Of a stretch of DNA of 64,000 bases, positions 1 through 64,000 are shown piece by piece. Source of the stretch: Ehretia macrophylla (Eukaryota; Streptophyta; Magnoliopsida; Boraginales; Ehretiaceae); contig CM075767.1 of NCBI GenBank assembly GCA_037974665.1, positions 88,748,644-88,812,643 on the forward strand, in the 5' to 3' direction. The position numbers and the translations under genes are program-made. Each line of letters opens with the position of its first letter. Position 1 is the stretch's first letter. The notes beneath the pieces are model-generated. The model worked only from the letters and a program-made list of their open reading frames with translations. It was not told the origin of the DNA and did no database searches.

Positions 1-505
1 ATCTATATTACTGAATCCCACGGAACATTGGGCAAGACAACTTCGCTTCACGTAGAGGTTGGGCCCGCAAACCGAGCGCGTAGGGTTTGTGACCCGGTCT
101 CCGTCGTTCCGGTGCCCATAACTTTTGATCCATAAGGAGTTACTCGGCGCGCAGCATACCGTTGCAAAGCTCTCTGAGAGCTCAAAGACGGAGACAGCGA
201 GGTTGCTGGCTTTGCATGTTTTTGGAGCCCAAAATCGAACGTTTTCATTAGTTTCAGGCCATTTTTGTTCTTTTGCCCTATTTTTCCGTCCCGGATCGTA
301 CGTCGTGAGTTGTTAAAAGGACGACAACCTGGTTCGCGGGACATCAGAGGGTCCTGCAATGTGTCGATATCACGTCTTGCGAGGATGCTGCGTTGTTGAA
401 GCGTATGGGTTGTCGTTAAGCCCATTGGGCCTTTTGAATGGGCCATCTCTCTACGTTGGGACTGTGAACCGTTAACCCCTATAGGAATTGTGCCCTCAAT
501 AGGAT

Positions 506-625
506 GGGTGCGATCATACCAGTAATAATGCACCGCATCCCATCAGAACTCCGAAGTTAAGCGTGGTTGGGCGAGAGTAGTACTAGGATGGGTGACCCCC
601 TGGGAAGTCCTCATGTTGTACCCCC
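506..625 (+). rRNA. 5S: 5S rRNA gene, copy 1
   Basis: Full length. Differences from the array consensus include AGTAATAATG near the 5' end, CGCATCC, GTGGTTGGG in the A-box region and a CATGTTGTA 3' end. The T-rich terminator follows directly. Confidence 0.93.
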
Positions 626-1181
626 TTTTCAATTTTTTTTGCCCTGGTTAGGGTTGCCAAGATACTTTATCCACCAAATCTCTATTATCGAATCCAACGG
701 AACATTGGACAAGACAACTTCGCTTCACGTAGAGGCCGGGCCCGTAAACCGAGGACGTAGTGTTTGTGACCAGGTCTCCGTCGCTCCGGTGCCCATAACT
801 TTTGATCCGTAAGGAGTTACGCGGCGCACAACATACCGTTGCAAAGCTCTCATATAGCTGAAACACGGAGGCAGCGAGGTTGCTTGCTTTGCCCGTTTTT
901 GAGCCCAAAATCGAACGTTTTCATTAGTTTCAGGCCACTTTTGTTCTTTTGCAATATTTTTCCTTCCCAGTTCGTACGTCGTGAGCTGTTAAAAGAACGA
1001 CAACCTGACTCACGGTACATCAGAGGGCCCTACAACGTGTCGATATCACGTCTTGCGAGGGTGCTGCGTTGTTGAAGCGGATGGGTTGTCGTTAAGCCCA
1101 TTGGGCCTTTTGAATGGGCCATCTCCCTAGGCTGGGACTGTGAACCGTTAACACATATAGGAATTGTGCCCTCAACATGAC

Positions 1182-1301
1182 GGGCGGGATCCTACCAGCA
1201 CTGATGCACCAGATCCCATCAGAACTCTGAAGTTAAGCGGGCTTGGGCGGGAGTAGGACTAGGATGGGTAACCCCCTTGGAAGTCCTCGTGTTGTACCCC
1301 C
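1182..1301 (+). rRNA. 5S: 5S rRNA gene, copy 2 (variant)
   Basis: Full length but with a GGGCGGGATCC start and several changes in the internal promoter (AAGCGGGCTTGGGCGGGAG, then GTAGGACTAGG). It is probably weakly transcribed or silent; that is inference. Confidence 0.88.
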
Positions 1302-1859
1302 TTTTCAATTTTTTTTTGTCCTGGTTAAGGTTGCCAAGATACTTTATCCACCAAATCTCTATTACCGAATGCCACGGAACATTGGGCAAGACAAGTTCGC
1401 TTCATGTAAAGGCCGGGCCCGCAATCTGAGGACGTAGGGTTTGTGACCTGGTCTCCGTCGCTCCGGTGCCCATAACTTTTGATCTCTAAGGAGTTACACG
1501 GTGCACAGCATACCGTTGCAAAACTCTTTGAGAGCTCTACGATGGAGACAGCGAGGTTGCTCGCTTTACATGTTTTTGGAGCCCAAAATCAAACGTTTTC
1601 ATTAGTTTTAGGCCACTTTTGTTCTTTTGCTCTATTTTTCCGTCCCGGATCGTACGTCGTGAGTTGTTAAAAGGACGACAACCTGGTTCGCGGGACATCA
1701 GAGGGTCCTACAATGTGTCGATATCACGTCTTGCGAGGATGCTGCGTTGTTGAAGCGTATGGGTTATCGTTTAGCCCATTGGGCATTTTGAATGGGCCAT
1801 CTCTCTAGGTTGGGACTGTGAACCGTTAACCCCTATAGGAATTGTGCCCTCAAAAGGAC

Positions 1860-1979
1860 GTGTGCGATCACACCAGTACTAATGCACCTGATCCCATCAG
1901 AACACCGAGGTTAAGCGTGGTTGGGCGAGAGTAGTACTAGGATGGGTGACCCCCTGGAAAGTCCTCGTGTTGCACCCCC
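1860..1979 (+). rRNA. 5S: 5S rRNA gene, copy 3
   Basis: Full length with a GTGTGCG start, CACCTGATCC, ACACCGAGGTTAAGCGTGG in the A-box region and CCTGGAAAGTCC near the end. Confidence 0.9.
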
Positions 1980-2533
1980 TTTTCAATTTTTTTTGCCCTG
2001 GTTAGGATTGCCAAGATACTTTATCCAAATCTCTATTACTGAATCCCACGGAACATTGGGCAAGACAACTTCGTTTCCCGTAGAGGCTGGGCCCGCAAAC
2101 CGGGGGTGTAGGGTTTGTGACCAGGTCTCCGTCGTTCTGGTGCCCATAACTTTTGATCCGTAAGGAGTTACGCGGCGCACAGTATACCGTTGCAAAGCTC
2201 TCTGAGAGCTCTACAACGGGGGCTGCCAGCTTGCTTGCAATGCCCATTTGTGTAGCCCTAAAACGAACGTTTTCATCAGTTTCAGGCCACTTTTCTTCTT
2301 TTGCTCTATTTTTCCATCCCAGATCGAACGTCGTGAGCTGTTAAAAGGATGACAACCTGACTTGCGGGACATCAGAAAGCCCTACAATGTGTCGATATCA
2401 CGTCTTGCGAGGATGCTGCATTGTTAAAGCTTATGGGTTGTCGTTAAGCCAATTGGACCATTTGAATGGGCCATCTCTTTAGGCTGGGACTGTTTACCGT
2501 TAACACATATAGGAATGGTGCTCTCAACTTGAC

Positions 2534-2653
2534 GGGTGCGATCATTCAAGCACTAATGCACCGGATCCCATCAGAACTCCGAAGTTAAGCGTGCTTGGGC
2601 GAGACTAATACAAGGATGGGTGACCCCCTTGGAAGTCCTCGTGTTGCACCCCC
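2534..2653 (+). rRNA. 5S: 5S rRNA gene, copy 4
   Basis: The A-box is intact. ATCATTCAAGC lies near the 5' end and GAGACTAATACAAGG replaces the usual GAGAGTAGTACTAGG; the GAGACTAATAC part is shared with copies 7 and 17. Confidence 0.92.
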
Positions 2654-3210
2654 TTTTCAATATTTTTTGCCCTGGTTGGGGTTGCCAAGATACTTTATCC
2701 CCCAAATCTTTATTACTGAATCCCACGGGACATTGGGCAAGACAACTTCGCTTCACGTAGATGCCGGGCCCGCAAACTGAGGGAGTAGGGTTTGTGACCA
2801 GGTCTCCTTTGCTCCGGTGCCCATAACTTTTCATCTGTAATGGGTTACACGGTGCACAGCATACGCTTGCAAAGCTCTCTGAGAGCTCTACGACGGGGGC
2901 AGCTAGCATGCTCGCTGTGCCCCTTTTTGCAGCTCAAAATCGAACGTTTTCATCAGTTTCAGGCCACTTTTGTTCTTTTGCCCTATTTTTCCGTCCCAGA
3001 TTGTACGTCGTGAGTTGTTAAAAGGACGACAACCTGACTCACGGTACATCAGAGGGCCGTACAACGTGTCGATATCACGTCTTGCGAAGAGGCTACGTTG
3101 TTGAAGTGGATAGGTTGTCATTAAGCCCATTGGGCCTTTTGAATAGGCCATCTCTCTAGGCTGCGACTGTGAACCGTTAACACATATAGGAATTGTGCCA
3201 TCAACATCAC

Positions 3211-3330
3211 GACTGCGATCATACCAGCACTAATGCACCGGGTCCCATAAGAACTCCGATGTTAAGCGTGCTTGGGCGAGAGTAGTACTAGGATGGGTAA
3301 CCCCCTGGGAAGTCCTTTTGTTGTACCCCC
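3211..3330 (+). rRNA. 5S: 5S rRNA gene, copy 5
   Basis: Starts GACTGCG. Carries CGGGTCCCATAAG, CCGATGTTAAG in the A-box and a CCTTTTGTTGTA 3' end; the rest fits the array consensus. Confidence 0.91.
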
Positions 3331-3887
3331 TTTTGACTTTTTTTTGCCCTAGTTAGGGTTGCCAAGATACTTTATCCACCAAATCTCTATTACCGAATCC
3401 AACGGAACATTGGGCAAGACAACTTCGCTTCACGTAGAGGCCGGGCCCGCAAACTGAGGCCGTAGGGTTTGTGACCAGGTCTCCGTCGCTCCGGTGCCGA
3501 TAACTTTTGATCCGTAAGGAGTTACGCGGCGCACAACATACCGTTACAAAGCTCTCTGAGAGCTCAAAGACGGAGACAGCGAGGTTTCTGGCTTTGCATG
3601 TTTTTGGAGACCAAAATCGAACGTTTTCATTAGTTTCAGGCCACTTTTGTTCTTTTGCTCTATTTTTCATTCCCGGATCGTACATCGTGAGTTGTTAAAA
3701 GGACGACAACCTGGTTCGCGGGACATCAGAGGGTCCTACAATGTGTCGATATCACGTCTTGCGAGGATGCTGCGTTGTTGAAGCGTATGGGCTGTCGTTA
3801 AGCCCATTGGGCCTTTTGAATGGGCCATCTCTCTAGGTTGGGACTATGAACCGTTAACCCCTTTAGGAATTGTGCCCTTAACAGGAC

Positions 3888-4007
3888 GGGTGCGATCATA
3901 CCAGTACTAATGCACCGGATCCCATAGGAACTCCAAAGTTAAGCGTGGTTGGGCGAGAGAAGTACTATGATGGGTGCCCCCCTGGGAAGTCCCCGTGCTG
4001 CCCCCCC
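3888..4007 (+). rRNA. 5S: 5S rRNA gene, copy 6
   Basis: Carries CCATAGGAACTCCAAAG, GAGAGAAGTACTATGATGGG across the intermediate element and C-box, and a seven-C 3' end. The C-box change may weaken TFIIIA binding (inference). Confidence 0.89.
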
Positions 4008-4564
4008 TTTTCAATTTTTTTTGCCCTGGTTAGGGCTGCCAAGATACTTTATCCACCAAATCTCTATTTTTGAGTCCAACAGAACATTGGGCAAGACAAC
4101 TTCGCTTCACGTAGAGGCCGGGCCCGTAAACCGAGGGCGTAGGGTTTGTGACCAAGTCTCCGTTGCTCCGGTGCCCATAACTTTTGATCCGTAAAGAGTT
4201 ACGCGGCGCACAGCATACCGTTGCAAAGCTCTCTGAGAGCTCAACAACGGGGGCAGCCAGCTTTCTTGCAATGCCCATTTTTGTAGCCCTAAAACGAACG
4301 TTTTCATCAGTTTCAGGCCAATTTTTTTCTTTTGCTCTATTTTTCCGTCCCAGATCGAACGTCGTGAGCTGTTAAAAGGACGACAACCTGACTCGCGGGA
4401 CATCAGAAAGCCCTACAACGTGTCGATATCACGTCTTGCGAGGATGCTGCGGTGTTAAAGCTTATAGGTTGTCGTTAAGCCAATTGGACCATTTGAATGG
4501 GCCATCTCTTTAGGCTGGGACTGTTTACCGTTAGCACATATAGGAATTGTGCTCTCAACTTGAC

Positions 4565-4684
4565 GGGTGCGATCATACCAGTACTAATGCACCAGATCCC
4601 ATCAGAACTCCGAAGTTAAGCGTGCTTGGGCGAGACTAATACTAGGATGGGTGACGCCCTTGGAAGTCCTCGTGTTGCACTCCC
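4565..4684 (+). rRNA. 5S: 5S rRNA gene, copy 7
   Basis: Has GAGACTAATAC like copies 4 and 17, GTGACGCCCTTGG in the C-box region and a GCACTCCC end. Confidence 0.91.
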
Positions 4685-5241
4685 TTTTCAATTTTTTTTG
4701 CCCTGGTTGGGGTTGCCAAGATACTTTATCCCGCAAATCTTTATTACTGAATCCCACGGGACATTGGGCAAGACAACTTCGCTTCACGTAGAGGCTGGGC
4801 CTGCAAACCGAGGGAGTAGGGTTTGTGACCAGGTCTCCTTCGCTCCGGTGCCCCTAACTTTTGATCAGTAATGGGTTACACGGTGCCCAGCATACTGTTG
4901 CAAAGCTCTCTGAGAGCTCTATGACGGGGGCAGCCAGCTTGCTCGTTGTGCACGTTTTTGGAGACCAAAATCGAACATTTTCATCAGTTTCAGGGCACTT
5001 TTGTTCTTTTACACTATTTTTCCGTCCCGGATCGTACGTCGTGAGCTGTTAAAAGGACGACAACCTGACTCGCAGGATATCAGAGGACCCTAAAACGTGT
5101 CGATATCACGTATTGCGAGGATGCTGCTTTGTTGAAGTGGATGGGTTGTCGTTAAGCCCATTGGGCTTTTTGAATGGGTTATCTCTCTAGGCTGGGACTG
5201 TGAACCGTCAACCCCTATAGGAATTGTGCCCTCAACAGGAC

Positions 5242-5360
5242 GGGTGCGATCATACCAGTACTAATGCACCGGATTCCATCAGAACTCCGAAGTTAAGCGT
5301 CGTTGGGAGATAGTAGTACTAGGATGGGTGACCCCCTGGGAAGTCCTCGTGTTGCACCCC
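5242..5360 (+). rRNA. 5S: 5S rRNA gene, copy 8
   Basis: AAGCGTCGTTGGGAGATAGT replaces the usual A-box/intermediate-element sequence, so the internal promoter is altered at several bases. The C-box is intact. Confidence 0.89.
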
Positions 5361-5917
5361 ATTTTTAATTTTTTTTGCCCTGGTTAGGGTTGCCAAGATA
5401 CTTTATCCACCAAATCTCTACTACCGAATCCAATAGAACATTGGACAAGACAACTTCGCTTAACGTAGAGGCCGGGCCCGTAAACCGAGGGCGTAGGGTT
5501 TGTGACCATGTCTTTGTCGCTCCGGTGCCCATAACTTTTGATCCGTAAGGAGTTACGCGGCGCACAACATACCGTTGCAAAGCTCTCATATAGCTCAAAC
5601 ACGGAGGCAGCGAGGTTGCTTGCTTTGCCCGTTTTTGAGCCCAAAATCGAACGTTTTCATTAGTTTCAGGCCACTTTTGTTCTTTTGCAATATTTTTCCT
5701 TCCCAGATCGTACGACGTGAGTTGTTAAAAGGACGACAACCTGACTCGCGGGACATCAGAGGGGCCTGCAATGTGTCGATATCACGTCTTACGAGGATAC
5801 TGCGTTGTTGAAGCAGATGGGTTGTCGTTAAGCCCATTGGGCCTTTTGAATGGGCCATCTCTCTAGGCTGGGACTGTGAACCGTTAACACCTATAGGAAT
5901 TGTGCCCTCAACAGGAC

Positions 5918-6037
5918 GGGTTCGATCATACCAGCACTAATGCACCGGATCCCATCAGAACTTCGAAGTTAAGCGTGCTTGGGCGAGAGTAGTACTAGGA
6001 TGGGTGACCCCCTGGGAAGTCCTCGTGTTGCACCCCC
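5918..6037 (+). rRNA. 5S: 5S rRNA gene, copy 9 (near consensus)
   Basis: Among the best copies: the only clear changes are GGGTTCG at the start and ACTTCGAAG before the A-box. The A-box, intermediate element and C-box are all intact, so it is a plausible active gene. Confidence 0.95.
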
Positions 6038-6594
6038 TTTTCAATTTTTTTTGCCCTGGTTAGGGTTGCCAAGATACTTTATCCACCAAATCTCTATTAC
6101 TGAATCCCACGGAACATTGGGCAAGACAACTTCGCTTCATGTAGAGGTCGGGCCCGCAAACCGAGCGCGTAGGGTTTGTGACCAGGTCTCCGTCGTTTCG
6201 GTGCCCATAACTTTTGATCCTTAAGGAGTTACGCGGCGCACAGCATACCGTTGCAAAGCTCTCTGAGAGCTCTACAACGGGTGCAGCCAGCTTGCTTGCA
6301 ATGCCCATTTTTGTAGCCCTAAAACGAACGTTTTCATCAGTTTCAGGCCACTTTTCTTCTTTTGCTCTATTTTTCCGTCCCAGATCGAACTTCGTGAGCT
6401 GTTAAAAGGACGACAACCTGACTCGCGGGACATCAGAAAGCCCTACAACGTGTCGATATCACGGCTTGCGAGGATGCTGCATTGTTGAAGCTTATGGGTT
6501 GTCGTTAAGCCCATTGGGCCTTTTGAATGGGCCATCTCTTTAGGCTGGGACTGTTTACCGTTAACACATATAGGAATTGTGCTCTCAACTTGAC

Positions 6595-6713
6595 GGGTGC
6601 GATCATACCAGCACTAATGCACCGGATCCCATCAGAACTCCGAAGTTAAGCGTGCTTGGGCGATACAAATACTAGGTGGGTGACCCCCTTGGAAGTCCTC
6701 GTGTTGCACCCCC
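6595..6713 (+). rRNA. 5S: 5S rRNA gene, copy 10 (one-base C-box deletion)
   Basis: One base shorter than the norm: CTAGGTGGGTG replaces CTAGGATGGGTG in the C-box. GCGATACAAATAC also alters the intermediate element. It is probably a pseudogene copy. Confidence 0.86.
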
Positions 6714-7173
6714 TTTTCAATTTTTTTTGCCCTGGTTGGGGTTGCCAAGATACTTTATCCCCCAAATCTTTATTACTGAATCCCACAAACCGAGGGAGTA
6801 GGGTTTGTGACCAGGTCTCCTTCGCTCCGGTGCCCATAACTTTTGATCTGTAATGGGTTACACGGTGCACAACATACCGTTGCAAAGCTCTCTGAGAGCT
6901 CTACGACGGGGGCAGCCAGCTTGCTCGTTGTGCCTGTTTTTGGAGACCAAAATCGAAAGTTTTCATAAGTTTCAGGTCACTTTTGTTCTTTTGCTCTATT
7001 TTTCCGTCCCGGATCGTACGTCGTGAGCTGTTAAAAGGAAGTCAAGCTGACTCGCAGGATATCAGAGGGCCCTACAACGTGTCGATATCACGTCTTGCGA
7101 GGATGCTGCGTTGTTGAAGTGGATGGGTTGTCGTTAAGCCCATTGGGCTTTTTGAATGGGCCATCTCTCTAGG

Positions 7174-7178
7174 CTGGG
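7174..7178. repeat. Target-site duplication, left copy
   Basis: CTGGG directly before the TGTCACG end of the inserted element. The same five bases occur at 12053-12057 after the other end. An uninterrupted spacer reads AGGCTGGGACTGTGAACC, with a single CTGGG. Confidence 0.88.
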
Positions 7179-9471
7179 TGTCACGCCCCGACCCAACCCC
7201 GCAAAAGGCCAAGCCCGGACCCGACACACGGACGGAGTCTCCTCTGTACCGCGGACGATCCGAAAACCCTAAAAACAATATAATACTTGCGAAAGCTATA
7301 AAATAATCAAAACAAGTCAACTTTCTATAAAACATACATTTCTTATTATCCAACTTTCCAAACCAAAAATGATATGCATACTACACAAGTACATATGCCA
7401 CTAAACCATTAGCCATTAGCATGCATTTCTTCACTAGTCATCAGGGTACAAGTTACAACATTACAACTTTATTCCATTACAACATAAGACCATTAAAGGT
7501 CTCAAAATAGGAAAATACATACAAGGCTACAAGCCTCAAAATTAAGCGTCCTTCACGCAATATACATAACAACAAGGTTTGCACAAAACTGGTAACCAAC
7601 CACCAGCAAAGCAGGTAAGTGCTATCACGGAAACACCTCCACCTGCTCCTTCTCCTCAATTACCTCGAGAGGGTCTGCCTCAACTACTCCTGTAAAAACA
7701 TAGTATAGAGAGGAATGAGCAAAAACTATTGCTCAGCGAGGGCAATTGGTCTCAAGGACGGAGATGAGAGGAGTATGCACGGCAATTAGCCAAGCAATAC
7801 ATACAAAACATATAAAGATACATCCAAATCCAACAATAAAGCAAGGCAAGTATTTAAAGCTGCAAACACTCAATCAAAGGATATAATAGTCTTTTCACGA
7901 CCCACTTTCAAACACGAATTCGATGACGACGCTCCGGCCCAAAACCACCTTATAACACCAGTTTGGAATACTCCGGAAGTATCCATCAATCCTACGACCC
8001 AAATCTCCCTGGGAGGCAACCCAAGCGAGAAAGGGAATAGCAACGGAGCTAGAGCAACCAACACTAGCAACCCAAGGCTACCCAGAGAGGCCCATCACTC
8101 ACGCGCGAGACACTATGCAATGCAAGACTCGATACAAGACAGTAAACAAGCGATAAACAAGCGATAAAGCCACACGTGGGAGAATAACAAAGTAGGTTAC
8201 TCTCGCACGCAATAGCAGCAATTTGATAAGCAATTCAATCCAAAACAACTCAAACAAGTAATTCAAGTAATTCTAAGCATTCTATAAGCATAAAGACAAG
8301 TAAACACACAAAAACACAAATCGGCCCCAACTATCAAAATGCTACCATTTCCAAACGAGCCACGAGTTCTGGAAACCGACTTCGCCAACCCTCCTAGGTC
8401 ACCATAAGGCACGTCTAAAGACCCCAAAACCTTACTTTACCATAGAACTCGCGCAAAGCCCCGATTTCCCCCTTTCTCGTTTGAAATACAACTACAACAA
8501 CCACACACCCACCCACCGCCATAATCGCACCAAAAGTGCTTCCATGGCTTCCCGAAGCAATGCCAACACGCAAAACGAGGAAATGCAAAAGTCGACCGAA
8601 ACGACCCCGACTTTCCCAAAGGCTTAATTTTCATTTTTTCCTCTACGCAACCCAAACAAACCACACATTTTAGCATTCTAGCATACCTAGCACGTTTCTA
8701 CATCAACGGAAAGCATAACAGCGCAACTTCAACGTTTCAAGGTTTTACTATTCACAAAACACTATTCATTCCACAATTCAAGTTGCAATCACAACATTTA
8801 ACCGCAGAAAATGTTACAAAGCCATAAATACATGTTCTACAAATGCTAAGGAACATTCTAGAAGCATCAAATCGCTTTAAATAACGATCTACGGATAAAT
8901 CTAAAAATTGACAAAGTTAACTAACACAACGTATAAATGTGCGAATAACATGCTTCCCTCACCTTAGGTACTCCTAGTCGCTAGGAAAACAACGTTGGTT
9001 GCCTCGGAAATCACCCCGCACGAGCACACGCGAAGATTGATCGTATAGAAGTTGAAAGGTTTTTTTTTTTTCTCTAAGGAAGCTCACGACCTGCTGCTGG
9101 TTTTGCTGCTGTTTTTATTTTATTTTGCTTAGTTTTAACTTATTTAAGGGTCAAATGGTCAAAGGGTCAAAGGGCTAAGTCAAACTACTAAAAAACTTGG
9201 TCAAAGGGCCCTATTTCGCGCGTTTTAAAGCCGTTTCAGCTAAGGTAAGTTCAATTAAAGTTAGCAACAATTAAAATATAAAATTTAAGTCGTCTAAATA
9301 CTAGTTTCACTATTTGCTGAGGACTGGAACTCGTTATCTAGCTATCGCTCCTTAAATGCAATGCACGTTGCGTCGGCGAGAAAGTAACAGTTAATTCACA
9401 AAGAATTTAAGGAAATATAATTTTCAAAATAATAAACAAAGAAAATTCACATTCCGGGCTCGGGTATTACA
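7179..9471 (-). repeat. Ty3/gypsy 3' LTR (2,293 bp)
   Basis: On the minus strand the LTR begins TGTAATACCCGAGCCCGG at 9471 and ends GGGGCGTGACA at 7179. A polypurine tract lies immediately upstream, which fixes it as the 3' LTR of a minus-strand element. The stretch is AT-rich with no credible gene; minus-strand frames at 7072-7353, 7477-7659, 7870-8070 and 8437-8676 are short and unsupported. A T run lies at about 9060-9072. Blocks such as CTCAGCGAGGGCAA and CTACGACCCAAATCTCC resemble blocks in the second element's LTR (48.5-48.9 kb), indicating related families. Confidence 0.88.
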
Positions 9472-9486
9472 CCCTCTCCCCCTTAA
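9472..9486 (-). other. Gypsy polypurine tract
   Basis: Minus strand TTAAGGGGGAGAGGG, immediately before the LTR start TGTAATACCC. Polypurine tracts prime plus-strand cDNA in LTR elements. The integrase stop codon (TAA, 9483-9485) overlaps its beginning. Confidence 0.9.
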
Positions 9487-10703
9487 AACAATTGCGCCCA
9501 TGCAATTCTTACCTGGTCAACAAACAACTCCGGATACTGATCCCGAACTTGGTCCTCTCTTTCCCAAGTCGCTTCCTCAAACCCATGATGATTCCACAGA
9601 ACCTTTACTAACGGAATACTCTTCCTGCGAAGCTCCTGAATCTTCCGATCCACAATTCTAATCGGTTTCTCTTCATAAGACAACTTCTCTTCAATCTGCA
9701 AAGGCTCTGGTTCAAGTACATGTGAAGGGTCTGGATGATACTTCTTCAACATAGACACGTGGAACACATCGTGCAGTCTCGACAAGCTCGGAGGCAAAGC
9801 TAATCGATAAGCCAAAGGACCTACCTTTTCGGTGATCTCATACGGACCCACATACCTGGGACTAAGCTTCCCACTCTTACCGTGCCGAATCAATCCCTTC
9901 CGTGGAGAAATCTTAAGAAACACCCAATCTCCCAAATCAAACTTAAGATCCCGACGGTGCTTATCCGCATAACTCTTCTGACGACTCTGAGCTGTAAGCA
10001 TACGCTGGCGAATAAGGTGAACATTATCTACCATCTTAATCATCTCAGGTAACACAGTCGGATCAACTGTTCTCATCTCTCCAACCTCTTCCCAATATAA
10101 TGGGGATCTGCATTTCCGACCATACAACGCCTCGTAGGGAGCCATACCTATAGTAGATTGATAACTATTGTTGTAGGCGAACTCCGCTAAAGGCAAAAAC
10201 TTCTCCCAATTCTTCCCAAAGTCAAGCACACATGCCCGAAGCATGTCTTCCAAGATCCTGATGGTTCTCTCAGACTGGCCATCAGTTTGCGGATGATATG
10301 CAGTACTGAAGCTCAACTTAGTTCCCATGGCCTCTTGCAACTTCTGCCAAAAACGAGATCTGAATCTGGGATCCCTATCTGACACTATACTCTGTGGTAC
10401 TCCATGCAATCTCACAATATTAGCAACATACAATTCAGCTAGCTTATCAAGGCTATCCTGTTTGTTCACGGGAATAAAATGTGTAACTTTAGTCAAGCGG
10501 TCCACAACAACCCAAACAGAATCACATCCTCTCGGAGATCTAGGAAGATCGGTCACAAGGTCCATTGTTATATGTACCCACTTCCATTGCGGAATCGACA
10601 ACGGCTGTAGAAGTCCGGCTAGCCTTTGATGCTCAACTTTAACCCTCTGACAAGTCAAACATCTGGATACATACCTAGCAATCTCCCTCTTCATTTTGTT
10701 CCA
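9483..10703 (-). pseudogene. Gypsy integrase with C-terminal chromodomain-like region (pol fragment)
   Basis: Integrase inserts the element's cDNA into chromosomes. Counting from the methionine at 10694, the catalytic D,D(35)E triad is D45 (in MDLVTDLP), D106 (in VSDRDPRF) and E142 (in DGQSERT). The zinc-binding CLTC pair is near residue 13, and the two histidines are in the upstream fragment. A GPY/F-type module (YVGPYEI) lies near residues 280-290, and a chromodomain-like tail (IQELRRKSIPLVKVLW...EEATWE) near 345-385, as in plant chromoviruses. The reading frame is open to the TAA at 9483, but a TGA at 10704-10706 cuts it from upstream pol, so the methionine is not a true start. The lineage (perhaps Tekay/Del) is a guess from overall appearance. 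Confidence 0.93.
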
Positions 10704-11069
10704 TCAGAAGTGTTCGTTCAAATCTCTATACATTTTAGTACTGCCCGGGTGAATCGTGTACCTCGAATTATGTGCCTCGGACAGGATCTCATTCTTCAAA
10801 GTCGGATCATCAGGAACACATACTCTATCCCTGAATCTGAAAATGCCATCTGCCTGTAATTTAAACTCCGACTCTTCCCCTTTAGCTTTCTCTTGGATCT
10901 TCAAGATGTGAGGATCAGTCTTCTGAGCCTCTCTGATCTGTGCTAGCAATCCTGACTGAATCTGTAAACTAGCAAACCGAATCCCTACCTCAGTAGCTTC
11001 TGGTTTCCATGAACAAATTTCTTCCAAAGTCTCCCAGTCCTTGATAATCAAGCTTGCAACAGTAGCCTT
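10704..11069 (-). pseudogene. Gypsy pol fragment: RNase H-integrase linker and HHCC zinc-finger start
   Basis: About 120 residues between two in-frame TGA codons (11070-11072 and 10704-10706). The last part, EILSEAHNSRYTIHPGSTKM, carries the two histidines of the integrase HHCC zinc finger; its cysteines are in the next fragment. The frame is the same as both neighbours, so only the two nonsense changes break pol here. The residue lost at 10704-10706 lies in HF-stop-WNKM, where tryptophan is usual in gypsy elements; a TGG to TGA change would explain it. Confidence 0.88.
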
Positions 11070-11549
11070 TCAGCTCAAAGCATCAGCAACAACATTTGCC
11101 TTACCTGGCACATAGTTAATAGAACAGTTATAACCACCCAATAGCTCTAGCCATCTCCGCTGCCTCATATTTAGATCCTTCTGTGAAAACAAATACTTGA
11201 GACTCTTGTGGTCGGTAAATATTTCAAATCTGCAACCCCACAAGTAGTGATGCCACTTCTTCAAAGCAAACACAACTGCAGCTAACTCAAGATCATGTGT
11301 AGGGTAATTGACTTCATAAGGTTTCAATTTCCTAGAAGCATAGGCAATCACCTTACCATTCTGCATTAAAACACAGCCCAATCCTTCTTTAGATGCATCA
11401 CTGTAGACAACGAAGTTCTCTGTTCCTTCAGGTAAAGCTAGTATAGGAGCTGTAGTTAGTCTCTTCTTCAATTCTTGGAAACTGGATTCACATTTAGCAT
11501 CGCAGTTGTAAGCAACTTTCTTCCGAGTCAACTGGCTCAAAGGTCCCGA
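11070..11549 (-). pseudogene. Gypsy RNase H domain (pol fragment, truncated by TRIM junction)
   Basis: RNase H degrades the RNA strand of the RNA-DNA hybrid during reverse transcription. Counting from the codon at 11540, the acidic residues are D48 (VYSDAS), E85 ([14 protein letters not shown]), D110 (FTDHKSL) and D153 (VVADALS). The fragment begins inside the connection between reverse transcriptase and RNase H ([10 protein letters not shown]) and is cut at about 11549 by TRIM sequence, so the polymerase domain is missing. It ends at TGA (11070-11072), directly after ADALS; an arginine CGA to TGA change would explain this. Confidence 0.9.
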
Positions 11550-11755
11550 AATTCCACATCAAAAAATTAGGAAGTGGTACAGCTGGTTATAAAGGTTCAA
11601 GTCCTTGTAACAGCCATAAGGCCTTTTCACGTGGGAGACCACGTGGAGAACAAAACCGTGAGAGTATTGGTTCCCTTCGGGGCTTGCTCAAAGCGGACAA
11701 TATTATGGTAGTGACGTGACTCGTGCCCGTGATAAACCGTGGCGGGTGCGTTACA
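11550..11755 (+). repeat. TRIM left LTR, 5' truncated
   Basis: Matches the right LTR from its twelfth base to the GGGTGCGTTACA end. The expected TGTGGTAACAC start is replaced by gypsy sequence. Confidence 0.9.
11575..11604 (+). promoter_or_regulatory. Pol III-like A and B boxes in TRIM left LTR
   Basis: TGGTACAGCTGG (11575-11586) fits the tRNA A-box pattern TRGYNNAGYNGG, and GGTTCAAGTCC (11594-11604) fits the B-box pattern GGTTCRANTCC. They are only 7 bases apart, far closer than in a normal tRNA gene, so function is uncertain. Confidence 0.4.
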
Positions 11756-11757
11756 AA

Positions 11758-11769
11758 TGGTATCAGAGC
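11758..11769 (+). other. TRIM primer-binding site (tRNA-iMet)
   Basis: TGGTATCAGAGC, two bases after the left LTR. This is the classic plant primer site complementary to the 3' end of initiator methionine tRNA. Confidence 0.93.
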
Positions 11770-11822
11770 CTACTGGGGTGACCCGGCGTTGTGACGTTAG
11801 CCCGCGAGGGCGCATGCCTCTT

Positions 11823-11835
11823 AAGGGGGGTGGAG
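11823..11835 (+). other. TRIM polypurine tract
   Basis: AAGGGGGGTGGAG immediately upstream of the right LTR start TGTGGTAACAC. It contains one T, as tolerated in these tracts. Confidence 0.85.
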
Positions 11836-12052
11836 TGTGGTAACACAATCCCACATCGAAAAATTAGGAAGTGGTACAGCTGGTTATAAAGGTTCAAGTC
11901 CTTGTAACAGCCATAAGGCCTTTTCACGTGGGAGACCACGTGGAGAACAAAACCGTGAGAGTATTGGTTCCCTTCGGGGCTAGCTCAAAGCGGATAATAT
12001 TATGGTAGTGACGTGACTCGTGCCCATGATAAACCATGGCGGGTGCGTTACA
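11836..12052 (+). repeat. TRIM right LTR (217 bp)
   Basis: Runs from TGTGGTAACACAATCCC to GGGTGCGTTACA and is complete with TG/CA termini. The same A-box (11872-11883) and B-box (11891-11901) matches as in the left LTR are present. Confidence 0.92.
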
Positions 12053-12057
12053 CTGGG
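12053..12057. repeat. Target-site duplication, right copy
   Basis: CTGGG directly after the TRIM right end, matching 7174-7178. The interrupted spacer continues as ACTGTGAACC. Confidence 0.88.
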
Positions 12058-12102
12058 ACTGTGAACCGTTAACACATAAAGGAATTGTGCCCTCTACATG
12101 AC

Positions 12103-12221
12103 GGGTGCGATAATACCAGTACTAATGCACCGATCCCATCAGAACTCCGAAGTTAAGCGTGGTTAGGCGAGAGTAGTACTATGATGGGTGACCCCCTGGG
12201 AAGTCCTTGTGTTGTACCCCC
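12103..12221 (+). rRNA. 5S: 5S rRNA gene, copy 11 (downstream of TRIM)
   Basis: One base short (CACCGATCCC), with GTGGTTAGGCG and ACTATGATGGG in the internal promoter. The inserted element ends 50 bases before the gene: the TATA region remains, but the spacer inverted repeat now lies 5 kb away. Confidence 0.88.
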
Positions 12222-12772
12222 TTTTGAATTTTTTTTGCCCTGGTTAGGGTTGCCAAGATACTTTATCCACCAAATCTCTATTACCGAATCCAACGAAACA
12301 TTGGGCAAGAAAAACTTCGCTTCACTTAGAGGCCGGGCCCGCAAACCGAGGTCGTAGGGTTTGTGACCAGGTCTCCGTCGCTCCGGTGCCCATAACTTTT
12401 GATCCGTAAGGAGTTACGCGACGCACAACATACCGTTGCAAAGCACTCTGAGATCTCAAAGACGGGGACAGTGAGGTTGCTCGCTTTGCATGTTTTTGGA
12501 GCCCAAAATCGAACGTTTTCATCAGTTTTAGGCCACTTTTGTTCTTTTGCTCTATTTTTCCGTCCCGTATCGTACGTCGTGAGCTGTTAAAACGACGACA
12601 ACCTGGTTCGCGGCAAATCAGAGGGTCCTATCGATATCATGTCTTGCGAAGATGCTGCGTTGTTGAAGCGTATGGGTTGTCATTAAGCCCATTGGGCCTT
12701 TTGAATGGGCCATCTCTCTAGGTTGGGATTGTGAACCGTTAATCCCTATAGGAATTGTACCCTCAACAGGAC

Positions 12773-12892
12773 GGGTGCGATCATACCAGTACTAATGCAC
12801 CGGATCCCATCAGAACTCCAAAGTTAAGCGTGCTTGGGCGAGAGTAGTACTAGGATGGGTGACCCCCAGGGAAGTCCTTGTGTTGTACCCCC
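12773..12892 (+). rRNA. 5S: 5S rRNA gene, copy 12
   Basis: Close to consensus in the internal promoter. Changes are CTCCAAAGTTAAG, CCCCCAGGGAAG and a CTTGTGTTGTA end. Confidence 0.93.
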
Positions 12893-13448
12893 TTTTCAAT
12901 TTTTTTTGCCCTGGTTAGGGTTGCCAAGATACTTTATCCACCAAATCTCTATTACCGAATCCCACGAAAAATTGGGCAAGACAACTTCGCTTCACGTAGA
13001 GGCCGGGCCCGCAAACCGAGGGCGTAGGGTTTATGACCAGGTATCCGTCGCTCCGGTGCTCAGAACTTTTGATCCGTAGGGAATTACGCAGCGCACAGCA
13101 TACCGTTGCAAAGCTTTCTGAGATCTCTACGCTGGAGGCAGCGAGCTTGCTCGCTTTGCCCATTTTTGGAGCCCAAAATCGAACATTTTCATCAGTTTTA
13201 GGCCACTTTTCTTGTTTTGCCCTGTTTTTTCGCCCGGATCGTACGTCGTGAGCTGTTAAAAGGTTGAGAACCTGACTCGCGGTACATCAGAGGGCTCTAA
13301 AACGTGTCGATATCACGTCTTGCGAGGATACTGCGTTGTTGAAGCGGATGGGCTGTCGTTAAGCCCATTGGGCCTTTTGAATTGGCCATCTCTCTAGGCT
13401 GGGACTGTGAACCGTTAACATATATAGGAATTGTGCCCTCAACATGAC

Positions 13449-13568
13449 GAGTGCGATCATACCAGCACTAATGCACCGAATCCCATCAGAACTTCGAAGT
13501 TAAGCGTGCTTGGGCAAGTGTAGTACTAGGATGGGTGACACCCCGGGAAGTCCTTGTGTTGCACCACC
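13449..13568 (+). rRNA. 5S: 5S rRNA gene, copy 13
   Basis: Starts GAGTGCG. Has GGGCAAGTGTAG in the intermediate element, GTGACACCCCGGG after the C-box and a GCACCACC end. Confidence 0.9.
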
Positions 13569-14126
13569 TTCTGAATTTTTTTTGCCCTGGTTAGGGTTGC
13601 CAAGATACTCTATCCACCAAATCTCTATTACCGAATCCAACGGACCCTTGGGCTAGACCACTTCACTTCACGTAGGGGCCGGGCCAGCAAACCGAGGGCA
13701 TAGGGTTTGTGAACAGGTCTCCGTCGCTCCGGTGCCCATAACTTTTGATCCGTAAGGAGTTACACGACGCACAGCATACCGTTGCAAAGCTCTCTGAGAT
13801 CTCTACGACAGAGGCAGCGAGCTTGCTTGCTTCGCCCATTTTTGGAGCCCAAAATCGAACGTTTTCATCAGTTTTAGGCCACTTTTCTTTATTTTTCCCT
13901 ATTTTTTCGTCCCGTATCGTACGCCGTGAGCTGTTAAAAGGACGACAACCTGACTCGCGGTACATCAGAGGGCCCTACAATGTGTCGATATCACGTCTTG
14001 CGAGGATGTTGCGTTGTTCAAGCGGATGGGTTGTCGTTAAGCCCATTGGGCCTTTTGAATGGGCCATCTCTCTAGGCTGGGACTGTGAACCGTTAACACA
14101 TATAGGAATTGTGCCCTCAACATGAC

Positions 14127-14246
14127 GGGCGCGATCCTACTAGCACTAATGCACCGGATCCCATCAGAACTCCGAAGTTAAGCGTGCTTGGGCGAGAGTA
14201 GTACTAGGATGGGTGAACCCCTTGGTAGTCCTCGTGTTGTACCCCC
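14127..14246 (+). rRNA. 5S: 5S rRNA gene, copy 14
   Basis: GGGCGCGATCCTACTAGC at the 5' end. A-box, intermediate element and most of the C-box are intact; the C-box ends GGGTGAACCCCTTGG. Confidence 0.92.
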
Positions 14247-14803
14247 TTTTCAATTTTTGTTGCCCTGGTTAGGGTTGCCAAGATACTTTATCCACCAAAT
14301 CTCTATTACCGAATGCCACAGAACATTGGGCAAGACAACTTCTCTTCATGTAAAGGCCGGGCTCGCAAACCGAGGGCGTAGGGTTTGTGACCTGGTCTCC
14401 GTCGCTCTGGTGCCCATAACTTTTGATCTCTAAGGAGTTACACGGTGCACAGCATACCGTTGCAAAGCTCTCTGAGAGCTCTACGACGGAGACAGCGAGG
14501 TTGCTCGCTTTGCTTGTTTTTGGAGCCCAAAATTGAATGTTTTCATTAGTTTCAGGCCACTTTTGTTCTTTTGCTCTATTTTTTCGTCCCGGATCGTACG
14601 CCGTGAGTTGTTAAAAGGACGACAACCTGTTTCGTGGGACATCAAAGGGTCCTTCAATGTGTCGATATCACGTCTTGCGAGGATGCTGCGTTGTTGAAGT
14701 GTATGGGTTGTCGTTAAGCCCATTGGGCCTTTTGAATGGGCCATCTCTCTAGGTTGGGACTGTGAACCGTTAACCCCTATAGGAATTGTGCCCTCAACAG
14801 GAC

Positions 14804-14923
14804 GGGTGTGATCATACCAGTACTAATGCACCGGATCCCATCAGAACTCCGAAGTTAAGCGTGGTTGGGTGAGAGTAGTACTAGGATGGGTGACCCCCTG
14901 GGAAGTCCTCGTGTTGCACCTTG
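14804..14923 (+). rRNA. 5S: 5S rRNA gene, copy 15
   Basis: GGGTGTGATC start, GTGGTTGGGTGAGAG in the A-box/intermediate element, and a degraded 3' end (GCACCTTG) that would weaken the helix I pairing. Confidence 0.9.
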
Positions 14924-15480
14924 TTTTCAATTTTTTTTGCCCTGGTTAAGGTTGCCAAGATACTTTATCCACCAAATCTCTATTACCGAATCCAACGGAA
15001 CATTGGGCAAGACAACTTCACTTCACGTAGAGGCTGGGACCGCAAACCGAGGGCGTAGGGTTTATGACTAGGTCTCCGTCGCTCCGGTGCCCATAACTTT
15101 TGATCCGTAAGGAGTTACGCAGAGCACAACATACCGTTGCAAAGCTCTCATATAGATCAAACACGGAGGCAGCGAGGTTGCTTGCTTTGTATGTTTTTGG
15201 AGCCCAAAATCGAACGTTTTCATTAGTTTCAGGCCAATTTTGTTCTTTTGCTCTATTTTTCTGTCCCGGATCGTACGTCGTGAGTTGTTAAAAGGTCGTC
15301 AACCTGGTACGCGGGACATCAGAGGGTCCTACAATGTGTCGATATCACGTCTTGCGAGGATACTGCGTTGTTGAAGCGTATGGGTTGTCGTTCAGCTCAT
15401 TGGGCCTTTTGAATAGGCCATCTCTCTAGGTTTGGACTGTGAACCGTTAACCCCTATAGGAATTGTGCCCTCAACAGGAC

Positions 15481-15600
15481 GGGTGCGATCATACCAGTAC
15501 TAATGCACCGGATCGCATCAGAACTCCGAAGTTAACCGTGCTTGGGCAAGAGTAGTACTAGGATGGGTGACCCCCAGGGAAGTCCTCGTGTTGCACACCC
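15481..15600 (+). rRNA. 5S: 5S rRNA gene, copy 16
   Basis: GATCGCATCAG, TTAACCGTGCTTGGGCAAG in the A-box/intermediate element, CCCCCAGGGAAG and a GCACACCC end. Confidence 0.9.
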
Positions 15601-16157
15601 TTTTGAATTTTTTTTGCCCTGGTTAGGGTTGCCAAGATACTTTATCGACCAAATCTCTATTACCGAATCCCACGGAACATTGGGCAAGACAACTTCGCTT
15701 CACGTAGAGGCCGGGCCCGCAAACCGAGGGCGTAGGATTTGTGACCAGGTATCCGTCACTCCGGTGCCCATAACTTTTGATCCGTAGGGAATTACGCGGC
15801 GCACAGCATACCGTTGCAAAGCTCTCTGAGTGCTCAACAACGGGGGCAGCCAGCTTGCTTGCAATGCCCATTTTTGTAGCCCTAAAACGAACGTTTTCAT
15901 CAGTTTCAAGCCACTTTTGTTCTTTTGCTCTATTTTTCCGTCCCAGATCAAACGTCGTGAGCTGTTAAAAGGATGACAACCTTACTCGCGGGACATCAGA
16001 AAGCCCTACAACGTGTCGATATCACGTCTTGCGAGGATGCTGCGTTGTTGAAGCTTATGGGTTGTCGTTAAGCCCATTGGGCCTTTTGAATGGGCCATCT
16101 CTTTAGGCTGGGACTGTTTACCATTAACACATATAGGAATTGTGCTCTCAACTTGAC

Positions 16158-16276
16158 GGTTGCGATCATACCAGCACTAATGCACCAGATCCCATCAGAA
16201 CTCCGAAGTTAAGCATGCTTGGGCGAGACTAATACTAGGATGGTGACCCCCTTGGAAGTCCTCGTGTTGCACCCCC
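16158..16276 (+). rRNA. 5S: 5S rRNA gene, copy 17 (C-box deletion)
   Basis: One base short: CTAGGATGGTGACC lacks a G in the C-box. Starts GGTTGCG, has AAGCATGC, and shares GAGACTAATAC with copies 4 and 7. Confidence 0.87.
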
Positions 16277-16833
16277 TTTTCAATTTTTTTTGCCCTTGTT
16301 GGGGTTGCCAAGATACTTTATCCCCCAAATATTTATTACTGAATCCCACGGGACATTGGGCAAGACAACTTCGCTTCACGTAGAGGCCGGGCCCGCAAAC
16401 CGTGGGAGTAGGGTTTGTGACCAGGTCTCCTTTGCTCCGGTGCCCATAAATTTTGATATGTAATGGGTTACACGGTGCACAGCATACCGTTGCAAAGCTC
16501 TCTGAGAGCTCTACAACGGGGGCAGCCAACTTGCTCGTTGTGCCCGTTTTTGGAGACCAAAATCGAACGTTTTCATCAGTTTTAGGCCACTTTTGTTCTT
16601 TTGCTCTATTTTTTCATCCCGGATCGTACGTCGTGAGCTGTTAAAAGGAAGACAACCTGACTCGCAGGACATCAGAGGGCCCTACAACGTGTCGATATCA
16701 CGTCTTGCGAGGATGCTGCGTTGTTGAAGTGGATGGGTTGTCGTTAAGCCCATTGGGCTTTTTTAATGGGCCATCTCTCTAGGCTGGAACTGTGAACCGT
16801 TAAGACATATAGAAATTGTGCCCTCAACATGAC

Positions 16834-16953
16834 GGGTGAGATCATACCAGCACAAATGCACCGGATCCCATCAGAACTCCGAAGTTAAGCATGCTTGGGC
16901 GAGAGTAGTACTAGGATGGGTGGCCCCCTGGGAAGTCCTTGTGTTGTACCCCC
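16834..16953 (+). rRNA. 5S: 5S rRNA gene, copy 18
   Basis: GGGTGAGATC start, AAGCATGCTTGGG in the A-box, GATGGGTGGCC in the C-box and a CTTGTGTTGTA end. Confidence 0.91.
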
Positions 16954-17509
16954 TTTTGAATTTTTTTTCCCTGGTTAGGGTTGCCAAGATACTTTATCCA
17001 CCAAATCTCTATTACCGAATCCAACGGAACATTGGGCAAGACAACTTCGCTTCACGTAGAGGCGGGGCCCGCAAAACGAGGCCGTAGGGTTTGTGCCCAC
17101 GTCTCTGTCGCTCCGGTGCCGATAACTTTTGCTCCGTAAGGAGTTACGCGGTGCACAACATACCGTTACAAAGCTCTCTGAGAGCTCAAAGACGGAGACA
17201 GCGAGGTTGCTCGCTTTGTATGTTTTTGGAGCCCAAAATCGAACGTTTTCATTAGTTTCAGGCCAATTTTGTTCTTTTGCTCTATTTTTCCGTCCCGGAT
17301 CGTACGTCGTGAGTTGTTAAAAGGTCGTCAACCTGGTACGCGGGACATCAGAGGGTCCTACAATGTGTCTATATCACGTCTTGCGAGGATGCTGCGTTGT
17401 TGAAGCGTATGGGTTGTCGTTAAGCCCATTAGGCCTTTTGAATGGGCCATCTCTCTAGGGTGGGACTGTGAACCGTTAACCCCTATAGGAATTGTGCCCT
17501 CAACAGGAC

Positions 17510-17629
17510 GAGTGCGATCATACCAGTACTAATGCACCGGATTCCATCAGAACTCCGAAGTTAAGCGTGGTTGGGCGAGAGTAGTACTAGGATGGGTGAC
17601 CCCCTGGGAAGTCCTTGTGTTGTACCCCC
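17510..17629 (+). rRNA. 5S: 5S rRNA gene, copy 19
   Basis: GAGTGCG start, CGGATTCCATC and GTGGTTGGG. The intermediate element and C-box are intact. Confidence 0.93.
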
Positions 17630-18184
17630 TTTTGAATTTTTGTTGCCCTGGTTAGGGTTGCCAAGATACTTTATCCACCAAATCTCTATTACCGAATCAC
17701 ACAGAACATTGGGCAAGACAACTTCGCTTCACGTAGAGGCTGGGCCCGTAAACCGAGGGCGTAGGATTTGTGACCAGGTATCCGTCGCTCCGGTGCCTAT
17801 AACTTTTGATCCGTAGGGAATTACGCGCCGCACAGCATACTGTTGCAAAGCTCTCTGAGATCTCTACGACGGAGGCAGCCAGCTTGATCACTTTGCCTGT
17901 TTTTGGAGCCCAAAATCGAACGTTTTCATCAGTATTTGGCCACTTTTCTTGTTTTGCCCTTTTTTCAATCCCGGATCGTACGTCGTGAGCTGTTAAAACG
18001 ACGACAACCTGGTTCGCGGCAAATCAGGGGGCCCTACAACGTGTCGATATCACGTCTTGCGGGGATGCTGCGTCGTTGAATCGGATGGGTTTTCGTTAAG
18101 CCCATTGGCCTTTTGAATGGGCCATCTCTCTAGGCTGGGACTGTGAACCGTTAACACATAAAGGAATTGTGCCCTTAACATGAT

Positions 18185-18304
18185 GGGTGTGATCATACCA
18201 GCACTAATGCACCGGATCCCATCAGAACTCCGAAGTTAAGCGTGCTTGGGCGAGAGTAATACTAGGATAGGTGACCCCCTGGGACGTCCTCGTGTTGCAC
18301 CCCC
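18185..18304 (+). rRNA. 5S: 5S rRNA gene, copy 20
   Basis: GGGTGTGATC start and an intact A-box, then GAGAGTAATACTAGGATAGG in the intermediate/C-box region and GGGACGTCC. Confidence 0.92.
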
Positions 18305-18860
18305 TTTTCAATTTTTTTTGCTCCGGTTAGGGTTGCCAAGATACCTTATCCACCAAATCACTATTATCGAATCCCGCAGAACATTGGACAAGACAAATAC
18401 GCTTCACGTAGAGGCTGGACCCGCAAACCGAGGGCGTGGGGCTTGTGACTAGGTCTTCGTCGCTCCGGTGCCCTTAACTTTTGATCCCTAAGGAGTTATG
18501 TGGTGCACAGCATACCGTTGCAAAGCTCTCTGAGAGCTCGGCGACGGGAGTGGCGAGCATGCTCGCCGTGCCCCTTTTTGGAGCCCAAAATCGAACGTTT
18601 TCATCAGTTTCAGGCCACTTTTCTTCTTTTACCCTATTTTTCATCCCGGATCGTATGTCGTGAGCTATTAAAAGGATGACAACCTGACTCTCGATACATC
18701 AGAGGGCCCTACAACTTGTCAATATCACGTCTTGCAAGGATGCTGCGTTGTTGAAGCGGATGGGTTGTCGTTAAGCCCATTGGGCCTTTGGAATTGGCCA
18801 TCTCTCTAGGCTGGGACTGTGAACCGTTAACACATATAGGAATTATGCACTCAATATCAC

Positions 18861-18980
18861 TGGTGCGATCATACCAGTACTAATGCACCGGATCCCATAA
18901 GAACTCCGAAGTTAAGCGTGCTTGGGCGAGAGTAGTACTAGGATAGGTGGCCCCTTGGGAAGTCCTCGTGTTGCACCCCC
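18861..18980 (+). rRNA. 5S: 5S rRNA gene, copy 21
   Basis: TGGTGCG start (first G lost), CCATAAGAAC, an intact A-box, GGATAGGTGGCC in the C-box and CCTTGGG. Confidence 0.91.
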
Positions 18981-19537
18981 TTTTCAATTTTTTTTGCCCT
19001 GGTTAGGGTTGCCAATATACTTTATCGACCAAATCTCTATTGCCGGATCCCACAGAACATTGGGCATGACAACTTCGCTTCACGTAGAGGCTGGGCCAGC
19101 AAACCGAGGGCGTAGGGTTTGTGACCAGGTCTCCGTCGCTCCGGTGCCCATAACTTTAGATTCGAACGGAGTTACGCTGCGCATAGCATACCGTTGCATT
19201 GCCCTCTGAGAGCTCTACGAAAGGGGCAACCAGCTTCCTCGCTGTGCCCGTTTTTGGAGCCCAAAATCGAACATTTTCATCAACTTCAGGCTACTTTTCT
19301 ACTTTTGCTCTATTTTTTTGTTCCGGATCGTACGTCATGAGCTGTTAAAAGGACGACAACCTGACCCGCGGGACATCAGAGGGCCCTACAACGTGTCGAT
19401 ATCACGTCATGCGAGGATGCTGCGTTGTTGAAGCGGATGGGTTGTCGTTAAGTGCATTAGGACTTTTGAATGGGTCATCTCTCTAGGTTGGGACTGTGAA
19501 CCGTTAACACATTTAGGAATTGTGCCCTCAACATGAC

Positions 19538-19658
19538 GGGTGCGATCATACCATCACTAATGCACCGGATCCCATCAGAACTCCGAAGTTAAGCGTGGTT
19601 GGGCGAGAGTAGTGCTAGGATGGGTGACGCCCTTGTGAAGTCCTCGTCTTGCACCCCC
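19538..19658 (+). rRNA. 5S: 5S rRNA gene, copy 22
   Basis: One base longer than usual around GTGACGCCCTTGTGAAG. GTGGTTGGG and AGTGCTAGG lie in the internal promoter, with CGTCTTGCA near the end. Confidence 0.89.
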
Positions 19659-20215
19659 TTTTCAATTTTTTTTGCCCTAGTTGGGGTTGCCAAGATACTT
19701 TATCCACCAAATCTCTATTACCGAATCCCACAGAACATTGGGCAAGACATCTTCGCTTCACGTAGAGGCCGGGCCCGTAAACCGAGGGCGTAGGGTTTGT
19801 CACAAAGTCTCCGACGCTCAAGTGTCCATAACTTTTGATCCGTAAGGAGTTACGTGGCGCACAGCATACCGTTTCAAAGCTCTTTGAGAGCTCTACGACG
19901 TAGGAAGCCATCTTGCTCACTGTGGCCTTTATTGGAGCCCAAAATGGAACATTTTCATTAGTTTCTGTCCACTATTCTTCTTTTGCTTTGTTATTCCGTC
20001 CTGGATCGTACGTCGTGAGCTATTAAAAGGACGACAACCTTACTTGCAGTACATCAGAGGGCCCTACAACGTGTCGATATGACGTCTTGCGAGGATGCAG
20101 CGTTGTTGAAGCGGATGGGTTGTCGTTAAGCCCATTGGGCTTTTTGAATGGGCAATCTCTCTAGGCAGGAACTGTGAACCGTTAACACATATAGGAATTG
20201 TGCCCTCAACATGAC

Positions 20216-20335
20216 ATGTGCGATCTTACCAGCACTAATGCACCAGATCCCATCAGAACTCCGAAGTTAAGCGTGCTTGGGCGAGAGTAGTACTAGGATG
20301 AGTGACCCCCTGAGAAGTCCTCGTCTTGCACCCAC
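20216..20335 (+). rRNA. 5S: 5S rRNA gene, copy 23
   Basis: ATGTGCGATCTTACC start, GATGAGTGACC in the C-box, CTGAGAAG and a CGTCTTGCACCCAC end. It is identical to copy 26 by eye. Confidence 0.9.
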
Positions 20336-20890
20336 TTTTCAATTTTTTTTGCCCTGGTTAGGGTTGCCAAGATACTTTATCCAGCAAATCTCGATTACCG
20401 AATCCCACGAAACATTGGGCAAGACAACTTCATTAACGTAGAGGCCGAGCCCGCAAACCGAGGGCGTAGGGTTTGTAACCAGGTCTCCGTCGCTTCGATG
20501 CCCATAACTTTTGATCCGTAAGGAGTTACGTAGCGCACAGCATACCGCTGCAAAGCTCTTTGAGAGCTCTACGATGTAGGCAGCCAGCAAGATCGCCGTG
20601 CCATTTTTGGAGCCCGAAATCGAACGTTTTCATCAGTTTCAGGCCACTTTTCTTCTTTTGCTCTATTTTTCCGTCCCGGATCGAGCGTCGTGAGATGTTA
20701 AAAGGACAACAACTGGACTCACGGGACATCAGAGAGCCCTACAATGTGTCGATATCACGTCTTGCGAGGATGTTGCGTTGTTGAAGCGGATGGGTTGTCG
20801 TTAAGCCCATTGGGCCTTTTGAATGGGCCATCTCTTTAGGTTGAGACTGTGAACCGTTAACACGTATAGGAATTGTGCCCTCAACTTCAC

Positions 20891-21010
20891 GGGTGCGATC
20901 ATACCAGCAATAATACACCAGATCCCATCAGAACTCCGAAGTTAAGCATGCTTGAGCGAGAGTAGTACTAGGATGGGTGACCCCCTGGGAAGTCCTCGTG
21001 TTGCACCCCC
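20891..21010 (+). rRNA. 5S: 5S rRNA gene, copy 24
   Basis: AGCAATAATACACCAG near the 5' end, then AAGCATGCTTGAGCGAG across the A-box and intermediate element. The C-box is intact. Confidence 0.91.
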
Positions 21011-21567
21011 CTTTCAATTTTTTTTGCCCTGGCTAGGGTTGCCAAGATACTTTATCCACCAAATCTCTATTACCGAATCCCATGGCACCTTGGGCAAGAC
21101 AACTTCACTTCACGTAGAGGCTGGGCCCGCAAACGGAGGGCGTGGGGTTTGTAACCATGGTATCCGTCGCTCCGGTGCCCATAAATTTTTATCCGTAAGA
21201 AGTTACGTGGCGCACAGCATACCATTGGAAAGCTCTCTGAGAGCTCTACAACGGAGGCAGCGAGCTTGCTCGCTTTGCCCATTTTTGGAGCCCAAAATCG
21301 AACGTTTTCATCAATTTTAGGCCACTTTTCTTGTTTTGCACTATTTTTCCATCCGTGATCGTACATCGTGAGCTGTTAAAAGGAAGACAACCTTACTCGC
21401 GGTACATCAGAGGGCCCTACAACGTGTCGATATCATGTCTTGCGAGGACGCTTCGTTGTTGAAGCGGATGGGTATTCGTTAAGCCCATTGGCCTTTTGAA
21501 TGGGCCAACTCACTAGGCTGGGACTGTGAACCATTAACACATATAGGAATTGCGCCCTCAACATAAC

Positions 21568-21687
21568 GGGTGCGATCATACCAGCACTAATGCGCCGGAT
21601 CCCATCAAAACTCCGAAGTTAAGCGTGCTTGGTCGAGAGTAGTACTAGCTTGGGTGACTCCCTGGGAAGTCCTCATGTTGCACCCCC
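21568..21687 (+). rRNA. 5S: 5S rRNA gene, copy 25
   Basis: TGCGCCGGATCCC, ATCAAAACTCC, GCTTGGTCGAG, and a C-box changed to CTAGCTTGGGTGACTCCC. Confidence 0.89.
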
Positions 21688-22244
21688 TTTTGAATTTTTT
21701 TTGCCCTGGTTAGGGTTGCCAAGATACTTTATCCACCAAATCTCTATTACCGAATCCCACAGAACATTGGGCAAGACATCTTCGCTTCACGTAGAGGCCG
21801 GGCCCGTAAACCGAGGGCGTAGGGTTTGTCACAAAGTCTCCGACGCTCAAGTGTCCATAACTTTTGATCCGTAAGGAGTTACGTGGCGCACAACATACCG
21901 TTTCAAAGCTCTTTGAGAGCTCTACGACGTAGGAAGCCATCTTGCTCACTGTGGCCTTTATTGGAGCCCAAAATGGAACATTTTCATTAGTTTCAGTCCA
22001 CTTTTCTTCTTTTCCTCTGTTTTTCCGTCCTAGATCGTACGTCTTGAGCTGTTAAAAGGACGAAAACCTGACTTGCGGGACATCAGAGGGCCCTACAACG
22101 TGTCGATATCACGTCTTGCGAGGATGCAGCGTTGTTGAAGCGGATGGGTTGTCGTTAAGCCCATTGGGCTTTTTGAATGGGCAATCTCTTTAGGCTGGGA
22201 CTGTGAACCGTTAACACATATAGGAATTGTGCCCTCAACATGAC

Positions 22245-22364
22245 ATGTGCGATCTTACCAGCACTAATGCACCAGATCCCATCAGAACTCCGAAGTTAAG
22301 CGTGCTTGGGCGAGAGTAGTACTAGGATGAGTGACCCCCTGAGAAGTCCTCGTCTTGCACCCAC
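22245..22364 (+). rRNA. 5S: 5S rRNA gene, copy 26
   Basis: Same variant sequence as copy 23 (ATGTGCGATCTTACC start, GATGAGTGACC, CACCCAC end), carried by the 2,029-bp duplication. Confidence 0.9.
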
Positions 22365-22920
22365 TTTTCAATTTTTTTTGCCCTGGTTAGGGTTGCCAAG
22401 ATACTTTATCCAGCAAATCTCGATTACCGAATCCCACGAAACATTGGGCAAGACAACTTCATTAACGTAGAGGCCGAGCCCGCAAACCGAGGGCGTAGGG
22501 TTTGTAACCAGGTCTCCGTCGCTTCGATGCCCATAACTTTTGATCCGTAAGGAGTTACGTAGCGCACAGCATACCGCTGCAAAGCTCTTTGAGAGCTCTA
22601 CGATGTAGGCAGCCAGCAAGATCGCCGTGCCATTTTTGGAGCCCGAAATCGAACGTTTTCATCAGTTTCAGGCCACTTTTCTTCTTTTGCTCTATTTTTC
22701 CGTCCCGGATCGAGCGTCGTGAGATGTTAAAAGGACAACAACTGGACTCACGGGACATCAGAGAGCCCTACAATGTGTCGATACCATGTCTTGCGAGGAT
22801 GCTGCGTTGTTGAAATGGATGGGTTGTTGTTAAGCCAATTGGGCCTTCTGAATGGGCCATCTCTCTAGGCTGGGACTGTGAACTGTTAATAAAATAAAAG
22901 AATTATGCCCTCAACTTGAC

Positions 22921-23040
22921 GGGTGCTATCATATCAGCGCTAATGCACCGGATGCCATCAGAACTCCGAAGTTAAGCATGCTTGAGCGAGAGTTGTACTA
23001 AGATGGGTGGCTCCCTAGGAAGTCCTCGTGTTGCACCCCC
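22921..23040 (+). rRNA. 5S: 5S rRNA gene, copy 27 (variant)
   Basis: GGGTGCTATCATATCAGCGC start, GGATGCC, AAGCATGCTTGAGCG and a C-box changed to CTAAGATGGGTGGCTCCC. The upstream TATA region is also altered (TTAATAAAATAAAAG). Confidence 0.87.
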
Positions 23041-23597
23041 CTTTTCAATTTTTTTTGCCCTGGCTAGGGTTGCCAAGATACTTTATCCACCAAATCTCTA
23101 TTACCGAATCCCACGGAACATTGGGCAAGACAACTTCGCTTCACGTAGAGGCCGAGCCCGTAGACCGAGGGCGTAGGGTTTGTGACCAGGTATCCGTCGC
23201 TCCAGTGCCCATAACTTTTTATCCGTAAGAAGTTACGTGGCGCACAGCATACCATTGGAAAGGTCTCTGAGATCTCTACGACGGAGGCAGCGAGCTTGCT
23301 CGCTTTGCCCATTTTTGGAGCCCAAAATCGAACGTTTTCATCAATTTTAGGCCACTTTTCTTGTTTTGCACTATTTTTCCATCCGTGATCGTACATCGTG
23401 AGCTGTTAAAAGGAAGACAACCTTACTCGCGGTACATCAGAGGGCCCTACAACGTGTCGATATCATGTCTTGCGAGGACGCTTCGTTGTTGAAGCGGATG
23501 GGTATTCGTTAAGCCCATTGGCCTTTTGAATGGGCCAACTCACTAGGCTGGGACTGTGAACCATTAACACATATAGGAATTACGCCCTCAACATAAC

Positions 23598-23717
23598 GGG
23601 TGCGATCATACCAGCACTAATGCGCCGGATCCCATCAGAACTCCAAAGTTAAGCGTGCTTTGGCGAGAGTAGTACTAGGATGGGTGACCCCCTGGGAAGT
23701 CCTCCTGTTACACCCCC
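23598..23717 (+). rRNA. 5S: 5S rRNA gene, copy 28
   Basis: TGCGCCGG, CTCCAAAGTTAAG and GTGCTTTGGCG. The C-box is intact, and the end reads CCTCCTGTTACACC. Confidence 0.92.
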
Positions 23718-24273
23718 TTTTGAATTTTTTTTGCCCTGGTTAGGGTTGCCAAGATACTTTATCCACCAAATCTCTATTACCGAATCCCACGGAACATTGG
23801 GCAAGACAACTTCGCATCACGTAGAGGCCGGGCCCTCAAACCGAGGGCGTAGGATTTGTGACCAGGTCTCCGTCGCTCCGGTGCCCATAACTTTTGATCC
23901 GTAAGGAGTTACGCGGCGCACAACATACCATTGCAAAGCTCTCTGAGAGCTCAAAGACGGAGGCAGCGAGGTTGCTCACTTTGCCCTTTTTGGAGCCCAA
24001 AATTGAACCTTTTCATCAATTTTAGGCCACTTTTCTTGTTTTGCACTGTTTTTCCATCCCTGATTGTACGTCGTGAGCTGTTCAAAGGATGACAACCTGA
24101 CTCGCTGTATATTAGAGGGCCCTACAACGTGTCGATATCACGACTTGCGAGGTTGCTGCGTTGTTGAAGCGGATGGGTTGTCGTTAAGACTATTGGGACT
24201 TTTGAATGGGCCATCTCTCTAGGCTTGGACTGTGAACCGTTAACACATATAGGAATTGTGCCCTCAACATGAC

Positions 24274-24393
24274 GGGTGCGATCATACCAGCACTAATGCA
24301 CCAGATCCCATCAGAACTCCTAAGTTAAGCGTGCTTGGGCGAGAGTAGTACTAGGATGGGTGACCCCCTTGGAGGTTCCCGTGTTGCACCCCC
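24274..24393 (+). rRNA. 5S: 5S rRNA gene, copy 29
   Basis: The internal promoter is near consensus (CTCCTAAGTTAAG is the only A-box change). The 3' part reads CCTTGGAGGTTCCCGTG. Confidence 0.92.
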
Positions 24394-24949
24394 TTTTCAA
24401 TTTTTTTTGCCCTGGTAGGGTTGCCAAGATACTTTATCCACCAAATCTCTATTATCGAATCCCAAAGAACTTTGGGCAAGACAATTTCGCTTCACGTAGA
24501 GGTCGGGCTCGCAAACCGAGGGCGTAGGGTTTGTGACCAGGTCTCCGTCGCTCCGGTGCCCATAACTTTTGACCCGTAAGGAGTTACGTGGCGCACAGCA
24601 TACCGTTGCAAAGCTCTCTGAGAGCTCGACGACGGGTGCAGCAAGCTTGCTCGCCGTGCCCCTTTTTGGAGCCCAAAATCGAACGTTTTCATCAGTTTCA
24701 GGCCACTTTTCTTCTCTTGCCCTATTTTTTCATCCCGGATCGTACGTCGGGAGCAGTTAAAAGGACAACAACCTGACTCTCGATACATCAGAGGGCCCTA
24801 CAACGTGTCGATATCAAGTCTTATGTGGATGCTGCGTTTTTGAAGCGGATGGGTTGTCGTTAAGCCCATTGGGCCTTTTGAACGGGCCATCTCTCTAGGT
24901 TGGGACTGTGAACCATTAACACATATAGGAATTGTGCTCTCAACATGAC

Positions 24950-25069
24950 GGGTGCAATCATACCAGCACTAATGCACCAGATCCAATCAGAACTCCGAAG
25001 TTAGGAGTGCTTGGGCGAGAGTAGTACTAGGATGGGTGACCCCCTAGGAAGTCCTCTTGTTGCACCCAT
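24950..25069 (+). rRNA. 5S: 5S rRNA gene, copy 30
   Basis: GGGTGCAATC start, GATCCAATCAG, an A-box changed to AAGTTAGGAGTGC, and a CCTCTTGTTGCACCCA end. Confidence 0.89.
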
Positions 25070-25627
25070 TTTTCAAATTTTTTTTGCCCTGGTTAGGGTT
25101 GCCAAGATACTTTATCCACCAAATCTCTATTCCCAAGTCCTACGGAACATTGGGCAAGACAACTTCGCTTCACATGGAGGCCGGGCCCGCAAACCGAGGG
25201 CGTAAGGTTTGTGACCAGGTCTCTGTCGCTCCGGTGCCCATAACTTTTGATCCGTAAGGAGTTACGCGGCGTACAACATACCGTTGCGAAGCTCTCTGAG
25301 AGCTCAAAGACAGAGGCAGCGAGGTTGCTCGCTTTGCCCCTTTTTGGAGCCCAAAATCGAATGTTTTCATCAGTTTTAGGACACATTTCTTATTTTGCCC
25401 TATTTTTTCGTCCTGGATTGTACGTCGTGAGTTGTTAAAAGGACGACAACCTGACTCACGGTATATCAGAGGGCCCTACAACGTGTCGATATCACGTCTT
25501 GCGAGGATGCTGCGTTGTTGAAGCGGATGGATTGTCATTAAGCCCTTTGGGCCTTTTGAATGGGCCATCTCTCTAGGCTGGGACTGTGAACCGTTAACAC
25601 ATTTAGGAATTGTGCCCTCAACATGAC

Positions 25628-25747
25628 GTGTGCGATCATACCAGCATTAATGCACCGGATCCTAGCAGAAGTCCGAAGTTAAGCGTGCTTGGGCGAGTGT
25701 AGTACTAGGATGGTTGACCCCCTGGGAAGTCCTCGTGTTGCACCCCA
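25628..25747 (+). rRNA. 5S: 5S rRNA gene, copy 31
   Basis: GTGTGCG start, GATCCTAGCAGAAGTCCG and an intact A-box, then GCGAGTGTAG and GATGGTTGACC in the intermediate element and C-box. Confidence 0.9.
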
Positions 25748-26305
25748 TTTTCAATTTTTTTTTGCCCTGGTAGGGTTGCCAAGATACTTTATCCACCAAA
25801 TCTCTATTATCGAATCACACGGAACATTGGGCAAGACAACTTCGCTTCACGTAGAGGCCGGGCCTGCAAACCGTTGGCGTAGGGTTTGTGACAAGGTCTC
25901 CGTCGCTCCGGTGCCCATAACTTTTGATCCGTAAGGAGTTACGTGGCGCACAGCATACCGTTGCAAAGCCCTCTGAGAGCTCGACGACGGGGGCGGCGAG
26001 CAAGCTCGTCGTGCCCCTTTTTGGAGCCCAAAATCGAACGTTTTCATCAGTTTCAGGCCACTTTTGTTATTTTGCACTGTTTTTCCGTCCCAGATCGTAT
26101 GTCGTGAGCTGTTAAAAGGACGACAACTTGACTCTCGATACATCAGAAGGCCCTACAACGTGTCGATATCACGTCTTATGAGGATGCTGCGCTGTTGAAG
26201 CGGATGGGTTGTCGTTAACCAAAATTGGGCCTTCTGAATGGGCCATCTCTCTAGGCTAGGACTGTGAACCATTAACACATATAGGAATTGTGCTCTCAAC
26301 ATGAC

Positions 26306-26425
26306 GGGTGCAATCATACCAGCAATAAGGCATCGGATCCCATCAGAACTCTGAAGTTAAGCGTGTTTGCGCGAGAGTAGTACTAGGATGGGTGACCCCT
26401 TGGGAAGTCCTCGTGTTGCACCCCC
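26306..26425 (+). rRNA. 5S: 5S rRNA gene, copy 32
   Basis: GGGTGCAATC start, AGCAATAAGGCATCGG, CTCTGAAG, and GCGTGTTTGCGCGAG in the A-box/intermediate region. Confidence 0.9.
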
Positions 26426-26983
26426 TTTTTAATTTTTTTTTGGCCTGGTTATTGTTGCCAAGATACTTTATCAACCAAATCTCTAGTACCGAATCCCACG
26501 GAACATTGGGCAAGACAACTTCGCTTCACGTAGAGGCCGGGCCCGCAAACCGAGGGCGTAGGGTTTGTGACCAGGTCTCCGTTGCTCCGGTGCCCATAAC
26601 TTTTGATCCGTAAGGAGTTACGTAGCGCACAGTATACAGTTGCAAAGCTCTTTGAGAGCTCAAAGACGGAGGCAGCGAGGTTGCTAGCTTTTCCCCTTTT
26701 TAGAGCCCAAAATCGAATGTTTTCATCTGTTTTAGGCCACTTTTCTTGTTTTGCCCTATTTTTCCGTCCCGGATTGTACGTCGTGAGTTGTTAAAAGGAA
26801 GACAACCTGAATCGCGGTATATCGGAGGGCCCTACAATGTGTCGATATCACGTCTTGCGAGGATGCTGCGTTGTTGAAGCGGAAGGGTTGTCGTTTAGCC
26901 CACTGGGCCTTTTGAATGGGCCATCTCGCAAGGCTGGGACTGTGAACCGTTAACACATATAAGAATTGTGCCCTCAACAAGAC

Positions 26984-27103
26984 GTGTGCGATCATAACAG
27001 TACTAATACACCAGATCCCATCAGAACTCCGAAGTTAAGCGTGCTTGGGTGAGAGTAGTACCAGGATAGGTGACCCCCTGGGAAATCCTCGTGTTGCACC
27101 CCC
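26984..27103 (+). rRNA. 5S: 5S rRNA gene, copy 33 (start of short unit)
   Basis: GTGTGCGATCATAACAG start, AATACACCAG, TTGGGTGAGAG, ACCAGGATAGG in the C-box and GGGAAATCC. Followed by the shortened spacer 27104-27391. Confidence 0.89.
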
Positions 27104-27391
27104 TTTTCAATTCTTTGAGAGCTCTACAACGGGGGCAGCCAGCTTGCTCCCTGTGCCCTTTTTGGAGCCCAAAATCGAACGTTTTTTCATCAGTTTTAGG
27201 ACACTTTTCTTCTTTTGCCCTATTTTTTCGACCCGGATCGTTCGTCGTGAGATGTTAAAAGGATGACAACCTGACTCGCGGTACATCAGACGGCCCTACA
27301 ACATGTCGATATCACGTCTTGCGAGGATGCTGCTCTCTATTCTGGCACTGTGAACCGTTAACACATATAGGAATTGTGCCCTCATCATGAC
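27104..27391 (+). repeat. Shortened 5S spacer (288 bases)
   Basis: Two deletions. The sequence jumps from CCCTTTTCAATT at about 27113 straight to CTTTGAGAGCTC, losing the telo-box part. Near 27333 it jumps from GATGCTGC to CTCTCTATTCTGG, losing the GCCCATT...AATGGGC inverted repeat. The TATA region of the next gene is kept. Confidence 0.9.
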
Positions 27392-27511
27392 AAGTGCGAT
27401 CGTACCTGCACTATTGCAACGAATCCCATCAGAACTCCGAAGTTAAGCATGCTTGGTCGAGAGTAGTATTAGGATGGGTGACCCTCTGGGAAGTCCTCGT
27501 GTTGTACCCCC
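27392..27511 (+). rRNA. 5S: 5S rRNA gene, copy 34
   Basis: AAGTGCGATCGTACCTGC start, CTATTGCAACGAATCC, AAGCATGCTTGGTCG, GTATTAGG and GACCCTCTGG. It sits after the short spacer. Confidence 0.88.
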
Positions 27512-28067
27512 GTTTCAATTTTTTTTGCTCTGGTTAGGGTTGCCAAGATACTTTATCCTCCAAATCTCTATTACCTAATCCCACGGAACATTGAGCAAGA
27601 CAACTTCGCTTCACGTAGAGGTCGGGCCCGCAAACCGAAGGTGTAGGGTGTGTGGCCAGGTCTCCGTTGCTCCAGTGCCCATAACTTTTGATCCGTAAGG
27701 AGTTACGCGGCGCACAGGATACCGTTGCAAAGCTCTTTGAGAGCTATAGGACGGGGGCAGCTAGCTTGCTCGCTGTGTCCTTTTTGAAACCCAAAATCGA
27801 ACGTTTTCATCAGTTTCAGGACACTTTTCTTATTTTGCCCAGTTTTTTTGTCCCGGATCGTACGTCGTGAGCTATTAAAAGGACGACAACCTGACTCGCG
27901 GTACATCAGAGAGCCCTAAAATGTGTCGATATCACGTCTTACGAGGATGCTGCGTTGCTAAAGTGGATCAGTTGTCGTTAAGCCCATTGGGCCTTTTGAA
28001 TGGGCCATCTCTCTAGGCTGGCACTGTGAACCGTTAACACATATAGGAATTATGCCCTCAACATGAT

Positions 28068-28187
28068 GGGTACGATCATACCAGAACTAATGCACCGGAT
28101 CCCATCAGAACTCCGAAGTTAAGTGTGCTTGGGCGAGAGTAGTACTAGGATGGGTGACCCCCTTGGAAGTCCTCGTGTTGCACCCCC
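28068..28187 (+). rRNA. 5S: 5S rRNA gene, copy 35
   Basis: GGGTACGATC start, CCAGAACTAATG and TTAAGTGTGC. The intermediate element and C-box are intact. Confidence 0.93.
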
Positions 28188-28743
28188 TTTTCAATTTTTT
28201 TTGCCTTGGTCAGGGTTGGCAAGATACTCTATCCACCAAATCTCTATTACCAAATCCCACAGAACTTTGGGCAAGACAACTTCGCTTCACGTAGAGACAG
28301 GGCCCGCAAACCAAGTGTGTATGGTTTGTGACTAGGTCTTCGTCGCTCCGGTACCCATAACTTTTGATCCGTAAGGAGTTATGCGGCGCACAGCATACCG
28401 TTGCAAAGCTCTCTCAGAGCTCTATTATGGGGGCAGCTAGCTTGCTCGCTGTTCCCATTTTGGAGCCCAAAATCGAACGTTTTCATCAGTTTCAGGACAT
28501 TTTTCTTCTTTTGCCCTGTTTTTCCATCCCGGATCGTACGTCGTGAGCAGTTAAAAGGACGACAACCAGACTCATGGTACATCAGAGGGCCCTACAACGT
28601 ATTGATATCACGTCTTCAGAGGATTCTGCAATGTAGAAGCAGATGGGTTATCGTTAAGCCCATTGGGCCTTTTGAATGGGCCATCTCTCTGGGCTGGCAC
28701 TATGAACCGTTAACACATATAGGAATTGTGCCCTCATCATGAC

Positions 28744-28863
28744 AGGTGCGATCATACCAGTACTAATGCAATGGATCCCATTAGAACTCCGAAGTTAAGC
28801 GTGCTTGGGCGAGAGTAGTACTAGGATGGGTGACCCCCTAGGAAGTCCTTGTGTTGTACCCCC
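28744..28863 (+). rRNA. 5S: 5S rRNA gene, copy 36
   Basis: AGGTGCG start, TGCAATGGATCCCATTAG, and all three internal promoter blocks intact. The end is CTTGTGTTGTA. Confidence 0.93.
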
Positions 28864-29420
28864 TTTTCATTTTTTTTTGCCCTGGTTAGGGTTGCCAAGA
28901 TACTTTATTTTCCAAATCTCTATTACCTAATCCCACGGAACATTCAGCAAGACAACTTCGCTTCACGTAGAGGTCGGGCCCGCAAACCGAAGGTTTAGGG
29001 TTTGTGACCAGGTCTCCGTCGCTCTGGTGCCCATAACTTTCGATCCGTAAGGAGTTACGCGGCGCACAACATACCGTTGCAAAGCACTCTAAGATCTCTA
29101 CGACGGAGGCAGCTAGATTGCTTGTTGTGCCCCTTTTTGGAGCCCAAAATCAAACGTTTTCATTAGTTTTAGGCCATTTTTGTTCTTTTGCTCTATTTTT
29201 CTGTCCCGAATTGTACGTCGTGAGTTGTTAAAAGAACGACAACTTGACTCACGGGACATCAGAGGGCCAAACAACTTGTCGATATCACGTCTTGCGAGGA
29301 TGCTGCGTTGTCGAAGCGGATGGGTTGTCGTTAAGCCCATTGGGCCTTTTGAATGAGTCATCTCTCTAGGTTGGGACTGTGAACCGTTAACACATATTGG
29401 AATTGTGCCCTCAACATGAC

Positions 29421-29540
29421 GGGTGCGATCATAGCAGCACTAATGCACCGGATCCCATCAGAACTCTGAAGTTAAGCATGCTTAGGCGAGAGTAGTACTA
29501 GGATGGGTGACCCCCTGGGAAGTCCTCGTGTTGCACCCCA
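29421..29540 (+). rRNA. 5S: 5S rRNA gene, copy 37
   Basis: ATCATAGCAGC near the start, CTCTGAAG and AAGCATGCTTAGGCG in the A-box. The C-box is intact. Confidence 0.92.
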
Positions 29541-30096
29541 TTTTCAATTTTTTTAGCCCTGGTTAAGGTTGCCAAGATACTTTATCCACCAAATCTCTAT
29601 TACTGAATCCCACGGAACATTGGGCAAGACAACTTCGCTTCACGTAGAGGCTAGGCCCGCAAATCGAGGGCGTAGGGTTTGTGGCTAGGTCTCCGTCGCT
29701 CCGGTGCCCATAACTTTTGATCCGTAAGGAGTTACGCGGTTCACAGTATACCGTTGCAAAGCTCTCTGAGAGCTCTACGACGGGGGCAGCCAGCTTGCTC
29801 GCAGTGCCTATTTTTGGAGCCCAAAATCGAACGTTTTCATCAGTTTCAGGCCACTTTTCTTCTTTTACCTTATTTTTTCGTGCCGGATCGTACGTCGTGG
29901 GCAGTTAGAAGGACCACAACCTGACTTGCTGTACATCAGAGGGCTCTACAACGTGTCGATATCACGTCTAGGGAGGATGCTGCATTGTTGATGTGGATAG
30001 GTTGCCGTTAAGCCCATTGGGCCTTTTGAATGGGCCATCTCTCTAGGTTGGCACAGTCAACCGTTAACACATATAGGAATTGTGCCTCCTCATGAC

Positions 30097-30216
30097 GGGT
30101 GCGATCATACCAGAATTAATGCACCGGATCCCATCTGAACTCCGAAGTTAAGCGTTCTTGGGCGAGAGTAGTACTAGGATGGGTGACCCCCAGGGAAGTC
30201 CTCGTGTTGCACCCCT
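30097..30216 (+). rRNA. 5S: 5S rRNA gene, copy 38
   Basis: CCAGAATTAATG, CCATCTGAAC and GCGTTCTTGGG. The C-box is intact, followed by CCCCCAGGGAAG. Confidence 0.92.
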
Positions 30217-30770
30217 TTTCAATTTTTTTTGCCCTAGTTAGGGTTGCCAAGATACTTTATCAACCAAATCTCTATTAACGAATCCCACGGAACATTGGGC
30301 AAAACAACTTCTCTTCAGGTATAGGCCGGGCCCGCAAACCTCGGGCGTAGGGTTTGTGACCAGGTCAGCGTCGCTCCGGTGCCCATAACTTTTGATCCGT
30401 AAGGAGTTACGCGGCACACAACATACCGTTACAAAGCTCTCTGAGAGCTCTACGACGGGGGCAGCCAGTTTGCTCGCTGTGCCCATTTTTGGAGCTCAAA
30501 ATCGAATGTTTTCATCAGTTTCAGGACACTTTTCTTCTTTTGCCCTATTTTTCCGTCCCGGATCGTACGTCGGGAGCTGTTAAAAGGACGACAACCTGAA
30601 ACGCGGTACATCAGAGGGCCCTACAATGTGTCGATATCACGTCTTACGGGGATGCTGCGTTGTTGAAGCGGATGGGTTGTCGTTAATCCCATTGGGCCTT
30701 TTGAATGGGCCATCTCTCTAGGCTGGCATTGTGAACCGTTAACACATAGGAATTGTGCCATCAATATGAC

Positions 30771-30890
30771 GGGAGCGATCATACCAGCACTAATGCACTG
30801 GATCCCATCAGAACTACGAAGTTAAGCGTGCTTGGGTGGGAGTAGTACTAGGATGGGTAACCCCCTGAGAAGACCTCGTGTTGTACCCCC
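30771..30890 (+). rRNA. 5S: 5S rRNA gene, copy 39
   Basis: GGGAGCG start, AACTACGAAG, CTTGGGTGGGAG, GGGTAACC in the C-box and CTGAGAAGACC. Upstream, the TATA region has lost two bases (AACACATAGG). Confidence 0.88.
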
Positions 30891-31449
30891 ATTTTTCAAT
30901 TTTTTTTGCCCCGGTTAGGGTTGCCAAGATACTTTATCCACCACATTTCTATTACCGAATCCCAGGGAACATTGGGCAAGACAACCTCGCTTCACCTAGT
31001 GGCCGGGCCCGCAAACCGAGGGCGTAGGGTATGTGACCAGGTCTCCGTCGCTCCGGTGCCCATAACTTTTGATCCTTAAGGAGTTACGCGACGCACAGCA
31101 TACCGTTGCAAAGCTCTCTGAGACCTCTACGGCGGGGGCTGTTAGCTTTCTAACTGTGCCCCTTTTTGGAGCCCAAAATCGAACGTTTTCATTAGTTTCA
31201 TGACACTTTTCTTCTTTTGCCTTGTTTTTTCGTCACGGATCGTACGTCGTGAGCTGTTAGAAAGACGACAACCCGACTCACGGTACATCCGAGGGCCCTA
31301 CAACGTGTCGATATCACGTCTTACGAGGATGCTGCGTTGTTGAAGCGGATGGGTTGTCGTTAAGCCCATTGGGCCTTTTGAATGGGCCATCTCTCTAGGC
31401 TGGCACTGTAAACCATTAACACATATAGGAATTGTGCCCTGAACATGAC

Positions 31450-31569
31450 GGGTGCGATCATACCAGCACTAATGCACCGGATCCTATCAGAACTCCGAAG
31501 TTAAGCATGCTTGGGCGAAAGTAGTACTAGGATAGGTGACCCCCTGGGAAGTCCTCCTGTTGCACCCCC
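31450..31569 (+). rRNA. 5S: 5S rRNA gene, copy 40
   Basis: GATCCTATCAG, AAGCATGCTTGGGCGAAAG and GGATAGG in the C-box. The spacer that follows has a 17-base deletion at about 31671. Confidence 0.91.
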
Positions 31570-32109
31570 TTTTCAATTTTTTTTGTCCTGGTTAGGGTTG
31601 CCAAGATACTTTATCGACCAAATATCTATTAACGAATCCCACGGAACATTGGGCAAGACAACTTCGCTTCACAAACCGAGGGCGTAGGGTTTGTGACAAG
31701 GTCTCCGTCGCTCCAGTGCCCATAAATTTTAATTCGTAAGGAGTTACGCGATGCACAGCATACCGTTGCAAAGCTCTCTGAGAGCTCTACGACGGGGGCA
31801 GCTAGCTTGCTCGCTGTGCCCCTTTTTGGAACACAAAATCAAACATTTTTATCAGTTTTAGGCCACTTTTCTTCTTTTGCCCTGTTTTTTCATCTGGGAT
31901 CGTACGTCGTGAGCAATTAAAAGGACGACAACCTGACTCGCGATACATCAGAGGGCCCTACAATGTATCGATATCACATCTTGCGAGAATGCTGCGTTGT
32001 TGAAGCGGATGGGTTGTTTTTAAGCCAATTGGACCTTTTGAATGGGCCATCTCTCTAGGCTGAATCTGTGAACCGTTAACACATATAGGAATTGTGCCCT
32101 GAACATGAC

Positions 32110-32229
32110 AGGTGCGATCATACCAGTACTAATGCACCGGATCCCATCAGAACTCCGAAGTTAAGCGTTAATGGGCGAGAGTAGTACTAGGATGGGTGAC
32201 CCCTTGGGAAGTCCTCGTGTTGCACCCCC
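32110..32229 (+). rRNA. 5S: 5S rRNA gene, copy 41
   Basis: AGGTGCG start. AAGCGTTAATGGGCG replaces the A-box end, while the intermediate element and C-box are intact. Confidence 0.91.
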
Positions 32230-32786
32230 TTTTCAATTTTTTTTGCCCTAGTTAGGGTTGCCAAGATACTTTATCCAACAAATCTCTATTACTGAATCCC
32301 ATGGAACATTGGGCAAGACAACTTCGCTTCACGTAGAGGATGAGCTCGCAAACCGATGGCATAGTGTTTGTGACCAGGTCCCCGTCACTCCGGTGCCCAT
32401 AACTTTTGATCTGTAAGGAGTTACGCGACGCACGGCATACCATTGCAAAGCTCTCCAAGAGCTCTACGACGGGGGATGCCAGCTTGCTCTCTGTGCCCTT
32501 TTTGGAGCCCAAAATCGAACGTTTTCATCAATTTCAAGTAACTTTTCTTCTTTTGCTCTGTTTTTTCGTCCCGGATCGTACGTCGTGAATTGTTAAAAGG
32601 AGGACAACCTAACTCGCAGGACATCAGAGGGCCCTACAACATGTCGATATCACGTCTTGCGAGGATGCTGCGTTGTTGAAGCGGATGGGTTATCATTATG
32701 CCCGTTGGGCCATTTGAATGGGCCATCTCTCTAAGATGGGACTGTGAATCGTTAAAAAAAAAAAGGAATTGTGCCCTCAACTTGAC

Positions 32787-32906
32787 GGGTGTGATCATAC
32801 GAGCACTAATGCACCGGATCCCATCAGAACTCCGAAGTTAAGCGTGCTTGGGCGAGAGTAGTACTAGGATGAGTGACCCCCTGGGAAGTCCTCGTGTTGC
32901 ACCCCC
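32787..32906 (+). rRNA. 5S: 5S rRNA gene, copy 42 (TATA region lost)
   Basis: The transcribed part is good apart from GGGTGTGATCATACGAGC and GATGAGTGACC. Upstream, the ACACATATAGG block is replaced by a run of 11 A (32754-32764). Confidence 0.9.
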
Positions 32907-33463
32907 TTTTTAATTTTTTTTGCCCTGGTCAGGGTTGCCAAGATATTTTATCCACCAAATCTCTATTACTGAATCCCACAGAACATTGGGCAAGACAACT
33001 TCGTTTCACGTAGAGGCTGGGCCTGCAAAACGAGGGCGTAGGGTTTGTGACCAGGTCTCCGTCGCTCCGGAGCCCATAACTTTTGATTCGTATGGAGTTA
33101 CGCGGTGCACAGCATACCGTTGCAAAGCTCTCTGAGAGCTCTACGATGGGGGCAGTTAGCTTGCTCGCTATGCCCCTTTTTGGATCTCCAAATCTAATGT
33201 TTTCATTAGTTTCAGGCCACTTTTCTTCTTTTGCTCTGTTTTTCCGTCCCGGATCGTACGTCGTGGACTGTTAAAAGGAAGACAACCTAACTCGCGGGAC
33301 ATCAGAGGGCCCTACAGCGTGTCGATATCACGTCTTGCAAGGATGATGCGTTGTTGAAGCGGATGGGCTATCGTTAAGCCCATTGGTCCTTTTGAATGGG
33401 TCATCTCTCTAGGCTGGGACTGTGAACCGTTAACACATAAAAGAATTGTGCCTTCAACATGAC

Positions 33464-33582
33464 GGGTGCGATCGTACCAGCACTAATGCACCGGATCCCA
33501 TTACAACTCGGAAGTTAAGTGTGCTTGGGCGAGAATAGTACTAGGATGGGTGACCCCCATGGAAGTCCTCGTGTTGTACCCC
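33464..33582 (+). rRNA. 5S: 5S rRNA gene, copy 43
   Basis: GATCGTACC, CCATTACAACTCGGAAG, TTAAGTGTGC and GCGAGAATAG. The C-box is intact, with CCCCCATGG after it. Confidence 0.91.
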
Positions 33583-34139
33583 TTTTCTATTTTTTTTGCC
33601 CTGGTTAGGGTTGCCAAGATACTGTATCCACCAGATCTCTTTTACTGAATGCCACGGAACATTAGGCAAGACAACTTCGCTTCACGTAGAGGCTAGCCCC
33701 GCAAACCGAGGGCGTAGCGTTTGTGACCAGGTCTCCGTCGCTCCGGTGCCCATAACTTTTGATTCGTAAAGAGTTACGCGGTGCACATCATACCGCTGGA
33801 AAGCTCTCAGAGCGCTCTACAATGGGGGCAACCAGCTTGCTCGTTGTGCCCTTATTTGTAGTCGAAAATCGAACATTTTCATCAGTTTCAGGCCACTTTT
33901 CTTCTTTTGCTCTATTTTTCCATCCCGGATCATATGTCGTGGCCTGTTAAAAGGATGACAACCTGTCTCGCTGGACACCAGATGGCCCTACAGCGTGTCG
34001 ATATCACGTCTTGCAAGGATGCTGTGTTGTTGAGGGGGATGGGCTGTCGTTCACCCCATTGGTCCTTTTGAATGGGCCATCTCTCTAGGCTGGGACTGTG
34101 AACCGTTAACACATAAAGGAAATGTCCCCTCAACATGAT

Positions 34140-34258
34140 GGGTAAGATCGTACCAGCACTAATGCACCGGATCCCATCAGAACTCTGAAGATAAGCGTGC
34201 TTCGGCGAGAGTTGTACTAGGACGGGTGACCCCCAAGGAAGTCCTCATGTTGCACCCC
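34140..34258 (+). rRNA. 5S: 5S rRNA gene, copy 44 (variant)
   Basis: GGGTAAGATCGTACC start, CTCTGAAGATAAGCGTGC and TTCGGCGAGAGTTGTAC, with GACGGGTGACC in the C-box. Confidence 0.88.
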
Positions 34259-34816
34259 ATTTTCAATTTTTTTTGCCCTGGTTAGGGTTGCCAAGATACT
34301 TTATCCACCAAATCTCTTTTACTGAATGCCACGAAACATTAGGCAAGACAACTTCGCTTCAGGTAGAGGCTGGTCCCGCAAACTGAGGGCGTAGAGTTTG
34401 TGACCAGGTCTCCGTCGCTCTGGTGCCCATAACTTTTGATCCGTAAAGAGTTACGTGGTGCACAGCATACCGTTGCAAAGCTCTCTGAGAGCTCTACGAC
34501 AGGGGCAGCCAGCTTGCTCGCTATGGCCATTTTTGGAGCCCAAAATCGAACGTTTTCATTAGTTTCAGGCCTCTTTTCATCTTTTGCTGTATTTTTCCGT
34601 CCCGGATCGTACGTCATGAACTGTTAAAAGGATGACAACCTGACTCGCAGGACATCAGAGGGCCCTACAACGTGTCGATATCACATCTTGCGAGGATGCT
34701 GCGTTGTTGAAGCGGATGGGTTGGTGATAAGCCAATTGGGCCGTTTGAATGGGCCATCTCTCTAGGCTTGGACTGTGAACCGTTAACACATAAAGGAATT
34801 GTGCCCTCAACATGAC

Positions 34817-34936
34817 GGGTGCGATCATACCAGCACAGATGCATCGGATCCCATCAGAACTACGAAGTTAAAATTGCATGGGCGAGAGTAGTTCTAGGAT
34901 GGGTGACCCTCTGGGAAGTCCTCGTGTTGCACCCCC
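34817..34936 (+). rRNA. 5S: 5S rRNA gene, copy 45 (A-box damaged)
   Basis: AAGTTAAAATTGCATGGGCG replaces the A-box. Also CACAGATGCATCGG, AGTTCTAGG and GACCCTCTGG. Confidence 0.88.
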
Positions 34937-35493
34937 TTTTCAATTTTTTTTGCCCTGGTTAGGGTTACCAAGATACTTTATCCACCAAATCTCTATCACT
35001 GAATCGCACGGAACATTGGGCAAGACAACTTCGCATCACGTAGAGACTGAGCCCGCAAACCAAGGACGTAGGGTTTGTGACCAGGTCTCCATCACTCCGG
35101 TGCCCATAACTTTTGATCCGTAAGGAGTTACGCAGCGCACAGCATACCGTTGCAAAGCTCTCTGAGAGCTCTACGACGGGGACATCCATCTTGCTCGCTG
35201 TGCCCATTTTTAAAGCCCAAAATTGAACGTTTTCATCAGTTTCAGGAAACTTTTCTTCTTTTGCTTTATTTTTCCATCTCGGATCGTACGTCGTGAACTG
35301 TTAAAAGGACAACAACCTGACTCGCAAGACATCAGAGGGCCCTACAAAGTGTCGATATCACATCTTGCGAGGATGCTGCGTGGTTGAAGCAGATGGGTTG
35401 TCGTTAAGCCCATTGGGCCTTTTGATTGGGCCATCTCTGTAGGTTGGGACTCTGAAGCGTTAACACATATAGGAATTGTGCCCTCAACATGAC

Positions 35494-35613
35494 GGGTGCG
35501 ATCATACCAGCAATAATGCACCGGATCCCATCAGAACTCCGAAGTTAAGCGTGCTTGGGCGAGAGTAGTACTAGGATAGGTGACCCTGTTGGAAGTTCTC
35601 GTGTTGCACCCTC
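35494..35613 (+). rRNA. 5S: 5S rRNA gene, copy 46
   Basis: AGCAATAATG near the start. A-box and intermediate element are intact; then GGATAGGTGACCCTGTTGG, AGTTCTCG and a GCACCCTC end. Confidence 0.91.
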
Positions 35614-36170
35614 TTTTCAATTTCTTTTGCCCTGGTTAGGGTTGCCAAGATACTTTGTCCTCCAAATCTCTAATACTGAATCCCACAGAACATTGGGCAA
35701 GACAACTTCGCTTCTCGTTAAAGCTAGGCCCGCAAACCGAGGGCGTAGGGTTTGTGACCAGGTCTCTTTCGCTCTGATGCCCATAACTTTTGATCCGTAA
35801 GGAGTTACGCGGCGCACAGCATACCGGTGCAAAGCTCTCTGAGAGTTCTACGACGGGGATAGCCAGCATGCTCACTGTGCCTGTTTTTGTAGCCCAAAAT
35901 CGAACGTTTTCTTCAGTTTCATGCCACTTTTCTTCTTTTGCTCTATTTTTTCATCCCGGATCGTACGTCGTGAACTGTTAAAAGGACGACAACCTGACTC
36001 ACGGGACATCAGAGGGCCCTACAACGTGTCCATATAACGTCTTGCTAGGATGCTGCGTTGTTGAAGCGGATGGGTTGTCGTTAATCCCATTGGGCCTTTT
36101 GAATGGGCCATCTATCTAGGCTAGGACTGTGAACCGTTAACACATAAAGGAATTGTCCCCTCAACATGAA

Positions 36171-36290
36171 GGGTACGATCATACCAGCAATAATGCACCA
36201 GATCCCATCAGAACTCTGAAGTTAAGTCTCCTTGGGCAAGAGTAGTACTAGGATGGGTGACGCCCTGGGAAGTCCTCGTGTTGCACCCCC
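36171..36290 (+). rRNA. 5S: 5S rRNA gene, copy 47
   Basis: GGGTACG start, AGCAATAATGCACCAG, and TTAAGTCTCCTTGGGCAAG across the A-box and intermediate element. GTGACGCCC in the C-box. Confidence 0.89.
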
Positions 36291-36849
36291 TTTTGAATAT
36301 TTTTTGCCCTGGTTAGGGTTGCCAAGATACTTTATGAACCAAATCTCTATTACTAAATCCCACGGAACTTTGGGCAAGACAACTTCGATTCACGTAGAGG
36401 TTGAGCCCGCAAACCGAGGGCGTAGGGTCTGTGACCAGGTCTCTGTCACTTCGGTGCCCATAACTTTTGATCTGTAAGGAGTTACGCGACGCACAACATA
36501 CCGTTGCAAAGCTCTCTGAGTGCTCTACGACGGGGGCAGCCAGCTTGCTCGTTGTGCCCGTTTTTGGAGTCCAAAATTGAACGTTTTCATCAGTTTCAGG
36601 CCACTTTTCTTCTTTTGCTCTATTTTTTCGTCCAGGATCGTACGTTGTGAAATGTTAAAAGGACGACAACCTGACTCGCGGGGCATCGGAGGGCCCTACA
36701 ACGTGTCGATATCACATCTTGCGAGGATGCTTCGTTGTTGAAGCGGATGGGTTGTCGTTAAGCCCATTGGGCCTTTTGAATGGGCCATCTCTCTAGGCCG
36801 GGACTATGAACCGTTAACACATATAGAAATTTTGTGCCCTCAACATGAC

Positions 36850-36968
36850 AGGTGCGATCATACCAGCACTAATGCACCAGATCCCATCAGAACTCTGAAG
36901 TGAAGCGTGCTTGGGCGAGAGTAGTGCTAGGATGGGTGACCCCCTGGGAAGTCCTCGTGTTGTACCCC
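36850..36968 (+). rRNA. 5S: 5S rRNA gene, copy 48
   Basis: AGGTGCG start, CTCTGAAGTGAAGCG in the A-box and GTAGTGCTAGG. The C-box is otherwise intact. Confidence 0.91.
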
Positions 36969-37525
36969 TTTTCAATTTTTTTTGCCCTGGTTAGGGTTCC
37001 CAAGATACTTTATCCACCAAATCTCAATTACTGAATCCCACGAAACATTGGGCAAGACAACTTCGCTTCACGTAGAGGCTGGGCCCGCAAACCGTGGGCG
37101 TAGGGTTTGTGACCAGGTCTCTGTCACTTCGGTGCCCATAACTTTTGATCTGTAAGGAGTTACGCGACGCACAGCATACCGTTGCAAAGCTCTCTGAGAG
37201 CTCTACGACGGGGGCGGCCAGCCTACTCGTTGTGCCCATTTTTAGAGCCCAAAATCGAACGTTTTCATCAGTTTCAGGCCATTTTTCTTCTTTTGCTCGG
37301 TTTTTTGGTCCTGGATCGTACGTCGTGAACTGTTAAAAGGACGACAACCTGACTCACGCGACATCAGAGGGCCCTACAACGTGTCGATATCACGTCTTGC
37401 AAGGATGCTGCGTTGTTGAAGGGGATGTATTGTCGTTAAGCCCATTGGTCCTTTTGAATGGGCCATCTCTCTAGGCTGGGACTGTGAACCGTTAACACAT
37501 AAAAGAATTGTGCCCTCAACATGAC

Positions 37526-37645
37526 GGGTGAGATCATACCAGCACTAATGCACCGAATCCCTTCAGATCTCCGAAGTTTTGCGTGCTTGGGCGAGAGTAG
37601 TACTAGGATGGTTGACCCCCTGGGAAGTCCTCGTGTTGCACCCCC
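37526..37645 (+). rRNA. 5S: 5S rRNA gene, copy 49 (A-box damaged)
   Basis: GGGTGAGATC start, CGAATCCCTTCAGATC, an A-box changed to GAAGTTTTGCGTGC, and GATGGTTGACC in the C-box. Confidence 0.88.
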
Positions 37646-38200
37646 TTTTCAATTTTTTTTGCCATGGTTAGGGTTGCCAAGATACTTTATCCCCCAAATC
37701 TCTATTATTGAATCCCACGGAACATTGGGCAAGACAACTTCGCTTCACGTAGAGGCTAGGCCTGCAAGCCGAGGGCGTAGGGTTTGTGACTAGGTCTCCG
37801 TCGCTCCTGTGCCCTACCTTTTGATCCGTAAGGAGTTACGCGGAGCACAGCATACCGTTGCAAATCCCTCTGAGAGCTCTACGATGAGGGCAGCCAGATT
37901 GTTCGTTGTGCCCCGTTTTGGAGCTCCAATCGAACGTTTTGATTATTTTTAGGCCACTTTTCTTCTTCTGCAATGTTTTTCCGTCCCGGATCGTACGTCG
38001 TGGACTGTTAAAAGGACGACAACCTAACTCGCGGGACATCAGAGGGCCCTACAACGTGTCGATATCACATCTTGGAAGGATGCTGCGTTGTTGAAGATGA
38101 TGTGTTGTCGTTAAGCCCATAGGTCCTTTTGAATGGGCCATCTCTCTAGGCTGGGACTGTGAACCATTAACACATAAAAGAATTGTGCCCTCAACATGAT

Positions 38201-38320
38201 GGGTGCGATCATACCAGCACCAATGCACCGAATCCCATCAGAACTCCAAAGTTAAGCGTGCTTGGGCGAGAGTAGTACTAGAATGGGTGACCCCCTAGGA
38301 AGTCCTCGTTTTGCACCCCT
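38201..38320 (+). rRNA. 5S: 5S rRNA gene, copy 50
   Basis: AGCACCAATGCACCGAATCC, CTCCAAAG, CTAGAATGGG in the C-box and a CTCGTTTTGCACC end. Confidence 0.92.
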
Positions 38321-38875
38321 TTTTCAATTTTTTTGCCCTGGTTAGGGTTGCCAAGATACTTTATCCACCAAATCTCTATTACTGAATGCCACAGAACATT
38401 AGGCAAGACAACTTCGCTTCACATAGAGGCTGAGCCAGCAAATCGAGGGCGTAGGATTTGTGACCAGGTCTCCGTCGCTCTGGTGCCCATAACTTTTGAT
38501 CCGTAAGGAGTTATGCGGCTCACAGCATGCCGTTGGAATGCTCTCTGAGAGCTCTATGACAGGGGCAGACAGCTTGCTCGCTTTGCTTGTATTTATAGCC
38601 CAAAATCGAACGTTTTCATCAGTTTCAGGCCACTTTTCTTCTTTTGCTCTGTCTTTCCATCCTGGATCGTACATCGTGAACTGTTAAAAGGACGACAACC
38701 TGACTCACGGGACATCAGAGGGCCCTTCAACGTGTCGATATCACGTCTTGCGTGGATTCTTAGTTGTTGAAGCTTATGGGTTGTCGTTAAGCCCATTGGG
38801 CCTTTTGATGGGCCATCTCTCAAGGCTGGGATTGTGAACCGTTAACACATATAGTAATTGTGCCCTCAACATGAC

Positions 38876-38995
38876 GGGTGCGATCATACTAGCACTAATG
38901 CACCGGATCCCATCAGAACTTGGAAGTTAAGCGTGCTTGGGCGAGAGTAGTACTATGATGGGTGACCCCCTGGGAAGTCCTCGTGTTGCACCCCC
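38876..38995 (+). rRNA. 5S: 5S rRNA gene, copy 51
   Basis: ATCATACTAGC, AACTTGGAAG and an intact A-box, with ACTATGATGGG in the C-box. Confidence 0.93.
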
Positions 38996-39552
38996 TTTTC
39001 AATTTTTTTTGCCCTGGTTAGGGTTGCCAAGATACTTTATCCACCAAATTTCTATTTCTGAATCCCACAAAACATTGGGCAAGACAACTTCGCTTCACGT
39101 AGAGGTTGGGCCCGCAAACCAAGGGCATAGTGTTTGTGACCAGGTCTCCGTCGCTCCGGTGCCCATAACTTTTGATTCGTAATGAGTTACGTAGCGCACA
39201 ACATACAGTTGCAAAGCTCTCTGAGAGCTCTACGACAGGAGCAACGAGCATGCTCGCTGTGCCCCTTTTTGGATCCAAAAATTGAACGTTTCCATCAGAT
39301 TCAGGCCACTTTTCTTCTTTTGCTCTGTGTTTTCGTCCCGGATCGTACGTCGTGAACTGTTAAAAGGATGACAACCTGACTCGCGGGACATCAGAGGGCC
39401 CTACAACGTGTCGACATCACGTCTTCAAAGCATGCTGCGTTGTTGAAGCAGAAGGGTTGTCGTTAAGCCCATTGGGCCTTTTGAATGGGCCATCTCTCTA
39501 GGCTGGGACTGTGATTAGTTAACCCATAAAGAAATTGTGCCCTCAACATGTC

Positions 39553-39672
39553 GAGTGTGATCATACTAGCCCTAATGCACCGGATCCCATTAGAACTCCG
39601 AAGTTAAGCGTGCTTAGGCGAGAGTAGTACTATGATGGGTGACCACCTGGGAAGTCCTCGTGTTGTACCCCT
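39553..39672 (+). rRNA. 5S: 5S rRNA gene, copy 52
   Basis: GAGTGTGATCATACTAGCCC start, CCATTAG, GCTTAGGCG and ACTATGATGGGTGACCACC. Confidence 0.9.
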
Positions 39673-40229
39673 TTTTCAATTTTTTTTGCCCGGGTTAGGG
39701 TTGCCAAGGTACTTTATCTACCAAATCTCTATTACTGAATCCCACAGAACATTGGGCAAGAAAATTTCGCTTCAAGTAGAGGCTGGGCCCGTAAACCGAG
39801 GGCGTAGGGTTATTAACCAGGTCTTCGTCACTCCGGTGCCCATAAATTTTGATCCGTAAGGAGTTAGGCGACGCAAATCTTACCGTTGCAAAGATCTCTG
39901 AGAGCTTTACGACGGGGGCAGCCAGCTTGCTCAATGTGCCTATTTTTGAAGCCCAAAATCGAATGTTTTCATCAGTTTCAGGCCAATTTTCTTCTTTTGC
40001 TCTATTTTTCCGTCCCAGATCGTACGTCGTGAACTGTTAAAAGGATAACAACCTGACTTGCGGGACATCAGAGGACCCTACAATGTGTCGATATCACGAC
40101 TTACAAGCATGATGCGTTGTTGAAGCGGATTGGTTGTCGTTAAGCCTATTGGGCCTTTTGAAAGGGCCATCTCTCTAGGTTGGTAGTGTGAACCGTTAAC
40201 ACATAAAGGAATTGTGCCCTCAACATGAC

Positions 40230-40349
40230 GAGTGCGATCATACCAGCAGGAATGCACCGGATCCCATCAGAACTTCGAAGTTAAGCGTGCTTGGGCGAGA
40301 GTAGTACTAGGATGGGTGACCCCTTGGGAAGTGCACGTGTTGCACCCCA
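40230..40349 (+). rRNA. 5S: 5S rRNA gene, copy 53
   Basis: GAGTGCG start, AGCAGGAATG and ACTTCGAAG. The internal promoter is intact; the 3' part reads CCTTGGGAAGTGCACGTG. Confidence 0.92.
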
Positions 40350-40906
40350 TTCTCAATTTTTTTTGCCCTGGGTAGGGTAGCCAAGATACTTTATGCCCCA
40401 AATCTCTATTACGGAATCCCACGGAACATTAGGCGAGACAACTTCGTTTCAAGTAGAGACTGGGCCCGCAAACCGAGGGCGTAGGGTTTGTGACTAGGTC
40501 TCCGTCGCTCCGATGCCCATAACTTTTGATCCGTAAGGAGTTATGCAGCGCACAACATACCGTTGCAAAGCTCTCTGAGAGCTCTACGACGGAGGTAGCC
40601 AGCTTGCTCGCTGTGCTCATTTTTGGAGCTCCAAATCGAATGTTTTCATCAGTTTCAGGCCACTTTTCTTCTTTTGCTCTATTTTTCCGTCTCGGATCGT
40701 ACGTGCTGGACTGTTAAAAGGACGACAACCTGACTCGCAGGACTTCAGAAGGCCCCACAATGTGTCGATATCACGTCTTGCAAGTATGCTGCGTTGTTGA
40801 AGCGAACGGGTTGTCGTTAAGCCCATTGGGCCTTTTGAGTGGGCCATCTCTCAAGGCTGGGACTGTGAACCGTTAACACATATAGGAATTATGCCCTCAA
40901 CATGAT

Positions 40907-41026
40907 GGGTGCGATCATACCAGCACTAATGCACCGGATCCTATCAGAACTCCGAAGTTAAGAGTGCTTGGGCGAGAGTAGTACTAGGATGGGTGACCCC
41001 CTGGGATGTCCTCGTGTTGCACCCCC
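40907..41026 (+). rRNA. 5S: 5S rRNA gene, copy 54
   Basis: Near consensus: GATCCTATCAG, TTAAGAGTGC in the A-box and GGGATGTCC are the changes. Confidence 0.94.
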
Positions 41027-41583
41027 TTTTCAATTTTTTTTGCCCTGGTTAGGGTTGCCAAGATACTTTATCCACCAAATCTATATTACTGAATGCCACG
41101 GAACATTGGGCAAGAAAACTTCGCTTAACGTAGAGGCTGGGCCCGCAAACCGAGGGCATAGGGTTTATGACCAGGTCTCCGTCGCTCCGGTGCCCATAAC
41201 TTTTGATCCGTAAGGCGTTACGCGGCGCACACTATACCGTTGCAATGCTCTCTGAGAGCTCTAGGACGGGGACAACCAGCTTGCTCGCTGTGCCTGTATT
41301 TGGAGCCCAAAATCGAACGTTTTCATCAGTTTCAGGCCACTTTTCTTCTTTGGCTCTATTTTTCCGTCGCGGATCATACGTCGTGAGATGTTAAAAGGAC
41401 GACAACCTGACTCGCGAGACATCAGAGGGCCCTACGCCGTGTCGATATCACGTCTTGCGAGGATGCTGCATTGTTGAAGCGGATGGATTGTCGTTAAGCC
41501 CATTGGGCCTTTTGAATGGGCCATCTCTCTAGGCTGGGACTGTGAACCGTTAACACATTTAGGAATTGTGCCCTCAACATGAT

Positions 41584-41703
41584 GGGTGCAATCAAACCAG
41601 CACTAATGCACTGGAGCCCATCAAAACTTCGAAGTTAAGCGTGCTTGGACGAGTGTAGTACTAGGATGGGTGACGCCTTGAGAAGTCCTCTTATTGCACC
41701 CGG
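41584..41703 (+). rRNA. 5S: 5S rRNA gene, copy 55 (variant)
   Basis: GGGTGCAATCAAACC start, CTGGAGCCC, ATCAAAACTTCG, TTGGACGAGTGTAG, GACGCCTTGAG and a CTCTTATTGCACCC end. Confidence 0.88.
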
Positions 41704-42260
41704 TATTCAATTTTTTTTTCTCTGGTTAGGGTTGCCAAGATACTTTATCCACTAAATCTATATTACTGAATCCCATGGAACATTGGGCAAGATTACTTCG
41801 TTTCACGTAGAGGCTGGTCCAGCAAACCGAGGGCGTAGGGTTTGTGAGCAGGTCTCCGTTGCTCCGGTGCCCATAACTTTTGATCCGTAAGGAGTTACGC
41901 GGCGCACGGCATACCGTTGCAAAGCTCTCTGAGAGGTCTACGACGGGGGCAGCCAGCATGCTCACTGTGCCCATTTTTGGAGCCCAAAATCAAACGTTTT
42001 CATCAGTTTCAGGCCAGTTTTCTTCTTTTGCTATGTTTTTTCGTCCTGGATAGTACGTCGTGAACTGTTAAAAGGACAACAACCAGACTCGTGGAACATC
42101 AGAGGGCCCTACAACATGTCGATATCACGTCTTGTAAGCTTGCTGCGTTGTTGAAGTGGATGGGTTGTCGTTAAGCCCATTGGGCCTTTTGAATGGGCCA
42201 TCTCTCTAGGCTGGCACTGTGAACCGTTAACACATATAGGAATTGTGCCCTCAACATGAT

Positions 42261-42380
42261 GGGTGCAATCATACCAGCAGTAATGCGCTGGATCCCATCA
42301 AAACTCCGAAGTTAAGCGTGCTTGGCCGAGAGTAGTACTAGGATGGTTGACCCCCTGCGAAGTCCCCGTGTTGCACCCCC
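42261..42380 (+). rRNA. 5S: 5S rRNA gene, copy 56
   Basis: GGGTGCAATC start, AGCAGTAATGCGCTGG, ATCAAAACTCC, TTGGCCGAG, GATGGTTGACC and CTGCGAAGTCCCC. Confidence 0.89.
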
Positions 42381-42936
42381 TTTTCAATTTTTTTTGCCCT
42401 GGTTAGGGTTGCCAAGATACTTTATCCACCAAATCTCTATTACTGAATCCCACGGAACATTGGGCAAGACAACTTCGCTTCACATAGAGGCTGGGCCCGC
42501 AAACCGAGGGCGTTGGGTTTGTGAACAGGTCTCCGTCGCTCCAGTGCCCATAACTTTTGATCCGTAAGGAGTTACACGGCGCACAGTATACCGTTGCAAA
42601 GGTCTCTGAGAGCTCTAGGACGGGGGCAGCCAGCTTGCTCGATGTACCCTTTTTGGAGCCCAAAATCAAACGATTTCATCAGTTTCAGGCCATTTTTCTT
42701 CTTTTGCTCTATTTTTTCGTCCCAGATCATTCGTCGTGAACTGTTAAAAGGACGACATCCTGACTCGCAGGACATCAGAGGGCCCTACAATGTGTTGATA
42801 TCACGTCTTGCGAGGATGTTGCGTTGTTGAAGCGGATGGGTTGTCGTTAAGGCCATTGGGCCTTTTGAATGGGCCATCTCTCTAGGCCGGGACTATGAAC
42901 CGTTCACACATAAAGGAATTGTGCCCGAAACATGAC

Positions 42937-43056
42937 GGGTACGATCATACCAGCACTAATGCAGCGGATCCTATCAGAACTCTGAAGTTAAGCGTGCTTG
43001 GGCGAGAGTAGTACCAGGATGGGTGACCCCCTAGGATGTCCTCGTGTTGCATCCCC
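42937..43056 (+). rRNA. 5S: 5S rRNA gene, copy 57
   Basis: GGGTACG start, TGCAGCGGATCCTATC, CTCTGAAG and GTACCAGG in the C-box. The end is GCATCCCC, the form common in other plants. Confidence 0.91.
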
Positions 43057-43525
43057 TTTTCAATTTTTTTTGCCCTGGTTAGGGTTGCCAAGATACTTTA
43101 TCAACCAAATCTCTATTACCGAATCCCACGGAACATTGGGCAAGACAACTTCGCTTCACGTAGAGGACGGGATAGCAAACTGAGGGCGTAGGGTTTGTGA
43201 CCAGGTCTCGGTCGTTCCGGTGCCCATAACTTTTGATCCGTAAGAAGTTACACGGCGCACAGCATGCCGTAGCAAAGCTCTCTGAGAGCTCTACGATGGG
43301 GGCAGCCAGCTTGCTCACTGTGCCCTTTTTGGAGCCCAAAATCGAACGTTTTCATCAATTTCAGGCCATTTTCCTTCGTTTGCTATATTTTTCCGTCCTG
43401 GATCGTACGTCGTGAGCTATTAAAAGGATGACAACCTGACTCGCTTGACATTAGAGGGCCCTACAACGTGTCGATATCACGTCTTGCGAGGATGCTGCGT
43501 TGTTGAAGAGGATGGGTTGTCGTTA

Positions 43526-43552
43526 AGCCCATTGGGCCTTTTGAATGGGCCA
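43526..43552 (+). promoter_or_regulatory. Site II-like inverted repeat upstream of copy 58
   Basis: GCCCATT (43527-43533) and AATGGGC (43544-43550) can pair around GGGCCTTTTG. The block contains TGGGCC twice, the site II (TCP-factor) motif of plant ribosomal-protein promoters. It ends about 60 bases before the 5S start and is kept in most units. Function is inference. Confidence 0.45.
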
Positions 43553-43585
43553 TCTCTCTAGGCTGGGACTGTGAACTGTTAATAC

Positions 43586-43612
43586 ATATAGGAATTGTGC
43601 CCTCAACATGAC
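43586..43612 (+). promoter_or_regulatory. Upstream Pol III promoter signals of copy 58 (representative)
   Basis: ATATA at -27 to -23, GC at -14/-13 and C at -1 relative to the 5S start. These are the three upstream elements known for plant 5S genes. Most units have the same layout within AACACATATAGGAATT. Confidence 0.8.
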
Positions 43613-43732
43613 GGGTGCGATCATACCAGCACTAATGCACCGGATCCCATCAGAACTCCGAAGTTAAGCGTGCTTGGGCGAGAGTAGTACTAGGATGGGT
43701 GACCCCTTGGGAAGTCCTCGTGTTGCACCCCC
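43613..43732 (+). rRNA. 5S: 5S rRNA gene, copy 58 (best copy in the window)
   Basis: Matches the array consensus apart from GACCCCTTGGG late in the gene. The A-box (AAGTTAAGCGTGCTTGG), intermediate element (GCGAGAG) and C-box (CTAGGATGGGTGACC) are intact, as are the upstream signals and terminator. 5S rRNA is made by Pol III with TFIIIA and joins the central protuberance of the large ribosomal subunit. Confidence 0.97.
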
Positions 43733-43747
43733 TTTTTAATTTTTTTT
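43733..43747 (+). terminator. Pol III terminator of copy 58 (representative)
   Basis: T5 then AA then T8 immediately after the CCCCC gene end. Almost every unit has the same two T-runs (usually TTTTCAATTTTTTTT). Confidence 0.85.
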
Positions 43748-44288
43748 GCCCTGGTTAGGGTTGCCAAGATACTTTATCCACCAAATCTCTATTACTGAAT
43801 CCCACGGAACATTGGGCAAGACAACTTCGCTTCACGTAGAGGCTGGGCCCGCAAACCGAGGGCGTAGTGTTTGTGACCAGGTCTCCGTCGCTCCGGTGCC
43901 CATAACTTTTGATCCGCAAGGAGTTACGCGGTGTACAACATACTGTTGCAAAGCTGTTTGAGAGCTCTACGACAGGGGCAGCTAGCTTGCTCGCTGTGCC
44001 CTTTTTGGAGCCGAAAATCGAACGTTTTCATCAATTTCAGGCCACTTTTCTTCTTTTGTTCTGTTTTTCCGTCCAGGATCGTACGTCGTGAACTGTGAAA
44101 AGGACGACAACCTAACTCGCGGGACATCAGAGCACCCTACAACGTGTCAATATCACGTCTGCTAAGGATGCTGCGTTGTTGAAGTGGATGGGTTGTCGTT
44201 AAGCCCATTGGGCCTTTTGAATGGGTCATCTCTCTAGGCTGGGATTGAGAATCGTTAACACATAAAGGAATTGTGCCCTCAACATCAC

Positions 44289-44407
44289 GAGTGCAATCAT
44301 ACCAGCACTAATGCACTGGATCCCATCAGAACTTTGAAGTTAAGCGTGCTTCGGCGAGAGTAGTACAAGGATGGGGACCCCGTGGGAAGTCCTCGTGTTG
44401 CACCCCC
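44289..44407 (+). rRNA. 5S: 5S rRNA gene, copy 59 (amplified damaged variant)
   Basis: GAGTGCAATC start, CACTGGATCC, ACTTTGAAG, TTCGGCG, and a C-box deletion (AAGGATGGGGACCCCGTGG). The same combination recurs at 45641 and 51965. Upstream it follows GGGATTGAGAATCG instead of GGGACTGTGAACCG. Confidence 0.88.
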
Positions 44408-44964
44408 TTTTCAATTTTTTTTGCCCTGGTTAGGGTTGCCAAGATACTTTATCCGCCAAATCTCTATTACTGAATCCCACGAAACATTGGTCAAGACAAC
44501 TTCGCTTCACATAGAGGCCGGGCCCGCAAACCAAGGGCGTAGGGTTTGTGACTAGGTCTCCGTCGCTCCGGTGCCCCTAACTTTTGTTCCGTAAGGAGTT
44601 ACGCGGCGCACAGCATACCGTTTCAAAGCTCTCTGAGAGCTCTACGACGGGGGCAGCCAGCTTGATCGCTTTGCCCATTTTTTGAGCCCAAAATTGAACG
44701 TTTTCATCAGTTTCAGGCTACTTTTCTTCTTTTGCTCTGTTTTTCCGTTCTGGCTCATACGTCGTAAACTGTAAAAAGGACTACAACCTGACTCGCGGGA
44801 CATCAGAGGGCCCTACAACGTGTCGATATCACGTCTTGGGAGGATGCTGCATTGTTGAAGCGGATGGGTTGTCGTTAAGTACATTGGGCCTTTTGAATGG
44901 GCCATCTCCCTAGGCTGGGACTGTGAACCGTTAACACATATAGGAATTGTGCCCTCAACATGAC

Positions 44965-45084
44965 GGGTGTGATCATACCAGCACTAATGCACCGGATCCC
45001 ATCAGAACTCCGAAGTTAAGCGTGCTTGGGCGAGAGTAGTACTAGGATGGGTGACCCCTTGGGAAGTCCTCGTGTTGTACCCCC
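44965..45084 (+). rRNA. 5S: 5S rRNA gene, copy 60 (near consensus)
   Basis: Only GGGTGTGATC at the start, GACCCCTTGGG and a GTTGTA end differ. The internal promoter is intact, so it is a plausible active copy. Confidence 0.95.
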
Positions 45085-45640
45085 TTTTTAATTTTTTTTG
45101 CCCTGGTTAGGGTTTTCAAGATACTTTATACACCAAATTTCTATTATTGAATCCCACGGAACATAGGGCAAGACAACCTCGCTTCACGTAGAGGCTTGGC
45201 CCGTAAACCGAGGGCGTAGGGCTTGTGACGTGGTTTCCGTCGCTCCGGTGCCCATAACTTGTGATCCGTAAGGAGTTACGCGACGCACAACATACCGTTG
45301 CAAAGCTCTCTGATAGCTCTACGACCGGGGCAGCTAAGTTGCTCGCTGTGCCCTTTTTAAAGCCCAAAATCGAACGTTTTCATCAATTTCAGGCCACTTT
45401 TCTTCTTTTGTTCTGTTTTTCCGTCCCGGATCGTATGTCGTGAACTGTTAAAAGGAAGACAACCTAACTCGCGGGACATCAGAGCACCCTACAACGTGTC
45501 GATATCACGTCTGGTAAGGATGCTGCATTGTTGAAGTGGATGGGTTGTCGTTAAGCCCATTGGGCCTTTTGAATGGGTCATCTCTCTAGGCTGGGATTGA
45601 GAATCGTTAACACATAAAGGAATTGTGCCCTCAACATCAC

Positions 45641-45759
45641 GAGTGCAATCATACCAGCACTAATGCACTGGATCCCATCAGAACTTTGAAGTTAAGCGTG
45701 CTTCGGCGAGAGTAGTACAAGGATGGGGACCCCGTGGGAAGTCCTCGTGTTGCACCCCC
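45641..45759 (+). rRNA. 5S: 5S rRNA gene, copy 61 (amplified damaged variant)
   Basis: Same variant as copy 59, two units (1,352 bases) downstream, with the same C-box deletion and the same altered upstream region (GGGATTGAGAATCG). Confidence 0.88.
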
Positions 45760-46316
45760 TTTTCAATTTTTTTTGCCCTGGTTAGGGTTGCCAAGATACT
45801 TTATCCGCCAAATCTCTATTACTGAATCCCACGAAACATTGGGCAAGACAACTTCGCTTCACATAGAGGCTGGGCCCGCAAACCAAGGGTGTAGGGTTTG
45901 TGACCAGATCTCCGTCGCTCCGATGCCCATAACTTTTGATCCGTAAGGAGTTCCACGGCGCACAGCATACCGTTGCAAAGCTCTCTGAGAGCTTTGCGAC
46001 GGGGGCAGCCAGCTTGCTCGCTTTGCCCATTTTTGGAGCCCAAAATTGAACGTTTTCATCAGTTTTAGGCCACTTTTCTTCTTTTGCTCTATTTTTTCGT
46101 CCCGGATCGTACGTCATGAACTATTAAAAGGACGACAACCTGACTCGCGGGACATCAGAATGCCCTACAACGTGTCGATATCACGTCTTGCGAGGATGCT
46201 GCATTGTTGAAGCGGATGGGTTGTCGTTAAGCCCATTGGGCATTTTGTATGGGCCATCTCCCTAGGCTGGGACTGTGAACCGTTAACACATATAGGAATT
46301 GTGTCCTCAACATGAC

Positions 46317-46436
46317 GGGTGCGATCATACCAGCACTAATGGACAGGATCCCATCAGAACTCCGAAGTTAAGCGTGCTTGGGCGAGAGTAGTACTAGGAT
46401 GGGTGATCCCTTGGGAAGTCCTCATGTTGCAACCTC
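46317..46436 (+). rRNA. 5S: 5S rRNA gene, copy 62
   Basis: AATGGACAGGATCC near the 5' end and an intact A-box and intermediate element, then GGGTGATCCCTTGGG and a CATGTTGCAACC end like copy 67. Confidence 0.91.
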
Positions 46437-46992
46437 TTTTCAATTTTTTTTGCCCTAGTTAGGGTTGCCAAGATACTTTATCCACCAAATCTCAATTACT
46501 GAATCCCATGGAACATTGGGCAAGACAACTTCGTTTCACGTAGAGGCTGGGCCAGCAAACCAATGGCGTAGGGTTTGTGACTAGGTCTCCGTCGCTCCGG
46601 TGCCCATAACTTTTGATCCGTAAGGAGTTACGCGGCGCATAGCATACCGTTACAAAGCTCTCAGAGAGCTATACGATGGGTGGAGCCAGCTTGCTTGCTG
46701 TACCCTTTTTGGAGCCCAAAATCGAACGTTTTCATCAGTTTCAGGCCACTTTTCCTCTTTCGCTCTGTTTTTTCATCTCGAATCGTACGTCGTGAACTAT
46801 TAAAAGGATGACAACCTGATTCGCGGGACATCAGAAGGCCCTACAACATGTCGATATCACGTCTGGTAAGGATGCTGCGTTGTTGAAGCGGATAAGTTGT
46901 CGTTAAGCCCATTGAGCCTTTTGAATGGGTCATCTCTCTAGGCTGGGACTGTGAACCGTTAACACATAAAGGAATTGTGCCCTCAACATGAC

Positions 46993-47111
46993 GGGTGCGA
47001 TCATACCAGCACTAATGCACCGGATCCCATCAGAACTCCGATGTTAAGCGTGCTTCGGCGAGAGTAGTACTAGGATGGGTGACCCTGTGGGAAGTCCTCG
47101 TGTTGCACCCC
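46993..47111 (+). rRNA. 5S: 5S rRNA gene, copy 63
   Basis: CCGATGTTAAGCGTGCTTCGG in the A-box region (shared with copy 68) and GACCCTGTGGG after an otherwise intact C-box. Confidence 0.92.
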
Positions 47112-47669
47112 ATTTTCAATTTCTTTTGCCCTGGTTAGGGTTGCCAAGATTCTTTATCCACCAAATCTCTAATACTGAATGCCACGAAACATTGGGCAAG
47201 ACAACTTCACTTCACGTTGAGGCTGGGCGCACAAATCGAGGGCGTAAGATTTGTGACTAGGTCTCCGTCACTCCGGTGCCCATAACTTTTGATTCTTAAG
47301 GAGTTACGCGGCGCACATTATACCGTTGCAAAGCTCTCTGAGAGCTCTACGACGGGGGCAGCCAGCTTGCTCACTGTGCCCCTTTTTGGAGCCCAAAATC
47401 GAACATTTTCATCAATTTTGAGCCACTTTTCTTCTTTTGCTCTATTTTTCCATCTCGGATCGTACGTCGTGAACTGTTAAAAGGATGACAACCTGACTCG
47501 CGGGACATCAGAGGGCCCTACAATGTGTCGATAAAACGTCTTGCGAGGCTGCTGCGTTATTGAAGCGGATGGGTTGTCGTTAAGCCCATTGGGCCTTTTG
47601 AATAGGCTATCTCTCTAGGCTGAGACTTTGAACTGTTAACACATATAGGAATTGTGCCCTCAACATCAC

Positions 47670-47788
47670 GAGTGCAATCATACCAGCACTAATGCACTGG
47701 ATCCCATCAGAACTTTGAAGTTAAGCGTGCTTCGGCGAGAGTAGTACTAGGATAGGTGACCCCTGGGAAGTCCTCGTGTTGCACCCCC
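47670..47788 (+). rRNA. 5S: 5S rRNA gene, copy 64 (recombinant variant)
   Basis: The 5' half carries the damaged-variant markers of copies 59 and 61 (GAGTGCAATC, CACTGG, CTTTGAAG, CTTCGG). The 3' half lacks their C-box deletion and instead has GGATAGGTGACCCCTGGG, one base short, like copy 71. It is a probable recombinant. The LTR begins 94 bases downstream. Confidence 0.89.
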
Positions 47789-47882
47789 TTTTCAATTTTT
47801 TTTGCCCTGGTTAGGGTTGCCAAGATACTTTATCTACCAAATCTCTATTACTGAATCCCATGGAACATTGGACAAGACAACT

Positions 47883-50800
47883 TGTCATGCCTCAACCCGG
47901 CCTATGAAGATTTTAACACTTAACGTTTTGGCCTAAACTCAAAATTTTTTTAAAAAATCGACAGTATAATGGCTGTAATTGGGCTATTTGGTTTGACCTA
48001 ATTCTCTAAACGCCTCAATTATTCCAATCATTAACCCAATTCCATTAATGACTACTATTTGTCACCAACCAATTTGCCTACTAGTTTATCTTGAAGGTCT
48101 TGTTTGGTTAATAAGCCTAACATGATAACTATGTCCCGTTTATTTGTCAATTTCCTATCATTCAAGTACCTATTATCCTTTAGTTTGCAAGTGAGCACCT
48201 AAGTGAAATTAGATAGAATTAACTTAGTTGATTGTTCATGTAGTGGTTTGAATGCCTACGATAACTACCAATTAAGAAACGAAAGCAAACCACCAAATAA
48301 AAGTTCGTCCAACTATAGGTAGTACAATCCCAGAATTAGACCCAAATTACAACGGGGTTATTTACATCAATAAAATGAATAGTTTGTAATCAAACACAAC
48401 ATCCATATAGCAACCACTTTCAGGCAAAGCACAAAAGCACGTAGGGACAGGCAATCACTCCAAGGAATCATCGATAGGCACGTTGTCCTCAGGTACCTGT
48501 ACCTGTTCTTCTTCACCTGTGATAAAAAGAGGGTGAGTCCTTATGAACTCAGCGAGGGTGAATGAGAAATACGTTTTGAAGCTCATTTTTTGGTTTAATT
48601 TATGAAAACTCTTTTTGAAAACATTTCACGTATTACAAATAATAAGGTATGAAAATATATGAAACAAATCGAGTAACAGATACATTTACCAATCATTTCA
48701 AGGATACGGTGAGCAGTTGCTCACAATTTCGATTTCGATACAATTGTTGCGGCCGACTTCAATAATCCACTTATCGCTCCCAATTGGGTGTACTCTGGAT
48801 GTACCCCGAAACCTACGACCCAACTCTCCGAGGGTGAAATGCCAAGCGAGAGAGCGAATTGGACCATGGTAGTCACGGGAGCACCGACAAGCCCTATGCC
48901 GCCCCTCGTTCGTGAAATGCTACCATGCCACAATGAAAGGTTGCAACCTCGTATGCAATGCACATTTATAACATTTAACATATCACATTAGGAGGACAAC
49001 AAAGTAGGTCACCTCCGAACAGTTATAAGGTCGCACGTTGTCAAGTAGTCAAACAAGGCACGATAAGACAAGTAATTTCACTTGAAAGGCATATAGAGCC
49101 ATATGAACATTAAACGGGCAACCATGTAACACATGTAAGTCAAGCCATATAAACCATTTTGAAGTCCACGTAATCAAGTGATACGATAATTCAACATGCA
49201 ACAACATCTATGTGGGTTCAGATGCAAGAAAAGCCTATTTGTCAACATGCAATGAACAAAATTACATTTAAGCTTATAAGGGCAACTACGGGCAGCCTAC
49301 TAAACATATAATTCCACACAATATTCAAATGATCAACACTTAGCAAAACTACCTAGTCATTAGGGTTTCCATTTCGTGCATATTTGTGCAATTTGAGCCT
49401 CAACCAAACTCAAAGTCAATCTCAAACCATGCATCATATAATTCAACATCCTCAAGTACTCAAAACAGTCCACACAATATCTCAACACCACAATTCCAAG
49501 CAATTAACACCACAAGAGAGGTTACAATAATTGTTTCTAAGTACAACATTAAGTGAAACCCTTGCTGCAATAGGCTTTTTTCTCACAATCAATAGGATAA
49601 CCAAACAATCTCCAAATCCCATGAATAAGATTTCAAATTAAATCTTAAGAAGTTAACTAAAATCAGAAACAAACCTTGCATCAATTGGAGTTCGGAATCA
49701 TTAGATATAGCCGAAACACTGGAATAGCACAAAACTGTCCAGATTTGCACACTTTTCAGTAATTGACGTTTTTGAGATCCTTAGGGTCCAATTGAGCCTT
49801 GGTCCATTTCTGACAAAATTGTCCGGAACTGAAAAATCTCAAATATGGTTCATTCCACAAGGTCAGTGCATCTGCCAAACCCTGCTTCATTTTTCCAGAT
49901 TTCCAGATTTGGACACATTTTAAAGATTTGCCAGTTTGAGGACCTTATAGTCAAACTTAGCTTCGGCCTATTTCTGGGAAAAATGTTCAAAACTGTCCAA
50001 ACTAGTCACCTACCAATTTTCATGCATTTTAAACATCATTTTCCTATCTAAACTTACCTCGAAACAGACTGGTCAGAGAGCTGTCAACAATCCGACTTCA
50101 CCTAGCATCACTTTCAAGCCAAGATCTTGCCATGCATGGTTTTTTGAGCTTATGAACGACCATATAAATCAAGTACAGAAGCAAAGACATACATTCATGA
50201 GCATGCATGTGAATTTTTGAAGGATTTTCAAAAGGTTTTAGCCCTCACCTTAGCAATCAACCCAAAAGATGCACAAAAACTTGTTGAAGCTCAAATCTCT
50301 TCTTCTTCTTGCTTAGCCGAGATTCCAACTTGGTTTTCTCTATTTTTCCTAGCCTAGTGATCAATCTCTTAGTACATTCATGTGGTTAGAACAAGAAGAA
50401 AAGAAATGGAAGCTTAAAAACTCACCAAGGCCGAAAATGGTGACTCAAAATGCTTGCATGTGTGTTTCTTGCATCCTAGCTTGCTTGGGTGAGTTTCTTT
50501 GCTTGTTGTTTGTCTTGATGCACCATAGGATGATGAAGATGAGCTAAGGGATGAAGAAACTCAGCCCAAAACCGAGATGGAGAGAGAGAATGAGAGGGAG
50601 AGAGAGAAGGTTGAGGAAGAAAGAAGAAATGACAAAAAAAATGAAAGCCTTTGCATCCTTTAAGCATGTGGTTGGCCTTGGGCCATTAAATTCTGATTTT
50701 TGTGTCTTCAATGTGTGATTTTAAAATGTTTATCATGGGCAAGGGTGGTTTGGTTGAGCAAGGTAGAGGATTTAGGTGGTTTTGAGCATTTTTTGATGCA

Positions 50801-51212
50801 TTGTGCTAAATGTTTGTCATAGTTTGTCTAGGAATAATTCTTTATGCATTTGTCATTAGAATTGTGATAGGAATGTTGGGAAATTAGGGAATCTAGGTTG
50901 GATAAAATATAGGAATGTTTGTTGATGAGTTAAATGATGAATAAAATAATAGAAAGTGGAAAATGTAGGAGTAGTTTAGTACTATTTTATTGTTAGTGGA
51001 GTTTGTAGAGAATTTGAATTAGGAATATAATATTGGTTAGTGGATTGTGTATGATTATTTTAGTGTCTAGTGCTTTGTGTAGGATTCTTTCTTGATTAAC
51101 GTGGTGGAACGGATTCCTAGATCTAGGGCACGAATTACGAGGTAGACACAAACTACGAGATAAGACACGAACTTCAAGACTAATGCACGTAATTCAAGAC
51201 ACGACTCTTAAA
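47883..51212 (-). mobile_element. Truncated gypsy-type 3' LTR (copy 1)
   Basis: Starts TGTCATGCCTCAACCCGG on the + strand, immediately after ACAAGACAACT of a 5S spacer, and matches the LTR at 55560-59140. It stops at CACGACTCTTAAA, where 5S spacer resumes (TGGGCCATCTCTC) with an AA overlap, so about 270 bases of the full LTR are missing. It is AT-rich with no credible gene; minus-strand frame 48721-48981 is preserved in the other copy only because the copies are recent. An (AG)-rich run lies at 50574-50611. Confidence 0.85.
50574..50611. repeat. AG-rich microsatellite in LTR copy 1
   Basis: GAGATGGAGAGAGAGAATG followed by AGGGAGAGAGAGAAGG. The same run is at 58252-58288 in copy 2. Confidence 0.8.
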
Positions 51213-51289
51213 TGGGCCATCTCTCTAGGCTGGGACTGTGAACCGTTAACACATATAGGAATTGTGCCCTCAACATGACGGGTGCGATC

Positions 51290-51408
51290 ATACCAGCACT
51301 AATGCACCGGATCCCATCAAAACTCCGAAGTTAAGCGTGGTTGGTCGAGAGTAGTACAAGGATGGGTGGCCCCCTGGGAAGTCCTCGTGTTGCACCCCAT
51401 TTTCAATT
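51290..51408 (+). rRNA. 5S: 5S rRNA gene, copy 65
   Basis: ATCAAAACTCCG, GTGGTTGGTCG in the A-box and ACAAGGATGGGTGGCC in the C-box. It lies 78 bases after the LTR fragment. Confidence 0.9.
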
Positions 51409-51964
51409 TCTTTTGCCCTGGTTAGGGTTGCCAAGATTCTTTATCGACCAAATCTCTATTACTGAATCCCATGAAACATTGGGCAAGACAACTTCGCTTC
51501 ACGTAGAGGCTGAGCCCGCAAACCGAGGGCGTAAGATTTGTGACCAGGTCTCTGTCACTCCGGTGCCCATAACTTTTGATCCTTAAGGAGTTACGCGGTG
51601 CACAACATACCGTTGGAAAGCTCTCTGAGAGCTCTACGACCGGGGCAGCTAAGTTGCTCGCTGTGCCCTTTTTAAAGCCCAAAATCGAACGTTTTCATCA
51701 ATTTCAGGCCACTTTTCTTCTTTTGTTCTGTTTTTCCGTCCAGGATCGTACGTCGTGAACTGTTAAAAGGATACTGCATTGTTGAAGCGGACTCGCGAGA
51801 CATCAGAGCACCGTACAACGTGTTGATTTCACGTCTTGCGATGATACTGCATTGTTGAAGCGGATGGGTTTTTGTTAAGCCCATTGGGCCTTTTGAATGG
51901 GCCATCTCTCTATGCTGGGATTGAGAATCGTTAACACATAAAGGAATTGTGCCCTCAACATCAC

Positions 51965-52083
51965 GAGTGCAATCATACCAGCACTAATGCACTGGATCCC
52001 ATCAGAACTTTGAAGTTAAGCGTGCTTCGGCGAGAGTAGTACAAGGATGGGGACCCCGTGGGAAGTCCTCGTGTTGCACCCCC
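51965..52083 (+). rRNA. 5S: 5S rRNA gene, copy 66 (amplified damaged variant)
   Basis: Same variant and C-box deletion as copies 59 and 61. Its spacer context matches copy 61 best, so it came with the large duplication. Confidence 0.88.
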
Positions 52084-52640
52084 TTTTCAATTTTTTTTGC
52101 CCTGGTTAGGGTTGCCAAGATACTTTATCCGCCAAATCTCTATTACTGAATCCCACGAAACATTGGGCAAGGAAACTTCGCTTCACATAGAGGCTGGGCC
52201 CGCAAACCAAGGGTGTAGGTCTTGTGACCAGGTCTCCGTCGCTCCAGTGCCCATAACTTTTGATTCGTAAGGAGTTACGCGGCGCACAGCATACCGTTAC
52301 AAAGCTCTCTAAGAGCTCTACGGCAGGGGTTGCCAGCTTGCTCGCTTTGCCCATTTTTGGAGCCCAAAATTCAACGTTTTCATCAATTTCAGACCACTTT
52401 TCTTCTTTTGCCCTGTTTTTTCGTCCCGGATCGTATGTCGTGAGCTGTTAAAAGAACGACAACCTGACTCGCGGGACGTCAGAGGGCCCTACAATGTGTC
52501 GATATCACGTCTTGCGAGGATGCTGCATTGCTGAAGCGGATGGGTTGTCGTTAAGCCCATTGGGCCTTTTGAACGGGCCATCTCCCTAGACTGGGACTGT
52601 GAACCGTTAACACATATAGGAATTGTGCCCTCAACATGAC

Positions 52641-52760
52641 GGGTGCGATCATACCAACACTAATGCACCAGATCCCATCAGAACTCCGAAGTTAAGTGTG
52701 CTTGGGCGAGAGTAGTACAAGGATGGGTGACCACCTGGGAAGTCCTCATGTTGCAACCCC
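52641..52760 (+). rRNA. 5S: 5S rRNA gene, copy 67
   Basis: ATACCAACAC, TTAAGTGTGC, ACAAGGATGGGTGACCACC and a CATGTTGCAACCCC end. Confidence 0.91.
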
Positions 52761-53316
52761 TTTTCAATTTTTTTGGCCCTAGTTAGGGTTGCCAAGATAC
52801 TTTATCCACCAAATCTCTATTACTGAATCCCATGGAACATTGGGCAAGACAACTTCGATTCACGTAGAGGCTGGGCCTGCAAACCGAGGGCGTAGGGTTT
52901 GTGACTCGGTCTCCGTCGCTCCGGTGCCCATAACTTTTGATCCGTAAGGTGTTACGCAGCGCACAGCATACCGTTGCAAAGCTCTCAGAGAGCTATACGA
53001 TGGGTGGAGCCAGCTTGCTTGCTGTACCCTTTTTGGAGCCCAAAATCGAACGTTTTCATCAGTTTCAGGCCACTTTTCCTCTTTCGCTCTGTTTTTTCGT
53101 CTCGAATCGTACGTCGTGAACTATTAAAAGGATGACAACCTGATTCGCGGGACATCAGAAGGCCCTACAACATGTCGATATCACGTCTGGTAAGGATGCT
53201 GCGTTGTTGAAGCGGATAAGTTGTCGTTAAGCCCATTGAGCCTTTTGAATGGGTCATCTCTCTAGGCTGGGACTGTGAACCGTTAACACATAAAGGAATT
53301 GTGACCTCAACATGAC

Positions 53317-53436
53317 GGGTGCGATCATACCAGCACTAATGCACCGGATCCCATCAGAACTCCGATGTTAAGCGTGCTTCGGCGAGAGTAGTACTAGGAT
53401 GGGTGACCCTGTGGGAAGTCCTCGTGTTGCACCCCA
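53317..53436 (+). rRNA. 5S: 5S rRNA gene, copy 68
   Basis: Duplicate of copy 63 (CCGATGTTAAG, TTCGGCG, GACCCTGTGGG) at an offset of 6,324. Confidence 0.92.
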
Positions 53437-53993
53437 TTTTCAATTTTTTTTGCCCTGGTTAGGGTTGCCAAGATACTTTATCCACCAAATCTCTATTACT
53501 GAATCCCAAGGAACATTAGGCAAGACAACTTCGTTTCACGTAGAGGCTAGGCCTGCAAACCGAGGGCGTAGGGTTTATGACCCGGTCTCCGTCGCTCCGA
53601 TGCCCATAACTTTTGATCCGTAAGGAGTTACGTGGCGCAAAGCATACCGTTGCAAAGCTCTCTAAGAGCTCTACGACTGGGGCAGCCAGCTTGCTCACTA
53701 TGCCAATTTTTTGAGCACCAAATCGAACGTTTTCATCAGTTTCAAGCCACTTTTCTTCTTTTGCGTCGTTTTTCCGTCCCGGATCATACGTCGTGAACTG
53801 TTAAAAGGACGACAACCTTACACGCGGGACTTTAGAGGGCCCTACAACGAGTCGATATCACGTCTTGCGAGGATGCTGTGTTGTTGAAGCTGATGGGTTG
53901 TCGTTAAGCCCATTGGGCCTTTTGAATGGGCCATCTCTCTAGGATGGGACTGTGAACCGTTAACACATAAAGAAATTGTGCCCTCAACATGAC

Positions 53994-54113
53994 GGGTGCG
54001 ATCATACCAGCACTAATGCACCGGATCCCATCAGAACTCCGAAGTTAAGCGTGCTTGGGCGAGAGTAGTGCTAGGATGGGTGACCCCCTGGGAAGTCCAC
54101 GAGTTGCACCCCC
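53994..54113 (+). rRNA. 5S: 5S rRNA gene, copy 69
   Basis: Near consensus, with GTAGTGCTAGG in the C-box and a GTCCACGAGTTGCA end. It is one of the two units absent from the left copy of the duplication. Confidence 0.94.
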
Positions 54114-54670
54114 TTTTCAGTTTTTTTTTCCCTGGTTAGGGTTCCCAAGATACTTTATGCCCCAAATCTCTATTACGGAATCCCACGGAACATTAGGCGA
54201 GACAACTTCGTTTCAAGTAGAGACTGGGCCCGCAAACCGAGGGCGTAGGGTTTGTGACCAGGTCTCCGTCGCTCCGGTGGCGATACCTTTTGATCCGTAA
54301 GGAGTTACGCGGCGCACAGTATACCGTTGCAAAGCTCTCTGACAGCTCTACGACGGGGGCAGCCAGCATGCTCGTTGTACCCTTTTTTGGAGCGCAAAAT
54401 TGAACATTTTCGTCAGTTTCAGGCCACTTTTCTTCTTTTGCTCTATTTTTCCGTCCCAGATCGTACGTCGTGAACTGTTAAAAGGATGACAACCTGACTC
54501 GCGGGACATCAGAGGGTCCTATAACGTGTCGATATCACGTCTTGCAAGCATGCTGCGTTGTTGAAGCGGATGGTTTGTCGTTAAGCCCATTGGGCCTTTT
54601 GAATGGGCCATCTCTCTAGGCTGGGACTGTGAACCGTTAACACATATAGGAATTGTGCCCTCAACATGAC

Positions 54671-54790
54671 GGGTGCGATCATACCAGCACTAATGCACCG
54701 GATCCCATCAAAACTCCGAAGTTAAGCGTGTTTGGGCGAGGGTAGTACTAGGATGGGTGACCCCCTGGGAAGTCCTCGTGTTGCACTCCA
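54671..54790 (+). rRNA. 5S: 5S rRNA gene, copy 70
   Basis: ATCAAAACTCCG, GCGTGTTTGGGCGAGGG and an intact C-box; the end is TTGCACTCCA. Confidence 0.93.
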
Positions 54791-55346
54791 TTTTCAATTT
54801 CTTTTGCCCTGGTTAGGGTTGCCAAGATTCTTTATCCACCAAATCTCTAATACTGAATGCCACGAAACATTGGGCAAGACAACTTCACTTCACGTTGAGG
54901 CTGGGCCCACAAATCGAGGGCGTAAGAATTGTGACTAGGTCTCCGTCACTCCGGTGCCCATAACTTTTGATTCTTAAGGAGTTACGCGGCGCACAGTATA
55001 CCGTTGGAAAGCTCTCTGAGAGCTCTACGACAGGGGTAGCCAGCATGCTCACTGTACCCCTTTTTGAGCCCAAAATCGAACGCTTTCATCAGTTTTAGGC
55101 CACTTTTCTTCTTTTGCTCTGTTTTTCCGTCCCGGATCGTACGTCGTGAACTGTTAAAAGGATGACAACCTGACTAGCCGAACATCAGAGGGCCCTACAA
55201 CGTGTCGATATCACGTCTTGCGAGGATGCTGCGTTATTGAAGCGGATGGGTTGTCGTTAATCCTATTAGGCCTTTTGAATGGGCCATCTTTCTAGGTTGG
55301 GACTGTGAACCGTTAACACATATAGGAATTGTGCCCTCAACATGAC

Positions 55347-55465
55347 GGGTGAGATCATACCAGTAGTAATGCACCGGATCCCATTAGAACTCCGAAGTTA
55401 AGCGTGCTTGGGCGAGAGTAGTACTAGGATAGGTGACCCCTGGGAAGTCCTCGTGTTGCACCCCC
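55347..55465 (+). rRNA. 5S: 5S rRNA gene, copy 71
   Basis: GGGTGAGATC start, AGTAGTAATG and CCATTAG, then GGATAGGTGACCCCTGGG (one base short, as copy 64). The LTR begins 94 bases downstream. Confidence 0.91.
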
Positions 55466-58251
55466 TTTTCAATTTTTTTTGCCCTGGTTAGGGTTGCCAA
55501 TATACTTTATCTACCAAATCTCTATTACTGAATCCCATGGAACATTGGACAAGACAACTTGTCATGCCTCAACCCGGCCTATGAAGATTTTAACACTTAA
55601 CGTTTTGGCCTAAACTCAAAATTTTTTTAAAAAATCGACAGTATAATGGATGTAATTGGGCTATTTGGTTTGACCTAATTCTCTAAACGCCTCAATTATT
55701 CCAATCATTAACCCAATTCCATTAATGACTACTATTTGTCACCAACCAATTTGCCTACTAGTTTATCTTGAAGGTCTTGTTTGGTTAATAAGCCTAACAT
55801 GATAACTATGTCCCGTTTATTTGTCAATTTCCTATCATTCAAGTACCTATTATCCTTTAGTTTGCAAGTGAGCACCTAAGTGAAATTAGATAGAATTAAC
55901 TTAGTTGATTGTTCATGTAGTGGTTTGAATGCCTACGATAACTACCAATTAAGAAACGAAAGCAAACCACCAAATAAAAGTTCGTCCAACTATAGGTAGT
56001 ACAATCCCAGAATTAGACCCAAATTACAACGGGGTTATTTACATCAATAAAATGAATAGTTTGTAATCAAACACAACATCCATATAGCAACCACTTTCAG
56101 GAAAAGCACAAAAGCACGTAGGGACAGGCAATCACTCCAAGGAATCATCGATAGGCACGTTGTCCTCAGGTACCTGTACCTGTTCTTCTTCACCTGTGAT
56201 AAAAAGAGGGTGAGTCCTTATGAACTCAGCGAGGGTGAATGAGAAATACGTTTTGAAGCTCATTTTTTGGTTTAATTTATGAAAACTCTTTTTGAAAACA
56301 TGTCACGTATTACAAATAATAAGGTACGCAAATATATGAAACAAATCGAGTAACAGATACATTTACCAATCATTTCAAGGATACGGTGAGCAGTTGATCA
56401 CAATTTCGATTTCGATACAATTGTTGCGGCCGACTTCAATAATCCACTTATCGCTCCCAATTGGGTGTACTCTGGATGTACCCCGAAACCTACGACCCAA
56501 CTCTCCGAGGGTGGAATGCCAAGCGAGAGAGGGAATTGGACCATGGTAGTCACGGGAGCACCGGTAAGCCCTATGCCGCCCCTCGTTCGTGAAACGCTAC
56601 CATGCCACAATGAAAGGTTGCAACCTCGTATGCAATGCACATTTATAACATTTAACATATCACATTAGGAGGACAACAAAGTAGGTCACCTCCGAACAGT
56701 TATAAGGTCGCACGTTGTCAAGTAGTCAAACAAGGCACGATAAGACAAGTAATTTCACTTGAAAGGCATATAGAGCCATATGAACATTAAACGGGCAACC
56801 ATGTAACACATGTAAGTCAAGCCATATAAACCATTTTGAAGTCCACGTAATCAAGTGATACGATAATTCAACATGCAACAACATCTATGTGGGTTCAGAT
56901 GCAAGAAAAGCCTATTTGTCAACATGCAATGAACAAAATTACATTTAAGCTTATAAGGGCAACTACGGGCAGCCTACTAAACATATAATTCCACACAATA
57001 TTCAAATGATCAACACTTAGCAAAACTACCTAGTCATTAGGGTTTCCATTTCGTGCATATTTGTGCAATTTGAGCCTCAACCAAACTCAAAGTCAATCTC
57101 AAACCATGCATCATATAATTCAACATCCTCAAGTACTCAAAACAGTCCACACAATATCTCAACACCACAATTCCAAGCAATTAACACCACAAGAGAGGTT
57201 ACAATAATTGTTTCTAAGTACAACATTAAGTGAAACCCTTGCTGCAATAGGCTTTTTTCTCACAATCAATAGGATAACCAAACAATCTCCAAATCCCATG
57301 AATAAGATTTCAAATTAAATCTTAAGAAGTTAACTAAAATCAGAAACAAACCTTGCATCAATTGGAGTTCGGAATCATTTGATATAGCCGAAACACTGGA
57401 ATAGCACATAACAGTCCAGATTTGCACACTTTTCACTAATTGACGGTTTTGCGGTTCTTAAGGTCAGATTTAGCCTTGGTCCATTTCTGACAAAATTGTC
57501 CAGAATTGAAAAATCTCAAATATGGTTCATTCCACAAGGTCAGTGCATCTGCCAAAACCTGCTTCATTTTTCCACATTTCCAGATTTGGACACATTTTAA
57601 ATATTTGCCAGTTTGAGGACCTTAGAGTCAAAATTAGCTTCAGCCTATTTCTGGGAAAAATGTTCAAAACTGTCCAAACTAGTCACCTACCAATTTCCAT
57701 TCATTTTAAACATCATTTTCCTAGATAAACTTACCTCGAAACAGATTGGTCAAAGAGCTGTCAACAATCCAACTTCACCTAGCATCACTTTCAAGCCAAG
57801 ATCTTGCCATGCATGGTTGTTTAAGCTTATAAACGACCATATAACTCAAGTACAGAGAAAAGACATACATTCATGAGCATGCATGTGAATTTTTGAAGGA
57901 TTTTCAAAAGGTTTTAGCCCTCACCTTAGCAATCAACCCAAAAGATGCACAAAAACTTGTTGAAGCTCAAATCTCTTCTTCTTCTTGCTTAGCCGAGATT
58001 CCAACTTGGTTTTCTCTATTTTTCCTAGCCTAGTGATCAATCTCTTAGTACATTCATGTGGTTAGAACAAGAAGAAAAGAAATGGAAGCTTAAAAACTCA
58101 CCAAGGCCGAAAATGGTGACTCAAAATGCTTGCATGTGTGTTTCTTGCATCGTAGCTTGCTTGGGTGAGTTTCTTTGCTTGTTGTTTGTCTTGATGCACC
58201 ATAGGATGATGAAGATGAGCTAAGGGATGAAGAAACTCAGCCCAAAACCGA

Positions 58252-58288
58252 GATGGAGAGAGAGAATGAGAGGGAGAGAGAGAAGGTT
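58252..58288. repeat. AG-rich microsatellite in LTR copy 2
   Basis: Same position in the LTR and almost the same sequence as 50574-50611. Confidence 0.8.
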
Positions 58289-58789
58289 GAGGAAGAAAGA
58301 AGAAATGACAAAAAAATGAAAGCCTTTGCATCCTTTAAGCATGTGGTTGGCCTTGGGCCATTAAATTCTGATTTTTGTGTCTCCAATGTGTGATTTTAAA
58401 ATGTTTAGCATGGGAAAGGGTTGTTTGGTTGAGCAAGGTAGAGGATTTAGGTGGTTTTGAACATTTTTTATGCATTGTGCTAAGTGTTTGTCATAGTTTG
58501 TCTAGGAATAATTCTTTATGCATTTGTGTCAATAGAATTGTCATAGGAATGTTGGGAAATTAGGGAATCTAGGTAGAATAAAATATAAGAATGTTTGTTG
58601 ATGAGTTGAATTATGAATAGAATAATAGAAAGTGGAAAATGTAGGAGTATTTAGTACTATTTTATTGTTAGTAGAGTTTGTAGAGAATTTGAATTAGGAA
58701 TATAATATTGGTTAGTGGATTGTGTATGATTATTTTAGTGTCTAGTGCTTTGTGTAGGATTCTTTCTTGATTAACGTGGTGGCACGGAT

Positions 58790-59125
58790 TCCTAGATCTA
58801 GGGCACGAATTACGAGGTAGACACAAACTTCAAGACTAATGCACGTAATTCAAGACACGACTCTTAAACCTAGGTTAAAGCACGCAGTTCAAGGTTAATG
58901 CACACGAAACGAAGAGACACACGCAATTCAAAGTCTCGTACGTAAATTAAGGTCATGGCATGTTTATCTAGGTATCGAACGTATATCGAGGATTAGGGCA
59001 CACAATTCTAGGTTAAGGCACGTATAACGAGGCATGCACAAAAATCTAGACAAGGCATGTAATCCAAGGTCAGTCATATAATTTTAGGTCTAAGGCACGC
59101 AAATCGAGGTAGGACACGTTATTTG
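58790..59125. repeat. Degenerate minisatellite at LTR end
   Basis: Loosely repeated blocks of about 20-30 bases of the form GGCACG(C)AATTC(A)AGGTTA, for example around 58800, 58865, 58985 and 59090. Copy 1 of the LTR has one extra block near 51140-51165, showing length instability. Confidence 0.65.
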
Positions 59126-59140
59126 GGGTCGGGCCTCACA

Positions 59141-59155
59141 TCCTCCCCTCCTTAA
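59141..59155 (-). other. LARD-like element polypurine tract
   Basis: Minus strand TTAAGGAGGGGAGGA directly before the LTR start TGTGAGGCCC. Confidence 0.88.
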
Positions 59156-62032
59156 AAGAATTTCGTCCCAAAATTCATTCTTACCTGTTAAGGTCATTTA
59201 GGTGGATTCCGACCATTGTTATTTTCCCACTCTGGGTCGTCCTTTGCTCTGTGATCTCTCTTACCACAACGAATTCACTTCCTAGCTTTCTCCAATCATT
59301 TAATTCGGTGTGACCTTTACATTTACAGTTTGTTCCTTTGAACGACTCTATTCTCCATTTGATCTTAAGGTCAAGTTCATTAACTAAGGTTAGAGTCTTA
59401 AAACATAGTCATAGAAGTTGGATTGGTATTCTAACAATAGAACTATAACTCCAAAATCATGGCTCATGTTGTATCAATCTCGCATTCCTACCTCAAAAGG
59501 AATATCACAATGATACTGCGATCTTATGGTTACATACACTAATTTCAAGTTGATAGGTCTATATCAGATTTATATATTCTATCAACTACCTTCAAAATTG
59601 TTAACACCTAGGACATACACATGTTATGGGTCATTTCCACAATACGACTCTATTTTCAAGAAGAACTCACCAATAAACTAATCCATCTCAAGTCGTCATC
59701 TATCGGTAGTATCATAGTTTTTATCTTGAAGGTACATTGGATTAGTAAATCTTCTAATGAATAGTCTCCCGATTATAGGCTCCTATTCACTAATCTCCTT
59801 TCCCGGCTTTGTTAACCTTCACGCTCGTAATCAACGAGAAAGACTATTGAGATTTGTTAAACTCAAACTCTAAGTTTTATTAGGTACCACCAACAACTGC
59901 CATTGAAATTGCATGGGTAAACTGAGCATGTCGCACTAGTTCAACTCTTACAAGTAAATTCATCAACTCATAATCCACAATTTATTTCCTAATTCAAATC
60001 CTTATCTTCAAGTCACGAGGCTTTAGAATTTCTTTAATCTTAACCAAGACTCCTAAGGCGAATAGTTTCAATCTCAAATAAATTTCACTCACCTCAATCC
60101 AAGGTTACGTCATACTTAAGAAGATAATGGTCCTATTCACTTAGCGACCTAGTCATCCCTTCGAACACTTAATGCCCGCCAATATATCTCCAACATTAAT
60201 GTTACTAAGCTGGGTTTATAGCCATGTAAGTGATATCAATTCTCTACTAGGTTACCGGTTGTACAACAACAATCCTAGGACTATAATTGGGTACCGAAAT
60301 GATCTAGCTCATAAGATACTAGCCATACTAATCCAAGTAGCTTATTACACAAAATAGCTTCAAGGCTGTGTCAATCATAAGAATTATAACCACAAGGCAT
60401 CCTTCAATATAATTTAATAGAACTTTAAAAGTAATCAACCACTTATTTAACTGTCACTGCAAGATTCACCCCTCTTATTCAACGACCACAATTCGAAGTC
60501 TACCGATTGCTAGTTTCTAGATGTGAAACGATGTACATAAATACAGTGGTCTAACAATAGTCTCTTGGGTCATTATGACTCTAATTCATCTCTATCTTAA
60601 CTCTATGAAATCTTACTCTTCTCATTTATATGTTCAACTAGCTAAGAGCGTCAAGACTCATCAACCTTAGGTCCTAGGGTTCACTATGAATCATCATGCA
60701 TACTCACTATTAGCTATTTAGGATTACTAATCATACCCTAACGACTCCACTTTGTAACCGAATGCTTTAATCTCATTTTCATGGTTTATATATTAGGTCC
60801 ATTGGTATTACTTAGGGATATATGCTTCTTAACATCCTCTACGGTATCCAAATAACGAGTGCATAGATTGACTTACTTGCATATTTACAACTAAACCCAA
60901 GAGGCACCAAATTAATACCACGATTCTAAATATCACCGATATCCAACTTAGGACCTTTAGCAACGTTAGTCATCTAATGCACAATTCAATTCCTTACACT
61001 TCTATCTGACCTAACATTTTAGGTGCAGTTTTCCAAACACGAGTTCTAGCTACATGAATTCCTCGATTCCAACATTCCTATACCGTGTTATACAAAAGAA
61101 TCATCAACCTTGTTAAACTCAGTCTCTAGAGTTACCTACATGTCTTGAGGTTATCCATTGTTAAGTTCTTAAACACATTATTCCCGCCTTAATAATCTAA
61201 CCCCTATTGTCCATTTCCATGAGTTCATCTCTTAATTTCTAGGTCACAATCTTACCATTGAGTGAACTTGAAACTCGTTAATATACACATTATTAGGTTC
61301 AACGATGCTTAATTCCAATCAAGTAAGGATTCAATCATATAATTAGTCTATTATACCATTTTAAGATATAAGAATTTGATTCAAAAGCAACTCCTAAGTC
61401 AAACTTCCATTATAAGCATGTGAACATATATATACTACTCCACATCTCCAATAGTATATTCTTATATCTAAGGAAAGTTGTATGTCCTTAACATTTATTC
61501 TTGAACCACAATTAGAAGAACGGTTTAACGGAATTAAGAACTTTATAGCTATAAAATTGATAACTTAATCACAGGCATGTGTATTCCAAAGATAAAGAGA
61601 TAATTTTACCTCAACAATTATACCTGTGCTACGCATTTTATATATATGCATATCCAATAAGATATATGATCCATTGAGCACCTGTGAAGATGTGAGAAAT
61701 CTCTAACCGAGCCTTTCGTTCGTCCGGCACAAATTCACTTCCCTGAAAGTCCTAATCCTAACTACCTATGTGTATAAACAGTCATTCACAGTTATATAAC
61801 ATGCACATATATCAAGGAAGGAGTATAAAAGCATGCATGCATTATTGAGGACGTGTCGGTGTGCATGATACATAATACATATGGTCCACAAAGGCACATA
61901 ATATTCAATACTTAAAGCAATTAAAGCACATTAGCACATATTAACACATATAAACAAGACATCATAATTACCTTAGGGCTTCTACCCATGGTCCGAGAGT
62001 TGAACCCGACTAACGCCTAGTTACTAAACTAA
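59156..62032 (-). other. LARD-like internal region, no recognisable coding sequence
   Basis: About 2.9 kb of AT-rich sequence with no open frame beyond ~61 codons and no gag, protease, RT or integrase motif that I can recognise. Its first ~200 bases (59156-59350) may be a decayed remnant of the integrase tail, but I cannot show this by eye. Confidence 0.65.
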
Positions 62033-62044
62033 GCTCTGATACCA
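62033..62044 (-). other. LARD-like element primer-binding site (tRNA-iMet)
   Basis: Minus strand TGGTATCAGAGC, 13 bases after the 5' LTR end (GTGACA, then CCTTATATTAGAA). It is complementary to plant initiator methionine tRNA, the same primer as used by the TRIM at 11758. Confidence 0.92.
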
Positions 62045-62057
62045 TTCTAATATAAGG

Positions 62058-62951
62058 TGTCACGCCCCAACCCGGCCTATAAGGTTAGACTAGGGTGTGA
62101 ACTAAACATTCAGGTAATATCACATACTTAACTATTTATGAAGATTTAACACTTAACGTTTTGGCCTAAACTCGAAATTTTTTTGAAAAACCGGCAGCAT
62201 AATGGCTGTAATTGGGCTCTTTGGTTTGACCTAATTCTCTAAATGCCTCAATTATTCTAATCATTAACCCAATTCCATTAAGGACTCCTATTTGTCACCA
62301 ACCGATTTGCCTACTAGTTTATCTTGAAGGTCTTGTTTGGTTAATAAGCCTAACATGATAACTATGTCCCATTTATTTGTCAATTTCCTATCATGCAAGT
62401 ACCTATTATCGTTTAGTTTACAAGTGAGCACCTAAGTGAAATTAGATAGAATTAACTTAGTTGATTGTTCATCTAGTGATTTGAATGCCTACGATAACTA
62501 CCAATTAAGAAACGAAAGAAAACCACCAAATAAAAGTTCGTCCGGCTATAGGTAGTACAATCCAAGAATTAGACCCAAATTACAACGGGGTCATTTACAT
62601 AAATAAAATGAATAGTTTGCAATCAAACACAACATCCATATAGCAACCACTTTCAGGCAAAGCACAAAAGCACGTAGGGATAGGCAATCACTCCAAGGAA
62701 TCATCGATAGGCACGTTGTCCTTGGGTACCTGTACCTGTTCTTCTTCACCTGTGATAAAAAGAGGGTGAGTCCTTATGAACTCAGCGAGGGGGAACGAGA
62801 AATACGTTTTGAAACTCATTTTCCAGTTCAATTTATGAAAACTCTTTTTGAAAACATGTCACGTATTACAAATAATAAGGTACGCAAATATATGAAACAA
62901 ATCGAGTGACAGATACATTTACCAATCATTTCAAGGATACAGTGAGCAGTA
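62058..62951 (-). repeat. LARD-like element 5' LTR, truncated (894 bp)
   Basis: Begins TGTCACGCCCCAACCCGGCC on the + strand and follows the 3' LTR with scattered substitutions plus ~60 extra bases near 62080-62140. It stops at GGTGAGCAGT-like sequence at about 62951, where 5S spacer resumes. Confidence 0.85.
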
Positions 62952-64000
62952 GTAAGTGTTGCGAAGATACTTTATCCACCAAATTTCTGTTACTGAATCC
63001 CACGGAACATTGGGCAAGATAACTTCTCTTCATGTAGAAGCTGGGCCCACAAACCGAGGGCGTAGGGTTTGTGACCAGGTCTCCGTCGCTCCGGTGCCCA
63101 TTACTTTTGATCCGTAAGGAGTTACGCGGCGCACATCATACCGTTGCAATGCTCTCTGAGAACTCTACGAAGGGGGTAACAAGCTTGCTTGCTTTGCCCC
63201 TTTTTGGAGCCCAAAATTGAACATTTTCATCAGTTTCAGGCCACTTTTCTTCTTTTGCTCTATTTTTCCGTCCCGGATCATATGTCGTGAACTGTTAAAA
63301 GGACGACAACCTGACTCGTGGGAGATCAGAGGGCCCGACAACGTGTTGATATCACGTCTTGCGAGGATGCTGCGTTGTTGAAGCGGATGGGTTGTCGTTA
63401 AGCCCATTGGGCCTTTTGAATGGGCCATCTCTCTAGGCTGGGACTGTGAATAGTTAACACATAAAGGAATTGTGCCCTCAACATGATGTGTGCGATCATA
63501 CCAGCACTAATGCACCGGATCCCACCAGGACTTCGATGTTAAACGTGCTTGGACGAGAGTAGTACTAGGATGGGTGACCAGTTGGGAAGTCCTCGTGTTG
63601 TACCCCCCGTTTTGATTTTTTTTTTTGCCCTAGTAAGGGTTGCCAAGATACTTTATCCACCAAATCTCTATTATTGAATCCCAGGGAACATTGGGCACGA
63701 CAACTTCGCTTCACGTAGAGGCTGGGCCCGCAAACCGAGGGCGTAGGGTTTGTGACCATGTTTCCGTCGCTCCGGTACCCATAACTTTTGATCCGTAAGG
63801 AGTTACGCAGCGCACAGCATACCGTTGTAAAGCTCTCTGAGAGCTCTACGACGGGTGCAGCCAGTTTCCTCGCTGTGCCCCATTTTGGAGTCCAAAATCG
63901 AACATTTTCATCAGTTTCAGGCCGCTTTTCTTCTTTTGCTTTGTTTTTCCGTCTCGGATCGTACGTTGTAAACTGTTAAAAGGACGACAACCTGACTAGC
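62952..64000 (+). repeat. 5S rDNA tandem array, block D (one gene, runs off the window)
   Basis: Spacer resumes near GTTGCGAAGATACTTTATCC, roughly 30 bases after where a 5S gene would have ended. It continues through one gene and into the next spacer. Confidence 0.95.
63488..63607 (+). rRNA. 5S: 5S rRNA gene, copy 72
   Basis: GTGTGCG start, CCCACCAGGACTTCGATG, TTAAACGTGCTTGGACG in the A-box, then an intact C-box core and GACCAGTTGGG. The 3' end has six C. Confidence 0.9.

Follow-up and report, generated by a model that had tools for sequence, protein, structure and literature searches.

Purified retroviral integrase carries out concerted integration of two separate donor DNAs in vitro. In genomes, complex insertions of LTR retrotransposons have been described by Sabot and Schulman 2007, whose complexes carry one 5-bp target-site duplication (TSD) and were read as the single integration of a fused cDNA; in these complexes, like-oriented copies of a single family are joined via R regions, with three LTRs, of which the outer ones match (PMC1950507). 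For TRIMs, the sections of PMC4717578 considered here describe the enzymes that move them as mostly unknown and report that sequence similarity revealed longer relatives for 11 of 289 TRIM subfamilies. For the autonomous/non-autonomous gypsy pair RLG_Cereba/RLG_Quinta, a partnership has been inferred from the primer-binding site (PBS), the LTR termini and the polypurine tract (PPT), according to the available sections of PMC11302176. An insertion made from two families with two U5 ends was not found in the open-licence literature under the terms searched, including the accessible sections of PMC9744471 and PMC7215508.

The window, i.e. the whole stretch of 64,000 nucleotides of Ehretia macrophylla DNA analyzed here, contains a 5S rDNA array with 72 5S genes, and inside this array lies an insert of 4,874 bp (7179-12052). 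Both outer ends of the insert are flanked by a perfect CTGGG: the left copy (7174..7178) directly adjoins a gypsy U5 terminus on the minus strand and the right copy (12053..12057) directly adjoins a TRIM U5 terminus on the plus strand. Because both outer ends are U5 ends, the gypsy and TRIM parts are oppositely oriented. 5S units without the insert read TCTCTAGG-CTGGG-ACTGTG, or a variant of it, and have this site once. The first-pass annotation of this DNA had described the shared duplication touching both outer ends, the single CTGGG in uninterrupted spacers and the opposed gypsy and TRIM LTR ends, and all three descriptions hold; the inner join that it placed near 11549/11550 is refined to 11549..11553 (0-4 nt ambiguity), because nine gypsy copies displayed in the needed direction continue as gypsy sequence where the window switches to TRIM. 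At this junction, the gypsy side is broken within pol and the TRIM side is missing 11-15 nt from the start of its U3, which is intact in L009, L010 and L053. Like the Sabot and Schulman complexes (PMC1950507), this locus is a complex LTR-retrotransposon insertion with one 5-bp TSD; unlike them, it combines two unrelated families in opposed orientation, with two U5 outer ends and an inner join without LTR homology. A template-switching complex of their type would account for the TSD but not for the orientation or for outer LTRs that are not identical, and was rejected; RNA-to-RNA template switching was also rejected, since it would leave both elements in one orientation. Two-donor retroviral integration has the two separate U5 ends and the TSD in common with this locus, as the product of a reaction in vitro there and as inferred from a genomic scar here.

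The left part of the insert belongs to Ty3/gypsy, as indicated by its RNase H and integrase domains, a TG...CA LTR, a PPT and the LTR-pol-LTR structure seen in four gypsy copies. It consists of a 3' LTR (TGTAATACCC...GCGTGACA; 7179..9471, minus strand), whose U5 terminus forms the outer end at 7179 and which is 94.7-98.6% identical to the LTRs of copies L068-L071, the PPT TTAAGGGGGAGAGGG (9472..9486, minus strand), which adjoins U3, and the 3' part of pol (9483..11552, minus strand), which encodes RNase H, integrase and SH3_Tf2-1 domains and has two in-frame stops and zero frameshifts. Another gypsy insert in the window is present in two copies; by eye, its right end is missing from both, so that deletions are common in this array.

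The right part has the features of a TRIM, i.e. short direct LTRs, a PBS, a PPT, a 5-bp TSD and no coding region. On the plus strand, the truncated 5' LTR (11550..11755) is followed by an internal region (11756..11835) with the PBS TGGTATCAGAGC (11758..11769), which we take to be of the initiator tRNA-Met type, and the PPT TTAAGGGGGGTGGAG (11821..11835), and by a 217-nt 3' LTR (11836..12052), whose U5 terminus GCGTTACA forms the outer end at 12052. The 3' LTR contains matches to an A box (TGGTACAGCTG at 11872) and a B box (GTTCAAGTC at 11892), the starts of which are 20 nt apart. In size, PBS, PPT, 5-bp TSD, tandem arrays and a usually unknown helper, the element is like the plant TRIMs in the considered sections of PMC4717578. 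The A and B box matches in the LTR and the 5-bp TSD also resemble Helenus, TRIMs with tRNA-like LTRs, for which the plant rows among those listed in the accessible part of PMC10886601 are from Selaginella only; unlike in Helenus, the LTR of the subfamily B copy L041 is without a B box, and a tRNA origin of the LTR would be hypothetical here. ARAGORN detected no tRNA in the window, and a TRIM 31-mer had 0 matches in viral contigs. Cassandra, a TRIM with a 5S-derived LTR, was ruled out, as an Rfam gathering scan gave no 5S match within 7179-12052. The two TRIM LTRs differ at six sites, and they fit one reverse transcription because at each of these sites one of the two agrees with most or all of 11 other LTRs. 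By inspection, 34 of 39 TRIM loci have their own perfect 5-bp TSD (the exceptions being L009, L060, L061, L065 and L067), these loci being drawn from the best 40 of 1340 scored candidates and thus biased to close relatives; together with the four gypsy copies, they bear out the earlier view of gypsy and TRIM as separate elements. L062 was rejected as a serial insertion into one TSD and is better fitted by LTR recombination, because its outer TSD is GTCCC and the AATAG spacers resemble leftovers of TRIM internal sequence.

The surrounding 5S units bear on whether one or more array positions are involved. The left part of the interrupted unit (6595..7178, plus strand) is closest to unit 16158 (26/583 differences), and the right part (12053..12102, plus strand) is followed by unit 12103, which pairs with 16834. 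Units 5242-5918-6595-12103-12773 match 14804-15481-16158-16834-17510 with 4.8-8.5% difference versus a mean of 12.0%, and the seven-unit register of the array is maintained across the insert on both sides. For the 45-nt right flank, the nearest units are 34140 and 46317 (1/45 each), with unit 16158 outside the 12 best. Insertions in two separate units followed by unit loss are not favored since the seven-unit register is unbroken, unless the lost units amounted to the repeat register of the array itself. An assembly misjoin within the tandem array is very unlikely: the array is repetitive with its 72 5S genes and the insert is known from the assembly sequence, but the junction is internal to the insert, at no repeat common to both parts, and the adjacent units hold register.

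The weight of the matching TSD depends on how often insertions recur at one position. For two random cuts in the array, the 5-mer to the left of one matched the 5-mer to the right of the other in 385 of 200,000 trials (1 in ~520), and in 41 of 200,000 the register was roughly the same as well. Eight other loci have LTR insertion ends exactly at this CTGGG (L078, L082, L086, L112, L113, L124, L125 and L138), although these may not all be independent and for L112, L113, L124, L125 and L138 the reading covers the right end alone; one of the eight (L078/L106) is a solo LTR from this gypsy family with matching orientation. In a gapped scan beside the 5S gene, 65 ends were tallied, 8 at this position (7 CTGAG, 1 CTGGG) and 11 at CCATC and its variants; the tally comprises 65 of 100 ends among the matches listed, of 138 matches, with the 35 left out (C7, C8, C10) resembling natural 5S variants, and within the 65, natural variation may also account for 15 ends at gap 8 and 12 at gap 10, and adjacent rows may duplicate one event. 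Extrapolating by hand from this tally gives, even with the clustering, a chance of only ~1 in 130 that independent hits coincide in position. Because insertion positions recur, a coincidence is likelier than the random-cut figure, and we place it at roughly 1 in 130 to 1 in 680; the chance of about 1 in 1,000 given by the first-pass annotation was too strong.

This recurrence favors an alternative in which two separate integrations used one preferred 5-mer, either within a single unit or at corresponding positions of two units, and one deletion subsequently removed everything between a point in gypsy pol and a point shortly after the start of the TRIM 5' LTR: the matching TSD would follow because the insertion position is recurrent and common to both, and at L055/L072, in a different 5S unit, a gypsy and a TRIM have inserted at most 1 bp apart, each with its own TSD. 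We consider this scenario a serious rival, though less likely than one event. Against it stand the findings that ten other distinct 5S-flanked TRIM sites are all at different positions of the unit, that a shared position is infrequent despite the clustering, that a random deletion would seldom end as close as 15 nt to the TRIM terminus and that, in the versions with different units, the seven-unit register must survive too.

Alternatively, a TRIM may have nested in a full gypsy located at CTGGG, which then underwent two deletions, one of the gypsy sequence left of the TRIM and one from the TRIM right end to the gypsy right end, perhaps via TTACA. With these five bases end both the gypsy U3 (GGTATTACA) and the TRIM U5, and TRIMs in gypsy-like sequence exist, as L057 lies in a related LTR (~82%) and L049 in a distant relative (~70%). 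This route is very improbable, as it requires two deletions, one of them exact to both termini, and no further copy of the junction was found: in the search for gypsy-TRIM junctions called for earlier, a 30-base junction pattern (≤3 mismatches) matched once in the 1.58-Gb assembly.

On balance, we lean toward one concerted integration that used the U5 end of a gypsy and that of a TRIM, the inner ends being joined to each other. In favor of one event are the perfect TSD on two LTR termini, the single site in paralogues, the register, the unique junction, the TRIM break near U3, the fit of the TRIM LTRs to one reverse transcription and the similar U5 ends and PBSs; against it are the eight recurrent CTGGG loci, the L055/L072 pair, the common deletions, the affinity of the right flank to 34140/46317 and the result that no second gypsy-TRIM composite was seen when the flanks of the 39 TRIM loci were compared with gypsy (8 gypsy-like, five looked at closer). 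The structure of the insert, the duplication, the register and the single junction are direct observations, and from them we infer one event and its steps. Integrase would have joined the gypsy 3' LTR, by its U5 end, to one strand of the 5S spacer DNA and the TRIM 3' LTR, likewise by its U5 end, to the opposite strand five bases away, this stagger giving rise to the single CTGGG duplication. The inner ends would be those of a gypsy minus-strand cDNA halted in pol and of a TRIM cDNA that had come to about twelve bases from the end of U3. They may have been connected before integration, either by end joining or by mutual priming, in which two minus-strand 3' ends anneal and are filled in, or after integration by host end joining. 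The TRIM break at 11-15 nt from the U3 terminus is expected of a nearly complete cDNA, but by arithmetic random breakage of a 500-bp TRIM would give it in ~3% of cases. The earlier proposal of a single integration of incomplete gypsy cDNA and TRIM cDNA is supported in part, by the separate elements, the register, the unique junction and the break near U3; the recurrent CTGGG weakens its argument from coincidence, and the shared TTACA makes nested insertion easier.

Private changes number 11/2081 in the gypsy and 5/412 in the TRIM (junction base excluded; Fisher p 0.16, not significant). That the two do not differ significantly speaks for one event; the 2.3-fold higher rate in the TRIM is in the direction of an older TRIM and, though not significant, counts against it.

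The sequence evidence bears both ways on the earlier suggestion that this gypsy could be the helper of the TRIM. The U5 ends GCGTGACA and GCGTTACA are alike at 7/8 bases, the 12-mer TGGTATCAGAGC is contained in the PBS of both elements and both PPTs include TTAAGGGGG; the U3 termini are clearly different and the LTR-to-PBS spacing is 8 versus 2 nt. The U5 ends, the PBS 12-mer and the partial PPT match suggest that the gypsy may act as helper. In comparison, PBS and termini of RLG_Cereba/RLG_Quinta are reported as identical in the available sections of PMC11302176, whereas here the U5 ends differ at 1/8 bases in addition to the differences in U3 and spacing. The composite insertion would be a different kind of helper evidence from the sequence similarity used in the considered sections of PMC4717578. 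We tentatively propose a mixed intasome, in which the gypsy integrase used the U5 end of its own unfinished cDNA together with the U5 end of the unrelated TRIM.

More generally, when TSDs match in a tandem array, recurrent insertion positions have to be taken into account, and scars in which a TRIM and a coding element are combined are open to systematic search. One TSD closed by a TRIM terminus on one side and by the terminus of a coding element on the other would be physical evidence of one integrase handling both. If the mixed intasome is correct, the gypsy and the TRIM shared one particle or integration complex, and the locus would name the mobilizer of a TRIM with Pol III-type promoter boxes.

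The window carries a plant-like 5S rDNA array of 72 genes (Rfam) with a unit of ~676 bp, and one unit is broken by 4,874 bp at 7179-12052 between two copies of the target-site duplication (TSD) CTGGG (7174-7178 and 12053-12057). The left part of the insert lies on the minus strand and consists of a gypsy 3' LTR (7179-9471), next to it the polypurine tract and, further inward, the 3' half of pol, which encodes RNase H, integrase and SH3_Tf2-1 domains and has two in-frame stops and no frameshifts. The right part is a TRIM on the plus strand with a 5' LTR (11550-11755), an 80-nt internal part containing TGGTATCAGAGC and a purine tract, and a 3' LTR (11836-12052). Because the two parts are on opposite strands, both outer ends of the insert are U5 ends. 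The TRIM 3' LTR also contains matches to the A box and the B box, spaced by 20 nt, similarly to Helenus; L041, a copy of a second TRIM subfamily, is without the B box.

Both parts exist as separate elements elsewhere in the assembly. Perfect 5-bp TSDs were found by inspection at 34 of 39 TRIM loci drawn from the best 40 of 1340 candidates. By raw count, the flank is 5S DNA at 22 of the 39, and the ten distinct sites involved do not include unit position 627, the position used in the window. Four gypsy copies (L068-L071) have an LTR-pol-LTR structure, their LTR pairs differing at 3/1010, 21/1646, 11/810 and 4/542 positions in the visible stretches. Twelve TRIM loci on five contigs (L033-L037, L039, L040, L042, L044, L045, L047 and L048) represent one insertion with the TSD GCTAT and identical adjoining 5S bases, and TRIM-bearing 5S blocks seem to have spread between chromosomes. 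Tandem TRIM arrays are present at L009 and L062, the latter with alternate internal regions down to five bases. In the window, another gypsy family (~47880-51216 and 55567-62953) has a left junction common to two 5S units, as a duplicated insert, with the right end deleted in both copies as judged by eye.

The first-pass annotation had put the inner join at about 11549/11550, and comparison with other gypsy copies places it at 11549-11553, with an ambiguity of up to 4 nt. Ten of 20 matched gypsy loci were displayed in the needed direction (the window's own, L014, L015, L017, L018, L020, L022, L026, L028 and L030), and all nine copies other than the window's read GGTCC[C/A]GAAAT[T/C]TTAG beyond the switch to TRIM sequence; after reorientation, the match to the window extends to 11552 in all 19 copies. 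The TRIM of the insert lacks 11-15 nt at its start. A 30-base pattern over the join, allowing up to three mismatches, matched only the window in the 1.58-Gb assembly and gave no second gypsy-TRIM junction of this kind.

With the flanks of the interrupted unit fused at a single CTGGG, 69 units were aligned (mean distance 12.0%). Units 5242, 5918, 6595, 12103 and 12773 match 14804, 15481, 16158, 16834 and 17510 one-to-one (7.8, 5.0, 4.8, 7.2 and 8.5%, respectively), and this paired register runs across the insert. Unit 16158, the nearest uninterrupted paralogue, has a single copy of the target site, as CTGGA. It is also nearest to the left flank taken alone (26/583 differences); the right flank, which is short (45 nt), is nearest to units 34140 and 46317 (1/45 each), with 16158 outside the best 12, and adds no support. 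Near the left end, the aligned units also show three-unit and seven-unit repeat registers.

The gypsy part has 11 private changes in 2081 columns (0.53%) in a comparison of 20 copies, the other 19 having 0.24-0.91%. The two TRIM LTRs differ at 6/206 sites, and at each of these one of the pair disagrees with most or all of the 11 other LTRs compared, twice the left (once at the join) and four times the right. Leaving out the junction base, private changes number 5/412 in the TRIM and 11/2081 in the gypsy part (p = 0.16); these rates are compatible with a single event and discriminate weakly.

The shared TSD is less improbable than the ~1 in 1,000 originally estimated, given that random cuts in the 5S array agree in 385 of 200,000 trials and that the CTGGG position is reused at eight other loci. 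CTCTAGGCTGGGTGT has 33 matches in all; the 32 outside the window were all read and comprise 27 copies of a 5S variant, three LTR insertions in other 5S arrays and two unclear or non-5S cases (L075, L083). Among the 33 right-end matches, the 31 read besides the window and L106 comprise 24 copies of a 5S variant and seven LTR ends. Merging both sides, eight other loci have LTR insertions, from several families, with an end precisely at CTGGG (L078, L082, L086 and, read at the right end only, L112, L113, L124, L125 and L138), and one of these, L078/L106, is a solo LTR that shares family and orientation with the gypsy part of the insert and has CTGGG at either side. This site, at unit position ~627, precedes the 5S gene by 45 bp, and inserts ending in TCACA gather at few positions near the gene (gapped scan; 65 tallied of 100 listed, 138 found). 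The CTGGG site is possibly a hot spot for integration close to a Pol III gene. A second recurrent insertion position, CCATC, lies 13 bp upstream of it. Two independent insertions would coincide with a chance of ~1 in 680 if spread evenly over the unit and of ~1 in 130 with clustering, as extrapolated by hand. Two integrations at one shared position followed by deletion could have generated the insert, and L072+L055 (C9:18792700-18798400) favors this scenario by demonstrating insertions beside each other: in the order 5S, gypsy LTR, GTTAG-TRIM-GTTAG, 5S, the gypsy LTR points outward with U3 and has lost the opposite end, and the two targets are 1 bp apart with separate TSDs. We consider this two-step origin a serious alternative, though less likely than a single integration.

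RNA-to-RNA switching preserves orientation and is therefore ruled out by the opposed orientation of the two parts. In the established retroviral scheme, minus-strand cDNA of a gypsy element starts at the U5 end and extends through the LTR, the polypurine tract and pol, and the gypsy segment is exactly what such a growing cDNA would hold. The TRIM segment would be a cDNA nearly complete at U3; a break at most 15 nt from the end is expected for such a cDNA and for ~3% of random breaks within a 500-bp TRIM. We suggest a concerted U5-U5 integration, with the two unfinished ends joined to each other either beforehand or subsequently, a model that accounts for every feature with one integration and that we favor with moderate confidence.

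Initiator-tRNA-type primer binding sites (PBS) are common among plant LTR elements. The gypsy and TRIM elements have a PBS 12-mer of this type in common, the start of the polypurine tract is alike and the U5 termini (GCGTGACA and GCGTTACA) are identical at 7/8 positions; the U3 termini and PBS spacing are unlike. Measured against the criteria for partner pairs such as Cereba/Quinta (PMC11302176), this comparison is no more than suggestive of a relationship in which the gypsy element may act as a helper of the TRIM.
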